Virus record (IMG/VR): IMGVR_UViG_3300005095_000025
Coordinates: 1 to 38,243 of that record
Length of the DNA stretch: 38,243 bases
Source of the DNA: a virus
Direction: 5' to 3' (one strand)
Part shown: positions 1 to 38,243 of the stretch, one piece after another
How the letters are laid out: the number at the start of each line of letters is the position of its first letter
How positions within the stretch are numbered: position 1 is the first letter of the stretch
Made by a program: the position numbers and the translations under genes
Notes under the pieces: model-generated
The model's database searches: none
What the model was told of the DNA's origin: nothing
The model's input: the letters and a program-made list of their open reading frames with translations, nothing else

Positions 1-366
1 TAATTCAGTTTGAAATTGTTCATCAAACTTCAATTCTAAATCTGATATAACTGTTTTAGTTATAGCAGGATATTCCTTTATAAAATTAATCAGTGTGTAT
101 AAATAATAATTAAACTCCTTAGCTGTACTTATAGATGATAATACTTCATTATCTAAATTAGTAAGTGCAGCTAAAGTTAAAGTTGTAAAAAACTCTTCAC
201 TATTAAAAGTTGAACTATTAATTGATGTCTTAGTCAAAATACTTTTATCTAAGTGTACACTAAATAAATAAGTATTTATATCATTATCAAAAGTGTACTC
301 TTGATAAATGTAAGTAGTTATAATGTTATCTAATTGTAAATCGTATACATCAAGTAACAATAACAA
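1..366 (-). CDS. Partial tail-region protein, C-terminus beyond the window
   Basis: An open frame of 122 codons runs from a TTG at 366-364 to the window edge without a stop. A GAGGTGA ribosome binding site ends five bases before this TTG, and no ATG lies near it, so TTG is the likely start. The visible part begins LLLLLDVYDLQ and is acidic and mixed alpha/beta, with no recognised motif. It is the last visible member of the leftward virion operon, 12 bases after the preceding stop, so a tail-tip or baseplate role is inferred from position only. Confidence 0.6.
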   Translation of the reverse strand, partial: MLLLLDVYDLQLDNIITTYIYQEYTFDNDINTYLFSVHLDKSILTKTSINSSTFNSEEFFTTLTLAALTNLDNEVLSSISTAKEFNYYLYTLINFIKEYPAITKTVISDLELKFDEQFQTEL

Positions 367-378
367 CTAAATCACCTC

Positions 379-1137
379 TTAGGCATAGATACCACCGGCA
401 GAAGCAATTCTCAGATTGTACATAAAACCGTCACTATCAGATGTCCATAAATTTAACCTACAAGTATTGTCAGTTGGTTTAGTTCTAGGTATAATTAAAA
501 CCCCGGAAGGCTTAAAAAACATAAAATTAGAAGTATACAAATTATACAAGGCAGAGTTCTCTGTTATATCCCCATCATTAAGAAAACTATTAAAATAACC
601 GTTAGAGTCAGGTGTAAAAGTAAATCGTTCATAACCTATAAACGTATATTTTACATTAATAGCATCAAAAAATATAGAACCGTCTGAGGATTCATATAAA
701 CACTCAATATCCTCACTTTTTATTGATACACCCCCAGCTGTTGATACACCGTCTTTACTACTTAAATCAACAGGTATATTAAAATAAATAAAGTCAAAAA
801 CCCAATCACCATTAGTGGCATTATCACCTGTGTTATACAAACCAACATGAAAAGAGGACATATTCTTAAATAACACACGAGTATCGTCTCCTGCAATAGA
901 ACCTTTTAATAAATCATAAAAATTATAAGAAGTTTCTACAGTAGCAACAGTGGCACCGCGGTTAAAAAAATTACTTGCACTTACACCATCTATTTTATAG
1001 TTATTTTTATAGTCGTTAAAGTACTGCACATTAAAAGGATAAGCAGTGTTACCGAACTCAGTAAACTCTGTAGCTGCAATAGGTATACCTTTATCACCAG
1101 TGTTAATCTTTTTAATTAAAAAATTTGAAGAAGACAT
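379..1137 (-). CDS. Hypothetical minor tail protein
   Basis: 252 residues, rich in Asn, Ser, Phe and Tyr and short predicted beta strands, typical of distal tail or fibre-type proteins. No catalytic motif, signal peptide or membrane segment is visible. The start ATG follows an AGGGGG-type ribosome binding site, three bases after the upstream stop. It lies downstream of the tape measure gene in the leftward virion operon, where distal tail, fibre and baseplate genes normally sit. The assignment is positional; I do not recognise the family. Confidence 0.6.
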   Translation of the reverse strand: MSSSNFLIKKINTGDKGIPIAATEFTEFGNTAYPFNVQYFNDYKNNYKIDGVSASNFFNRGATVATVETSYNFYDLLKGSIAGDDTRVLFKNMSSFHVGLYNTGDNATNGDWVFDFIYFNIPVDLSSKDGVSTAGGVSIKSEDIECLYESSDGSIFFDAINVKYTFIGYERFTFTPDSNGYFNSFLNDGDITENSALYNLYTSNFMFFKPSGVLIIPRTKPTDNTCRLNLWTSDSDGFMYNLRIASAGGIYA

Positions 1138-1140
1138 TTA

Positions 1141-2166
1141 TTATACCCCCTCACCTCTTAAACTGATATTAAGAGATATAATAGCACCATTAGCTAATGC
1201 AGGAACTATTCTTTTAAACCAAATACCTTTCTCTGCTGCTTGAGTTGAAAATTCATAAATGTAACCAGTGTCTATTGTACCACCAAAAAAATCAGCTGGT
1301 ATAGTGAATAATTTAGAGGTGTTATCATTAGAGTTTGCTACATAGGCATCGGCTGTTATATCAAAAGTAGTATAGCTTGTAGCATCTGTGTTACCTGTAG
1401 TAGAGTCAAAAAACAGTGTGGGTGCTGACTTTTTTGCTACCCTATAAGTAGTTGATGATAAGAAATCAACTAAGTAATCTTCTGTTAGGGTACCATAATT
1501 ATAAGTGGTTATATCACCTGTAATTGTCAAGCTGTTAGGGTTAGATATCTCTGTCCAAGAGGTAGTTATTGTACCTAAGTCAAGTAAACCACCTCCTATG
1601 GCAGTACCTGCTACATAAGCATTAACTAAACCATTTCCACTGTTATAAGCACTATCTATAGTTATTGTAGCTGTTTTACCTGACCAAGATACAGCAGAAA
1701 CTGTAAAAATTTCTGAGTTAACCCCATCCGTAATTAACAACTCATTATCACTGTTTATACCTACACCATCAACTTCAAAATCCATAAGCAATGTTGTAGA
1801 ACCAGCTAATACATCTGTATTCAAAACACAGCCACCTAACCAATTATCATCTGTCAGTGAGGATATATCAGCTTGCGTGTCAGTACTTGAACCAAGCGTA
1901 ATTAAATATGAATCATCAGCCGGGTCAGTACCTTTCAAACAAAATTTAGAATAGTATAAAGCTTCATTGTCAACATTATTTAGTTTAACAAATAACTTGT
2001 GGTATTTAGTAACACCTGTTGTAGCCTCTGCCAATGTTACAGGAGCTATTGCGTTACCTGCTTCAGAAAAAACCACCTCTGTTTCACTTCTTTTACCACC
2101 GTTAGTGTCGGAAGTGTTAACTGTTTCAGGGTGATAATATTTTACATCACTACTGGTTATAGCCAT
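1141..2166 (-). CDS. Hypothetical minor tail or baseplate protein, beta-rich
   Basis: 341 residues, Thr/Ser/Gly-rich with many short beta strands. The C-terminus (about 305-341) carries a pattern with YEFST, KRIVP and ISLRGEG that resembles the ends of secreted or virion beta proteins, but I cannot name a family. An AGGAGG ribosome binding site precedes the ATG. It is the second gene after the tape measure, so a structural role at the tail tip is inferred. The composition and low charge fit a virion surface component. Confidence 0.62.
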   Translation of the reverse strand: MAITSSDVKYYHPETVNTSDTNGGKRSETEVVFSEAGNAIAPVTLAEATTGVTKYHKLFVKLNNVDNEALYYSKFCLKGTDPADDSYLITLGSSTDTQADISSLTDDNWLGGCVLNTDVLAGSTTLLMDFEVDGVGINSDNELLITDGVNSEIFTVSAVSWSGKTATITIDSAYNSGNGLVNAYVAGTAIGGGLLDLGTITTSWTEISNPNSLTITGDITTYNYGTLTEDYLVDFLSSTTYRVAKKSAPTLFFDSTTGNTDATSYTTFDITADAYVANSNDNTSKLFTIPADFFGGTIDTGYIYEFSTQAAEKGIWFKRIVPALANGAIISLNISLRGEGV

Positions 2167-2176
2167 AAAAAGCCTC

Positions 2177-2551
2177 CTAATCTCTTAATTTAATTATACT
2201 GAAATTTACCTTATAAAAATCATTATCAGAACCATCAGGTGTTGTGCTTATAACCTTCTCAGCTGTAAAACCACCTGTAAAAACACCTATAAAAGTTGTG
2301 CCATTTATATCTACCAATACTTCAGAACCACTTTGCTCCAAAAACATTAAATTTTGAACAGTATCATATTTTTGCCAACCTGAAGATTCACTTGAAGCAA
2401 AACTAACTACAGGTACATTAGTTTTAACTGTATTAATTACTATAGCTTGACCACCTATTGTGTAATCCAAAGATGATTCTGAACCTGCTGAATTAGTTAA
2501 ACCTGTCACAATTACATCACTGTCTAAAACTACTCCACCAATAGTAATCAT
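2177..2551 (-). CDS. Hypothetical distal tail protein
   Basis: 124 residues, beginning MITIGGVVLDSD, a common opening of phage tail proteins with a beta-sandwich. It overlaps the end of the tape measure gene by four bases (ATGA), which implies translational coupling. Position directly after the tape measure suggests a distal tail or tail-tip hub component. At 124 residues it is shorter than usual Dit proteins, so that name is not applied. No enzymatic motif is visible. Confidence 0.6.
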   Translation of the reverse strand: MITIGGVVLDSDVIVTGLTNSAGSESSLDYTIGGQAIVINTVKTNVPVVSFASSESSGWQKYDTVQNLMFLEQSGSEVLVDINGTTFIGVFTGGFTAEKVISTTPDGSDNDFYKVNFSIIKLRD

Positions 2552-5500
2552 CTTATACCACCAGAGCGTTTTATTTTGTTAAACATATAAGCTAACTCCT
2601 GAATAGTATTTGTGTCACCTTTAACAGGATAAGAACCACTACCTATTTCAAAAGTTATTGTACCATAATTAGTTGAAGATTGCACTAAACCACCATCGTG
2701 AAATTTTGGCAACTTTGGTAAAGACATTGTTGAGTTTATGTAATCTAATACTCCTGTACCTATACGCTTCACAGCTTCAGGTCTTATTACATACTCTCCT
2801 TCAAGCAGTTTAGCCAACACTTCTTTACCTCTTGAAGTACCTACTAAACCTCCTGTGTGAAACACACCTAAAGGATTTGTTCCACTTGAAATTACTGCAT
2901 CTAAATTACCCATAGCAATATTATTATATTTGACATCCACTGTAATTGTAGGTGTAGGTAAACTATCTAAAGCTTGTTGTATCTGACCGTCATCAAAAAC
3001 ACCATCGATAGTGACTTCACCATCAAATTCATCAGCAGCCTGTTGTAATTCAGCCAATAATTTAGCCTTGTCTAAGGCAAGTTCTAAAGTTATTTTAGCT
3101 GACTCACTTTTCAAATACTCAATAGCCTCTTTTAACTCTTTAACCTCTTTTCTTCTTTCCTCCTCTGATTTCTTTGCATCTTCTCGCTTCAACTTATATA
3201 AATCCTGCTCTTTTGCTAAAATATTATCTACGGTTAAAAAACTTCTCTTCTGCTCTTCTGAGCCATCTTCATAGCTATTAGCAACAGATACAGCAACACT
3301 TTCCACAGACTTTAGCTTACTTATGGCTGCGTCATATTCACCTGCATCAATCAATTTATTAACAGCTTCTTCCATTTCACTTAAATAAGATTGTGCTGCT
3401 AAATCTTTTAAACCATTTTTGTATTTGTCTGACCAACCATAAATCTTAGCTTGAGCGTCAACTCGCCTCATCTCTATGGATTCTATCTGTGCTGAGTAAT
3501 CATTTTGTGAAACTTGTATCTTTAAAATGTCTTTTTCTACTTTTTCAATTTCTTTTGTATATTTTAAAATTTCATTATTTAAATACTTTCGAGTCGCTGT
3601 TATTTCTTTTAAAGACTTTTCACGAACTTCTTCTTCTGACAATGCTTTATTATTGTCTTGTATAGCTTTTAGTTTTCGTAAATGTTCAATAACAGTCAGC
3701 TTCATTATAGACAACTCGTTCTCTAGCTTAATTTCTCTCTTAGCCAATTCTTTGTCATTTCCTTTGTATTGCTCATTCACAAATCTTAACTCATCTGCAT
3801 ATCGACTTGTCAATCTTATTTGAGTATTGGTTGTATCAGCAGCAACCTTAGCAAGAGCTTCATCTAAGGATTTCTGTTCCTTAGTTTTGTTTAAATTCTC
3901 CTCTCTAACTTTACCCTCGTTAATTAAAGCTTGTAGCATCGCTCCTTTTAAGTTAGAGCTGTCAACTTCTTCATTCTTATATAATTTAGCTAAAGCAACC
4001 AAAGCTTTATTTGCTTCTTTAATGTTGTGAGTTCTGTCAAGTATTTCATTCATTACCTTTCCGGTGTCACCCCATTTTAACTTCCCATCATCAATCAACT
4101 TTTGAATGTCACTAAAAACATAGAGTTGTTTTGCTAGACTTTTTGTAAAACTTTCTACATCTTCAGTTTTAAAAGATTCTTGAATAGACTTAGCAACTTC
4201 ATCAGAAGTTTTTATCATTCTGTAAAATTGTTCCTGAGCTTTTTCAGGCAGGGTTAAAATAAGGGGTTCAATTTTTTTCATAGCCTCTTCAAAACCTTGA
4301 GGGTATTTAACTTTAAAATCTAATGCAGACCTGATGAAATTATCCCATCCGGATTTTGAATTAGTAAAAAAAGTTTTTGAAGCTACATCTAATCTTTCTG
4401 TTTCAGTTTTTAAACCTGTTAAAGAATCTTTACTAGCATCTAAGTTATACTTAATAGATTTATAATAAGACACCAGAGGAGCTATACCATCTTCCAATGC
4501 TTTTATACTAGCCTCTATAGCTTTACCTTCTTCTTTTTTTGCTATTTCCTCTTGTTTCTTAATTAACTCATTTAAATTCTTATTTACTAATTCTATAGCT
4601 GTATTTACACTACCATATTGCTTAACTAAATTATTAAAATCAATATTAAGTACTCTTGACATATTTTTAATGGTGCTTTCACTTATAATACCACCAGAAC
4701 TATCAATTTGTTGCTTAAGATTTTTATATGATTCCAACACAGCATCAGCCATTGCCTTGTTTCTTTCCATCTCATCAGCAAACTCAGAAGCTGATTTCCT
4801 TGTTGCTAACCAACCAATAGTTAAAGCAGCTAAAGCACCAATTATACCAAACAAAGCCCCTTTTAGTAAAGATACTGATATAGCAGTAACTTCAGCCTCA
4901 ATTTTCACACCTATTAATATACTTTTAAAAACAGACATAAGTTTAGATAAAGACCCAACATTAGTATACAAATCTAAAAACACACTGGATAAAAGCCTAT
5001 AAGCAGAAACCGCTTTAGATATAGCCATACCTGCAACTAAGGCAGCTGTCAATTTAACAACCCAAGGAACCAATGTTTTAATAATGCCTATCATATCACT
5101 TAAAATATTAGCTCCACCAATTATATAAGGTGTAAACTCATTTACAGCATCAATAAAAACTTCTGAAAATTTATTCTTTAAAATATCCAACTGTGTTTTA
5201 ATATTTTCTATTTGAACTCCGAAAACAGCTAATGCTGCACCCTTAATAGGCCTATTCAAAGCCTCTTTAACTTCTCTCCACCTAACAACAAGTTCTGACA
5301 AACCAAGAGCCATCTTTCTACTTGCACCTGAGAAAGCGGTTTCTGTTATTTGTGCATCTGACATTCTGTTAGCTAAAATTCTAAGAGATTCATCTAAACG
5401 CTTAGATTTAAAATCTACATCACTAATGTCTACACCCATTTGTGCAAACTCTTTTCTTAACTTGCTTGTTGGTGATAATAGTAAGGATAAAGCTCCTCTT

Positions 5501-7221
5501 AATGCTGTACCGGCTCTTGAACCTTGCAATCCAGCATCAGATAAAACACCTAAAGCAACAGCTGTCTCTCTAAGAGATATCCCTGTTGATGATGCCATAG
5601 CAGCGACATTATTCATACCTTGTGCAAACTGTTCAAAATTCATCTTACTATTATTAACTGCATCAGTTATTGCGTCCATAGCTTCCGGCACTTCTTCAAC
5701 TGATAAATTAAATGTTTTGTATATAGTAGTTAATGTTGCAGTTACTTTTGAAACATCTGTCATTGTTGTAACAGCTAACTTAGCAGAAGCGTCTAATAAA
5801 GCCATAGCTTCTGAAGAATCAAAACCAGCACGAGCCAAATCAGTTAAACCTGTTGCAAGTGTTTGAAAATCTAAACCTGTTAAATTACCAAGTTCAAACA
5901 ACTTTGTTTTTAAACCTTCCATTTCCTCAGATGTGATACCCATAATAGCTCTAACATTGTCAAAGGACTTGCTAAGTTCCAAAGAAACTCTTACTGATTC
6001 CCTTGCAATACTAGCTAAACTAAATAGAAAGCTCCTAACTATGTAAAACTCGACAATTCTTTTTATTCTTGCACCAAGGGTACCAAATGCTGCTGTAAGT
6101 TGGTCCACACTTTTAGCTGATTTTTTAGTTTCAGAATCTACTCTACTTAAAGATGATTTATATTTTTCTAAGGATTTTATGATGCTTGCATACCCAGCAA
6201 TTTGACTTTTTGTCAATTTATCACCACTATTAAGTAATAACTTATACTTAACTAAAACTTTATCTAAATCTTTGTCTAAACCTTTACCGATACCTACACC
6301 ATCTAATTTGATGGCTTGTTGTATTAAGAGCTTTACATATTTTTCTGCCTCAGAAGATTTTATCTTAGTTTCCAACAAATACTTACTTAACAACTTAAAA
6401 CCTTTTATTAATTCATCGGGATTTGAAGTTGTCTTAAATAACTTGTCAAATGATTCTTTTACATACTTAGTGTTTATAGCTAATTTAGTGGATGATGAAT
6501 TATACGCCTTTATATAAGCATCTAAATCTTTAAAAGATGTAGCTGTAACTTTGAGTACACCTTGAACAGTGTTAACAGCAGTGGCATATTGATGTGCTGA
6601 AAGATACCCATTTTTATAAGCTTTTGTTAAACCACTAACTATTACATTGTTTTGACTTAACTCATTCTTTAAGCCTTTTGCCTTAATAGTTAAATCTACG
6701 ATAGACTTCAAATACTCACTACTATCAGCACCACCAGATTTTAATGATTTATAAAATAAATCAACTGACCTCTTTAAAGAAGCTAAATCTGCCCCTGCCT
6801 TACCAAAATCAGTGTTTCTTACACTCTCTACCAAATCTATAAACTCAGCTCTTAACTTTGAGGTCTTAAAAGTAGTATCTTTCTCAACTGAACTAAGCTC
6901 ATTTAATAGCTCAGTAGTTAAATCTAACCCACTATCTAAAAACTGAACAGTATTTCTCAAACTCTCCATTTCTTTATTAAGGGTTTTTGTAGATATAGCC
7001 CCTATAGAAGCGAGCTCCTTATAAGCTTTTACTGTTCCACTAATGAGTTTTTGTAAAGCAGCAAATTCAGTTGCACCTAATTGACTCTTATCCTTACTGT
7101 AACTTTCAGCAAGGTCATCAACCATCTTTTTAAGTTCACGTAACCTATCTACTAAACTGGATAACTCTTGTTGACCTTTCTTAGTATCAAAATTTATCGG
7201 AAAAATTATGCCACCAGCCAT
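2548..7221 (-). CDS. Tail tape measure protein, TP901 type
   Basis: 1557 residues, the longest gene here. Residues about 395-620 match the TP901-type tape measure core: a FDNVRAIMG region, a LTDLARAGFDSSEAMALLD region and a LGVLSDAGLQGSRAGTALRG region are clear. Two hydrophobic segments (about 715-735 and 787-807) could cross a membrane during DNA injection. Long coiled-coil helices fill about 840-1340. The C-terminus (about 1453-1497) has the FHTGGLVG, LLEGEYVIRPEAV and GTGVLDYIN pattern common at tape measure ends. By the usual rule of about 0.15 nm per residue the tail would be near 230 nm (inference). It follows the frameshifted chaperone genes, the conserved order. Confidence 0.95.
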   Translation of the reverse strand: MAGGIIFPINFDTKKGQQELSSLVDRLRELKKMVDDLAESYSKDKSQLGATEFAALQKLISGTVKAYKELASIGAISTKTLNKEMESLRNTVQFLDSGLDLTTELLNELSSVEKDTTFKTSKLRAEFIDLVESVRNTDFGKAGADLASLKRSVDLFYKSLKSGGADSSEYLKSIVDLTIKAKGLKNELSQNNVIVSGLTKAYKNGYLSAHQYATAVNTVQGVLKVTATSFKDLDAYIKAYNSSSTKLAINTKYVKESFDKLFKTTSNPDELIKGFKLLSKYLLETKIKSSEAEKYVKLLIQQAIKLDGVGIGKGLDKDLDKVLVKYKLLLNSGDKLTKSQIAGYASIIKSLEKYKSSLSRVDSETKKSAKSVDQLTAAFGTLGARIKRIVEFYIVRSFLFSLASIARESVRVSLELSKSFDNVRAIMGITSEEMEGLKTKLFELGNLTGLDFQTLATGLTDLARAGFDSSEAMALLDASAKLAVTTMTDVSKVTATLTTIYKTFNLSVEEVPEAMDAITDAVNNSKMNFEQFAQGMNNVAAMASSTGISLRETAVALGVLSDAGLQGSRAGTALRGALSLLLSPTSKLRKEFAQMGVDISDVDFKSKRLDESLRILANRMSDAQITETAFSGASRKMALGLSELVVRWREVKEALNRPIKGAALAVFGVQIENIKTQLDILKNKFSEVFIDAVNEFTPYIIGGANILSDMIGIIKTLVPWVVKLTAALVAGMAISKAVSAYRLLSSVFLDLYTNVGSLSKLMSVFKSILIGVKIEAEVTAISVSLLKGALFGIIGALAALTIGWLATRKSASEFADEMERNKAMADAVLESYKNLKQQIDSSGGIISESTIKNMSRVLNIDFNNLVKQYGSVNTAIELVNKNLNELIKKQEEIAKKEEGKAIEASIKALEDGIAPLVSYYKSIKYNLDASKDSLTGLKTETERLDVASKTFFTNSKSGWDNFIRSALDFKVKYPQGFEEAMKKIEPLILTLPEKAQEQFYRMIKTSDEVAKSIQESFKTEDVESFTKSLAKQLYVFSDIQKLIDDGKLKWGDTGKVMNEILDRTHNIKEANKALVALAKLYKNEEVDSSNLKGAMLQALINEGKVREENLNKTKEQKSLDEALAKVAADTTNTQIRLTSRYADELRFVNEQYKGNDKELAKREIKLENELSIMKLTVIEHLRKLKAIQDNNKALSEEEVREKSLKEITATRKYLNNEILKYTKEIEKVEKDILKIQVSQNDYSAQIESIEMRRVDAQAKIYGWSDKYKNGLKDLAAQSYLSEMEEAVNKLIDAGEYDAAISKLKSVESVAVSVANSYEDGSEEQKRSFLTVDNILAKEQDLYKLKREDAKKSEEERRKEVKELKEAIEYLKSESAKITLELALDKAKLLAELQQAADEFDGEVTIDGVFDDGQIQQALDSLPTPTITVDVKYNNIAMGNLDAVISSGTNPLGVFHTGGLVGTSRGKEVLAKLLEGEYVIRPEAVKRIGTGVLDYINSTMSLPKLPKFHDGGLVQSSTNYGTITFEIGSGSYPVKGDTNTIQELAYMFNKIKRSGGIR

Positions 7222-7237
7222 ACAGTCTCCTCAATAT

Positions 7238-7504
7238 TTAGCCAAAAAGACGCTCAAGAGTATTTAAAGTATCTACACCATTAACTTCAGGAGGGTTTAT
7301 TGCATTAGGTTTATCCTCTGTTTCACCACCAAACATCTTACCTATCCTGCTAACCATATTCCACTCTGCATATAATTCCCAACGATTAATAATCTCATCT
7401 CTTGACCTCGTCCAAATTAATCTATCCTCTTCAAAAGAACTAAAATCAGACATTATTATTATAACATCTAATAAACTTATTTGCTCGTCTTTTTGGCTGC
7501 AAAC
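7238..7504 (-). CDS. Tail assembly chaperone, distal part reached by -1 frameshift
   Basis: This reading frame supplies the C-terminal part of a gpG-gpT-like fusion. A ribosome slipping back one base at A AAA AAG (7510-7504) enters it at GTT (7504), reads 17 codons without a stop and then passes through the internal ATG at 7453. It ends 16 bases before the tape measure start. The internal ATG has no Shine-Dalgarno sequence, which argues against separate translation. The fusion would be 248 residues (160 upstream plus 88). In related phages such fusions guide tail tube polymerisation around the tape measure and are absent from the virion. Confidence 0.85.
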   Translation of the reverse strand, partial: VCSQKDEQISLLDVIIIMSDFSSFEEDRLIWTRSRDEIINRWELYAEWNMVSRIGKMFGGETEDKPNAINPPEVNGVDTLNTLERLFG

Positions 7505-7983
7505 TTTTTTTGTCTGCTTTCCTGCTCCTCAATGATGTCAAAAAATCTTGTATACGCAAAAGCGAACAAATCTTCTATTTCATCTCTACCTTCCCCAGTA
7601 GAGTATTTTTCATCGTACATAATGTTCATAGGTGTTACAGGTGTTTTAACATTTCCTGTTTCATCATACTCTGTTAATAACTCAGAACACACCTGAACCT
7701 TAGCATTTTGAATGCTCATAGCATACTCCCCAAGGGTGGCTATAGGACTTTCCATTGTTTGTAATAAAGACTTAGCAGCTTCTAACTCAGCTTCTGAAGC
7801 ATTGTTACCCATTACAGTTTTTAGTGCTGTTTCATCAACATTTTGCTTTGCAAGAGGTTGTATTTTTTTAATATACTCAGTCATAATTTCTGCAATTTTT
7901 AAGTCTTTACCAAAAGTAAACTTAATTCTTTTTGTTTCATTCCCTAATTTTACTTCAACTTCATTTCTGTTAATAACTTCCAT
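7477..7983 (-). CDS. Tail assembly chaperone (gpG-like)
   Basis: 168 residues, highly charged and largely helical, ending in a Lys-rich tail (RQKKFAAKKTSK). It lies between the major tail protein and the tape measure, the invariant position of tail assembly chaperones. The gene carries a classic slippery heptamer eight codons before its stop, giving both a short form and a 248-residue fusion. A strong GGAGGT ribosome binding site precedes the ATG. The role as a cytoplasmic chaperone for tape measure and tail tube assembly comes from position and the frameshift, since these proteins diverge strongly in sequence. Confidence 0.88.
   Translation of the reverse strand: MEVINRNEVEVKLGNETKRIKFTFGKDLKIAEIMTEYIKKIQPLAKQNVDETALKTVMGNNASEAELEAAKSLLQTMESPIATLGEYAMSIQNAKVQVCSELLTEYDETGNVKTPVTPMNIMYDEKYSTGEGRDEIEDLFAFAYTRFFDIIEEQESRQKKFAAKKTSK
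7504..7510 (-). promoter_or_regulatory. -1 programmed frameshift slippery site A AAA AAG
   Basis: In the gpG-like frame the codons are CAA AAA AAG TTT. The heptamer A AAA AAG fits X XXY YYZ exactly and is the same slip site used in E. coli dnaX. Both tRNAs can re-pair after a one-base slip. The -1 frame is open from here through 7238, while the zero frame ends at 7477. No strong downstream stem was obvious by eye. Confidence 0.88.
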
Positions 7984-8037
7984 AATAAAAACTTACCTCC
8001 AATTATTATGATTTATAATTACCACCTCCTTAATACA

Positions 8038-8058
8038 GTGGGTAGCATAACTACCCAC
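8038..8058 (-). terminator. Hairpin after the major tail protein gene
   Basis: Perfect 8 bp inverted repeat: GTGGGTAG and CTACCCAC flank a five-base loop, about 20 bases past the stop of the tail tube gene. On the minus strand it is not followed by a U tract, so it may act as a partial terminator, a 3'-end stabiliser or a processing site that sets expression of the abundant tail protein above that of the chaperone genes. Two GGAGGT sites follow before the chaperone start. Confidence 0.6.
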
Positions 8059-8079
8059 TTATATAAGGAGGTAAGCAGT

Positions 8080-9567
8080 TTAAGCTCTCAACAATGTTTG
8101 TAATCTCTTAACAGAAGAGATACCTGATTGTGGAAGAGCTAAAAACTCAACCGGTGAATTAGCCCAATCATTAGATGGGTTAATATCTGCTTTTGGATTC
8201 ATCTTAGCATTAGGTGCCCAGAATGAAAATACTTTACCTGTAACTGAGGTAATTACAACTTCAAGAGGAGCAACATAAGCTGTACCTGACCTTGAACTAT
8301 CTAACATTGCATCAAATAGTGTAGAAGCTCTGCCATCAGCAAAGTTACTTTCAGTCATATTAAATTCTTCAATGTTACAAGTCATTTTTATTTCTGAACT
8401 TTCCATAATAGAACTATCTTTCTTCTGTGGATAACCTGAAAAGTGGTCTTTGTAAGAAATTTCAGAGTTAATTGCAGAAGAAACAACAGAACCAACACTT
8501 GCTGTATAAGGTAAATATGGATAAGGACAATAAATGTTTGTTTGTGTATTTGTAACTTCACTTGGGGAAGCAACACCAATAACCCACTTATCGCCTGCTG
8601 TGTAAGTACCTGCTGCAAAAGTGATTGTTACACCTACATCAGAAGTTAAAGCAGAGGTTGTTACATCAACACCTATAGTATGTGTACCCCCACCAGCAGG
8701 AACACCTGTTTCAGCACTTACATTACCCTCTAAGTCAGTCAAAGTGTAACCTGCTGTGCCATCAGCTCCACCTGTTGTAATCTCAACAATGAAAGCACCG
8801 TCTAAATTACCTGTGTAAGTTCCACCTGAAGTAATTAAAGCATCATCAGTTCCAACAACTTTTCTTGCAGCATAAGTAGCACCTAAACCAGCATCTCTTG
8901 TAGCAAATCTGCCTAATCTAAACTGCATTTCACCAATAACAAGGTCACCTGTGTCTAATGTAAGAGGTTGCAACAATCTGTCTCTTGAAGTAGGGGTAGT
9001 ATCTTTTTTCCAATAAAAAAGCTTATTATTGGTGAACTCAGACCTAAATAAACTCTCAAAAGATACAGGTAAACCACCAAACTCGTTTGACATAGAGAGG
9101 TTTAACTCAGGCTTCAACACTGCAACAGGGGAGTAAAATGACCCTGTATCGCCATTTTGAAACATTGCCAAAGCTTCAATAGCATAATAATGCGGTGTGC
9201 CTGTATCAAGAGTGTCAAGAATATTATCTAATAAAGCTTGACCCCTTGAACCGATAAATTCCTCAATAGTTGCTGTGTAAGTGGCAGCAGTACTCTCAAC
9301 AATACTGTAATCTGTTTGAGCAGGATATCCGGCAGTGTGTTCCTTAGTAGTAACTTCAGTGCTCAACCCCCCTGCTTGGACAGCACCTAAAGATTCAGTT
9401 TCTGTCAAAGGTGAAGTAGCTGAATCAGGTGAGGGTGTTCCTGAAACGTCATTTAAAATTGGTGCTGTATCTATATTAGATATTTCAGCAGCTCTAATTT
9501 GTGGCAAGCCAATGACTAAATTTTCAGGAGAATTTGTCATTGCTTGTGTATCTGTTGTTCTTACCAT
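8080..9567 (-). CDS. Major tail tube protein, internally duplicated
   Basis: 495 residues, about twice the length of common siphophage tube proteins. It contains two homologous halves. Residues 15-175 and 207-478 align through LVIG..Q.R, then an SxGxV...E region, K(E/D)H..GYP (76-82 and 373-380), a MES/VES pattern, the IEEF element (101-104 and 399-402), (L/F)D..LD (113-120 and 418-423), and a final PV.F/PVEF. The second half has a beta-rich insertion (about 238-340, Gly/Thr-rich with YTAGDKW). A duplicated tube domain would let three subunits build a six-fold ring, as known for phage T5 pb6. Position before the chaperones and tape measure supports the call. Confidence 0.85.
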   Translation of the reverse strand: MVRTTDTQAMTNSPENLVIGLPQIRAAEISNIDTAPILNDVSGTPSPDSATSPLTETESLGAVQAGGLSTEVTTKEHTAGYPAQTDYSIVESTAATYTATIEEFIGSRGQALLDNILDTLDTGTPHYYAIEALAMFQNGDTGSFYSPVAVLKPELNLSMSNEFGGLPVSFESLFRSEFTNNKLFYWKKDTTPTSRDRLLQPLTLDTGDLVIGEMQFRLGRFATRDAGLGATYAARKVVGTDDALITSGGTYTGNLDGAFIVEITTGGADGTAGYTLTDLEGNVSAETGVPAGGGTHTIGVDVTTSALTSDVGVTITFAAGTYTAGDKWVIGVASPSEVTNTQTNIYCPYPYLPYTASVGSVVSSAINSEISYKDHFSGYPQKKDSSIMESSEIKMTCNIEEFNMTESNFADGRASTLFDAMLDSSRSGTAYVAPLEVVITSVTGKVFSFWAPNAKMNPKADINPSNDWANSPVEFLALPQSGISSVKRLQTLLRA

Positions 9568-9579
9568 AATTTTTTCCTC

Positions 9580-10050
9580 CTAATTATTAAAAACATTTCC
9601 ATAACCTACCTGAAAAATAACAGGTCTGATTAAGTATCTATCACCATCAGTGTACCAAGTTTGGACACTTTTTTCAAATATAACTAAGTCAGATAAGTAA
9701 GCCTCTGAGTTGTCAAAATCTAATATTTGAAAAGATGTCATAGGAAACAAGGCATCTACAACCCTACCTAAAGCTTCATCTATATCAAAAATAGTGCTTG
9801 GACCTACAAGCTTAATCAAATTAACATTCAATCTTGTTTTTGGGTGATTCATACTATGCACTAAGTCAGTACCCAATACATATGTAATAACAATCTCACC
9901 ATTATCCAAAGAATCTCTTACAGACTCAATTTGTGAAGCCTCTATAACTTTATAGTTGTAAGGAACTGTTAAATTTTCATATAAATACTTATTCACTGAC
10001 AAAAGTAAGTTCTTATTATTTATCATGAAACTCTCCACCAATTTAACCAA
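9580..10050 (-). CDS. Tail terminator-like protein
   Basis: 156 residues, mixed alpha/beta, beginning MVKLVESFMINNKN. Its position between tail-completion proteins and the major tail protein, and its size, match tail terminators (gpU or gp17-like), which cap the growing tail and join it to the head. It overlaps the upstream gene by 28 bases. A later in-frame ATG at 10026 would give a 148-residue product and almost remove the overlap, so the start is uncertain. The name rests on gene order and size, not on a motif. Confidence 0.62.
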   Translation of the reverse strand: MVKLVESFMINNKNLLLSVNKYLYENLTVPYNYKVIEASQIESVRDSLDNGEIVITYVLGTDLVHSMNHPKTRLNVNLIKLVGPSTIFDIDEALGRVVDALFPMTSFQILDFDNSEAYLSDLVIFEKSVQTWYTDGDRYLIRPVIFQVGYGNVFNN

Positions 10051-10715
10051 AATCTTTCAGAGATTAAACTTTTAAATGCAGTGGTAACATCCCCCTTACT
10101 GTAAATACGTTCATTTATGTATGATACGAAATCCCTACTTAAACCATAAAATAGAGCATCATATAAAGGCAACAATATAGGTCTTGCTGGTTGGTTAACA
10201 GACCCAAACTCATTAGCTAAAACCATAATTCTTTGACTTTCACTTTTGATATTGAACCCAGCTTTAATAACTATTTTATACCTTGTATATTTAGGTATTT
10301 GTATCTCTAACATATGCTCCATACCAGATGTCAATTCTTTCTGAAACTGAGCATTAAACTTCTTTTTGTATACTGTGTATCTCTCAGTTAAAGGTCTCCA
10401 AACATAACCACCTTTAGGTGTAGCTAAGCCTAAGCTGCTTGAATTAGCTACATTAAAAACTGTTTCTACAAGCAACTTGTCAAAATCTGTAGCTAAGACT
10501 CTCAAAAGCTCTACCAAGTTAAACCTAAACAATCTATAAAATTTATCTACCTCTTCCTCAATATTAGTCATTTTAAAATCTATTGTACCCAATGACGGAA
10601 AAACCTGTGCCAACCTTGTTTGAAAAATAGCCTCTAACTTTTTTTCAACTTTACCTAAGTCAAAAGTTAACTCTATCTCAAAACCTATAAAATTACTATC
10701 TACTGTCAATTGCAT
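10023..10715 (-). CDS. Tail-completion or neck protein
   Basis: 230 residues. The N-terminus (MQLTVDSNFIGFEIELTFD) and a central segment with an RWxPLxxRY-like pattern (YVWRPLTERYTVYKKK, about 112-127) resemble HK97 gp10-like and related neck proteins, where a W..L...Y..K motif recurs. It overlaps the upstream start/stop by one base and lies in the connector cluster between capsid and tail tube genes. The function would be joining tail to head; assigned from order and a weak motif. Confidence 0.6.
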   Translation of the reverse strand: MQLTVDSNFIGFEIELTFDLGKVEKKLEAIFQTRLAQVFPSLGTIDFKMTNIEEEVDKFYRLFRFNLVELLRVLATDFDKLLVETVFNVANSSSLGLATPKGGYVWRPLTERYTVYKKKFNAQFQKELTSGMEHMLEIQIPKYTRYKIVIKAGFNIKSESQRIMVLANEFGSVNQPARPILLPLYDALFYGLSRDFVSYINERIYSKGDVTTAFKSLISERFWLNWWRVS

Positions 10716-11311
10716 TATATACGCCTCTCAATAACTTCTACAGTGTGAATACCAAAAGCAAAAGGTATGATTGCCTCAACAGTGAACTCAGATTGTAGTG
10801 CAGGTATATGTATAATATCTTTAATCTTTATATCTAAACCTTTAGGAATAAACACTTGGTTTATTTCCCGGATTGTTTGCAATTTTTTAACAACATCATA
10901 CTCTATCTTTCTCAAGCCTACCGGAACATCTTTATAAATAACTGTCTCTGAACTTACAAGAGTATTTCCCGGACCTGAATTATCTGTATTAATTCTACTT
11001 ATAGTAACAGAATCATACACATTTATAAAGCTAGCTACTTTTTCAAAAGTAGTTCCATAAGAGGTGTTGTCAGATATAGATGCCACGATGTATTGATGTT
11101 CACCTATAACAACTACATCACCCTCTTTTATTAAAGATTCATTTGTTAAAGCAGCTACCCTATCATAAATAGCTGATTTTCTTGCTGTTTCTGCTGCATA
11201 ATTTATAAGGATTATTTTTTCTGTGTTGATGTTGGTGTTGGGAGGCGTGAAAAAGCTCACCTCTGTAAAATCAGCGAACTTTCTTGTAACCTTTTCTAAA
11301 ATAGAAGGCAT
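10715..11311 (-). CDS. Head-tail joining protein, head closure candidate
   Basis: 198 residues, mostly beta with a short N-terminal helix, and a GDVVVIGEHQYIVASI segment (about 65-80) typical of small barrel-like stopper or head-closure proteins. It lies second in the connector cluster after the capsid gene, with four bases to the upstream stop. The inferred role is sealing the portal channel after packaging and giving the tail a docking surface. No catalytic residues are expected or seen. Confidence 0.55.
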   Translation of the reverse strand: MPSILEKVTRKFADFTEVSFFTPPNTNINTEKIILINYAAETARKSAIYDRVAALTNESLIKEGDVVVIGEHQYIVASISDNTSYGTTFEKVASFINVYDSVTISRINTDNSGPGNTLVSSETVIYKDVPVGLRKIEYDVVKKLQTIREINQVFIPKGLDIKIKDIIHIPALQSEFTVEAIIPFAFGIHTVEVIERRI

Positions 11312-11314
11312 TAA

Positions 11315-11755
11315 TTACCTCCCTTCACCGGTAACTGGGTCTACACCTAATGGTGAAAATGTTAATGTTGTAAAAGTAGAGGAAGCACCAACCTCTAATA
11401 TATTGACACCTTGAGCAATCAGCTCTTCCCCAAGCTGATTAAAATCAGTATTCTTAAATCTTTCAAAAACTGTCTTGTTGCTACTCATATACTTGGGAAC
11501 TGCATTAGGCATATAATACTTATACAAATACCCGGCAAGTATAAATAAAGCAGCATTATAAATTTTTTCCTGTGTTTCTGCGTCTGAATTATCAAAATCT
11601 ACAAGTGAGTTTATCTTATTTTCAACTAAAAATTTTGTGGGCTTATTTTCATCAACCACAGAAGAGGGCATAATAGGGTCGTCTGTTTGCAACCCTAACA
11701 AACCATACACTTCTTCACAATAATTTTGATTATAAGCCACAAAACTAAAAGCCAC
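11315..11755 (-). CDS. Head-tail connector (adaptor) protein
   Basis: 146 residues, mainly helical over about 50-115 (AETQEKIYNAALFILAGYLYKYYM), followed by a Thr-rich beta C-terminus. Size, position two genes after the major capsid gene and the helical core fit gp6/gp15-type adaptor proteins that bind the portal ring. It follows the small upstream gene by one base, consistent with co-translation. No sequence signature makes the call certain. Confidence 0.58.
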   Translation of the reverse strand: MAFSFVAYNQNYCEEVYGLLGLQTDDPIMPSSVVDENKPTKFLVENKINSLVDFDNSDAETQEKIYNAALFILAGYLYKYYMPNAVPKYMSSNKTVFERFKNTDFNQLGEELIAQGVNILEVGASSTFTTLTFSPLGVDPVTGEGR

Positions 11756-11756
11756 T

Positions 11757-11990
11757 TTAATCCACCTTGTAGAAAATCTTACCTAAACGAATAGCAGCGT
11801 CTTTTGAATCTGCCATATTCTTATTTTCATAAGCTGAGAAAGCTTCTTTTTCAAAAGTTTTGTCACCATGATAAGAAATGCCAGTTGAATGGTCAAGATA
11901 AATTCTATCTGGGTGTACAAGTTTAAACTTACCTTTCTTTGTAGCCACCTTAACTTCTGATTTAGCTTTACCTGAACTTTTTTTAGCCAT
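11757..11990 (-). CDS. Small basic protein between capsid and connector genes
   Basis: 77 residues. The N-terminal 24 residues are Lys/Ser-rich (MAKKSSGKAKSEVK), likely flexible, and the rest includes an acidic helix. A GGAGG ribosome binding site precedes the ATG. Small proteins at this position are often minor head or neck components, or resemble the FI/gpFI group, but nothing here proves that. Expression is likely modulated by the hairpin between it and the capsid gene. Confidence 0.6.
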   Translation of the reverse strand: MAKKSSGKAKSEVKVATKKGKFKLVHPDRIYLDHSTGISYHGDKTFEKEAFSAYENKNMADSKDAAIRLGKIFYKVD

Positions 11991-12007
11991 TTAAACCTCC
12001 AAAACAC

Positions 12008-12032
12008 AGGTGAGGGTGGAAGACCCTCACCT
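12008..12032 (-). terminator. Hairpin after the major capsid gene
   Basis: Perfect 10 bp inverted repeat, AGGTGAGGGT against ACCCTCACCT, with a five-base loop, 15 bases past the capsid stop. On the minus strand it is followed by GTGTTTTGG, a weak U run, so partial intrinsic termination or 3'-end protection of the capsid mRNA is plausible. The same arrangement occurs after the tail tube gene. Confidence 0.65.
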
Positions 12033-12046
12033 TATATATTAATAAA

Positions 12047-13204
12047 TTAAGCGAGTTGTAAAACTTTCTTAGCATCAGCCATAAAAGTTGTGAAACCTTC
12101 ATTGATGGTTTGAACAACAACTTCGTGCTGACTTGTGATAAATTTTTGAGTTTCGTTAATTTCAGAACCTTGTTCAACAATTCTTTCAAGAGCGTATCTT
12201 GAGTCAAAGAACAATGCTTTGTCATCATTTCCAGTTCCAAATGTCCCATCAGGAACAACATAGATGCTAGGAGCAACTGCAAAATTTGGTACATTGATAA
12301 CTTTTGGCTTACTACCAACGCCAATTTCACTAAGAAGTGCCATTGCTTGGCTTGGGTTAAGCTCAGGTCTTGACATAAGTAAGATTTTAAGAGCAACATC
12401 TTTTGAAGTAATTACTGTATCAAATGTATAAACACCTGCTGTTTCTAAGAAAGATAACCAAGCCTTATAAGTTATGTCACCAGCAGCAGCTGCTGAATCC
12501 AAACTTGTAACTGTTGTTACAGGAGAACCTGTAAACAAATAAGAAGCTGCGTAATTAAATGTAGACTTTTTGTCAGCTAATGCAATTCTTTCAAAGATAA
12601 GTCTAACCATATCAATGTTAGCTCTTCTTAAGAACTCATATGTGTACTTAACTGCAACACCTTTTTTAGCAAGAGATGCCTCTGTATCACTCCAACCAAT
12701 TTCAACGATTGGAATTTCAGCACCTTTACCAATTGATACATAAGGGTTTTCTTCGATTTTTGTGAAATCTAACTCAACACCCTTTGCACTTTCACCTTGA
12801 ATAAATCTTGTGGTAGCAAGGATAGAGTTAACATCATATCTGTCGTCGAACATTTTAGCTCTAACTGTTCTATCCAAGAACTCTTTGAAAAGAATTCTGT
12901 GCTCTTCGTCAAGCAAGAAATACTTAACAGGAACAGGTCTTGTACCTGTTTTTCCGTCCTCAGACACCGACAAACCAAGTTTGTAAAGCTGTCTTTCATA
13001 AGCATCTAATTCTGCTAAACCACCTGAATACTCGCAAGATGGGTCAAGTCTTTCAAGATATTGAGAGTAGGATAAACCTAACTCCATAGCTTTCATATAA
13101 TCATCAAAGCTATTATTGATATGTTTAAATCTTTCTTGTGATGGCACATTATCAATAGGCTTAACAAATTCTTCTTTCTTCACATTTGCAAATTTATTAC
13201 TCAT
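12047..13204 (-). CDS. Major capsid protein, HK97 fold
   Basis: 385 residues, a normal size for HK97-fold capsid proteins. The charged helical N-terminal region (about 1-110) fits the extended arm and scaffold-like delta region, followed by an IGKGAEIPIVEIG stretch, an AKKGVAVKYTYEFLRR spine-helix region (about 184-200) and a C-terminal half with VITSKDVALKIL and ALFFDSRYALERIV typical of A and P domains. It sits after the protease-scaffold and decoration genes. It is expected to form the icosahedral shell. The hairpin behind it may raise or separate its expression. Confidence 0.88.
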   Translation of the reverse strand: MSNKFANVKKEEFVKPIDNVPSQERFKHINNSFDDYMKAMELGLSYSQYLERLDPSCEYSGGLAELDAYERQLYKLGLSVSEDGKTGTRPVPVKYFLLDEEHRILFKEFLDRTVRAKMFDDRYDVNSILATTRFIQGESAKGVELDFTKIEENPYVSIGKGAEIPIVEIGWSDTEASLAKKGVAVKYTYEFLRRANIDMVRLIFERIALADKKSTFNYAASYLFTGSPVTTVTSLDSAAAAGDITYKAWLSFLETAGVYTFDTVITSKDVALKILLMSRPELNPSQAMALLSEIGVGSKPKVINVPNFAVAPSIYVVPDGTFGTGNDDKALFFDSRYALERIVEQGSEINETQKFITSQHEVVVQTINEGFTTFMADAKKVLQLA

Positions 13205-13215
13205 AAATCACCACC

Positions 13216-13617
13216 TTATAATTTAATAACTACTGTAGTTGAGTCTACAATGTAAGCAACTTTTGCAGAATGTGCAACAGTTGCACCTGTTGTTTCACCA
13301 GTTTTCAACTGAACACCACCATTACCATCAGCAACCACATAATCACCAACAGCAACTGTTGAAGAATCTGCAATAGATACATAAGCATAGCCGACATCTT
13401 GCATTGTAATGGCACCTGCGGTGTCCATATCAAAAAATACACCTAAAACCTCTGCATCAGCAGCAGCTACTTTTAAACCATCGGTTCCCCAAGCAACTGT
13501 TTTACCTGCATCTTCTGCCACCAAAGGTGTAGTAGAGTCGTTAGGCATAGTAACGCCTCTATATCCAATCCCTTTAAAACTATACTTACCTGCGTAAGTC
13601 ATATTAGCTGTAACCAT
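13216..13617 (-). CDS. Capsid decoration-like protein
   Basis: 133 residues, Ala/Val/Gly/Thr-rich and all beta, with the VAVGDYVVADGNGGVQ pattern (about 88-103) typical of DUF2190-like and related cement proteins. It lies directly between the protease-scaffold and the capsid gene, the usual decoration-protein slot. The likely role is to bind the outer capsid surface and stabilise it after expansion. A GGAGG ribosome binding site precedes the start. Confidence 0.72.
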   Translation of the reverse strand: MVTANMTYAGKYSFKGIGYRGVTMPNDSTTPLVAEDAGKTVAWGTDGLKVAAADAEVLGVFFDMDTAGAITMQDVGYAYVSIADSSTVAVGDYVVADGNGGVQLKTGETTGATVAHSAKVAYIVDSTTVVIKL

Positions 13618-13629
13618 TTATTTCCTCCT

Positions 13630-14049
13630 TTAAGCTTTAAATACGTTAACTGCTGAAACAACAGGAGTTGCTTCACCTTCACCAGCTGTTAATTTACCTG
13701 CCGGGAATGTTTCAATGAACTTGTCAACAGCTTCTGACATATATTTAACAACTTCTTCAACTGACATTTCATTAAATTTCTCTTCATCAAAAGCCTCACC
13801 ATAAGCTTTAATGCCAAATTCCTTTGCTTTTTCTCTGAGAGCTTTTTCAGACGCTTCATAAGCACCTAATTTAGCTTCGTCAGTTTTAGCTTGCTCAAGA
13901 ATAGAGTCATTAGAAGCTTTATATTCGGCAACCTCTTTCTCCAATGCTTCAATCTTACTCTTGTAAGTTGAAATCTCAGCCTCTGCTGCACCAAGTTTAG
14001 AGGATGTAGCAGCGAGCTGTTCTACTAAAGTAGCTAAATCTTTTTCCAT
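13630..14049 (-). CDS. Scaffold protein from an internal start within the protease gene
   Basis: An in-frame ATG at codon 248 of the protease gene is preceded by GGAGGA (14058-14053), a good Shine-Dalgarno sequence. Initiation here would give a 139-residue protein with only the coiled-coil scaffold part (MEKDLATLVEQL onward). This nested design is known for lambda C/Nu3, where the scaffold is made in excess over the protease. I infer the same here from the sequence. Spacing from the GGAGG core to the ATG is about five bases, somewhat short but workable. Confidence 0.7.
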   Translation of the reverse strand: MEKDLATLVEQLAATSSKLGAAEAEISTYKSKIEALEKEVAEYKASNDSILEQAKTDEAKLGAYEASEKALREKAKEFGIKAYGEAFDEEKFNEMSVEEVVKYMSEAVDKFIETFPAGKLTAGEGEATPVVSAVNVFKA

Positions 14050-14790
14050 ATTTCCTCCAATTTCAAAAGATTCGGCTCTAACATATTTGTTAGCACCTGG
14101 TTTAAATATAAATCTATGTTTATCATCAGCAGCAGTAGCCACCGAAAAACCTGAAGCAATCTGCTCAACTTCACTTGGAACTTGAATAGGTACAAAAGAA
14201 GCATCTGTAACAGCACCTGTAACTACAAGTGACAATGCACCCAATCTTGCCTTACCTGAACGATTGTCGATTAAAACATAACAAGTCTCTATTTTATCCA
14301 ACCCTTCATCTTCTGTTACGTACTTCTTCCCTGCCACATGTTCACAATCCCAAGAATAATAGTCATTTCCACAAATAGAACATTTGTAATCTTCCATTTC
14401 ACAACGAAATTCAACAGACACATTTTCATATACACCTGTCTGAATATTGCTTATAACATCGTTTACCTCAACTGTGTTGAATGTACCTACAGCTTTTGTC
14501 CCTTTAACTAAATAAAAGAACCCATAAACAACACCATCTTCAATGTAACCATCAAAACTCTTACCAACAGGAAGAATAGCCTCAGATGCGTGCAGTAAAT
14601 TGAGAGCTGTTTTACCTGCATTCAAGTCTGCAACAAATTTATCCTTAATACCTTGTTGTAGAATAGAGTTATATGAAGTAGGCTTTGTATCAACCAATAA
14701 AGCTTTAAAAACTTCTACTTCATCAGCTGTAAACTTCCTATCTAATGAAAATGAGTTTATTTTAGCCAACTGTAATTCATTAGGTCTCAT
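13630..14790 (-). CDS. Prohead protease fused to scaffold
   Basis: 386 residues. The N-terminal half is a prohead serine protease-like domain: H67 in NLLHASEAILPVGKSFDG and S125 in NVSVEF are the likely catalytic pair. A zinc-binding insert, C137, C140, C149 and H151 (CSICGNDYYSWDCEH), is the pattern seen in many phage proteases of this kind. Residues about 248-330 form a coiled coil, the scaffold, ending in an acidic helical tail. It overlaps the portal gene by 11 bases. The product should cleave capsid and scaffold during prohead maturation. Confidence 0.85.
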   Translation of the reverse strand: MRPNELQLAKINSFSLDRKFTADEVEVFKALLVDTKPTSYNSILQQGIKDKFVADLNAGKTALNLLHASEAILPVGKSFDGYIEDGVVYGFFYLVKGTKAVGTFNTVEVNDVISNIQTGVYENVSVEFRCEMEDYKCSICGNDYYSWDCEHVAGKKYVTEDEGLDKIETCYVLIDNRSGKARLGALSLVVTGAVTDASFVPIQVPSEVEQIASGFSVATAADDKHRFIFKPGANKYVRAESFEIGGNMEKDLATLVEQLAATSSKLGAAEAEISTYKSKIEALEKEVAEYKASNDSILEQAKTDEAKLGAYEASEKALREKAKEFGIKAYGEAFDEEKFNEMSVEEVVKYMSEAVDKFIETFPAGKLTAGEGEATPVVSAVNVFKA

Positions 14791-16252
14791 TATTTACCTC
14801 CCCTGTTGCTGAAGGCTCCTGACCTCTTGCAACGACTTCTTCATTATCAACCGTACTATCTTTGGTCTTCTCAGTACCTGAAGATGATGGGTCATCACCT
14901 AAACCAAGCGGGTCCTGAGTAACACCCTTATTACCATTTATTACCATATACATACCATAAACACCAGACTCTTCTTTTGCCGGTCTGCCATACATTTCAA
15001 AAGCTGCTTCATCATCTGTCATCCATTTCAAAGACACCGCCTCTATGAGCCTTTTCTGCTTCATCATTAAGTGATTTTCAACTTCTTGGTCACTACGCAA
15101 ACTCACAGGCTCGAACTTGAACTTAACGAAACTCTTAGAGCCATTAAGCCTTAGTATAACTGTAAATATCTTACTTAATGTTGTAGCAATGTGCTTTTGG
15201 TACATCTTAATAATCTTTGTATAAAGAACAATTTCCTCTTTTGAGGCACCTGAAGAGCCAATCGTTCTACCTAAAATTGTAGGCAAAGTTTTTAATGCAG
15301 CAGACACTTTTTGGTCTAATATCTCAATTATTGGTCTAAAATCAACATTAGATGCTGTACCATTAGTAGACTCTAACAAACTCACTTCAACATAATCAAG
15401 ATGAATAAGAGCGTCCTCAGGGTTAGCTTCTCTCAAAGCTGTATCAATCTCTGTAAATTTATCATTTACAAATTTTTGCAAAGCTACAGGGTCAATCCTT
15501 ACAGATGCCGGTGCAGCTTTCATTAATGTATCATATAAAACCTTAACATCAAACTTAGGTGTCCCGGCTCTCTTCATAAAACCTTGCAAATCCCTAATAA
15601 CAGATAATGAAAAAAAGATGACCTCTAAGACAGCCACTATAGGACTGTAAACATAGGGGTCATCAGGTTGAGGGATTAATGGTTCATAAAAGAAGGTTGG
15701 GTAGTCAAGAGCAATTTCCTTATCCTCACTTTCAACAAAAGGTGTAAAAATGTTTGGTTTTAATTGTTTAAAATAAATCCTCTTAGGGTCTATAATATGT
15801 AGGTTTATAGGGGTTCTGCTACCGTCTAATTCAAGTTCGGCACATACACCCCCACGAACCATAGCTGTTTTTACCATACCATTAATTATAGAATCTAAAG
15901 TATGTTGTCTATCCCAAGTTGATATATTATAATAATAGTTCCAGTTATTTATTAAAGTTATTAACTTTTTATAACCTTTCAAGTCTATCTCACCTTCAGG
16001 TGTATAGACAACCGGGTACCAAGAAGTATTAACATTAGCCATAAGAGCTTGAACAGCATTACTTACATCCGGGTCATACTGAGACAAAAGCCAAAGAGAA
16101 TCATCTATTGAGTTGTAGCGTAAGTCTTCTAAGGAGGTCATAAAGTAGGGTGTTGTGGTGGGAGATATCTTATTATCCGATACCTTAAATGTTGGTGGGA
16201 CTACCCTTTTTGACTTTGCTTTCAGTTTTTTAATAGCAAAAAAGTTATCCAT
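14780..16252 (-). CDS. Portal protein
   Basis: 490 residues, a standard portal length. The N-terminal half contains DDSLWLLSQYDPDVSNAVQALMANVN and later VIDPKRIYF-like and YSPIVAVLEVIFF elements of portal proteins. The IIEILDQKVSAALKTLPTILG region (about 320-340) corresponds to the crown/stem helices. The C-terminus (about 445-490) is a flexible Ser/Thr/Glu-rich tail. It lies between the large terminase and the protease-scaffold. Twelve copies would form the DNA entry ring. A possible promoter sits just before it. Confidence 0.88.
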   Translation of the reverse strand: MDNFFAIKKLKAKSKRVVPPTFKVSDNKISPTTTPYFMTSLEDLRYNSIDDSLWLLSQYDPDVSNAVQALMANVNTSWYPVVYTPEGEIDLKGYKKLITLINNWNYYYNISTWDRQHTLDSIINGMVKTAMVRGGVCAELELDGSRTPINLHIIDPKRIYFKQLKPNIFTPFVESEDKEIALDYPTFFYEPLIPQPDDPYVYSPIVAVLEVIFFSLSVIRDLQGFMKRAGTPKFDVKVLYDTLMKAAPASVRIDPVALQKFVNDKFTEIDTALREANPEDALIHLDYVEVSLLESTNGTASNVDFRPIIEILDQKVSAALKTLPTILGRTIGSSGASKEEIVLYTKIIKMYQKHIATTLSKIFTVILRLNGSKSFVKFKFEPVSLRSDQEVENHLMMKQKRLIEAVSLKWMTDDEAAFEMYGRPAKEESGVYGMYMVINGNKGVTQDPLGLGDDPSSSGTEKTKDSTVDNEEVVARGQEPSATGEVNNET

Positions 16253-16272
16253 TCAAACTCTCCTTCTACTTT

Positions 16273-16300
16273 ATGGTATAATAGTACAAATATTTGTCAA
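16273..16300 (-). promoter_or_regulatory. Possible promoter in front of the portal gene
   Basis: On the minus strand TTGACA (16300-16295) is followed after 16 bases by TACCAT (16278-16273). It lies in the only sizeable gap of the virion operon, between the terminase stop and the portal start. The -35 is perfect; the -10 matches four of six positions. Confidence 0.4.
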
Positions 16301-16315
16301 GTAAAAAATTATGTT

Positions 16316-18025
16316 TTATAAAGTTGTTTTACCTAAAGCAAAAGGAACAAAGTCAACTCCTTTGTGTGTAAAGGCGTCGCTATATTCGTCAATGCACTTT
16401 TGAGCTATCTTAGCATACATATAAGCAAAGCCATAGTGGTCATCACCGGACAATTTAGGGTAATAAAAAGTTCCTGTCTTTTTATTAACATCTTTAATAA
16501 AGTTGGTAAAATGCTGTATAAGAACTTGTTTATCAGGCAGACAAGCCTTTGTAATTGTTGTTCTCCCTGTTTTAAAATCTGACAACATATTGTCAATAGA
16601 TGCTGTTCTGTTATATTTATAACGCATCTCATCACCATTAAACATTGATTTGTCATATCTATCTGCAAGATAGACGTCAATAGAAGGTATAACCATCTTC
16701 TTTTTAATCTTCTCAACTGTTGCAGGATAAGGCTGAGAATCCATTGCCAAGCAGACAGAGTTATGTTTCCTTGCCAATTGAATTAAGCTGTCTATAATTG
16801 CTTCTTCATTATCAAGCGTAACCAAAGGTAACTCATAATTTTTAACAATTATATACTCTTTTTCTGTATAATCATAATAAAGTATAATTAAGTTACAAAT
16901 CTTACCAAAGTCTAACCCCATTACCGTATATGGAGGTTCGATGTCATAAAGGTTATTAAATCTAATGTCTTCATCTACGAGACGGTCAACACTACTTGCA
17001 AAAGGTAAACCTAAGATTTGATTGTATATATCTCTCATATCAAAATATCCACGCATACTTTGGACTATCATTCTTCCGGTTTTCAACCCTGTCGCTAACT
17101 GATTTAGTAAATAACCTGTTCCGGCTCCTTGCACTCTGTTCTCATTTTCCCACACCCACTCTCTTATAGGTGCTATAGAAGTAATCTTGTTAGAAGTCTC
17201 AGGTATTAGAAGTTCGTTAGAGGACTCAAAAGACCCACCACATCTTTTACATCCTATATAACATTTGTCTTCAAAGCTGAACAACATGTCATTGTACAAC
17301 TGGGGAAATTCAGGCTCGCCTTGCTCAAATATACCGTGTGGAAAGTTTATCAAATTATTTATATCCATAAAATTCCACTCGCCACAATGAGGACACTTAA
17401 CCTGATAATGCTTCTTATTAGTGTTTTTTATCATTTCAGGGATACCTTTCTTTGGTATTGTTGGTGTTCCAAAGAAACGCTCTATACGGTGTTTAGAGTG
17501 CTCTAATCTTGACCTGAACAATTGAACATTTTTAGGGTCTGAATGGTCCAACTCATCCACTAAAATTGCATCAGCCGGGATAGACAAAGCGTGACTTTCT
17601 GCCCCGGCTGTATATCTGACATATAAGAAACCCTCACCAAGCTGTTTTAAGTCAACAGAGTTAGTGTCTTTAAGCATACCTTTTAACTTTGGTGAGGTTT
17701 CGATTATAGGCGAAATTCTACTTTTAGAAAACCCCTTTGCCATCATAAAGTTAGGCTGAGTAAAGATAACAGTTAACCCTCTATTAGCAACCAACTCTAT
17801 TGCACTTCTGCAATGTAGCTCTGTCAAGCCTATTTGGCAACATTTCTGTATAACAACAGTTCGCTCTTTGTCATCTGCTATCCCTGTTTGAAATTCATGA
17901 CCCTTAAATGAGAAGGGTTTGTTGTCTAATGTAGTGTTTTTACAAATCCACTCAGAAGGTTTTAAGTTATTGTCTTGCAGGCTTGACAACTTTGCTGCAA
18001 AAGTTAATAGGTATTCATTACTCAT
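16316..18025 (-). CDS. Large terminase subunit, GpA type
   Basis: 569 residues. The ATPase has a deviant P-loop, K61-CCQIGLTE, with lysine at the front as in lambda gpA rather than the classic GKT. Walker B is ILVDELD (DE at 157-158). A zinc-type pair follows, C211/C214 and C259/C262. The nuclease half shows D372 (MGLDFG), D429 (AMDSQP) and D528/D529 (GDDHYGFAY), the acidic residues of an RNase H-like active site. It cuts and pumps DNA through the portal. It overlaps the upstream gene by four bases. Confidence 0.9.
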   Translation of the reverse strand: MSNEYLLTFAAKLSSLQDNNLKPSEWICKNTTLDNKPFSFKGHEFQTGIADDKERTVVIQKCCQIGLTELHCRSAIELVANRGLTVIFTQPNFMMAKGFSKSRISPIIETSPKLKGMLKDTNSVDLKQLGEGFLYVRYTAGAESHALSIPADAILVDELDHSDPKNVQLFRSRLEHSKHRIERFFGTPTIPKKGIPEMIKNTNKKHYQVKCPHCGEWNFMDINNLINFPHGIFEQGEPEFPQLYNDMLFSFEDKCYIGCKRCGGSFESSNELLIPETSNKITSIAPIREWVWENENRVQGAGTGYLLNQLATGLKTGRMIVQSMRGYFDMRDIYNQILGLPFASSVDRLVDEDIRFNNLYDIEPPYTVMGLDFGKICNLIILYYDYTEKEYIIVKNYELPLVTLDNEEAIIDSLIQLARKHNSVCLAMDSQPYPATVEKIKKKMVIPSIDVYLADRYDKSMFNGDEMRYKYNRTASIDNMLSDFKTGRTTITKACLPDKQVLIQHFTNFIKDVNKKTGTFYYPKLSGDDHYGFAYMYAKIAQKCIDEYSDAFTHKGVDFVPFALGKTTL

Positions 18026-18321
18026 AATAAATCCTTAATAAACTCCTCAGAAAATCCGACACCTTTCAGCAACAAGGCTTTGTCTACTATGTTGACAGGC
18101 TGTTCTGTTTTAACAGGCTCAGAAAATTTATTCTTAATGGTGTTAAAAATATCTGTTAAATATTCTTCATTAGGGTAGGACCCATTTTCCCCATACAAGT
18201 ACAATGACACACCTCCAGGATGTTTTAAGAATATTACTGTATTATCTTCAACTTCAGGTATAAAACTTGCTTCATTTGTAATTATAAACTTAAACTTAAA
18301 CTTAAACTTAAACTTACTCAT
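18022..18321 (-). CDS. Hypothetical protein with an N-terminal KF repeat
   Basis: 99 residues. The start MSKFKFKFKFKF comes from five tandem copies of a hexanucleotide, giving an alternating Lys-Phe strand. The rest contains a predicted beta hairpin (TVIFLKHPGGVSLYLYG) and a C-terminal helix (LLLKGVGFSEEFIKDLL). I do not recognise the family. It lies between the candidate small terminase and the large terminase and overlaps the latter by four bases, so a packaging-related role is possible but unproven. Confidence 0.65.
   Translation of the reverse strand: MSKFKFKFKFKFIITNEASFIPEVEDNTVIFLKHPGGVSLYLYGENGSYPNEEYLTDIFNTIKNKFSEPVKTEQPVNIVDKALLLKGVGFSEEFIKDLL
18286..18315 (-). repeat. Hexanucleotide tandem repeat, five copies
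   Basis: Five perfect AAACTT units (plus-strand reading) lie inside the 99-residue gene and encode KFKFKFKFKF. Loss or gain of units would stay in frame and change only the length of the N-terminal strand. Confidence 0.95.
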
Positions 18322-18369
18322 ACTTACCTCCTTTTTTGTTAGAATAAATCAGTAGTTATCAATGACAAG

Positions 18370-18873
18370 TTACCCTTCGGTTAATTTATCATTGATAATT
18401 TCTATAAAATCAGATTTCTTAGACGGGTCGAACATAGCTACCGTATCTATTACGAAATCCATAAACTCTTGCATTTTCTGTGCTTTATAGAACTTTTCCT
18501 GTGCTTCTAAGATGAGTTTGAGGTAATCCTTAGCCATTTGCAGTGTTTTTAGATATGTTTTGAGCTTTTTCTCATCATAATCGTCAGAAAATGCTAAATC
18601 TAAGTCAACATTCTCTAAACTCATTATTAAATTTGATAATTTTCCGTACATTTTCTCTAATTCTTTCTGAAAATCAAGCTTAGAAACCGGTTTATAATTC
18701 TTTATCAGAGCTTTCTCTAAGGCTACTGAGACCTGAATTAGAAGATTCTTGTCAAAACTTTCAGGTGCATTTTCAATTAAGGCGTCTATGGTGTCATAGA
18801 GACCCCTGTTTTCCATACAGTATGAAATCATATTCTCAATGTTATTGACAGAAGCAATATTATTTCCCAACAT
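18370..18873 (-). CDS. First gene of the virion operon, candidate small terminase
   Basis: 167 residues, acidic and almost wholly helical, with a coiled-coil-like stretch at about 110-150 (TYLKTLQMAKDYLKLILEAQ). No helix-turn-helix is obvious. By position, first in the leftward operon and two genes before the large terminase, it could be the small terminase subunit that recognises the packaging site; this is inference only. A strong GGAGG site precedes the ATG, and a promoter ends about 22 bases upstream of the start. Confidence 0.5.
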   Translation of the reverse strand: MLGNNIASVNNIENMISYCMENRGLYDTIDALIENAPESFDKNLLIQVSVALEKALIKNYKPVSKLDFQKELEKMYGKLSNLIMSLENVDLDLAFSDDYDEKKLKTYLKTLQMAKDYLKLILEAQEKFYKAQKMQEFMDFVIDTVAMFDPSKKSDFIEIINDKLTEG

Positions 18874-18895
18874 ATTATCCTACCTCCTACATTTA

Positions 18896-18924
18896 TGTAT
18901 ATTATAATTTGAGGCAGTTGTCAA
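18896..18924 (-). promoter_or_regulatory. Leftward promoter for the virion operon
   Basis: On the minus strand TTGACA (18924-18919), a 17-base spacer and TATACA (18901-18896) form a good vegetative promoter. It directs transcription into the first virion gene with a very short leader. A closer TATAAT is present but at a spacing of only 12 bases. Confidence 0.6.
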
Positions 18925-18938
18925 GTGTACTGAGTAAT

Positions 18939-19005
18939 ATCAAGATGAAAGTTTGAAATACAAACTCAACAAATGTTAAATTAAAGCACAGCATCAAGAT
19001 GAAAG
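18939..19005 (+). repeat. Direct repeat pair ATCAAGATGAAAG
   Basis: Identical 13-mers at 18939-18951 and 18993-19005, 54 bases apart. A GAAAGTTTGAAA element follows the first directly and recurs at about 19019 after the second. They sit just upstream of the leftward promoter, so a regulator binding site is possible. Confidence 0.7.
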
Positions 19006-19225
19006 CCAACATAAAGGCGAAAGTTTGAAAATACCTCTTTAATGAACATTTGAAAAGGTAACACCTTCGGTTTTGGTTTCAAAATTTTGAGGTGATGAAT
19101 ATGACACCTGGTCAGCCATAACAATATCCTTATATGCTAAATAACACCGTCCTACATAACAGTATAATTTTTAAACAATCTTGTAAAAAAATAATACAAA
19201 AAATTTAATATGATTAAAAGTGTCG

Positions 19226-19243
19226 TTGGCATAATAATTGCAA
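19226..19243 (+). promoter_or_regulatory. Sigma-54-like -24/-12 element
   Basis: TTGGCATAATAATTGCAA has GG and GC exactly 12 positions apart, matching the TGGCA-N6-TTGC consensus. It also lies within an imperfect inverted repeat (CGTTG and CAACG), so the match may be incidental. It points towards the 212-residue gene, about 350 bases away. Confidence 0.3.
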
Positions 19244-19393
19244 CGCACACGCATATTTAATTAAATAATGTTAAACAATATAATTATAGTCTAATATACT
19301 ATTGGTTTATTGGTTTGCGTAAAAAATTTTATTATTTATTTGCTTTGTTTTGTTACACTTACAACTTTTTTTAAACTTTTTTGTATTTTTTTG

Positions 19394-19421
19394 TTGACAA
19401 AAATCTATAAAGTGCTATATT
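19394..19421 (+). promoter_or_regulatory. Rightward promoter
   Basis: TTGACA (19394-19399), a 16-base spacer and TATATT (19416-19421) make a strong vegetative promoter. The start site would fall near 19428, leaving a leader of about 170 bases before the first rightward gene. Confidence 0.75.
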
Positions 19422-19428
19422 GTATTAT

Positions 19429-19596
19429 GACAACGGTTAAGTTACTGTTGATAGGTCTTTTAAAGGGAATAAGACAAGCAAGCTAATTGCTTGCCTTAAA
19501 AGTTATTAAACACGCCAAAATGGCATAGTGCGTCATTTTGGCGTACTTAAACCTACTCGTAACAATTACGAATAGGATAAAAACGGAGGTAAAGCA
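19429..19596 (+). other. Structured 5' leader of the first rightward gene
   Basis: Three inverted repeats lie in this leader. CAAGCAA pairs with TTGCTTG (19475-19493), inside a longer stem formed by CTTTTAAAGG and CCTTAAAAG. ACGCCAAAATG pairs perfectly with CATTTTGGCGT (19512-19522 and 19534-19544). The third, 19552-19576, is the TCGTAA..TTACGA palindrome also found at 21050 and 21909. There is no U tract after any of them, so operator or RNA-regulatory roles are more likely than plain termination. A CGGAGG site lies just before the ATG. Confidence 0.65.
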
Positions 19597-20235
19597 ATGA
19601 CTTTACAAGGAAAAAATGAAAAAATTGATGCTAAAACTTTGGTAAAAACCTTCAAGGATGTAATCCTTGAGGGGAAGGAAAATTTTTTAATGAGTTGTAT
19701 TAGCTCATTAAAAGATTTGAACAAAAAAGAGTTGGCAGGATTTATTATGTCCTGCCGTTCAGAAGCTATTAAGATTGATAATAAGGCTTTCAGTAATCTA
19801 AACCGTTACTTAAAAGCTGGCTTTATCCTGAAAGGTTTGTCTGATACTTCACTTCAAACACTTTTTAAAAATAATCCCATTAAAAACCTTTTAGGTTTGA
19901 GTACGGTTTTAAAACCGTATTCAATCACAAAAAAAGGTGGGGAATACAGTTTTGAAAGCAACTTCAAAACCTATACTTTAAGCGGTATAAATACCACATT
20001 GCTTGAACTTGAAGAAAAGAAAAAAGAGGCAAGCAGGAAAAGAGAAGAGGCGAATAAGAAAAAAGCTGAAAAAGAAAAAAATCAACCTGAACAGAATAGT
20101 AATTTTGTTCAGGAGATGCAGATTTTAGACACATTGAAAGAGGCGGTAAAAGTTGCTATTCCAAACATTCAGGACAACAAATTGGAACAAATTGAGAAAT
20201 ACTTTTTAGATAGTTTGAAAAAACAAGCTGTCTAA
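19597..20235 (+). CDS. Hypothetical coiled-coil protein, first rightward gene
   Basis: 212 residues. The N-terminal 110 residues are helical with many Lys (LVKTFKDVILEGKENFLMSC). Residues about 130-165 form a highly charged coiled coil (LEEKKKEASRKREEANKKK). No helix-turn-helix or enzyme motif is clear. It is the only sizeable gene in the central control region, has its own strong promoter and structured leader, and is followed by a perfect palindrome. A DNA-binding, replication or regulatory role would fit the place but is not shown by the sequence. Confidence 0.75.
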   Translation: MTLQGKNEKIDAKTLVKTFKDVILEGKENFLMSCISSLKDLNKKELAGFIMSCRSEAIKIDNKAFSNLNRYLKAGFILKGLSDTSLQTLFKNNPIKNLLGLSTVLKPYSITKKGGEYSFESNFKTYTLSGINTTLLELEEKKKEASRKREEANKKKAEKEKNQPEQNSNFVQEMQILDTLKEAVKVAIPNIQDNKLEQIEKYFLDSLKKQAV

Positions 20236-20244
20236 AAACCTTTA

Positions 20245-20270
20245 TGGGATAAGGTTTAAACCTTATCCCA
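20245..20270 (+). terminator. Perfect palindromic hairpin after the 212-residue gene
   Basis: A fully palindromic 26-base element (arms TGGGATAAGGT and ACCTTATCCCA around TTAA) begins nine bases after the stop. It is followed by TTATTTC, a weak U tract. It probably acts as a terminator in both directions or as a 3' stabiliser. Confidence 0.6.
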
Positions 20271-20272
20271 TT

Positions 20273-20312
20273 ATTTCAAATTATAATATTTGCGAATATT
20301 ATAATTTGAAAT
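20273..20312 (+). repeat. 18 bp inverted repeat before the tiny genes
   Basis: ATTTCAAATTATAATATT (20273-20290) pairs perfectly with its inverse at 20295-20312 around the tetraloop TGCG. It starts two bases after the preceding palindrome and ends about ten bases before the ribosome binding site of the next small gene. Confidence 0.85.
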
Positions 20313-20331
20313 ACTTTTAGGAGGTAATAAA

Positions 20332-20484
20332 ATGAAAAAACTTTTAGTTAAACTTTATGTTGAAAATGGTAAATCTTTCAAGGTTTGGAGGTTATATCCT
20401 ACAAACCTTGCAAATAAAGAGATAGTTAAAGACTTAAAACAGTCTTTTAAAGCCGTTTTGTTACTTAAGCAAATAAATTTATAA
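20332..20484 (+). CDS. Small hypothetical protein, 50 residues
   Basis: An ATG at 20332 is preceded by TTAGGAGGTAATAAA, an excellent ribosome binding site, and opens a 50-residue frame (MKKLLVKLYVENGKSFKVWR ...). It is basic, with a beta-like start and an amphipathic C-terminal helix (KDLKQSFKAVLLLKQ). No family recognised. It is the first of three short genes packed between hairpins. Confidence 0.65.
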   Translation: MKKLLVKLYVENGKSFKVWRLYPTNLANKEIVKDLKQSFKAVLLLKQINL

Positions 20485-20496
20485 GAAGATTTTAAA

Positions 20497-20667
20497 ATGA
20501 AAATTTTATTTGTAGAAAATCAGGAGTACTTAAGACTGTTAAGTAATCCAGATAGCAAGGTTGTTGTTGAAACAGACAACAACAAAAAGAGAAGGGCTTT
20601 TTTAGTATTTAAAGGGAAAAAAATTTTTGAATTTTTTCCCAAACATACATGGGCGGTGGAATTATGA
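20497..20667 (+). CDS. Small hypothetical protein, 56 residues
   Basis: 56 residues, beginning MKILFVENQEYLRLL and ending KIFEFFPKHTWAVEL, with a basic middle (NNKKRRAF). The upstream ribosome binding site is weak (AAGAAGA), so translation may be coupled to the gene 13 bases before it. The stop overlaps the next start by four bases. Function unknown. Confidence 0.5.
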   Translation: MKILFVENQEYLRLLSNPDSKVVVETDNNKKRRAFLVFKGKKIFEFFPKHTWAVEL

Positions 20668-20750
20668 AAAAATTATTAAATGTTTTACTGGATTTTTTAC
20701 TAATCCAAACTATTTTTATTTTAGCTTGGATTTTTCTAATAATTTTCTAA
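20664..20750 (+). CDS. Tiny single-pass membrane peptide, 28 residues
   Basis: 28 residues, almost entirely hydrophobic after MKK: one membrane helix from about residue 8 to 28 containing LLIQTIFILAWIFLIIF. The start overlaps the previous stop (ATGA) and follows GGTGGA. Such peptides in phage early regions can modify the host membrane or other functions, but no role can be assigned. The short length makes it uncertain. Confidence 0.45.
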   Translation: MKKLLNVLLDFLLIQTIFILAWIFLIIF

Positions 20751-20760
20751 ATATGTCAAT

Positions 20761-20791
20761 TTTTCAAACATTCGTTCTGAGTGTTTGAAAA
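20761..20791 (+). repeat. Inverted repeat TTTTCAAACA
   Basis: TTTTCAAACA (20761-20770) is repeated inverted as TGTTTGAAAA (20782-20791) around an 11-base loop. It starts eleven bases after the tiny membrane-peptide gene and could end its transcript. The TTTGAAA core also recurs at 18951 and 19022. Confidence 0.75.
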
Positions 20792-20797
20792 TTAAAC

Positions 20798-20842
20798 AAA
20801 CCGTCAACCTGACAACTTGAAAGTTTGAAAGGTTGACGGTTT
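20798..20842 (+). repeat. 13 bp inverted repeat AAACCGTCAACCT
   Basis: AAACCGTCAACCT (20798-20810) pairs perfectly with AGGTTGACGGTTT (20830-20842). The 19-base interval contains a smaller inverted repeat (AACTT and AAGTT), so a two-tier hairpin is possible. Confidence 0.8.
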
Positions 20843-20872
20843 ACAAAAAGCTTGAAGCTCATATTTGAGTTT

Positions 20873-20990
20873 TAAGCAACTTTTTTATTCTCAGGTATAC
20901 AAAACCATTACTTTTTAAAAAAAGTTGCTTAGAATTGAAATATGGAATTCTCAGAGGGTATTTTATACCTGAGGAGAAACCACATTTCAA
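20873..20990 (+). ncRNA. Candidate structured RNA with two interacting hairpins
   Basis: TAAGCAACTTTTTT (20873-20886) pairs with its inverse at 20918-20931. TTGAAATATGG (20935-20945) pairs with CCACATTTCAA (20980-20990), one G-U allowed. The first loop contains CTCAGGTATA (20890-20899), a perfect complement of TATACCTGAG (20964-20973) inside the second hairpin. This allows a kissing or pseudoknot contact that competes with the local pairing of GGTAT with ATACC. That is seen by base complementarity only; transcription is not shown. Confidence 0.4.
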
Positions 20991-21049
20991 ATTTTTAGTA
21001 GGAAATTCGGTTTTTTGAGGCGAGAGAACTGTGCTTCAAGGCGATTTTT

Positions 21050-21074
21050 TCAGCTCGTAACGGTTACGAGCTGA
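21050..21074. promoter_or_regulatory. TCGTAAC palindrome, copy 2
   Basis: Arms TCAGCTCGTAAC (21050-21061) and GTTACGAGCTGA (21063-21074) are perfectly inverted around one G. The same core occurs at 19552-19576 and 21909-21924. The odd palindrome and repetition suggest a dimeric DNA-binding protein. Confidence 0.65.
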
Positions 21075-21088
21075 CAAACATAAAACTT

Positions 21089-21293
21089 CATATATACCTG
21101 TAAGGTATATATGGCTGGCTCTTTGATAAGTATTTACTCAAATTCGCAAACTTCAAACCCAATAACCTGAAAATTTCTATATATATCCTGTAGGATATAT
21201 ATAGCAGGAAAATTGGCTCTGAGACCACGCATTACTGGAAATGTTTAATTCACGAATAAGGGTTTTAGCATATATATACTTCGTATATATATG
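21089..21293. repeat. Three similar AT-rich hairpins
   Basis: CATATATACCT with AGGTATATATG (21089-21099 and 21103-21113, loop GTA). CTATATATATCCT with AGGATATATATAG (21177-21189 and 21192-21204, loop GT). CATATATATAC with GTATATATATG (21269-21279 and 21283-21293, loop TTC). All three have perfect 11-13 bp stems of similar sequence about 65-80 bases apart. Weaker nested pairings flank the third (AATTCAC with GTGAATT; CACGCATT with AATGCGTG). Confidence 0.8.
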
Positions 21294-21356
21294 GAACTTT
21301 TAAAAAGTGAATTTAGGCGTAAGTGAATGCGTGTTTAAAGAGGGTTTTTGGGAAGA

Positions 21357-21746
21357 GGTAACGAGGGTAAGAGCTTTTGTTTGCGGTATTTAGGCTTGAA
21401 TTTGAGAAGGGAGTTACCGAAAGTTACCTGAGTGTTACCTTTGTATAAATATATATAAAATAAGGACTTATAAATATATTTAATATAAAAGGTAACATAG
21501 TAACAAAAAAAGGTGCGTCAAGTCGTAAAAAATTTTTTCAAAGAAAGGGGGGTGTCTCTGCACAGAATGTTACCTTTTTGTGTGCAAGTCTAAAAGTACC
21601 CTCACCACAGCACCTAAGCACCCTAAAAAAAGGTAACATCTGTATGTTACCCTCTTTGAAATTCGCATATTCGCAAACTACTTTTATTATAAATTATAAG
21701 AATTGCCAAAAAGTCAAAATTTGGAGTAACAATTTTGCCTGTTACC
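21357..21746. repeat. Cluster of nine GGTAAC/GTTACC hexamers (iteron-like)
   Basis: GGTAAC at 21357, 21491 and 21632, and GTTACC at 21413, 21423, 21434, 21569, 21646 and 21741. GTAAC without the leading G is also at 21500 and 21726. Two copies form a hairpin, GGTAACAT with ATGTTACC (21632-21651). The hexamer would be expected well under once in 390 bp of this composition. Spacing is irregular, unlike a strict iteron array. Confidence 0.7.
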
Positions 21747-21837
21747 TATGATAAATTTTATTTGAAAAGTTTTACCACAAATATTTAAATTCCGGTTTTT
21801 GAAATTTAAATTTTGATTTTTGAAAGTCAAAATTAGA

Positions 21838-21874
21838 TTTTATATTTTCAATTTTGAAAATTGAAAATATAAAA
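21838..21874. repeat. 18 bp inverted repeat around one base
   Basis: TTTTATATTTTCAATTTT (21838-21855) and its exact inverse (21857-21874) are separated by a single G. Low-complexity AT sequence partly explains it, but the length is unusual. A smaller pair, AATTTTGA with TCAAAATT, lies just upstream (about 21809-21834). Confidence 0.75.
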
Positions 21875-21908
21875 ATTTAGTTGAGTAGTATAAATCCATT
21901 TTTATTAA

Positions 21909-21938
21909 CTCGTAACGTTACGAGCTGCTATATATAAT
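21909..21938 (+). promoter_or_regulatory. TCGTAAC palindrome, copy 3, with a -10 element
   Basis: CTCGTAACGTTACGAG (21909-21924) is a perfect 16-base palindrome. A TATAAT follows at 21933-21938 and the next gene starts at 21958. The palindrome covers the place where a -35 would lie, and no TTGACA-like sequence is present, so the site looks like an operator or activator site controlling the early operon. Confidence 0.6.
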
Positions 21939-21957
21939 TTAACTAAAGGAGGTCAAA

Positions 21958-22326
21958 GTGAAAATATTTAACTTAAAAGGGGTTTTATTGTTTGAAGATG
22001 CGTCCACAAGCTTGAAAGAAACTGTAGAAAATGCAGTTTCTCAGAGTAATACTTTGCGTAGTGCAGACTTGCGTGGTGCTGATTTGCATAATGCAGATTT
22101 GCATGGTGCTAATCTGTATAATGCAGATTTAGATTACTCTAATTTGCCTTTATGTTGTAGTGGTTTAAACATAAAGATAGATAAAAAATTAGCAATACAG
22201 TTTTTGGTGCACGCATTGCAACAGGATTGTGACAACCCAGAATTTCAGAAAATTAGAGAATTAAAGACTGTGCAAAAATTTTGTTCACAGTTTCATCGAA
22301 AAGATGTGAGTTTATGGTTTAACTAG
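21958..22326 (+). CDS. Pentapeptide-repeat protein
   Basis: 122 residues with a GTG start after an AAAGGAGGT site. Residues 36-65 are six pentapeptide repeats (ADLRG ADLHN ADLHG ANLYN ADLDY SNLPL), which form a right-handed square beta helix. The N-terminal strand MKIFNLKGVLLFE and helix (SLKETVENAV) match the usual capping region of small phage pentapeptide proteins. The C-terminal 50 residues are helical with no known match. Some larger repeat proteins mimic DNA and act on gyrase; this one is too short to assume that. First gene of the early block. Confidence 0.85.
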   Translation: MKIFNLKGVLLFEDASTSLKETVENAVSQSNTLRSADLRGADLHNADLHGANLYNADLDYSNLPLCCSGLNIKIDKKLAIQFLVHALQQDCDNPEFQKIRELKTVQKFCSQFHRKDVSLWFN

Positions 22327-22345
22327 ATTGAAGAAGTTCAATCTA
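22324..22345 (+). terminator. Hairpin after the pentapeptide gene
   Basis: TAGATTGAA (22324-22332, starting at the stop codon) pairs perfectly with TTCAATCTA (22337-22345) around GAAG, followed by TTGTT. It may attenuate transcription between the first early gene and the rest. Confidence 0.5.
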
Positions 22346-22361
22346 TTGTTAGGAGGAAAAA

Positions 22362-22787
22362 ATGAATAAAAAAGATTTGTTTAGAAAAGCTTATTTTGAT
22401 TATAAAATGGGTCAAATGAGCGATATTGAGTATCTGGTTGCCTTTCATAAAGTGATTAGGCAAGGCGATGGATTAACTTGGGAACAAATTGGGAATATAA
22501 TTAAAGAAATTCAATCTCAGGTGGGGAATGTAATTATAGCTAATTTTATGGGGTATGAGTATGTTGGGGATGAGCATTTCCATATACATGAGCATGGCTA
22601 TATGGATTCATATTCAGATTTATTTGTGGATCATTTTCATATAAACGAATTGGAATTTAATACGAATTGGTCTTGGCTCATGCCGGTAGTCGAAAAATTA
22701 TGGCAACAAGGGCGGAGAGTGGAAATCAACCCTAATATTAAAGATGTCTATGAAAAAGTTGTAGAAGAAATTGGGAGGAAAAAATGA
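22362..22787 (+). CDS. Conserved phage protein of unknown function (WLMPVVEK motif)
   Basis: 141 residues. ANFMGYEYVGD (about 60-70) followed by the FNTNWSWLMPVVEKLW motif (about 101-116) is a pattern I know from many unrelated phage and prophage proteins annotated as hypothetical. The middle is His-rich (DEHFHIHEHGY, then DHFHI). No function is established. AGGAGG precedes the ATG, and the stop overlaps the next start (ATGA). Confidence 0.75.
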   Translation: MNKKDLFRKAYFDYKMGQMSDIEYLVAFHKVIRQGDGLTWEQIGNIIKEIQSQVGNVIIANFMGYEYVGDEHFHIHEHGYMDSYSDLFVDHFHINELEFNTNWSWLMPVVEKLWQQGRRVEINPNIKDVYEKVVEEIGRKK

Positions 22788-23197
22788 AAAAAGTATTAGT
22801 CAATATTAGCAATCATACATTAAATGTAAAGCAAATTGCTCCGTTTGATAAAGTGATAGAGATGCCTAAAGCCCTAAAAGACAAATGGGCGAAAATCAAG
22901 CCGGACAATAATGTAAAAATTACAAAGGAAATATTGGATTTCTTACGGCTCATTGTGAATAAAGAGGGTAAGTACAATAAAATATTTGTCCATGTGGCAG
23001 GGTTCACCCCTACTGTCAGATTGGTCGTAAACCAAATGCTATCTAAATTTGACGACCAAGTTTGCACTGCTATTTATTCTTTTAGTGAACGCAATACTGT
23101 TGAGGTTGTAGATGTAAATGGGGAAAATATTAAAAAGTCAGTACATAGGTATGAGAGTTGGAACAAATACAAAGATGACACAGAGGTTGAGTTTTAG
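22784..23197 (+). CDS. Csx20/CARF-like protein, candidate ring nuclease
   Basis: 137 residues. The plan resembles the Csx20 family as I remember it: an N-terminal strand ending in NHTL followed by Q (4-17), a MPKALKDKWAKIKP segment (27-40) like the LP..LQ..W..IPP of Csx20, a strand and loop VHVAGFTPTVRLV (69-81) in the place of a VLIQGDFG-type ligand loop, then IYSFSERNTVE (97-107) and a charged C-terminus. Csx20 is one of the small CRISPR-linked ring nucleases that degrade cyclic oligoadenylate. A phage copy would be expected to blunt type III CRISPR signalling. The similarity is by eye and needs a profile search. Confidence 0.5.
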   Translation: MKKVLVNISNHTLNVKQIAPFDKVIEMPKALKDKWAKIKPDNNVKITKEILDFLRLIVNKEGKYNKIFVHVAGFTPTVRLVVNQMLSKFDDQVCTAIYSFSERNTVEVVDVNGENIKKSVHRYESWNKYKDDTEVEF

Positions 23198-23206
23198 GAG
23201 GTAGGA

Positions 23207-24298
23207 ATGGAATATGATTATTTTACTTTTGATGAGTTACTAGATGCAAATGGCTTTACAAGAAGGGGTTGTTGGATCTATGCCCCAGGTAACAAGGTGG
23301 TCTGCAGAAGCCCCAAAGGCGCAGCAAATTCTGTAGACGATGACGCTTTAGATTTTTTTAAGGCCATTCTAGAGGATGAAATGGGCTGCATAGTTATAGA
23401 CGGAGAGACTACACGATATCTTGATTATATAGATATTATGGACAGAGATAGCCATTGCGTATTGCCAGACGATATGCTGGATATATGCAAAGATTTAAAC
23501 CTCACTGTTGATGGTAGAATGTCCAATTATAGCGATACTGTTTTAGACTATTTTTGGTCTGACGGGGTTGAGAATTTAGCTACATACATTAGAGGGCTAT
23601 TCCCCAACTCTGGCTTAACAGTTGTGTCAAGAAAAGGTAAAGATTGGTATGTAGTACCAAGTGTAGAAACTTTAGATACCTTGGGAATGTATTATTACGA
23701 TTTTTATATTATCACTCCTGAAGCTATAGCAGAAGCAGAGAAAGTGGTAGATATATTAAATGGAACCAAAGAGGATTTGGATATGGAATGTTGGGTGGAC
23801 ACGTTTTGGTATGGGTCTAGTGATTATGTAGCATCTCTCCCAGAACCTTTAAAAAGACGACTGGAAAGCATGAATATGGAATGCTGGGATTTGCTAAACC
23901 TAATGCTAGAGCACAAAGGAGATGACGATAGGGCTATTAACGATTATTCTGATTTAGTCGATACGGCATTAAGTGAAATTGTAGATGTCCCAAAGACAGT
24001 ATGCGGATTCCCATATATTAAAGATGAAAATGGAGAATTTGCTGTAGACTTTGGAGATAAGTATGGATTGTATCATGTAAGACTGTTTGAACTTTACAAG
24101 CCTGGCTCTAAGGATATGATTATGCGTGCTTATGAAAAAAGAAAAAGAGAGCGCATAGAGCAAGCTGCCATATTTGAAAAAGCTGCAAATGTATTTGTAG
24201 GCTTTGAAGACAGTATTGATTCAGGGAATTGTCGTTCTGGAAGTTTGAATTTTTGTAAAAAGCACAACCTTAACCCTGAATATGAATATAGGGGGTGA
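23207..24298 (+). CDS. Hypothetical protein, 363 residues
   Basis: 363 residues, acidic, with no family recognised. The N-terminal part (FTFDELLDANGFTRRGCW) looks like a small domain; the centre has many Asp/Glu and aromatic residues (YDFYIITPEAIAEAEKVVD, about 165-183); the C-terminal 60 residues are a charged helix and a short segment with SGNCRSGSLNFCKKHNL. There are nine or more Cys but no clear zinc pattern. Its third-position base use looks less T-rich than its neighbours. It is the longest gene of the first early block. Confidence 0.75.
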   Translation: MEYDYFTFDELLDANGFTRRGCWIYAPGNKVVCRSPKGAANSVDDDALDFFKAILEDEMGCIVIDGETTRYLDYIDIMDRDSHCVLPDDMLDICKDLNLTVDGRMSNYSDTVLDYFWSDGVENLATYIRGLFPNSGLTVVSRKGKDWYVVPSVETLDTLGMYYYDFYIITPEAIAEAEKVVDILNGTKEDLDMECWVDTFWYGSSDYVASLPEPLKRRLESMNMECWDLLNLMLEHKGDDDRAINDYSDLVDTALSEIVDVPKTVCGFPYIKDENGEFAVDFGDKYGLYHVRLFELYKPGSKDMIMRAYEKRKRERIEQAAIFEKAANVFVGFEDSIDSGNCRSGSLNFCKKHNLNPEYEYRG

Positions 24299-24372
24299 TT
24301 TTTTGTTGCGAAAGGAAGTGAATATTTTCACATTAAGGGCGGTCAATAGAGCAATAACAAGGAGGAATAGAA

Positions 24373-24585
24373 ATGAAAATATTAAATCTTAAAATAGCAT
24401 ATGATGTAGATTTCTCGGAAGCAGTTCGGGATGACATAATTAATAACTATGCAAAAGAGAATGAGGGACATCCCATAGAATTTCTACAAGTTCCAGTAAA
24501 TTTATACGGAGATGAAGAAGACAGGGAAATTTACCGGCAGCTTTTGGATGAACAAGTAGATTATGTAAACTTGAAGGAGGAATAA
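24373..24585 (+). CDS. Small paralogous early protein, member A
   Basis: 70 residues. It shares the layout of four other small proteins in this window (starts at 31107, 31842, 33848, 37122): an N-terminal strand, a helix with S..(I/V)...I, a second strand and a helix ending near the C-terminus in YVNL or a similar motif. It is the most divergent of the five, so membership is tentative. The C-terminal KEE codons (AAGGAGGAA) double as the ribosome binding site of the next gene. A 74-base gap with an AAGGAGG site precedes it. Function unknown. Confidence 0.7.
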   Translation: MKILNLKIAYDVDFSEAVRDDIINNYAKENEGHPIEFLQVPVNLYGDEEDREIYRQLLDEQVDYVNLKEE

Positions 24586-24586
24586 T

Positions 24587-24856
24587 ATGTTAGCAAAGAA
24601 AAAGGGTTTGCGTTTGAAAGATGCTTTATACATGTTAGGTTTTTCAAGAGTGGGGAAAGGCAGGTATCCTTGGCAATTGAGTTCTAAAAAAGGCTTCCAC
24701 TATATTAAAGTAAAAACTAAAACTATGACAATTGAGCATTCTTTATTAAAAGTGCATCCGGAGTTGAATTTTAATGGAGCTTATTCTTTTATTGATACTA
24801 TTGAACAAATTCAAGAACTTATGCGGTTTGAACTTGAAACTATAGTGGAGGTCTAA
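24587..24856 (+). CDS. Hypothetical basic protein, 89 residues
   Basis: 89 residues. The N-terminus is basic (MLAKKKGLRLKDALYMLGFSRVGKGRY) with a helix and a strand, and the C-terminal half is helical and acidic (DTIEQIQELMRFELE). No family recognised. It starts one base after the preceding stop and shares its embedded ribosome binding site. Confidence 0.65.
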   Translation: MLAKKKGLRLKDALYMLGFSRVGKGRYPWQLSSKKGFHYIKVKTKTMTIEHSLLKVHPELNFNGAYSFIDTIEQIQELMRFELETIVEV

Positions 24857-24858
24857 AA

Positions 24859-25233
24859 ATGTTTGATTTAGCTAAAAATATTAGGAAAATGGAAAATGAA
24901 CTTAGGACACAAGTTGCAAAAATGATGGAAGAATGGTCTGATGAAACCAAGATAATTTCAGGTATCAGTTCTACTACTTCGCTAACTTATAACGGAGAGT
25001 ATTTTTTCTTAGTCACAGGTGAAACTGAATTAAGGGACAGCGATGATTCCCCTATTGATTTGTCAAAGCCTTTTTGGTTGTTTTGTTCTGTAGACGAGTT
25101 AATTTCTTTTGCGGAGTTGTTTCCAACAATGGTTCAGGAGATTCATTCTTCAATTTTAGCAGGTTTGGTAAAACACGAGACAATGTTAAATGAAATGAAA
25201 AAATATTTGGGGGTAAAAAATGAAAATGGTTAA
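24859..25233 (+). CDS. Hypothetical protein, 124 residues
   Basis: 124 residues: an N-terminal charged helix, a beta-rich middle (LTYNGEYFFLVTGETEL) with SPIDLSKPFWLFCS, and a helical C-terminus. No recognised family or catalytic motif. A GGAGG site in the end of the upstream gene serves the start. Its last 14 bases overlap a small gene that follows. Confidence 0.65.
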   Translation: MFDLAKNIRKMENELRTQVAKMMEEWSDETKIISGISSTTSLTYNGEYFFLVTGETELRDSDDSPIDLSKPFWLFCSVDELISFAELFPTMVQEIHSSILAGLVKHETMLNEMKKYLGVKNENG

Positions 25234-25369
25234 GAAAGAGCTAACATTTGACAGGGAAGATATTTTTATAACAGAGCAACATTTTGACGAGCTTGTTCAT
25301 ATACATACAGATATTAAAGCAAAAGATGTAATTTTTGAAAGTCTTGAAGTAACTGTTTTTGAGTTTTAG
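25220..25369 (+). CDS. Small hypothetical protein, 49 residues
   Basis: A short frame starting at an ATG preceded by TTGGGGGTAAAA, overlapping the upstream gene by 14 bases. It encodes MKMVKKELTFDREDIFITEQ and onward, with an alternating strand-helix pattern and a C-terminus EVTVFEF. The stop lies ten bases before the next gene, and the whole gap is filled, which supports it as a real gene. No function recognised. Confidence 0.55.
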   Translation: MKMVKKELTFDREDIFITEQHFDELVHIHTDIKAKDVIFESLEVTVFEF

Positions 25370-25378
25370 GAGGAAAAA

Positions 25379-26458
25379 ATGAAAAAATTAGTAAGTGAAA
25401 ATCCAAGAATTTATCTTGAATGGGAGTTGAAAGAAACTGAAAAAGGGCATGTATTCTCAGGCTCTGGCTCAGTCTATAATGAGGCAGGGACTGATATTGA
25501 AAGGGGAGGGCAATGCGTAGACGCTATTGCTGAGATGCTACCCCATAATGATTTCGTACAAGAGTTTCACTACATGTGGGACTTATATCATTTAAACGAT
25601 ATGCACGCAGGCACGCCAGATCAGGAGAAATATATCAGGGAAAACATAAAACCAAAATATGAAGCCTTAAAGGAAGAGGCAATAAAAGTAGAAGAAGATA
25701 GGCAAAAAGCGAAAGAGAACTTACAAACTCTTCTACAGCGTGAATTAGGTTTACCTGGAAGACGATTTGAGGTTTGGTTAGATTATTTAACTAAATTAGA
25801 TTTAGGTAAAGTTAAAAGGCTGTTATTCTCAAGAGAACATCCTGACAAACCAGCAATTTCAGCTCTTGGTTTTGTGATATCTAAAAGTACAGTTTTAAAA
25901 TTGCAGCAACCAGAGGTGGAAGTTCTTGGCTGGTACCAATTTTGTGTATACGAATTGGTTAAAGCTCATCTTATATATGATTACAAATACACATCCAAAG
26001 GTAAATTATTCTCAAAAGATGAGTTGTATTGCTACAAGAACAACAAAGACCCATACAGATATGGTACTAGGTGGTTGTTCAGGCCTATTCCTGAGGACGA
26101 TTTAAAAATAATCAAATCTTGGACAGCGGAGCCTATGGTCCAACCGCAAAAAACTGAGTTTGAAAAAATGGTTGATAGCTATACTTTCAGTTGCAAATTT
26201 GTAAAGTCTGATGACTTCGCAAATATTTACGAAGTATCCTTTAATGACCAAACTTTCAAGTGGCAACAAGGTTTTGGTATCAAAGGAGAGCCTGATAAGT
26301 ATCATGTTATGGAGTGTCTTATTCGTGATGCTCAAAGTGCGGATATTGACACCCTGATTGAGCTTGGCTACTCTTACAGCGAAGCTAAAATAATAGCTAA
26401 AGAATGCCAGAAAGTTGCTGTTAAATTAGACATCTTGGGGGTGGACTATGAACTTTAA
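25379..26458 (+). CDS. Phage protein with a WDLYHLNDMHAGTP motif and a C-terminal repeat domain
   Basis: 359 residues. The N-terminal domain has GGQCVDAIAEML (43-54) and WDLYHLNDMHAGTPDQE (67-83), a motif I know from many phage hypothetical proteins of unknown function (W..WHLNDM.AG). A helical linker with coiled coil follows (about 92-125), then a middle region with a YGTRWLF strand. Residues about 264-340 are homologous to the N-terminal half of the next gene's product. It overlaps that gene by 11 bases. No catalytic residues are established. Confidence 0.75.
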   Translation: MKKLVSENPRIYLEWELKETEKGHVFSGSGSVYNEAGTDIERGGQCVDAIAEMLPHNDFVQEFHYMWDLYHLNDMHAGTPDQEKYIRENIKPKYEALKEEAIKVEEDRQKAKENLQTLLQRELGLPGRRFEVWLDYLTKLDLGKVKRLLFSREHPDKPAISALGFVISKSTVLKLQQPEVEVLGWYQFCVYELVKAHLIYDYKYTSKGKLFSKDELYCYKNNKDPYRYGTRWLFRPIPEDDLKIIKSWTAEPMVQPQKTEFEKMVDSYTFSCKFVKSDDFANIYEVSFNDQTFKWQQGFGIKGEPDKYHVMECLIRDAQSADIDTLIELGYSYSEAKIIAKECQKVAVKLDILGVDYEL

Positions 26459-26960
26459 ACAAAGGGTAGATAAGCATAATTTTAAAATTGCATTCATATA
26501 TTCCACAGACCTAGCCAAGATTTATCAGGTGTCTTTAGCAGACAAAACTTTCAAGTGGGCTCAAGCCTTATATGAAACACAACTGCCTGATAAATACCAA
26601 ATTATGCGAGACATTATTAATTATGCTTTTACTGGTACAGCTGATTATCTCATGAATGAAATTGGATATAGTTACTATGAAGCTCATGGGGGTATAATGG
26701 ACAAGTTAAGGCTTTTAGGTTTTGTTTCAAGTTGTATGTATTGTAATAACAACACAGAAGAGCCTCATTTCGCTTGCGATTTATGTGGTAGAGGTATGTG
26801 TGATGAATGCTATGATATGGATACAGAGCATTTCAGGCACTATCATCAAGCTGACACCTTTTCTGACGAAAGAGTTGTTAAGGCTGTTGGTCACGAGCCT
26901 GATTATCTTTGTGACACTTGTTACGACAAAATATTTTTAGGAGGAAAAAATGAATTTTGA
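26448..26960 (+). CDS. Zinc-binding phage protein with a duplicated N-terminal domain
   Basis: 170 residues. Residues 9-90 match the C-terminal domain of the upstream protein: F.(I/C).F.(Y/V)S.D.A.IY.VS..D.TFKW, then PDKY..M. Residues 96-158 hold a cysteine cluster: C96-x2-C99, C110-x2-C113, C118-x2-C121, H128, H131, H133, C155-x2-C158, probably two zinc sites. The CDLCGRGMCDECYD block recurs in many phage hypothetical proteins. Protein or nucleic-acid binding is likely but unproven. Confidence 0.75.
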   Translation: MNFKQRVDKHNFKIAFIYSTDLAKIYQVSLADKTFKWAQALYETQLPDKYQIMRDIINYAFTGTADYLMNEIGYSYYEAHGGIMDKLRLLGFVSSCMYCNNNTEEPHFACDLCGRGMCDECYDMDTEHFRHYHQADTFSDERVVKAVGHEPDYLCDTCYDKIFLGGKNEF

Positions 26961-27336
26961 ATGTATTGACAATAGATGTTTTAACTCTGTGGATTGTATA
27001 AAAACTAATTCTTTATTTAGAGAATATGATTTCGTAAAAAATTATACGGAAAGTGTGTTGATTCATTCCCGTGAAATTGAGCATTTAGTAGAGATGAATT
27101 TTTACAAACTTAGACCTCCGCGAGCAAAAGAGATTTTAGGGATTTTTAAAAAGCTGAAAGACTTGCCTGTAAAGGTATATGAGCCAACAGAGCATAACTT
27201 TACAGTTTCGGATGATGGCGTTTTAGAATTAGGTAAATATGCAGCTCGTGCGATGGAGAATATAGATGATATTTCGGCAGCTTTAGATGAATTTGAGAAA
27301 AACCCACATTGGAACAAAGTGAGGATTGTATTATGA
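26950..27336 (+). CDS. Hypothetical protein, 128 residues
   Basis: 128 residues, mostly helical, with five Cys in the first 30 residues only in part (C5, C10, C16). No clear family. AGGAGG lies before the ATG, which overlaps the previous gene by 11 bases. The stop overlaps the next start by four bases (ATGA). Confidence 0.65.
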   Translation: MNFECIDNRCFNSVDCIKTNSLFREYDFVKNYTESVLIHSREIEHLVEMNFYKLRPPRAKEILGIFKKLKDLPVKVYEPTEHNFTVSDDGVLELGKYAARAMENIDDISAALDEFEKNPHWNKVRIVL

Positions 27337-27695
27337 ACATAAAAGAAATGCAAGATATGATTGAGGAATTTAAAAGGAGAGTCAGGGAGTCAGTATCTCA
27401 AATAGACACTGAAAACAAGGAGATAAAGCGGATAAACAAGAATTGCTTTATCTCCAATTTTTCAACCTTGTGTAAACACAATAACTGGTCTCCTGAATTT
27501 TATGATTTTGAGTGCCAACTTAGAGTTTTAGAAAAGGGTTTGCAAAATAGGTATTTCGAAAGTTATCCCGAGTATTTAAAGAAAGTTTTACAAGATGGGT
27601 TTGTTAAGCTTGCAGAAAGAAACAAGGTTGTTTTTCACCCTGTGTTTCTCAAGAGATTAAAGGAGGTTTTTGATGAATATTTCAATTCTAAATAA
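27333..27695 (+). CDS. Hypothetical helical protein, 120 residues
   Basis: 120 residues from the ATG that overlaps the upstream stop; a TTG 24 bases earlier is less likely. The first 35 residues form a charged helix (KEMQDMIEEFKRRVRESVSQ) and the rest is helical and aromatic. No family recognised. It ends inside the next gene, an overlap of 23 bases. Confidence 0.65.
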   Translation: MNIKEMQDMIEEFKRRVRESVSQIDTENKEIKRINKNCFISNFSTLCKHNNWSPEFYDFECQLRVLEKGLQNRYFESYPEYLKKVLQDGFVKLAERNKVVFHPVFLKRLKEVFDEYFNSK

Positions 27696-27978
27696 TATAT
27701 GTAAATGCAGCTGTGGAGCTGTAACTTTTGAATATAGAGGTGATTCTTACTCTTGTTCAGAGGAGTATTTCTTAAAGCATTTTCCGAATGAGGAGTTACC
27801 GGGAGAAGTGCAATTTTACTCTTGTAACCGTTGCATAAATAATTGGGGTCTTGACTTATGCGGTTGTGGTTCGGGAGAGCCTTTTGGAGAATGCGAAGAA
27901 GATTTACTGGAATGCAGCGAACCGGCACAGGTTTTAGGTGAGAAAGAATCTTGTTGTTGCAAAGGAGGCTGGTTATGA
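27673..27978 (+). CDS. Cysteine-rich protein, 101 residues
   Basis: 101 residues with thirteen Cys: C10, C12, C14, C28, C51, C54, C63, C65, C74, C81, and a C94-C95-C96 run. The CxCxC start, CNRC, and LCGCGSGEPFGEC block suggest binding of two or more metal ions. A similar CGCGSGE..GEC block occurs in other phage hypothetical proteins as I remember them. The ATG follows AAGGAGG at seven bases; a TTG one codon earlier is not favoured. The role is unknown. Confidence 0.75.
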   Translation: MNISILNNICKCSCGAVTFEYRGDSYSCSEEYFLKHFPNEELPGEVQFYSCNRCINNWGLDLCGCGSGEPFGECEEDLLECSEPAQVLGEKESCCCKGGWL

Positions 27979-28322
27979 AACTTAATCCTGAAAGAACAGT
28001 AATGGAAAACATAGATATACTTATAGATATCTGTAAAGGTGAGTACAATTTTGAAATTGTTTTAAATTCAAAGGACAATCCACCTTCAAAGTGGAAAAGT
28101 GTAAATGCTAATAGGTTTAATTTCTGTATTAAAGCGGATAGAGTTATTCTGTATGCTGTAAATTATGATTTTCCGCTTGTTGAAGAGGAGACAGAAATTT
28201 TTAATATGAATTTCAAATGTGAGGAATGGTTTTTAATAATTTTAGAAACTGCAACTGATTTGCTATTAAACATTTTAAAACTGAAACAAGGTTTGGTTCT
28301 TCTACAGGAGGTGAAAAGATGA
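27975..28322 (+). CDS. Hypothetical protein, 115 residues
   Basis: 115 residues from the ATG that overlaps the previous stop (ATGA) and follows AAAGGAGG. Mixed alpha/beta with a hydrophobic C-terminal helix (EEWFLIILETATDLLLNILK, about 83-102) that is amphipathic rather than clearly transmembrane. No family recognised. Confidence 0.65.
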   Translation: MKLNPERTVMENIDILIDICKGEYNFEIVLNSKDNPPSKWKSVNANRFNFCIKADRVILYAVNYDFPLVEEETEIFNMNFKCEEWFLIILETATDLLLNILKLKQGLVLLQEVKR

Positions 28323-28840
28323 TAGATAAAATACTAAAAGCAATTCCTCATTTACCGGAAGAGGATTTGAAAAAAATTAAAAAAATTATTGAGGATAGAG
28401 TTGCTAAAAATAAAAAACACAATCTTGATAAAAGATATGTGGGTGTTGTAAGAGGTTTATCTATCGAACCTGTCGACCCGAAAGTAGATTATGAAAAGTT
28501 AGCCGAACCTGTATATTTTATTAAAAATAAAGATGAGGCTTATAGAGCTTTAACACTTATTGCACAGCGGTTTGTTGTTGTTGCTTATGAAAACTTAAAG
28601 ATTACTAAGGAAAATATTTTAGGTAAAACTTTGTTTGGGTTTAATGGGTATGAATCTAAAATCCACATCTTGATACCAAGTGAGTATTCTGTCTATGTGT
28701 TAGATGATGGAGAACTTGAGGTTGAGTGTATTCCAGAGGGTTTAAACCGCTCTTTGTTCTTTCAAGAACACGAGTTATCTTTTAACCCTGTGGATTTTAT
28801 TGAGGATGTTGTAAATTTATATTTTAAAGAGGATATGTAA
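28319..28840 (+). CDS. Hypothetical protein, 173 residues
   Basis: 173 residues. The N-terminal 35 residues form a basic helix (LPEEDLKKIKKIIEDRVAKNKKH) and the rest is beta-rich (SKIHILIPSEYSVYVLDDGELEVE, about 115-138). No family recognised. The start overlaps the previous stop by four bases and follows AGGAGG. Confidence 0.65.
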   Translation: MIDKILKAIPHLPEEDLKKIKKIIEDRVAKNKKHNLDKRYVGVVRGLSIEPVDPKVDYEKLAEPVYFIKNKDEAYRALTLIAQRFVVVAYENLKITKENILGKTLFGFNGYESKIHILIPSEYSVYVLDDGELEVECIPEGLNRSLFFQEHELSFNPVDFIEDVVNLYFKEDM

Positions 28841-28841
28841 G

Positions 28842-29036
28842 ATGGGGGAGTGCAAACACAATTTTGAACACGTAGGGATTGTACTTTTCAATGAAAGTAC
28901 TGGATATGCCACAGAGGGTTATATATGTAGAAATTGTGGTAAAAAAGTACAAGTCCCTACAATGTATGAACCAGACCAAGTATTAAAATTTTACAGAGAT
29001 TGTATCTTTGTAAATGAAAAAGGTGAAAAAGGATAA
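28842..29036 (+). CDS. Small zinc-ribbon-like protein
   Basis: 64 residues. C4, H6, C29 and C32 (ECKHNFEHVG and YICRNCGKKV) form a compact zinc-ribbon pattern similar to host-type regulatory ribbons. It starts one base after the previous stop. A DNA, RNA or RNA polymerase contact is possible for such ribbons, but there is no direct evidence. Confidence 0.65.
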   Translation: MGECKHNFEHVGIVLFNESTGYATEGYICRNCGKKVQVPTMYEPDQVLKFYRDCIFVNEKGEKG

Positions 29037-29078
29037 AGTATTTGTTTAATATTATTTTAAAGAAGTAAGGAGTGTGAA

Positions 29079-29309
29079 ATGATTGAAATAAAAGATGCAA
29101 TTAGAAAATTAAAAACAAACACAGAATTTTATGAGGTGTGGGATAACGGTATTAGCAGGCGTAATTTTGCTAATGTTTCAGAAATAATTTTCAAGAAAGA
29201 TGAAAACGGCAATGTATATAGTTATTTAGTTTACGGTTCAAAAAACTTATATTTGGAAAGATTATATTTGTCTATAACAAAGGCTATGGATAAATTTATT
29301 AGGGGGTAA
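29079..29309 (+). CDS. Hypothetical protein, 76 residues
   Basis: 76 residues with an N-terminal helix, a three-strand middle (FEIYEVWDNG type) and a basic C-terminal helix. A TAAGGAG site precedes the ATG after a 42-base AT-rich gap, so a new transcript could start here, although no promoter is clear. No family recognised. Confidence 0.6.
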   Translation: MIEIKDAIRKLKTNTEFYEVWDNGISRRNFANVSEIIFKKDENGNVYSYLVYGSKNLYLERLYLSITKAMDKFIRG

Positions 29310-29310
29310 A

Positions 29311-29868
29311 ATGCCAAAACAAAATAAAGCAAAAATGAAAGTAATTGACATTAAAGGCAAAGGCTATATTGAAGTTAACGAAAGAATAAAATACTTTCGT
29401 GAGAATTATCCTAACCATTCATTAACAAGCGAATGGTTAAGATTAGACGACAATATGGTAATATGCAAAGCATTCGTTAAAGACGAAACAGGACGCATAC
29501 TTGCCGACGGGACTGCATATGAAATGAAAGGCAGTACATTTATCAACAAAACAAGTTATATTGAAAATTGCGAGACAAGTGCTTGGGGCAGGGCATTGGG
29601 TAACTTTGGGATTGGTATTGATACAGCGATTGCATCGGCTGATGAAGTGCTAAATGCAATTAAAAATCAAAATACTCAATCACAACAACCACAAAAAATA
29701 ACACCTGAACAATACAAAAAAATTCAGGACATCGTAAAAAACAAAAACATTGACGTCCCGATTGTACTTGAAGAACTTGCAAAGACTTACAATGTGAAAA
29801 AATCACAACAGTTAAGTTATGAGCAAGCGGTAAAGTTTATTGAATGGTTAAATAAGTATGAAGTGTGA
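29311..29868 (+). CDS. Recombination-associated phage protein (ETSAWGRALGNFGIGID family)
   Basis: 185 residues. YIEVNERIKYFRENYPN (19-35) and the CETSAWGRALGNFGIGID block (87-104), then IASADEV (107-113), are the signature of a common phage protein family that I associate with single-strand annealing or single-strand DNA-binding roles in recombination modules. The last 50 residues (ITPEQ...) form a small helical domain. Base use is more A/C-rich than in neighbouring genes. It is the only clear nucleic-acid protein of the early arm. Family function from memory, not fully established. Confidence 0.65.
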   Translation: MPKQNKAKMKVIDIKGKGYIEVNERIKYFRENYPNHSLTSEWLRLDDNMVICKAFVKDETGRILADGTAYEMKGSTFINKTSYIENCETSAWGRALGNFGIGIDTAIASADEVLNAIKNQNTQSQQPQKITPEQYKKIQDIVKNKNIDVPIVLEELAKTYNVKKSQQLSYEQAVKFIEWLNKYEV

Positions 29869-30022
29869 AAATTGTAAACATTTCACCGTAGTATCAGACT
29901 TTAATGGTAAACCAATGCAGATTGGGGAATGTGCATTAGAGAACGGTATTAGTCAAGGTAACTTTAAATGGGTTGTCTTTGACTATAAATGCGAAGAATA
30001 CGAGGAGAGGCAAAATGAATGA
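29858..30022 (+). CDS. Small four-cysteine protein, 54 residues
   Basis: A short gene starting at an ATG inside the end of the preceding gene and overlapping the following one by eight bases. C3-x2-C6, C25 and C45 (MKCENCKHF, GECALENG, YKCEEYE) form a likely single zinc site. Compact CxxC...C...C proteins of this layout are common in phage early regions. Base use matches the recombination gene before it. A separate ribosome binding site is not obvious, so translation is probably coupled. Confidence 0.65.
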   Translation: MKCENCKHFTVVSDFNGKPMQIGECALENGISQGNFKWVVFDYKCEEYEERQNE

Positions 30023-30293
30023 AGAGAAAAGTAATGAACTTTTATTAAAATTTTCTCATTTAATGGGTAAAGACATTGTTTTTTATACAGTGTCAGAAAA
30101 AGCAATATGTGAAAATAATTTTAAGCGTTTTTCAGAGTTGCGTTTTAAGAAGATAAAAACCAAATGGGAAAAACACAGAAAAATACCTTTTAAAAGAGAT
30201 ATATTTTTATACTCAGAAGACAATATTGTAAATATAAAAGCAATATGTTTTACATTTGAAGAAGCTATTAAACGGTTTAATAAGGAGGAATAA
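30015..30293 (+). CDS. Hypothetical basic protein, 92 residues
   Basis: 92 residues from the ATG preceded by GAGGAGAGG, overlapping the small four-cysteine gene. Helical and Lys/Phe-rich (KRFSELRFKKIKTKWEKHRKI). A longer upstream frame is open but lacks a suitable start. No family recognised. Confidence 0.65.
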   Translation: MNEEKSNELLLKFSHLMGKDIVFYTVSEKAICENNFKRFSELRFKKIKTKWEKHRKIPFKRDIFLYSEDNIVNIKAICFTFEEAIKRFNKEE

Positions 30294-30294
30294 A

Positions 30295-31110
30295 ATGGCA
30301 TATTTTGGAAGTGATTACGAAGCATTAGCACATCATTGGGTGTACAATTTTGATATATCCCATTGTTATGGGTATAGAATGTATTCTGAGAATTACGAGA
30401 TTTATTCATATGGTTATCACCATATGATTGCAAAGTATTTTCCAAAGGAGGATTGCTTCATCGTAGATGTTAGTGGCGGTTCTAAAACCACTACAAAGCA
30501 AACAAGAGCTGTGTTAGGTGCAATACCTTATCATGAGCTTATTTTTCAAACCAATCAGAAGCCCGATTCTGAACCAAAGGTTCTGATTGAGGGTTGGTTT
30601 AACTCTATTGAAAGATTATTGCCTAAGTACAAGCGAGCAAGGTCGAGAAAAGATGAGTATGCAGAGCAGATAAATACTTATATTTCTTACATTAAGAAGT
30701 ATGTTGAACTTTTCAAAGTGAAGTATAAATTCTCTAAATTGCAAAAGGTAATTTTGGAATCTTCATTTGAAGTCTCTGAAGCTGCCCTTGAAGATGCAAG
30801 AAAGAAAGATGAGGCTAAAGAGAAGCGTCAATATAGAAAGCAGATAAAAGAATGGTGTGAGGGTTTACGACCATCTTTACCAAGTGCTATTAATGAAGTC
30901 TATCTCAGGGTCTCTTCTAATGGTGAATATATAGAATCTTCAAAGTCTGCTGCATTGCCGATGGAGACAGCGAGAGAGCTCTATAATGACCTTTTGAACA
31001 ATTGTTTAAAGGATTCTTATGGTGGGTTTAGAACTGTGCTTAACAAGGACACTTTGATTATTGGGTGTCACAAAGTTAAAATGAAAGAAATTGAGAGGGT
31101 AATGAAATGA
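30295..31110 (+). CDS. Conserved phage protein of unknown function (IYSYG family)
   Basis: 271 residues from the ATG that follows AAGGAGG; a longer frame upstream is not needed. The N-terminal block, ALAHHW (10-15), EIYSYG-HHMIAKYF (35-49) and a GGSKTTTKQTR segment (61-71), matches a widespread phage protein plan known to me from many phages as hypothetical (A..W...IYSYG.H..IA...S.TT..H). Residues about 180-210 are a basic coiled coil. The role is unknown. Confidence 0.75.
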   Translation: MAYFGSDYEALAHHWVYNFDISHCYGYRMYSENYEIYSYGYHHMIAKYFPKEDCFIVDVSGGSKTTTKQTRAVLGAIPYHELIFQTNQKPDSEPKVLIEGWFNSIERLLPKYKRARSRKDEYAEQINTYISYIKKYVELFKVKYKFSKLQKVILESSFEVSEAALEDARKKDEAKEKRQYRKQIKEWCEGLRPSLPSAINEVYLRVSSNGEYIESSKSAALPMETARELYNDLLNNCLKDSYGGFRTVLNKDTLIIGCHKVKMKEIERVMK

Positions 31111-31307
31111 TATCTAAAGTTTTTCATATGCCTACATTTTCTAATGACTTAATTGACTCTATAAGGAGTGAATTAAGTCCTATGTTTAAGAATAGCACAT
31201 CTGAAATTTATTTTTTGGATGATATTTATGAATTAGTTAATACAGATAAGGACGCATCTGTTATGTATGAGTTAAGAAAAGAAGGGGTATCTTATGTCGA
31301 ACTTTAG
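31107..31307 (+). CDS. Small paralogous early protein, member B
   Basis: 66 residues. It shares S.DLI.SIR.ELSP, a strand with IYFL-D-DIYELV, and a C-terminal VSYVEL with members C, D and E. The start overlaps the previous stop by four bases. Its last codons overlap the next gene. The compact strand-helix-strand-helix plan suggests a small globular fold. Function unknown. Confidence 0.75.
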   Translation: MISKVFHMPTFSNDLIDSIRSELSPMFKNSTSEIYFLDDIYELVNTDKDASVMYELRKEGVSYVEL

Positions 31308-31485
31308 AGCAGAACAATTAGCAAATCATATAAATGATAATTTCATAAATTTACTCGCCTATCCTTTGAGGGACGATTTAATCGTCCTCTCTGAGGAAGT
31401 AAGAGCAAAATTTGAAATTGAAATTACAGAAGACACAGATTGGCATAAAATTTTATCTCTGTGTGAGGTGTTCAATGATTTATAA
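31294..31485 (+). CDS. Hypothetical protein, 63 residues
   Basis: 63 residues, helical, starting MSNFRAEQLANHINDNF. It overlaps member B by 14 bases and lies in the +1 frame relative to it; a GGGG site is eight bases upstream. No family recognised. Confidence 0.6.
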   Translation: MSNFRAEQLANHINDNFINLLAYPLRDDLIVLSEEVRAKFEIEITEDTDWHKILSLCEVFNDL

Positions 31486-31503
31486 AAGAGGAGGGTTTTA
31501 ATT

Positions 31504-31833
31504 ATGTTTTATATTCTTTTCAAAAAAGACAATAAATATTCACAATTAATGTTACAGGTAGGGAGTGAGGATAAGGGAAATGCAGATATATTTTTTGATG
31601 AATTGAAAAAGGAGCTATCCTCACTGTTTAAGGTAGAGTATAACATACACAACATTATAACTAAGTTGATAAGGAGTTTCCCAGATGTAACATTGACAGA
31701 GAATTTTGATTGTAGAGACGCTTTTGGTAATATGTACTTCTTTTTGGCTTATGCTATTTTTGTTGTTGAGGAATTTGATGGTAAGTTATTTTTACATGTT
31801 TTACAAAGTAGTGAAATAGTATTAAAAGATTGA
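31504..31833 (+). CDS. Hypothetical protein, 109 residues
   Basis: 109 residues, mixed alpha/beta with a hydrophobic segment about residues 78-90 (YFFLAYAIFVVEE) that may be buried rather than membrane-bound. GAGGAGGG precedes the ATG. The stop overlaps a GAGGTG that serves the next gene. No family recognised. Confidence 0.65.
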   Translation: MFYILFKKDNKYSQLMLQVGSEDKGNADIFFDELKKELSSLFKVEYNIHNIITKLIRSFPDVTLTENFDCRDAFGNMYFFLAYAIFVVEEFDGKLFLHVLQSSEIVLKD

Positions 31834-31841
31834 GGTGTAAA

Positions 31842-32042
31842 ATGGCATTGTTTTATAAAGTGGTTTATATAAATGAGTTATCTCTTGAAGAAGAGAAATT
31901 CATTAAGAAAAACGCAGAACCTGTGTTTTTTGGTGAAGGTGTAGGCTTGTATAGTATTGAAAATTTATTAAATTACTCTGAGTTACCTAAAAAATATTTA
32001 AAGAAACTTTTAGATAAGGATTGCACATATTTGGAGGTGTAA
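31842..32042 (+). CDS. Small paralogous early protein, member C
   Basis: 66 residues from the ATG after GAGGTGTAAA; an upstream TTG is rejected because it lacks its own ribosome binding site. LSLEEEKFIKKNAEP, then GLYSIENLLNYSELPKKYLKKLL and a terminal TYLEV are clearly related to member E (LSNDAIARIKANVE, LYSIKDLLYYAD, YEILEV). The final GAG GTG codons are the Shine-Dalgarno of the next gene. Confidence 0.78.
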   Translation: MALFYKVVYINELSLEEEKFIKKNAEPVFFGEGVGLYSIENLLNYSELPKKYLKKLLDKDCTYLEV

Positions 32043-32043
32043 A

Positions 32044-33516
32044 ATGACAATTAAAATCAATATCAAACCTGAAGCAATAATGAGTAAAGTGGATAGACTT
32101 TTTAACAACACACCAGAAGCGTTTCTGATTGAAATGTTTCAAAATTTCAGACGGGCAGGTGCATCACAAGTGTTAGTTAGCTTGTCTGACGAATACCTTA
32201 CGATGCAAGGCAACGGCGAAAAATTGAAGTCATTTGAGGACCTGTTCACTCTGGGGCAGTCTAACTGGGATAAAGATGTACAACATGAAGACCCAGCAGG
32301 TATGGGGTTCTTCTCTGTGGTAATGTTTCCCGAGGTAGAAGTACATCAGGATAACAAGTGTATCAAAGTAACAAAAGAGCAACTTCTCACTTATGGAGCT
32401 GAATTACAAGTATCTGAAAGTGAGATTGAGGATTTAACTTTTAAATTTAAAAATCTAGGTATTGTTACTGAAGAAGATATTAAGGAAGTTGCAGAAGAAT
32501 ATTATGGTATAGACATTTATTTAAATAAGGATTTAATTAAGAAATACTACATTGGTAAGCCTATCCATGAAACAGAGGAATATAAGGTTTATTATAGAGA
32601 TGCTATGTGGGGTACTGATATTTTAAATTATTTCGGTGTCAATATAGCAGTGTCTGAAAGTGAAAAATCTTTAGGTGTAATATTTACAGCTGTTGCAAAA
32701 GAAGGCTGCAAGTTAAAGCTTGTCTTGCCTGCAAGGAATGAAATTATACAAAATGAAGCCTACGAGAATTTAGTTAAGCAAATTGATATTGCAGTAGCTA
32801 AGTTTGCTGATATGTGTAAGTTACTTTTACCTTATAAAATTTATATGAGGTTGAAGGAGCTATACCCACCTCTTAAACTTACAGTTGATAACCCTGATGA
32901 GCCTGTATTTAGCAAGTTAGATGAGTATTTGTGTCCTAACTTTGAATATTTACTTTCTCAGCAGTTAGGTTACAGGTTTGTAAGTGAGGCTTATGAGCCT
33001 TATTACACAAATGTTTTGCAGATTAAAGATGTGAAAGCCAAAGGGGTCCCTCTAATAGAAATAGACCAAAACAAAACTTTTAGAGAATCAATTAAAATAA
33101 CTTGTGGTGATTTTGAATTAGGTGAAGTTGATTGGTTATTAGCTGATGAAGTGTATGCTGATGGTATGTGCACAGCATATCTTTGGAAGACGCTTGAATT
33201 TGACAGAACTGATATTGAGTTCTTTTTTGAGTATCTATTAGGAGATTTTGATTTTGATGTTTATGATTGGGAATGTTCTTATGATGAAGCAGTTGAATAT
33301 ATAAAACATAACATCAAGAAGCAGATTTTTGATGAGGTAGAGGCTAATATTGAGGCATATGATAATAGATTTAAGGAGTTTAGAGGTTATATCATCTCTG
33401 ATTATGATGGTGTGTATATTAAAGGTAGTTTTTTTCCTTTTGACAAGGACGCTGAGGAAATTCCGGATGAATTAACAAAAACTCTTTTGAGAATGTATAA
33501 AGGAGAGAGATTATGA
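32044..33516 (+). CDS. GHKL-type ATPase
   Basis: 490 residues. An Hsp90/MutL-like ATP-binding domain occupies the first 110: N-box E30-MFQ-N34 followed by RRAGA (36-40), a degenerate DxGxG region (MQGNG, 54-58) where the usual Asp is Gln, then LFTLGQS (67-73), and the lid motif DPAGMGFFSVV (83-93), equal to the GxxGxGF of this superfamily. A beta-rich middle with a LLADEVYADG stretch and an acidic C-terminus (FFEYLLGDFDFDVYDWECSYDE, in parts) follow. The catalytic Glu and Asn are present, the nucleotide-sensing Asp is lost, so it may bind ATP without normal turnover. No partner domain such as a kinase or nuclease is seen. Confidence 0.8.
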   Translation: MTIKINIKPEAIMSKVDRLFNNTPEAFLIEMFQNFRRAGASQVLVSLSDEYLTMQGNGEKLKSFEDLFTLGQSNWDKDVQHEDPAGMGFFSVVMFPEVEVHQDNKCIKVTKEQLLTYGAELQVSESEIEDLTFKFKNLGIVTEEDIKEVAEEYYGIDIYLNKDLIKKYYIGKPIHETEEYKVYYRDAMWGTDILNYFGVNIAVSESEKSLGVIFTAVAKEGCKLKLVLPARNEIIQNEAYENLVKQIDIAVAKFADMCKLLLPYKIYMRLKELYPPLKLTVDNPDEPVFSKLDEYLCPNFEYLLSQQLGYRFVSEAYEPYYTNVLQIKDVKAKGVPLIEIDQNKTFRESIKITCGDFELGEVDWLLADEVYADGMCTAYLWKTLEFDRTDIEFFFEYLLGDFDFDVYDWECSYDEAVEYIKHNIKKQIFDEVEANIEAYDNRFKEFRGYIISDYDGVYIKGSFFPFDKDAEEIPDELTKTLLRMYKGERL

Positions 33517-33851
33517 ATAAAGTGCATAAATATAAAACTTTAAAATCTCATAATGTTATTACTAGTGTACGTGATAGTTATTTTGGAGTAGTTTTTGATG
33601 GGGTTAAATTTGATTATCTCACATTTACAGATGTTAAATTTGAAAAGTGTGTTTTTAAAGATTGCAAATTTGAAGAGTGTACTTTTAAGAATTGCTCTTT
33701 TGATGGTTCAATATTTATTGATTGTAGGTTTAATAGGTGTTTGTCATATGCACCTACATCACCTAAAAGGTGTACAGGTGTAGAGATAAATGGTCACGAA
33801 GTTGACTTGGACGAGACAGATTTTATTTATCTTTTGGGGGTAATAAATTGA
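33513..33851 (+). CDS. Second pentapeptide-repeat protein, Cys/Phe type
   Basis: 112 residues. From about 28 to 76 a five-residue periodicity with central Phe and frequent Cys is clear: FDG VKFDY LTFTD VKFEK CVFKD CKFEE CTFKN CSFDG SIFID CRFNR C. This folds as a short right-handed beta helix. The C-terminal third is not repetitive. It overlaps the GHKL gene by four bases. Cysteines at the same position every five residues would stack in line in the helix. Distinct from the Asp/Leu-type protein at 21958. Confidence 0.82.
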   Translation: MNKVHKYKTLKSHNVITSVRDSYFGVVFDGVKFDYLTFTDVKFEKCVFKDCKFEECTFKNCSFDGSIFIDCRFNRCLSYAPTSPKRCTGVEINGHEVDLDETDFIYLLGVIN

Positions 33852-34045
33852 TTCTAAAAATTGAAACTACACCTAGGCTTAGTAGAGAAATGGTTAATAG
33901 GATTAAGGCAGAAGTTGAGCCCCATTATAAACCAAGTCTTTACCGCTTGATTAATATAAAGGATTTAACTGTTACTTTTAGTGATAAGCGTAGTGTATTG
34001 AGGATGATACGAAATGATATATGTTTTGTGGAGGTTTTAGGATGA
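33848..34045 (+). CDS. Small paralogous early protein, member D
   Basis: 65 residues with a TTG start that overlaps the previous stop (TTGA) behind GGGGGTAATAAA. LSREMVNRIKAEVEPHYKPSLYRLINIKDL matches members C and E (I.RIKA.VE, LY.I.DL), and it ends FVEVLG. The function is unknown. The same junction sequence recurs at 37974-37989. Confidence 0.78.
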   Translation: MILKIETTPRLSREMVNRIKAEVEPHYKPSLYRLINIKDLTVTFSDKRSVLRMIRNDICFVEVLG

Positions 34046-34293
34046 TAGTTTTTATTTTAAATGCCGGTGATGAGAATAGAAATATTACACCTGGAGCTTA
34101 TAACAGTTTTAGAATGAGGTTTGATTTTGTTCAACATATTGATATTGACACTGTGTCTAAGTATAATGATAATAAAGATTTATATTTTCTTTATGATGGA
34201 GTTTTGTTTAATATAGATGAGTTTTTAAACTTATTGTCTATATTACCTTATACACATTTTTATATCACAGGTATAGGGAGTACACTATGTTGA
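34042..34293 (+). CDS. Hypothetical protein, 83 residues
   Basis: 83 residues from the ATG that overlaps the previous stop (ATGA) and follows TGGAGG; a longer frame starting at 34021 is less likely. Beta-rich, with a final hydrophobic strand (THFYITGIGSTLC). No family recognised. Confidence 0.62.
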   Translation: MIVFILNAGDENRNITPGAYNSFRMRFDFVQHIDIDTVSKYNDNKDLYFLYDGVLFNIDEFLNLLSILPYTHFYITGIGSTLC

Positions 34294-34781
34294 AAAATGA
34301 ATTTGAATTTTTAAAAGATTTTCCTTGGCTCACTTTCTATGAAAAAAGTGAAATATTAAAAATTATAAATAAAGGTAAATTAAGATTAAAGCGTGAGCCA
34401 ATAGCTGTTTTTGATACTGAGACTAACTCATTCAAAAGCTTTGGAAATATCAAAAATAGTAAAAGGTATATAGAGATTTATTCTTGCACTTTAGAGTGCT
34501 TAATACCTTATCTCAAAACTGTTTATCCTGATGAGTGGGATATACTGGATGTAGTGTCTTTTAACACAATTTTAGGTAAAAAGGTATTTATGATTGAAGA
34601 TGACCACATGGTTGTAATTCAGCCTAATGAGGTCAGTATAGTTGCAAAAGGGAGGTATGATTTACCTTATGCTAAGATTAGAGACAAGTATTATTTTTTA
34701 TCTGAGTGTAGTAATGGTTTGAGTTTGTCACCTTATTGGTGTTTGTCAAAGTTGTTCAGGAGGTTTAGAAATGAATGTTAA
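34287..34781 (+). CDS. Hypothetical protein, 164 residues
   Basis: 164 residues, alpha/beta with a basic N-terminal third (KIINKGKLRLKREP) and a C-terminal RLFRRFRNEC-like basic end (LSKLFRRFRNEC). It overlaps the upstream gene by seven bases and the downstream gene by 11. No family recognised. Confidence 0.65.
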   Translation: MLKNEFEFLKDFPWLTFYEKSEILKIINKGKLRLKREPIAVFDTETNSFKSFGNIKNSKRYIEIYSCTLECLIPYLKTVYPDEWDILDVVSFNTILGKKVFMIEDDHMVVIQPNEVSIVAKGRYDLPYAKIRDKYYFLSECSNGLSLSPYWCLSKLFRRFRNEC

Positions 34782-35154
34782 AATTTTAAATAAATGTCAA
34801 GCAGAGTTATTAGGAAAACAAATCTTCATAGGCGAAGATGTGAAGAGGTTTAATCTTGCTGCATTCCAAGGTGAGGATTTTAAAAGACTTAACTACTCTT
34901 CAAATCTTCGTCTTGAAAGAGACGCATTGACCGACGGTAAGGTGAAAATCTTTGGTGTGACAAATAATAATTTATTTAAGTCACCCTTAGAGTTTATAAT
35001 ACCAAAGCATTTTGTATCTTTGTTAAACAAAATTGTAACAAAAAGGAAAAAAGTGTTGCTTTTTATTGACCACTCAGCTACAATAGGTATTGAAGTTGAA
35101 AATTTTCAAATTTTGCTACATCAATCGAAGATTGATGGAGGTAAAAATGAGTGA
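34771..35154 (+). CDS. Hypothetical protein, 127 residues
   Basis: 127 residues, basic, beta-rich with KRFNLAAFQGEDFKRLNYSS in the first third and a KKVLLFIDHSATIGIEVE strand pair near 95-111. No known family. CAGGAGG lies upstream of the ATG. The last eight bases overlap the next gene. Confidence 0.62.
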   Translation: MNVKILNKCQAELLGKQIFIGEDVKRFNLAAFQGEDFKRLNYSSNLRLERDALTDGKVKIFGVTNNNLFKSPLEFIIPKHFVSLLNKIVTKRKKVLLFIDHSATIGIEVENFQILLHQSKIDGGKNE

Positions 35155-35335
35155 TTTCAGACCTGACATTATTTACAGATTAAGGCATAGCCTTAGTCAG
35201 ATTAAGGGTGATGCCGGCACTGTGCTTGTAGGTGCCTGGAACAAGCAGACAATGAAGAAGTACCAAAAAGCATTTCCTGATTGGGAATTTAAAACAATTT
35301 TTAGGGGGTTATTGTATGTTGAGAGGAGGGCTTAA
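35147..35335 (+). CDS. Hypothetical protein, 62 residues
   Basis: 62 residues from the ATG behind GGAGG; a longer upstream frame overlaps the previous gene without a ribosome binding site. SQIKGDAGTVLVGAWNKQTMKKYQKAFPDWEFKTIF suggests a small alpha/beta fold. No family recognised. Confidence 0.62.
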   Translation: MSDFRPDIIYRLRHSLSQIKGDAGTVLVGAWNKQTMKKYQKAFPDWEFKTIFRGLLYVERRA

Positions 35336-35337
35336 AA

Positions 35338-35559
35338 ATGAAAATAATTAAAGGTCAACACGAGTTTATTTCTGATGATTTCGATGAGATTAAATTTGTG
35401 AGAGAATTTGCTGAATTTCAAGACGAGGAGGGAAGACCTAGATACATACAAATGCCAAATGTCACTGTATTTTTGTCTAATTCCGAAAGAGATGTAACAA
35501 TATATAATCCCGATATAATTATTGAGTATTATAAAGGGGAGATAAATAAATATTGGTAA
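35338..35559 (+). CDS. Hypothetical acidic protein, 73 residues
   Basis: 73 residues, acidic, with an N-terminal strand (MKIIKGQHEFI) and a helix. GAGAGGAGG is upstream. No family recognised. It precedes the pair of duplicated genes. Confidence 0.6.
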   Translation: MKIIKGQHEFISDDFDEIKFVREFAEFQDEEGRPRYIQMPNVTVFLSNSERDVTIYNPDIIIEYYKGEINKYW

Positions 35560-35568
35560 GGAGGAAAA

Positions 35569-36204
35569 ATGTTAAATAGACATGAATGTAAAGTAATGAA
35601 AGTATCACACGATGGAGAGTACTGGGAGGACAGAATTGTCACTGAGATTTTTGATGATGGCACCTGCTTAGCAGTAGACAAAGCTTGCTTTGGACCAGAT
35701 GAATTTGAAGAGTTCAAAGCAGATAAGTCATCATTCGACACTATACATTGGGATTTTTGTCGAGAAACATCTAAGCAACAAAAGGAAGGAAAAAGAATGT
35801 CAGACTATACCAACCTTAGCAAAAAAGTAGGAGGATACATGGAAATTTTAAAAGAACTTAACAAAACCAACAAAAAAATTAGAGACGAAGCTATCAAATC
35901 TATGGAAAAATGGGCGGAAGAAACAAAAACAGCAGAAGACATATATTCAAATAGTTCCATGCAAATAAGACGCTGGAACACAATCTGCAACCTCCATATG
36001 CAGGCAGGGTCATCTAAACTAATAGACCGCAACAGCAGAGAAGAATTGAGTATGATAAGTCTTAAGATAGCTGAAATTAGAGAGTTCATACTTAAGCATA
36101 AGGACAGAATGATAGCTGAAATTGAAAATACAGCTAAAAAGAACCTATCAGAAAGCAACGAAGCTCTTTTAAAAATAATCAAGGGGGTAAGAAATGTTAG
36201 ATAG
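35569..36204 (+). CDS. Two-module protein, first of a duplicated pair
   Basis: 211 residues. Module 1 (1-66) matches the start of the next gene's product: ML.R..CKVM..S.DG..W, (R)IV.EIF.D..CLAVD...F...E.EEF....SF.T.....CRE. Module 2 (77-211) is a charged, mostly helical domain starting MSDYTNLSKKVGGYMEIL and not found elsewhere here. An internal ATG at 35797, after AAGGAAGGA, could start module 2 alone as a 135-residue product. Module 2 is also richer in A and C than its surroundings, so it may have been acquired separately. Confidence 0.7.
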   Translation: MLNRHECKVMKVSHDGEYWEDRIVTEIFDDGTCLAVDKACFGPDEFEEFKADKSSFDTIHWDFCRETSKQQKEGKRMSDYTNLSKKVGGYMEILKELNKTNKKIRDEAIKSMEKWAEETKTAEDIYSNSSMQIRRWNTICNLHMQAGSSKLIDRNSREELSMISLKIAEIREFILKHKDRMIAEIENTAKKNLSESNEALLKIIKGVRNVR

Positions 36205-36613
36205 AAGTAAATGCAAGGTAATGGAAATTTCAAATGATGGTAAAAATTGGGACAATAAAAGAATTGTAATTGAAATTTTTAAAGACAATAGTTGTTTAGC
36301 TGTTGACGATATCTATTTTAGTGCTGAAGAAATTGAAGAATTTAGACAATGTAATGGTTCTTTTGGCACAACTAAATATCATCACTGTCGTGAAATCAAA
36401 GAACCCGAAAAGCGATTGATGACACAAAAAGAATATATAACTTGGGTGGTAACAACAGGCTATAAAAATTGGGTGCTTAGATATGAGAATTGCACTCACC
36501 TTTTTGCACCTTTACCTTGGTCTCAAATTTCTGACCTAAAATATTTAAGAAAAGCACCTATAGACGAAAAAGGCAATATAGGTGAATGGACTAAATTCGA
36601 GGTGGAAGAATGA
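36194..36613 (+). CDS. Second of the duplicated pair, with a different C-terminus
   Basis: 139 residues. The first 67 residues are homologous to module 1 of the upstream protein, including the CKVM, IEIF and CLAVD blocks and the CRE end. The C-terminal half (YITWVVTTGYKNWVLRYENC, then LPWSQISDLKYLRKAP) is unrelated to the other one. It ends KFEVEE, coded by sequence that includes the next ribosome binding site. It overlaps the upstream gene by 11 bases. Confidence 0.7.
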   Translation: MLDRSKCKVMEISNDGKNWDNKRIVIEIFKDNSCLAVDDIYFSAEEIEEFRQCNGSFGTTKYHHCREIKEPEKRLMTQKEYITWVVTTGYKNWVLRYENCTHLFAPLPWSQISDLKYLRKAPIDEKGNIGEWTKFEVEE

Positions 36614-37125
36614 AAAATTTTATTGAGAAAAAACATATGAAAGGTTTAGATTATATTCAAAAGTTTAGAAAGTATCTTGATTATTTGGAAGAGCATCTTC
36701 TCAATGTAATGAAAGCCTTTAATGAGCTTTCAGAAAAATGTAATAAAATGTGGTGGGTAAAAGATGATGTAGCTTGGCATACACTTAGGCAACAAGTGTG
36801 TTATCACGATATCTCTAAATTTTCTCCAGAAGAGTTTATAGAATACCAAAGAGCATTTTTCCCTGTTGATGAGAAAGAGAATTTAAAAAATGCTTGGGAA
36901 CACCATAAAAATAACAATACTCATCATCACGAAAGCCTTAAAGATGATTTAGATGTTGTCCATATGGTTATTGATTGGATAGCTATGGGTTACAAGTTTG
37001 GGGATACAGCTAAGGAGTATTATGAGAATAATAAAGACAGAATTAAATTAAATGATAGGCAAAAAAAGATAATGTATGAAATATTTAATAATATGTATGT
37101 TAAAAAATTCGAGGTGGAAGAATGA
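36610..37125 (+). CDS. DUF5662-like protein
   Basis: 171 residues. The plan matches DUF5662 as I know it: an N-terminal helix with HL..V, then CYHDISKFSPEEFIEYQ (64-80) with H66 and D67, AWEHHKNNNTHHHE (95-108) and a later DWIAMGYKFGDTAKEYYENN (122-141). H66, D67, H98, H99 and H105-H107 look like metal ligands of an HD-like fold. This is a family of unknown function, common in phages. It overlaps its neighbours by four bases on each side and ends in the same KFEVEE junction as the previous gene. Confidence 0.75.
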   Translation: MKNFIEKKHMKGLDYIQKFRKYLDYLEEHLLNVMKAFNELSEKCNKMWWVKDDVAWHTLRQQVCYHDISKFSPEEFIEYQRAFFPVDEKENLKNAWEHHKNNNTHHHESLKDDLDVVHMVIDWIAMGYKFGDTAKEYYENNKDRIKLNDRQKKIMYEIFNNMYVKKFEVEE

Positions 37126-37343
37126 GATTATATAAACATTTTGAGGTTGAACCTTTATCTAATGATGCTATTGCTCGTATCAAAGCTAATGTAGAGATTG
37201 CAGTAACTTTAAATGATTTTACTACTCAATTATACAGTATTAAAGACTTGCTTTATTACGCTGATAGCATGGAGTTAGATAAGACAGATATTGAAAAGTT
37301 GCAACATTCCCAAAGCCTTGGCTATGAGATTTTAGAGGTGTAA
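37122..37343 (+). CDS. Small paralogous early protein, member E
   Basis: 73 residues. HFEVEPLSNDAIARIKANVE, LYSIKDLLYYADSME and the terminal YEILEV match member C best, with further similarity to B and D. Its last codons (GAG GTG) and stop form GAGGTGTAAAATG with the next start. The function is unknown. Confidence 0.78.
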   Translation: MRLYKHFEVEPLSNDAIARIKANVEIAVTLNDFTTQLYSIKDLLYYADSMELDKTDIEKLQHSQSLGYEILEV

Positions 37344-37344
37344 A

Positions 37345-37989
37345 ATGATTTTAGAAGAATTTAACAAACAGGTAATGCCGAAATACAAAGTCTTAAAAGA
37401 CAAAACAGTTTCACCTAAATTTATAGAAACTGTTTTGTCAAAGAAGAAAAGACTGAAAGAGCATTTAGGTTTAAAAGATGATTATAGGATAAATCTCAGC
37501 TTAAACCAAATTACTTCCCTTATGTATATAAAAAATGAGATTGAGGAAGCACAGGATATTTTAAATTGTTCTTATCAGGAGGTGTTAAATAATAGATTAA
37601 GTAGTGGTATGAAAGTAAGCAAAGCTCTTGCAAAAGAGGGGCATGATTCATTAGCTCGTAACATCTACGAACTAATTGAATCAATAAACTGGCAATACAC
37701 AATTAGTTGTAACCCAACAGACTTTTTTACTGTCAATGATAAAGCAGTTTTTAAATCTTGCTTCTCGATTGGGCATACTTATCATAGGTCCGTTTCTTGC
37801 CTGTGTAATGATGATTACACCTTCTTGTTATATGCAACTAATAAAGAAGGTAAAGTCACAGGGAAGATGTGGTTTCATTGGTTCAATATGTTTTCTGCCT
37901 ATGCAGGTGTGAGAAAATATGGTTTTATACCTGATTGTATTATTGAGGGAGTGTTAACTTTTTGTGTGCCTGAGGGGGTGATAAATTGA
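37345..37989 (+). CDS. Phage protein with a SCFSIGHTYHRS region
   Basis: 214 residues. The helical N-terminal half holds several basic stretches. The C-terminal half has DFFTVNDK (126-133), KSCFSIG (137-143), the segment DDYTFLLYATN and a GKMWFHWF strand; this order resembles a phage family with SCHS...Y..D..T...Y...GR that I remember as hypothetical. It ends GVIN, with a stop that overlaps the next TTG start. The role is unknown. Confidence 0.6.
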   Translation: MILEEFNKQVMPKYKVLKDKTVSPKFIETVLSKKKRLKEHLGLKDDYRINLSLNQITSLMYIKNEIEEAQDILNCSYQEVLNNRLSSGMKVSKALAKEGHDSLARNIYELIESINWQYTISCNPTDFFTVNDKAVFKSCFSIGHTYHRSVSCLCNDDYTFLLYATNKEGKVTGKMWFHWFNMFSAYAGVRKYGFIPDCIIEGVLTFCVPEGVIN

Positions 37990-38243
37990 ATTTTCAAGAT
38001 TTAGATAAATATAAAGACTGTAAAATTGATTTTTTAGATAACAAAGAAATATACGACTGTGTGAATGAGATATTGAACACAATTGCAACTTCGGATAACG
38101 AGGGTACAACAACTCCTATTTGGGTTATTTTTGATTTTAAAATATCTTTACCCAAAGATAAGCAACAAAGTGTTGATTTTAAGTTTACTTGGGATATTAA
38201 AGCTCCTTTTTTTAGTAGGGAGTCAGCTGAAGAGTATTTGAAA
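37986..38243 (+). CDS. Partial hypothetical protein at the right edge
   Basis: 86 codons from a TTG start (TTGA overlap with the previous stop, behind GGGGGTGATAAA) run open to the window end. The visible part starts LNFQDLDKYKDCKID and contains an ordered strand region (PIWVIFDFKISLP). No family recognised. The junction equals that in front of member D. Confidence 0.6.
   Translation, partial: MNFQDLDKYKDCKIDFLDNKEIYDCVNEILNTIATSDNEGTTTPIWVIFDFKISLPKDKQQSVDFKFTWDIKAPFFSRESAEEYLK

What the first reader, a model, noticed from the sequence alone, without database searches (positions are those of the whole stretch)
22784..23197. Candidate phage ring nuclease of Csx20/CARF type
The 137-residue protein follows the order of motifs I recall from Csx20: N-terminal strand with NHTL and Q, an MP..LK.KW..I.P segment, a glycine loop in VHVAGFTPTVRLV, and IYSFSER..VE. 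Viral ring nucleases known so far are of other types (Crn2/AcrIII-1). A Csx20-like one in an early operon, with no CRISPR genes nearby, would be a new route to switch off type III CRISPR signalling.
Basis: partly seen in the sequence, partly recalled or inferred. Interest (0 to 1): 0.8.

Follow-up and report, generated by a model that had tools for sequence, protein, structure and literature searches.

The report
Phage gene resembling CRISPR off-switch enzyme
An uncultured phage carries a distant relative of Csx20, a bacterial enzyme that destroys the alarm molecule of type III CRISPR immunity, so the phage probably uses it to silence that immunity; a few other phages and plasmids carry similar genes, whose presumed binding pocket differs from the bacterial version.

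Summary
In detail: a 137-aa ORF (22784-23197, +), with a good ribosome-binding site, overlaps its upstream neighbour by 4 bases in the rightward gene block of a 38-kb tailed-phage contig. It is a remote but real Csx20 homologue: NCBIfam Csx20 E=3.9e-7 over the full length, PADLOC Csx20 E=8.9e-9, 36.5 bits to a profile of 55 cellular Csx20 (best of 4,856 scored shuffles: 12.7), profile-profile probability 99.2%. A phage-only profile run over 398 Bacillota genomes hits only Csx20 loci. The AlphaFold2 model (pLDDT 87) has the canonical Csx20 order of elements; fold search ranks CARF proteins first, weakly.

It is not a standard Csx20. It scores below the curated cut-off and lacks the QGDFG loop and the FxH and RxY motifs; it keeps the motif-I histidine (H11), whose Csx15 counterpart is catalytic. 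It groups with proteins of four Fusobacterium phages; RM378, ctKpZ937, Pm86 and some plasmids have similar ones, outside type III loci where genes are annotated.

The novelty claim is partly outdated: Csx20 is a proven cA4 ring nuclease already reported in four phage genomes. Best reading: a divergent Csx20-type anti-CRISPR that degrades, or at least binds, cyclic oligoadenylate. Activity, substrate and host are undetermined.

The parts
22784..23197 (+). csx20-like gene, 137 aa, divergent Csx20/CARF-type protein
22773..22779 (+). GGGAGGA ribosome-binding site of the csx20-like gene
   Evidence: sequence; the same GGAGGAAAAAATG leader precedes several neighbouring genes (families D1 and D3)
22814..22816 (+). 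codon of His11, motif I, invariant in 55 of 55 cellular Csx20; the corresponding His13 of CliCsx15 is essential for ring-nuclease activity
   Evidence: PMC13148439
22991..23014 (+). codons 70-77 (HVAGFTPT), the loop after the third strand; stands where cellular Csx20 has LIQGDFGA
23090..23092 (+). codon of Arg103, conserved in 96% of cellular Csx20 and in all phage relatives aligned
22362..22787 (+). upstream ORF, 141 aa, overlapping the csx20-like start by 4 bases; no family match
23207..24298 (+). downstream ORF, 363 aa, starts 9 bases after the csx20-like stop; no family match
21958..22326 (+). 122-aa pentapeptide-repeat protein (GTG start), the first sizeable ORF of the rightward gene block downstream of the noncoding stretch

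Best explanation
The gene encodes a divergent, phage-borne member of the Csx20 lineage of CARF-like (Rossmann-type) proteins. Most likely, on entry into a host with type III CRISPR, the phage makes it with its other rightward genes. It would work as a dimer (inferred from Csx20 models), bind the cyclic oligoadenylate made by Cas10, probably cA4, and cut it with help of the motif-I histidine (His11), so that Csx1-type effectors are not activated. Shown here: homology to Csx20, the fold prediction, the conserved His11/Gln17/Gly73/Arg103/Glu107 set, and related genes in phages and plasmids. Inferred: dimer, ligand, cleavage, timing and anti-CRISPR role.
For: Full-length Csx20 matches in two independent libraries. 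Cellular-Csx20 profile 36.5 bits against at most 12.7 for shuffles. hhalign of the phage alignment against cellular Csx20: 99.2%, E 5e-20, against 74% over 51 columns for Csx15. Reciprocal test: a profile of seven phage proteins over 398 Bacillota genomes gives 21 matches, all at loci that the Csx20 family model also finds. AlphaFold2 model pLDDT 87 with the same strand/helix order as canonical Csx20; top PDB match is the CARF nuclease Can2, with Csm6 and SAVED proteins among the next. Csx20 is a verified cA4 ring nuclease (PMC12409355). Relatives lie in four Fusobacterium phages, RM378, ctKpZ937 and Pm86. A second, unrelated phage carries a nearly canonical Csx20 close to a Nautiliaceae gene, so phages do acquire this family.
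Against: The score is below the NCBIfam cut-off (30.5 of 70 bits). The QGDFG loop, the FxH motif (here HRY, with Tyr123 for His) and the terminal RxY are missing, so catalysis or ligand may differ. Fold-search E-values against solved structures are weak (0.025), although canonical Csx20 gives equally weak ones (0.014). The host is unknown and so is its type III status. No close relative was found to test for selection on the gene.
Confidence: 0.6

Rival explanations
1. A cyclic-oligoadenylate sponge: the protein keeps the Csx20 fold and binds cA4 or another cyclic nucleotide, but has lost efficient cleavage and works by sequestration, as Csx15 largely does.
For: Residues nearly invariant in cellular Csx20 (QGDFG, FxH, RxY) are replaced in the window protein while the fold core stays. 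Csx15, with the same N-terminal SH..L..Q motif, is a good cA4 sponge and a very slow nuclease (PMC13148439).
Against: His11, the catalytic position in Csx15, is retained. Most phage and plasmid relatives keep the FxH histidine, so the window protein is unusual in lacking both it and QGDFG. PMC13148439 argues that sponging is inefficient against the large amounts of messenger made by type III systems.
Confidence: 0.2
2. A nucleotide-binding anti-defence or regulatory protein aimed at another signal, such as cA3 or other CBASS nucleotides, or SAM-AMP, rather than type III cA4.
For: The presumed ligand loop lacks QGDFG in every aligned phage and plasmid relative (mostly AGF or GGA in place of QGD), and the mobile-element copies with annotated surroundings lie outside type III loci. 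Csx20 itself degrades cA3 at high enzyme concentration (PMC12409355).
Against: No direct evidence for any other ligand. The stand-alone ring nucleases of the CARF/SAVED type characterised so far are specific for cA4 (PMC12830947).
Confidence: 0.12
3. A degenerate or repurposed Csx20 remnant without nucleotide-related function.
For: Extra losses in the window protein compared with its phage relatives (Tyr123 for His, His121 for Phe).
Against: Intact ORF with a strong ribosome-binding site, tightly packed between neighbours; no stops or frameshift; confident fold.
Confidence: 0.05
4. An unrelated protein whose match to Csx20 is chance.
For: Below the NCBIfam cut-off; no Pfam or PHROG family.
Against: Shuffle control, reciprocal profile search and profile-profile comparison.
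Confidence: 0.03

Closest known systems
Csx20 (NF040559), cellular cA4 ring nuclease of type III CRISPR loci (PMC12409355)
   Same: Full-length profile match, same predicted order of strands and helices, shared His11, Gln17, Trp35, Gly73, Tyr98, Arg103, Glu107
   Different: 19-27% identity to the cellular sequences aligned with it; AGFTP instead of QGDFG; no FxH and no RxY ending; below the family cut-off; not in a type III locus
Csx20-like proteins of Fusobacterium phages JD-Fnp1/4/6/7
   Same: Closest relatives found: 27-36% identity, E to 1e-12, one clade with the window protein (100/92 and 100/95); share SNH, Q, W, HxAGF and R/E
   Different: They keep FKHKGF or FRHKGF at the C terminus where the window has HRYESW; in the annotated JD-Fnp1 and JD-Fnp4 the gene is two genes before the large terminase gene, not in a block diverging from the structural genes
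RM378-like group (Rhodothermus phage RM378 gp2, Pasteurella phage Pm86 fragment, plasmids of Azotobacter, Aromatoleum EbN1 and Caminibacter)
   Same: N, H, Q, G, R, E, DG and K pattern; weak Csx20 profile matches where scored; outside type III loci where annotated
   Different: Longer middle region and MIGGA loop; five of them scored in a tree form a group of their own (95/95) whose union with the window clade is not resolved (56/78)
Csx15 (NF040560), cA4-binding filament-forming protein (PMC13148439)
   Same: Motif-I SH..L..Q; the essential catalytic His13 of CliCsx15 corresponds to His11 here (alignment)
   Different: Scores 0.2 bits to a Csx15 profile against 36.5 to Csx20; profile similarity limited to 51 N-terminal columns
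AcrIII-1/Crn2 (DUF1874) and AcrIII-2 (SAVED), viral cA4 ring nucleases
   Same: Proposed role: removal of cA4 during infection
   Different: Different families: no Pfam match at E up to 5 and no Crn2 match in NCBIfam or PADLOC

Membership tests
Csx20 | Score above the curated NCBIfam cut-off (70 bits) | tested here: not met
   30.5 bits, E 3.9e-7, full length
Csx20 | Statistically significant full-length profile homology, both directions | tested here: met
   reciprocal search hits only Csx20 loci
Csx20 | Invariant motif-I histidine and following glutamine | tested here: met
   His11 (55/55 cellular) and Gln17 (98%) present
Csx20 | QGDFG loop | tested here: not met
   AGFTP in its place; absent in the phage and plasmid relatives aligned too
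Csx20 | Y..xR...E strand motif | tested here: met
   Y98, R103, E107
Csx20 | C-terminal FxH and RxY | tested here: not met
   H121-R-Y123 and N127-K-Y129 instead
Csx20 | CARF-like Rossmann core with long C-terminal beta hairpin | tested here: met
   Model pLDDT 87, same element order as the canonical model at pLDDT 95. The alignment used held nine canonical Csx20 sequences, so this is not fully independent
Csx20 | Encoded in a type III CRISPR locus | tested here: not met
   Phage contig without CRISPR genes found; not required for a viral homologue
Csx20 | Cleavage of cA4 | not testable with these tools
   Needs purified protein
CARF superfamily | Structural match to solved CARF/SAVED domains | tested here: inconclusive
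   Top hit Can2 CARF nuclease, probability 0.91 but E 0.025; Csm6 and SAVED among the next. Canonical Csx20 gives Crn1 at E 0.014
Csx15 | Match to the Csx15 profile | tested here: not met
   NF040560 no hit in the window; 0.2 bits
AcrIII-1/Crn2 (DUF1874) | DUF1874 domain | tested here: not met
   No Pfam hit at E up to 5

The most novel reading that the evidence does not exclude
Phages and plasmids carry their own branch of the Csx20 lineage, with a remodelled ligand loop (AGFxP or GGAP instead of QGDFG) and no link to CRISPR loci, specialised for anti-defence. Its changed pocket could have a different specificity (cA3, cA6 or other cyclic nucleotides) or a sponge mode, which would make it a new class of anti-CRISPR or anti-CBASS protein.
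Probability: 0.22. Interest if true: 0.7.

Novelty: new variant of a known kind. Interest (0 to 1): 0.45.

Why it matters
Csx20 was the most frequent stand-alone ring nuclease in the type III loci surveyed in PMC12409355 (78 loci), yet only four phage copies were reported. The genes described here, in phages and plasmids and mostly below database cut-offs, suggest that mobile elements use a divergent form that standard annotation misses. If active, they add an anti-CRISPR lineage besides AcrIII-1, AcrIII-2 and Crn4b, and they would show which of the residues conserved in cellular Csx20 are dispensable, which makes its mechanism testable.

Tried and rejected
Natrialba phage PhiCh1 hit: the annotated gene runs on the opposite strand, so the match was discarded as spurious. 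Csx15 assignment: rejected. Scans of IMG/VR with the window protein, two phage alignments and two single relatives found no phage-type relative, and the terminase and capsid proteins found no close phage, so conservation within a phage lineage and dN/dS could not be tested. The genome-contig scan with the phage alignment found nothing. A phage-type copy was not seen in 398 and 378 sampled Bacillota genomes and was seen in 2 of 200 Campylobacterota (both were already in the query alignment). No phmmer match in the PDB at E up to 10. Chance similarity: rejected by shuffles and the reciprocal search. The best BFVD structural match, A0A5Q2WBQ4 (E 7.7e-8), has no name in the tables at hand and could not be placed. 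PMC12409355's supplement, which names its four phages, was not available; JD-Fnp or RM378 may be among them, but this is unverified.

Full report
What is there. The window is a 38,243-base IMG/VR virus record of unknown host. Leftward genes encode terminase, portal, major head and tape-measure proteins; its relatives in phage databases are distant (terminase and capsid at or below about 29% identity). A gene block runs rightward from about 21,958. The reported ORF, 22784-23197, begins with ATG after GGGAGGA, overlaps the preceding ORF by four bases and is followed 9 bases later by the next. GC skew changes sign between the two arms. 'Early' expression is an inference from this layout.

Is it Csx20? 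Direct profile search gives NCBIfam CAS_Csx20 at E 3.9e-7 over positions 3-124 of 124, but 30.5 bits against a cut-off of 70, and PADLOC Csx20 at E 8.9e-9. Pfam and PHROGs give nothing. I collected 55 non-identical cellular Csx20 sequences from genome and plasmid searches and built a profile: the window protein scores 36.5 bits, the best of 4,856 scored shuffles 12.7. In the other direction, a profile made only of seven phage proteins was run over 398 Bacillota genomes: 21 matches, every one at a place that the Csx20 family model also finds. Profile-profile comparison gives 99.2% with Csx20 over 112 columns, but for Csx15 only 74% over 51 N-terminal columns. Homology to Csx20 is therefore well established by sequence.

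Structure. AlphaFold2 with nine canonical Csx20 sequences in the alignment gives pLDDT 87 and the order E-H-E-H-H-E-H-E-E; a canonical Csx20 with the same set gives pLDDT 95 and the same order, apart from the third helix being split in two. In the PDB the first hit is the CARF nuclease Can2 (probability 0.91, E 0.025), with Csm6 and SAVED domains among the next hits, alongside unrelated SurE entries. The canonical model, as yardstick, finds the ring nuclease Crn1/Sso2081 first, at E 0.014, so weak E-values are normal for this small fold.

Residues. In cellular Csx20 the motif-I histidine is invariant and Gln, QGDFG, Y/R/E, FxH and a final RxY are nearly so. The window keeps His11, Gln17, Trp35, Gly73, Tyr98, Arg103 and Glu107, but has AGFTP for QGDFG, His121 and Tyr123 for F and H, and Asn127 for R. 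In the related family Csx15 the histidine at the same motif is essential for cleavage (CliCsx15 H13A inactive; PMC13148439); this equivalence rests on the sequence alignment.

Relatives. tblastn finds homologues in four Fusobacterium nucleatum phages, and weaker ones in Rhodothermus phage RM378, ctKpZ937 and a fragment in Pasteurella phage Pm86. The window and the four Fusobacterium proteins form a clade (100/92, 100/95). RM378, one gene each from two Campylobacterota genomes (G443, G520) and plasmid genes of Azotobacter and Aromatoleum form a second group (95/95); a Caminibacter plasmid gene is the same as G443's in the alignment. Whether the two groups and ctKpZ937 are one branch is unresolved (56/78), and some rows are long branches. 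Annotated neighbours of these genes are plasmid or phage genes, not type III CRISPR genes. Separately, two closely related phage contigs (L027, L028) with terminase and endolysin carry a canonical Csx20, complete in L027 and split by the contig ends in L028's record, next to a Nautiliaceae sequence in the tree (100/99). Canonical capture and a divergent mobile-element form both exist.

Mechanism. Established: Csx20 degrades cA4, and cA3 at high enzyme concentration (PMC12409355). From homology, fold and the retained motif-I histidine I infer binding and probably cleavage of a cyclic oligoadenylate, hence suppression of type III effectors. The missing QGDFG, FxH and RxY leave a real chance of a sponge or of another ligand. 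No computation here can decide that.

Novelty. What appears additional is the shared departure from the cellular loop motif and the occurrence on plasmids outside CRISPR loci; I did not see this described in the papers found, but only eight papers of the open-access library contain the term Csx20, five of them off-topic, so this is a limited check.

Noticed in passing
window 20670-21957: About 1.3 kb with no substantial ORF, between two rightward gene groups, packed with inverted repeats: perfect arms at 21838-21874, 21089-21113, 21177-21204 and 21269-21293, and TCGTAAC/GTTACGA palindromes near 21060 and 21916. Could be an origin or regulatory region.
   Followed up: partly
window 21958-22326: Pentapeptide-repeat protein (PF00805, E 3.2e-9) in the same gene block as the csx20-like gene.
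   Followed up: no
window 36610-37125: DUF5662 protein (Pfam E 2.3e-18) of unknown function.
   Followed up: no
L027 8001-8384; L028 8001-8203: IMG/VR phage contigs with terminase and endolysin carrying a canonical Csx20, sister to a Nautiliaceae gene: an apparently recent capture, separate from the window's lineage.
   Followed up: yes
L113 5048-5518: A divergent Csx20-like protein (34.9 bits) beside RAMP-like genes, apparently in a type III CRISPR locus of a Bacillota genome; it keeps QGEF in place of QGDF.
   Followed up: partly
L117 4998-5393; L118 5001-5393; L119 4986-5465: Csx20-like genes on plasmids of Azotobacter, Aromatoleum and Caminibacter, annotated as hypothetical and outside CRISPR loci.
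   Followed up: yes
L015 309-509: Pasteurella phage Pm86 has an unannotated fragment with the Csx20-like C-terminal half near the end of its record.
   Followed up: partly

Follow-up and report, generated by a model that had tools for sequence, protein, structure and literature searches.

Hsp90 proteins, which carry a conserved Arg in their second domain, and the phage RIIA proteins are the closest described counterparts of the protein reported here. In the excerpts of the literature drawn on, RIIA is described as a phage protein of the GHKL type whose C-terminus varies (PMC7824862), and divergent RIIA/RIIB proteins are reported to counteract RexAB across phages (PMC11879866) and to be dispensable in hosts without Rex (PMC11879866, PMC8594841). 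Degenerate G1 boxes are described in the VanS kinases, in which the G1 Asp is replaced by Asn, the second Gly is absent and ATP binding is weak (PMC10017428), and in human TOP2B adenine is held through an Asn in the G1 box (PMC9592559). By sequence, the protein reported here belongs near an unnamed GHKL-S5 family of plasmids, bacterial genomes and large phages, and carries an unusual nucleotide pocket.

The gene and its surroundings

The window analysed here is the whole of a 38,243-base virus record (IMGVR_UViG_3300005095_000025; 33.3% G+C), in which no tRNA genes were found. Its minus strand holds head and tail-type genes from 1 to 18.9 kb, and its plus strand many short, closely packed ORFs from 19.6 to 38 kb. 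The terminase, portal and major head proteins have counterparts among the PHROGs families, and the best named matches of the terminase and capsid include the ~80 kb phages Seuss, JWF and KB12-38, at less than 30% identity. The gene of interest, recognised from the ORF list and a profile match, sits in the plus-strand operon (32044-33516, plus strand) and encodes a GHKL/Hsp90-like protein of 490 aa, uninterrupted from its ATG start (hereafter the window protein); the strand and operon layout suggest early expression. A Shine-Dalgarno-like GGAGGTG (32033-32039, plus strand), read directly from the sequence, ends five bases 5' of the ATG and falls inside the 3' end of the ORF before it (31830-32042). 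Codon usage resembles that of other phage genes, making recent transfer of the gene unlikely. Its stop shares a 4-base overlap with the start of the next gene, which encodes a 112 aa pentapeptide-repeat protein (33513-33851, plus strand; Pfam PF13576, E 1.7e-9); a functional link between the two genes is unproven.

Some further features of the window were recorded. Same-strand ORFs of 65-73 aa (31107-31304, 31830-32039, 33848-34042 and 37122-37340) are apparently diverged paralogues, which share LS...I..IK... and LY.I.DL and end near Y(V/L)E(L/V), a weak similarity seen by alignment and missed by blastp. Paralogous neighbours are found at 25379-26458 / 26448-26960 and 35569-36204 / 36194-36613 (43.6% over 78 aa, 39.2% over 102 aa). 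A stretch of ~1.7 kb between plus-strand genes (20235-21958) has no ORF of at least 60 aa, and is possibly non-coding or occupied by small genes.

Fold and family relationships

The window protein is a GHKL (Bergerat-fold) protein with a second domain of Hsp90/MutL type. It comprises a GHKL domain at about residues 2-150, the end being approximate (32047-32493; model, fold matches and profile), an S5/transducer domain resembling the Hsp90 middle domain at about residues 151-285 (32494-32898; alignment, fold match and profile), which includes LVLPAR (226-231) with the invariant Arg231, and a divergent C-terminal part at residues 286-490 (32899-33513), which has a low-confidence model and matches neither the profile nor Pfam (all on the plus strand). 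The AF2 model (63-row alignment) has a mean pLDDT of 72.8, with values of about 90 and above over most of residues 31-60 and 91-160, and low values in the lid loop (under 50 at residues 73-75) and in much of residues 330-490. It shows the Bergerat fold, and the protein has the N box Glu and Asn and the lid glycines. The preliminary description, which had proposed an Hsp90/MutL/MORC-type ATPase, had made this assignment contingent on the fold and on a motif spacing supported by relatives; the spacing is borne out by the alignment and by a profile built without the window protein, so the GHKL assignment stands.

Among solved structures, the closest match of the model is to the Hsp90/TRAP1/HtpG group, with TRAP1 (4z1i; Z 16.6, rmsd 3.5, 243 residues, 13% identity) aligning to model residues 6-261 and thus to a fold of Hsp90 N plus middle domains. 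Matches to MORC2 (9cdj; Z 15.1, rmsd 4.0, 252 residues) and GyrB (3zkd; Z 14.8, rmsd 3.8, 246 residues) follow, rows with Z no more than 1 apart being counted as tied. The window protein resembles Hsp90 in its second-domain Arg, but differs from it in the absent G1 Asp and in the low identity; no match to the Hsp90 C-terminal dimerisation domain was seen, the C-terminal part of the model being of low confidence. A family member with intact motifs (L065) gives a model of pLDDT 90.0, which matches HSP90B (Z 18.9, rmsd 3.5, 258 residues) and Hsc82 (Z 18.9, rmsd 5.3, 333 residues). The S5 motif GhXhhpXXRhl of MORC proteins, given in the excerpt of PMC2292703, is lacking: the residue 8 before Arg231 is Lys223 rather than Gly (KLKLVLPAR). 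In the BFVD set of viral models, the named matches are mostly RIIA proteins and topoisomerases, the best including RIIA of Caulobacter phage Seuss. These fold matches, and the account of RIIA as a widespread GHKL family in the excerpt of PMC7824862, run against the earlier supposition that stand-alone GHKL proteins are rare in phage early genes.

Searches with the single protein fail because it is too diverged, giving only a sub-threshold Huntingtin HEAT match in Pfam, nothing meaningful in PHROGs, no match among PDB sequences, and a sub-threshold sacsin-type ATP-binding-like match in NCBIfam (residues 26-95, E 3.8e-4). By tblastn it matches 1 of 50,697 phage records and 92 of 72,556 plasmid records, and the plasmid matches listed, from proteobacterial and cyanobacterial plasmids, are mostly annotated 'ATP-binding protein'. 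A profile of 104 relatives with the window protein left out scores it at 157.6 bits (E 4.9e-45, residues 2-277), while 0 of 1000 shuffled copies were reported. The plasmid family, exemplified by WP_054735452.1 of Sphingopyxis macrogoltabida, shares with the window protein the GHKL plus S5 layout and the motifs RRAGA, LG.S.W, EDPAGMG and LVLPAR (tblastn E 3e-18). Unlike the window protein, however, the plasmid members have an intact D[DN]GxG and in most cases GT. The majority of them are 540-590 aa long, the C-terminal part of the window protein being shorter and diverged.

Additional relatives were found by contig scans. The scan of viral contigs with a 15-row alignment gave 10 distinct distant loci on contigs of 81-208 kb, of which 9 were found again with a 3-row alignment, and the scan of genome contigs gave 302 relatives from 453 candidates, the best 80 of the 302 being used; these 80 include Acidobacteria, Planctomycetes, sphingomonads, Rhodobacterales and cyanobacteria. 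Relatives from both scans were fetched by the patterns ..E.LQN.R.., EDPAGMG.. and LVLPAR.., so these stretches owe part of their conservation to the way in which the relatives were selected; none of the patterns covered the G1 box or the GT motif. Pfam HATPase_c_3 is detected in 21 of 22 members scanned (the window protein is the exception) and HATPase_c in 16 of 22. Against the PDB, the profile of these 22 members matches E. coli MutL at 3e-8, indicating similarity of the GHKL core over ~52 positions only, and Hsp90 proteins at 7.6e-5 and weaker.

Identity of the window protein to its relatives is about 17-26%, and in the tree it forms one of five long branches (2.6 changes per site), grouped with four viral and seven Planctomycetes rows with weak support (83/77; drawn open). 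Since its adenine pocket is not intact, it is regarded as a diverged relative of the plasmid/phage GHKL-S5 family rather than a typical member.

Some entries in the collection call for comment. MT836346.1 (L002; 5388-7082), filed as 'Bacteriophage sp.' from human faeces, encodes a GHKL protein that the tree places among sequences from sphingomonad plasmids and genomes; the record is probably not a phage but a contig of a bacterial plasmid. One large viral contig (L024) carries a second, weakly similar GHKL-like ORF (15802-16885; E 8.7e-6), cut by the end of the locus. The family gene of QDFQ01000020.1 (L087), labelled Arthrobacter sp. TPD3018, matches the same query range as the Sphingomonas ones, and contamination or mislabelling is possible.

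The nucleotide pocket

The segment from Glu30 to Asn34 (32131-32145, plus strand) retains both residues, which in GHKL structures are the catalytic Glu and the Mg-binding Asn, and the ATP-lid region at residues 71-91 (GQSNW...EDPAGMGFFS; 32254-32316, plus strand) is likewise kept in the alignment. By contrast, the G1 box at residues 56-60 (32209-32223, plus strand) reads GNGEK versus D[DN]GxG in the relatives, by alignment and profile, and the family GT motif is missing from residues 128-133 (32425-32442, plus strand; alignment). The preliminary description had placed E30, N34, LGQS (70-73) and GMGFF (86-90) correctly, and all are family motifs. It was also right in calling the pocket degenerate, but wrong in assigning the lost Asp to Gln55: the Asp position is Gly56, and column 55 is variable in the family. 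The degeneration is wider than had been claimed, as the second Gly of DxGxG is Lys60 and the GT motif is also gone.

The extent of the departure is clear from an alignment of 109 homologous ORFs, of which three have gaps at the G1 box and 106 have letters. Among relatives with letters, the G1 Asp and the second Gly are each present in 106/106, so that the box reads D-[DN]-G-x-G without exception in the 106. N34, G86 and G88 are likewise present in 106/106 and E30 in 105/106, and the GT motif has G in 105/105 and T in 96/105. The window protein thus lacks the DxGxG of GHKL proteins (Gly56, Lys60) and the intact adenine pocket that, although not a published criterion, is universal in these relatives. 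The HMMER posterior line is maximal across the G1 stretch, and residues 51-58 contain no acidic residue in any register, so the Asp is missing however the stretch is aligned. A frameshift artefact was considered and rejected, since neither of the alternative frames in this region restores a DxGxG motif. Asp to Gly could come from one altered base in the codon; Lys60 would take at least two.

Conserved columns were defined as those with one residue in at least 95% of relatives (n = 34, after removal of the weak second match in L024). The window protein retains 24 of the 34, including E30, N34, R36, R37, G58, W75, G86, G88 and R231, and loses 10, including D56, G60 and G128 (the G of the GT motif). 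In GHKL structures, the Asp, the second Gly and GT lie on the adenine side of the pocket. The loss of Asp and GT and the gain of Lys in the G1 turn, with Glu30, Asn34, the lid glycines and Arg231 kept, thus mean that the adenine side is lost and the Mg/phosphate/catalytic side kept. In two plasmid relatives 12 and 11 of these columns have changed, yet the D and G of the G1 box remain, so the loss of the pocket is not simply a by-product of divergence.

The VanS kinases are similar in having a degenerate G1 box with the Asp replaced and the second Gly absent, but differ in being histidine kinases and in having Asn, not Gly, at the Asp position, in the excerpt of PMC10017428. As an accepted member with a degenerate box, VanS indicates that GNGEK lowers the case for an ATPase and not that for the GHKL fold, and the Asn of TOP2B is a counter-example by which loss of the Asp alone does not exclude ATP binding. 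A search for literature on pseudo-ATPase GHKL proteins found nothing relevant, within the searches made. The viral contig scans (with the protein alone and with 2-, 15- and 3-row alignments) turned up no closer relative that shares this pocket, so the altered pocket may be either under selection or that of a single drifting copy.

Neighbourhoods and possible function

Gene neighbours were counted at 102 family loci (69 groups after dereplication), and the neighbour clusters carry names that we assigned by recognising sequences, with annotated plasmids as a guide. Neighbours include DUF3768-like genes (36/102 loci, 19 groups), ParB-like genes (27/102, 7 groups), ArdC-like antirestriction genes (24/102, 6 groups) and DUF736-like genes (12/102, 9 groups), and DUF3768 and antirestriction genes are annotated beside several plasmid members. 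This placement of the relatives among mobile-element accessory genes suits a role in conflict or establishment. A PAPS-reductase-like gene, found at 25/102 loci (18 groups) just downstream at a median distance of 136 bases, follows or adjoins the GHKL gene (e.g. 7659-8594 in L070), which suggests an uncharacterised two-gene unit on sphingomonad plasmids. A conserved operon shared by the window and its relatives was rejected, as at E 1e-4 the neighbours of the relatives are matched by no other window ORF except a single antisense one within the GHKL gene. PADLOC assigned no defence family to the window protein, and among 22 family members its matches were only weak (2, 2 and 1 members).

A terminase scan for kin phages found none, while a capsid scan gave 332 relatives among 420 candidates, 80 of the 332 being used. 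Of the virus records behind these 80, 12 were searched for the family gene and 0 of 12 had it; they are mostly fragments and include no positive control. The domain PF13589 was found in 0/12 of these records and in 14/14 control genomes, yet it misses the window protein itself. The two nearest kin records share with the window only four head genes, plus a tape-measure-like match in one. As far as these 12 mostly partial records tell, the gene is thus not fixed in this loose kin group.

The best explanation, put forward tentatively, is a non-canonical or pseudo-ATPase clamp or scaffold of the Hsp90 type, serving as an RIIA-like early accessory counter-defence factor. The protein would be a two-domain nucleotide switch of the Hsp90 type with a variable C-terminal part, in which the GHKL domain would feed the S5 domain and the S5 Arg would reach the phosphates. 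With its adenine reader gone, ATP binding would be expected to be weak or nil, by analogy with the milder degeneration in VanS, and such a poor binder may serve as a clamp or scaffold of a non-canonical or pseudo-ATPase kind. Its action may resemble that of RIIA, as an early, accessory host-interaction protein with a partner, of host or phage origin, that it clamps or remodels, and RIIA is by analogy its best functional counterpart: the RIIA proteins of T4 and Seuss share with it a GHKL domain and a variable C-terminus, in the terms of the excerpt of PMC7824862, and are structural matches. That the window protein is itself a true RIIA ortholog is, however, very improbable, and was rejected despite structural matches to many RIIA proteins and the rIIA-rIIB pair of the distant kin phage Seuss. 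A profile comparison with T4 rIIA alone (hhalign) gives a probability of 7%, the family HMM leaves T4 rIIA undetected and scores Seuss rIIA below zero bits, the lid motif differs, and Seuss rIIB finds nothing by tblastn at E 1 in the window, which is probably a fragment. With RIIA membership failing by sequence and rIIB missing, the claim is limited to a protein that may work like RIIA.

Other explanations make different use of the same observations. The pocket residues that are lost all belong to the base side, which would also fit an active phosphohydrolase or sensor with altered specificity for a non-adenine nucleotide or nucleotide-derived signal, Lys60 lying in a remodelled base pocket; this is unlikely, as the Lys may equally just block the pocket and none of the relatives found has the same change. 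It is more improbable still that an Hsp90-like switch was re-tooled as a counter-defence device, with its adenine reader removed and its phosphate-handling, catalytic and arginine-finger parts retained, to sense or consume in place of ATP some nucleotide other than an adenine one, or a nucleotide signal of immunity or stress. The existence of members with intact pockets on plasmids and in large viral contigs allows for a dominant-negative protein, which would use its GHKL/S5 face to pair with an intact relative or a host GHKL protein (a plasmid member, MutL, HtpG or gyrase) and poison it. Some pentapeptide-repeat proteins act on gyrase, and the overlapping pentapeptide-repeat gene would be in keeping with such a target, but these repeats are common in phages, identity to the relatives is low, and a family member in the host is conjectural; poisoning of this kind is distinctly unlikely. 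The proposal of the preliminary description, that the protein could poison or mimic a host GHKL complex, is speculative. Doubtful to a similar degree is a decaying accessory gene, acquired horizontally and drifting towards loss: the long branch and the 10 lost columns are as expected of decay, but the 490-codon ORF is intact, with a ribosome-binding site and phage-like codon usage, the catalytic residues and lid are retained, and the two plasmid relatives that have lost 12 and 11 columns keep their G1 D and G.

The window protein is real, well placed near its family and unusual in its pocket, of which no second example was found. It connects phages with an unstudied GHKL-S5 family of mobile elements, and is a naturally occurring variant whose Bergerat pocket has its adenine and phosphate halves uncoupled. 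Should the variant prove functional, it would put two ideas to the test: that an Hsp90-like clamp can operate with no ATP or with a different nucleotide, and that RIIA-like counter-defence extends beyond RIIA itself.
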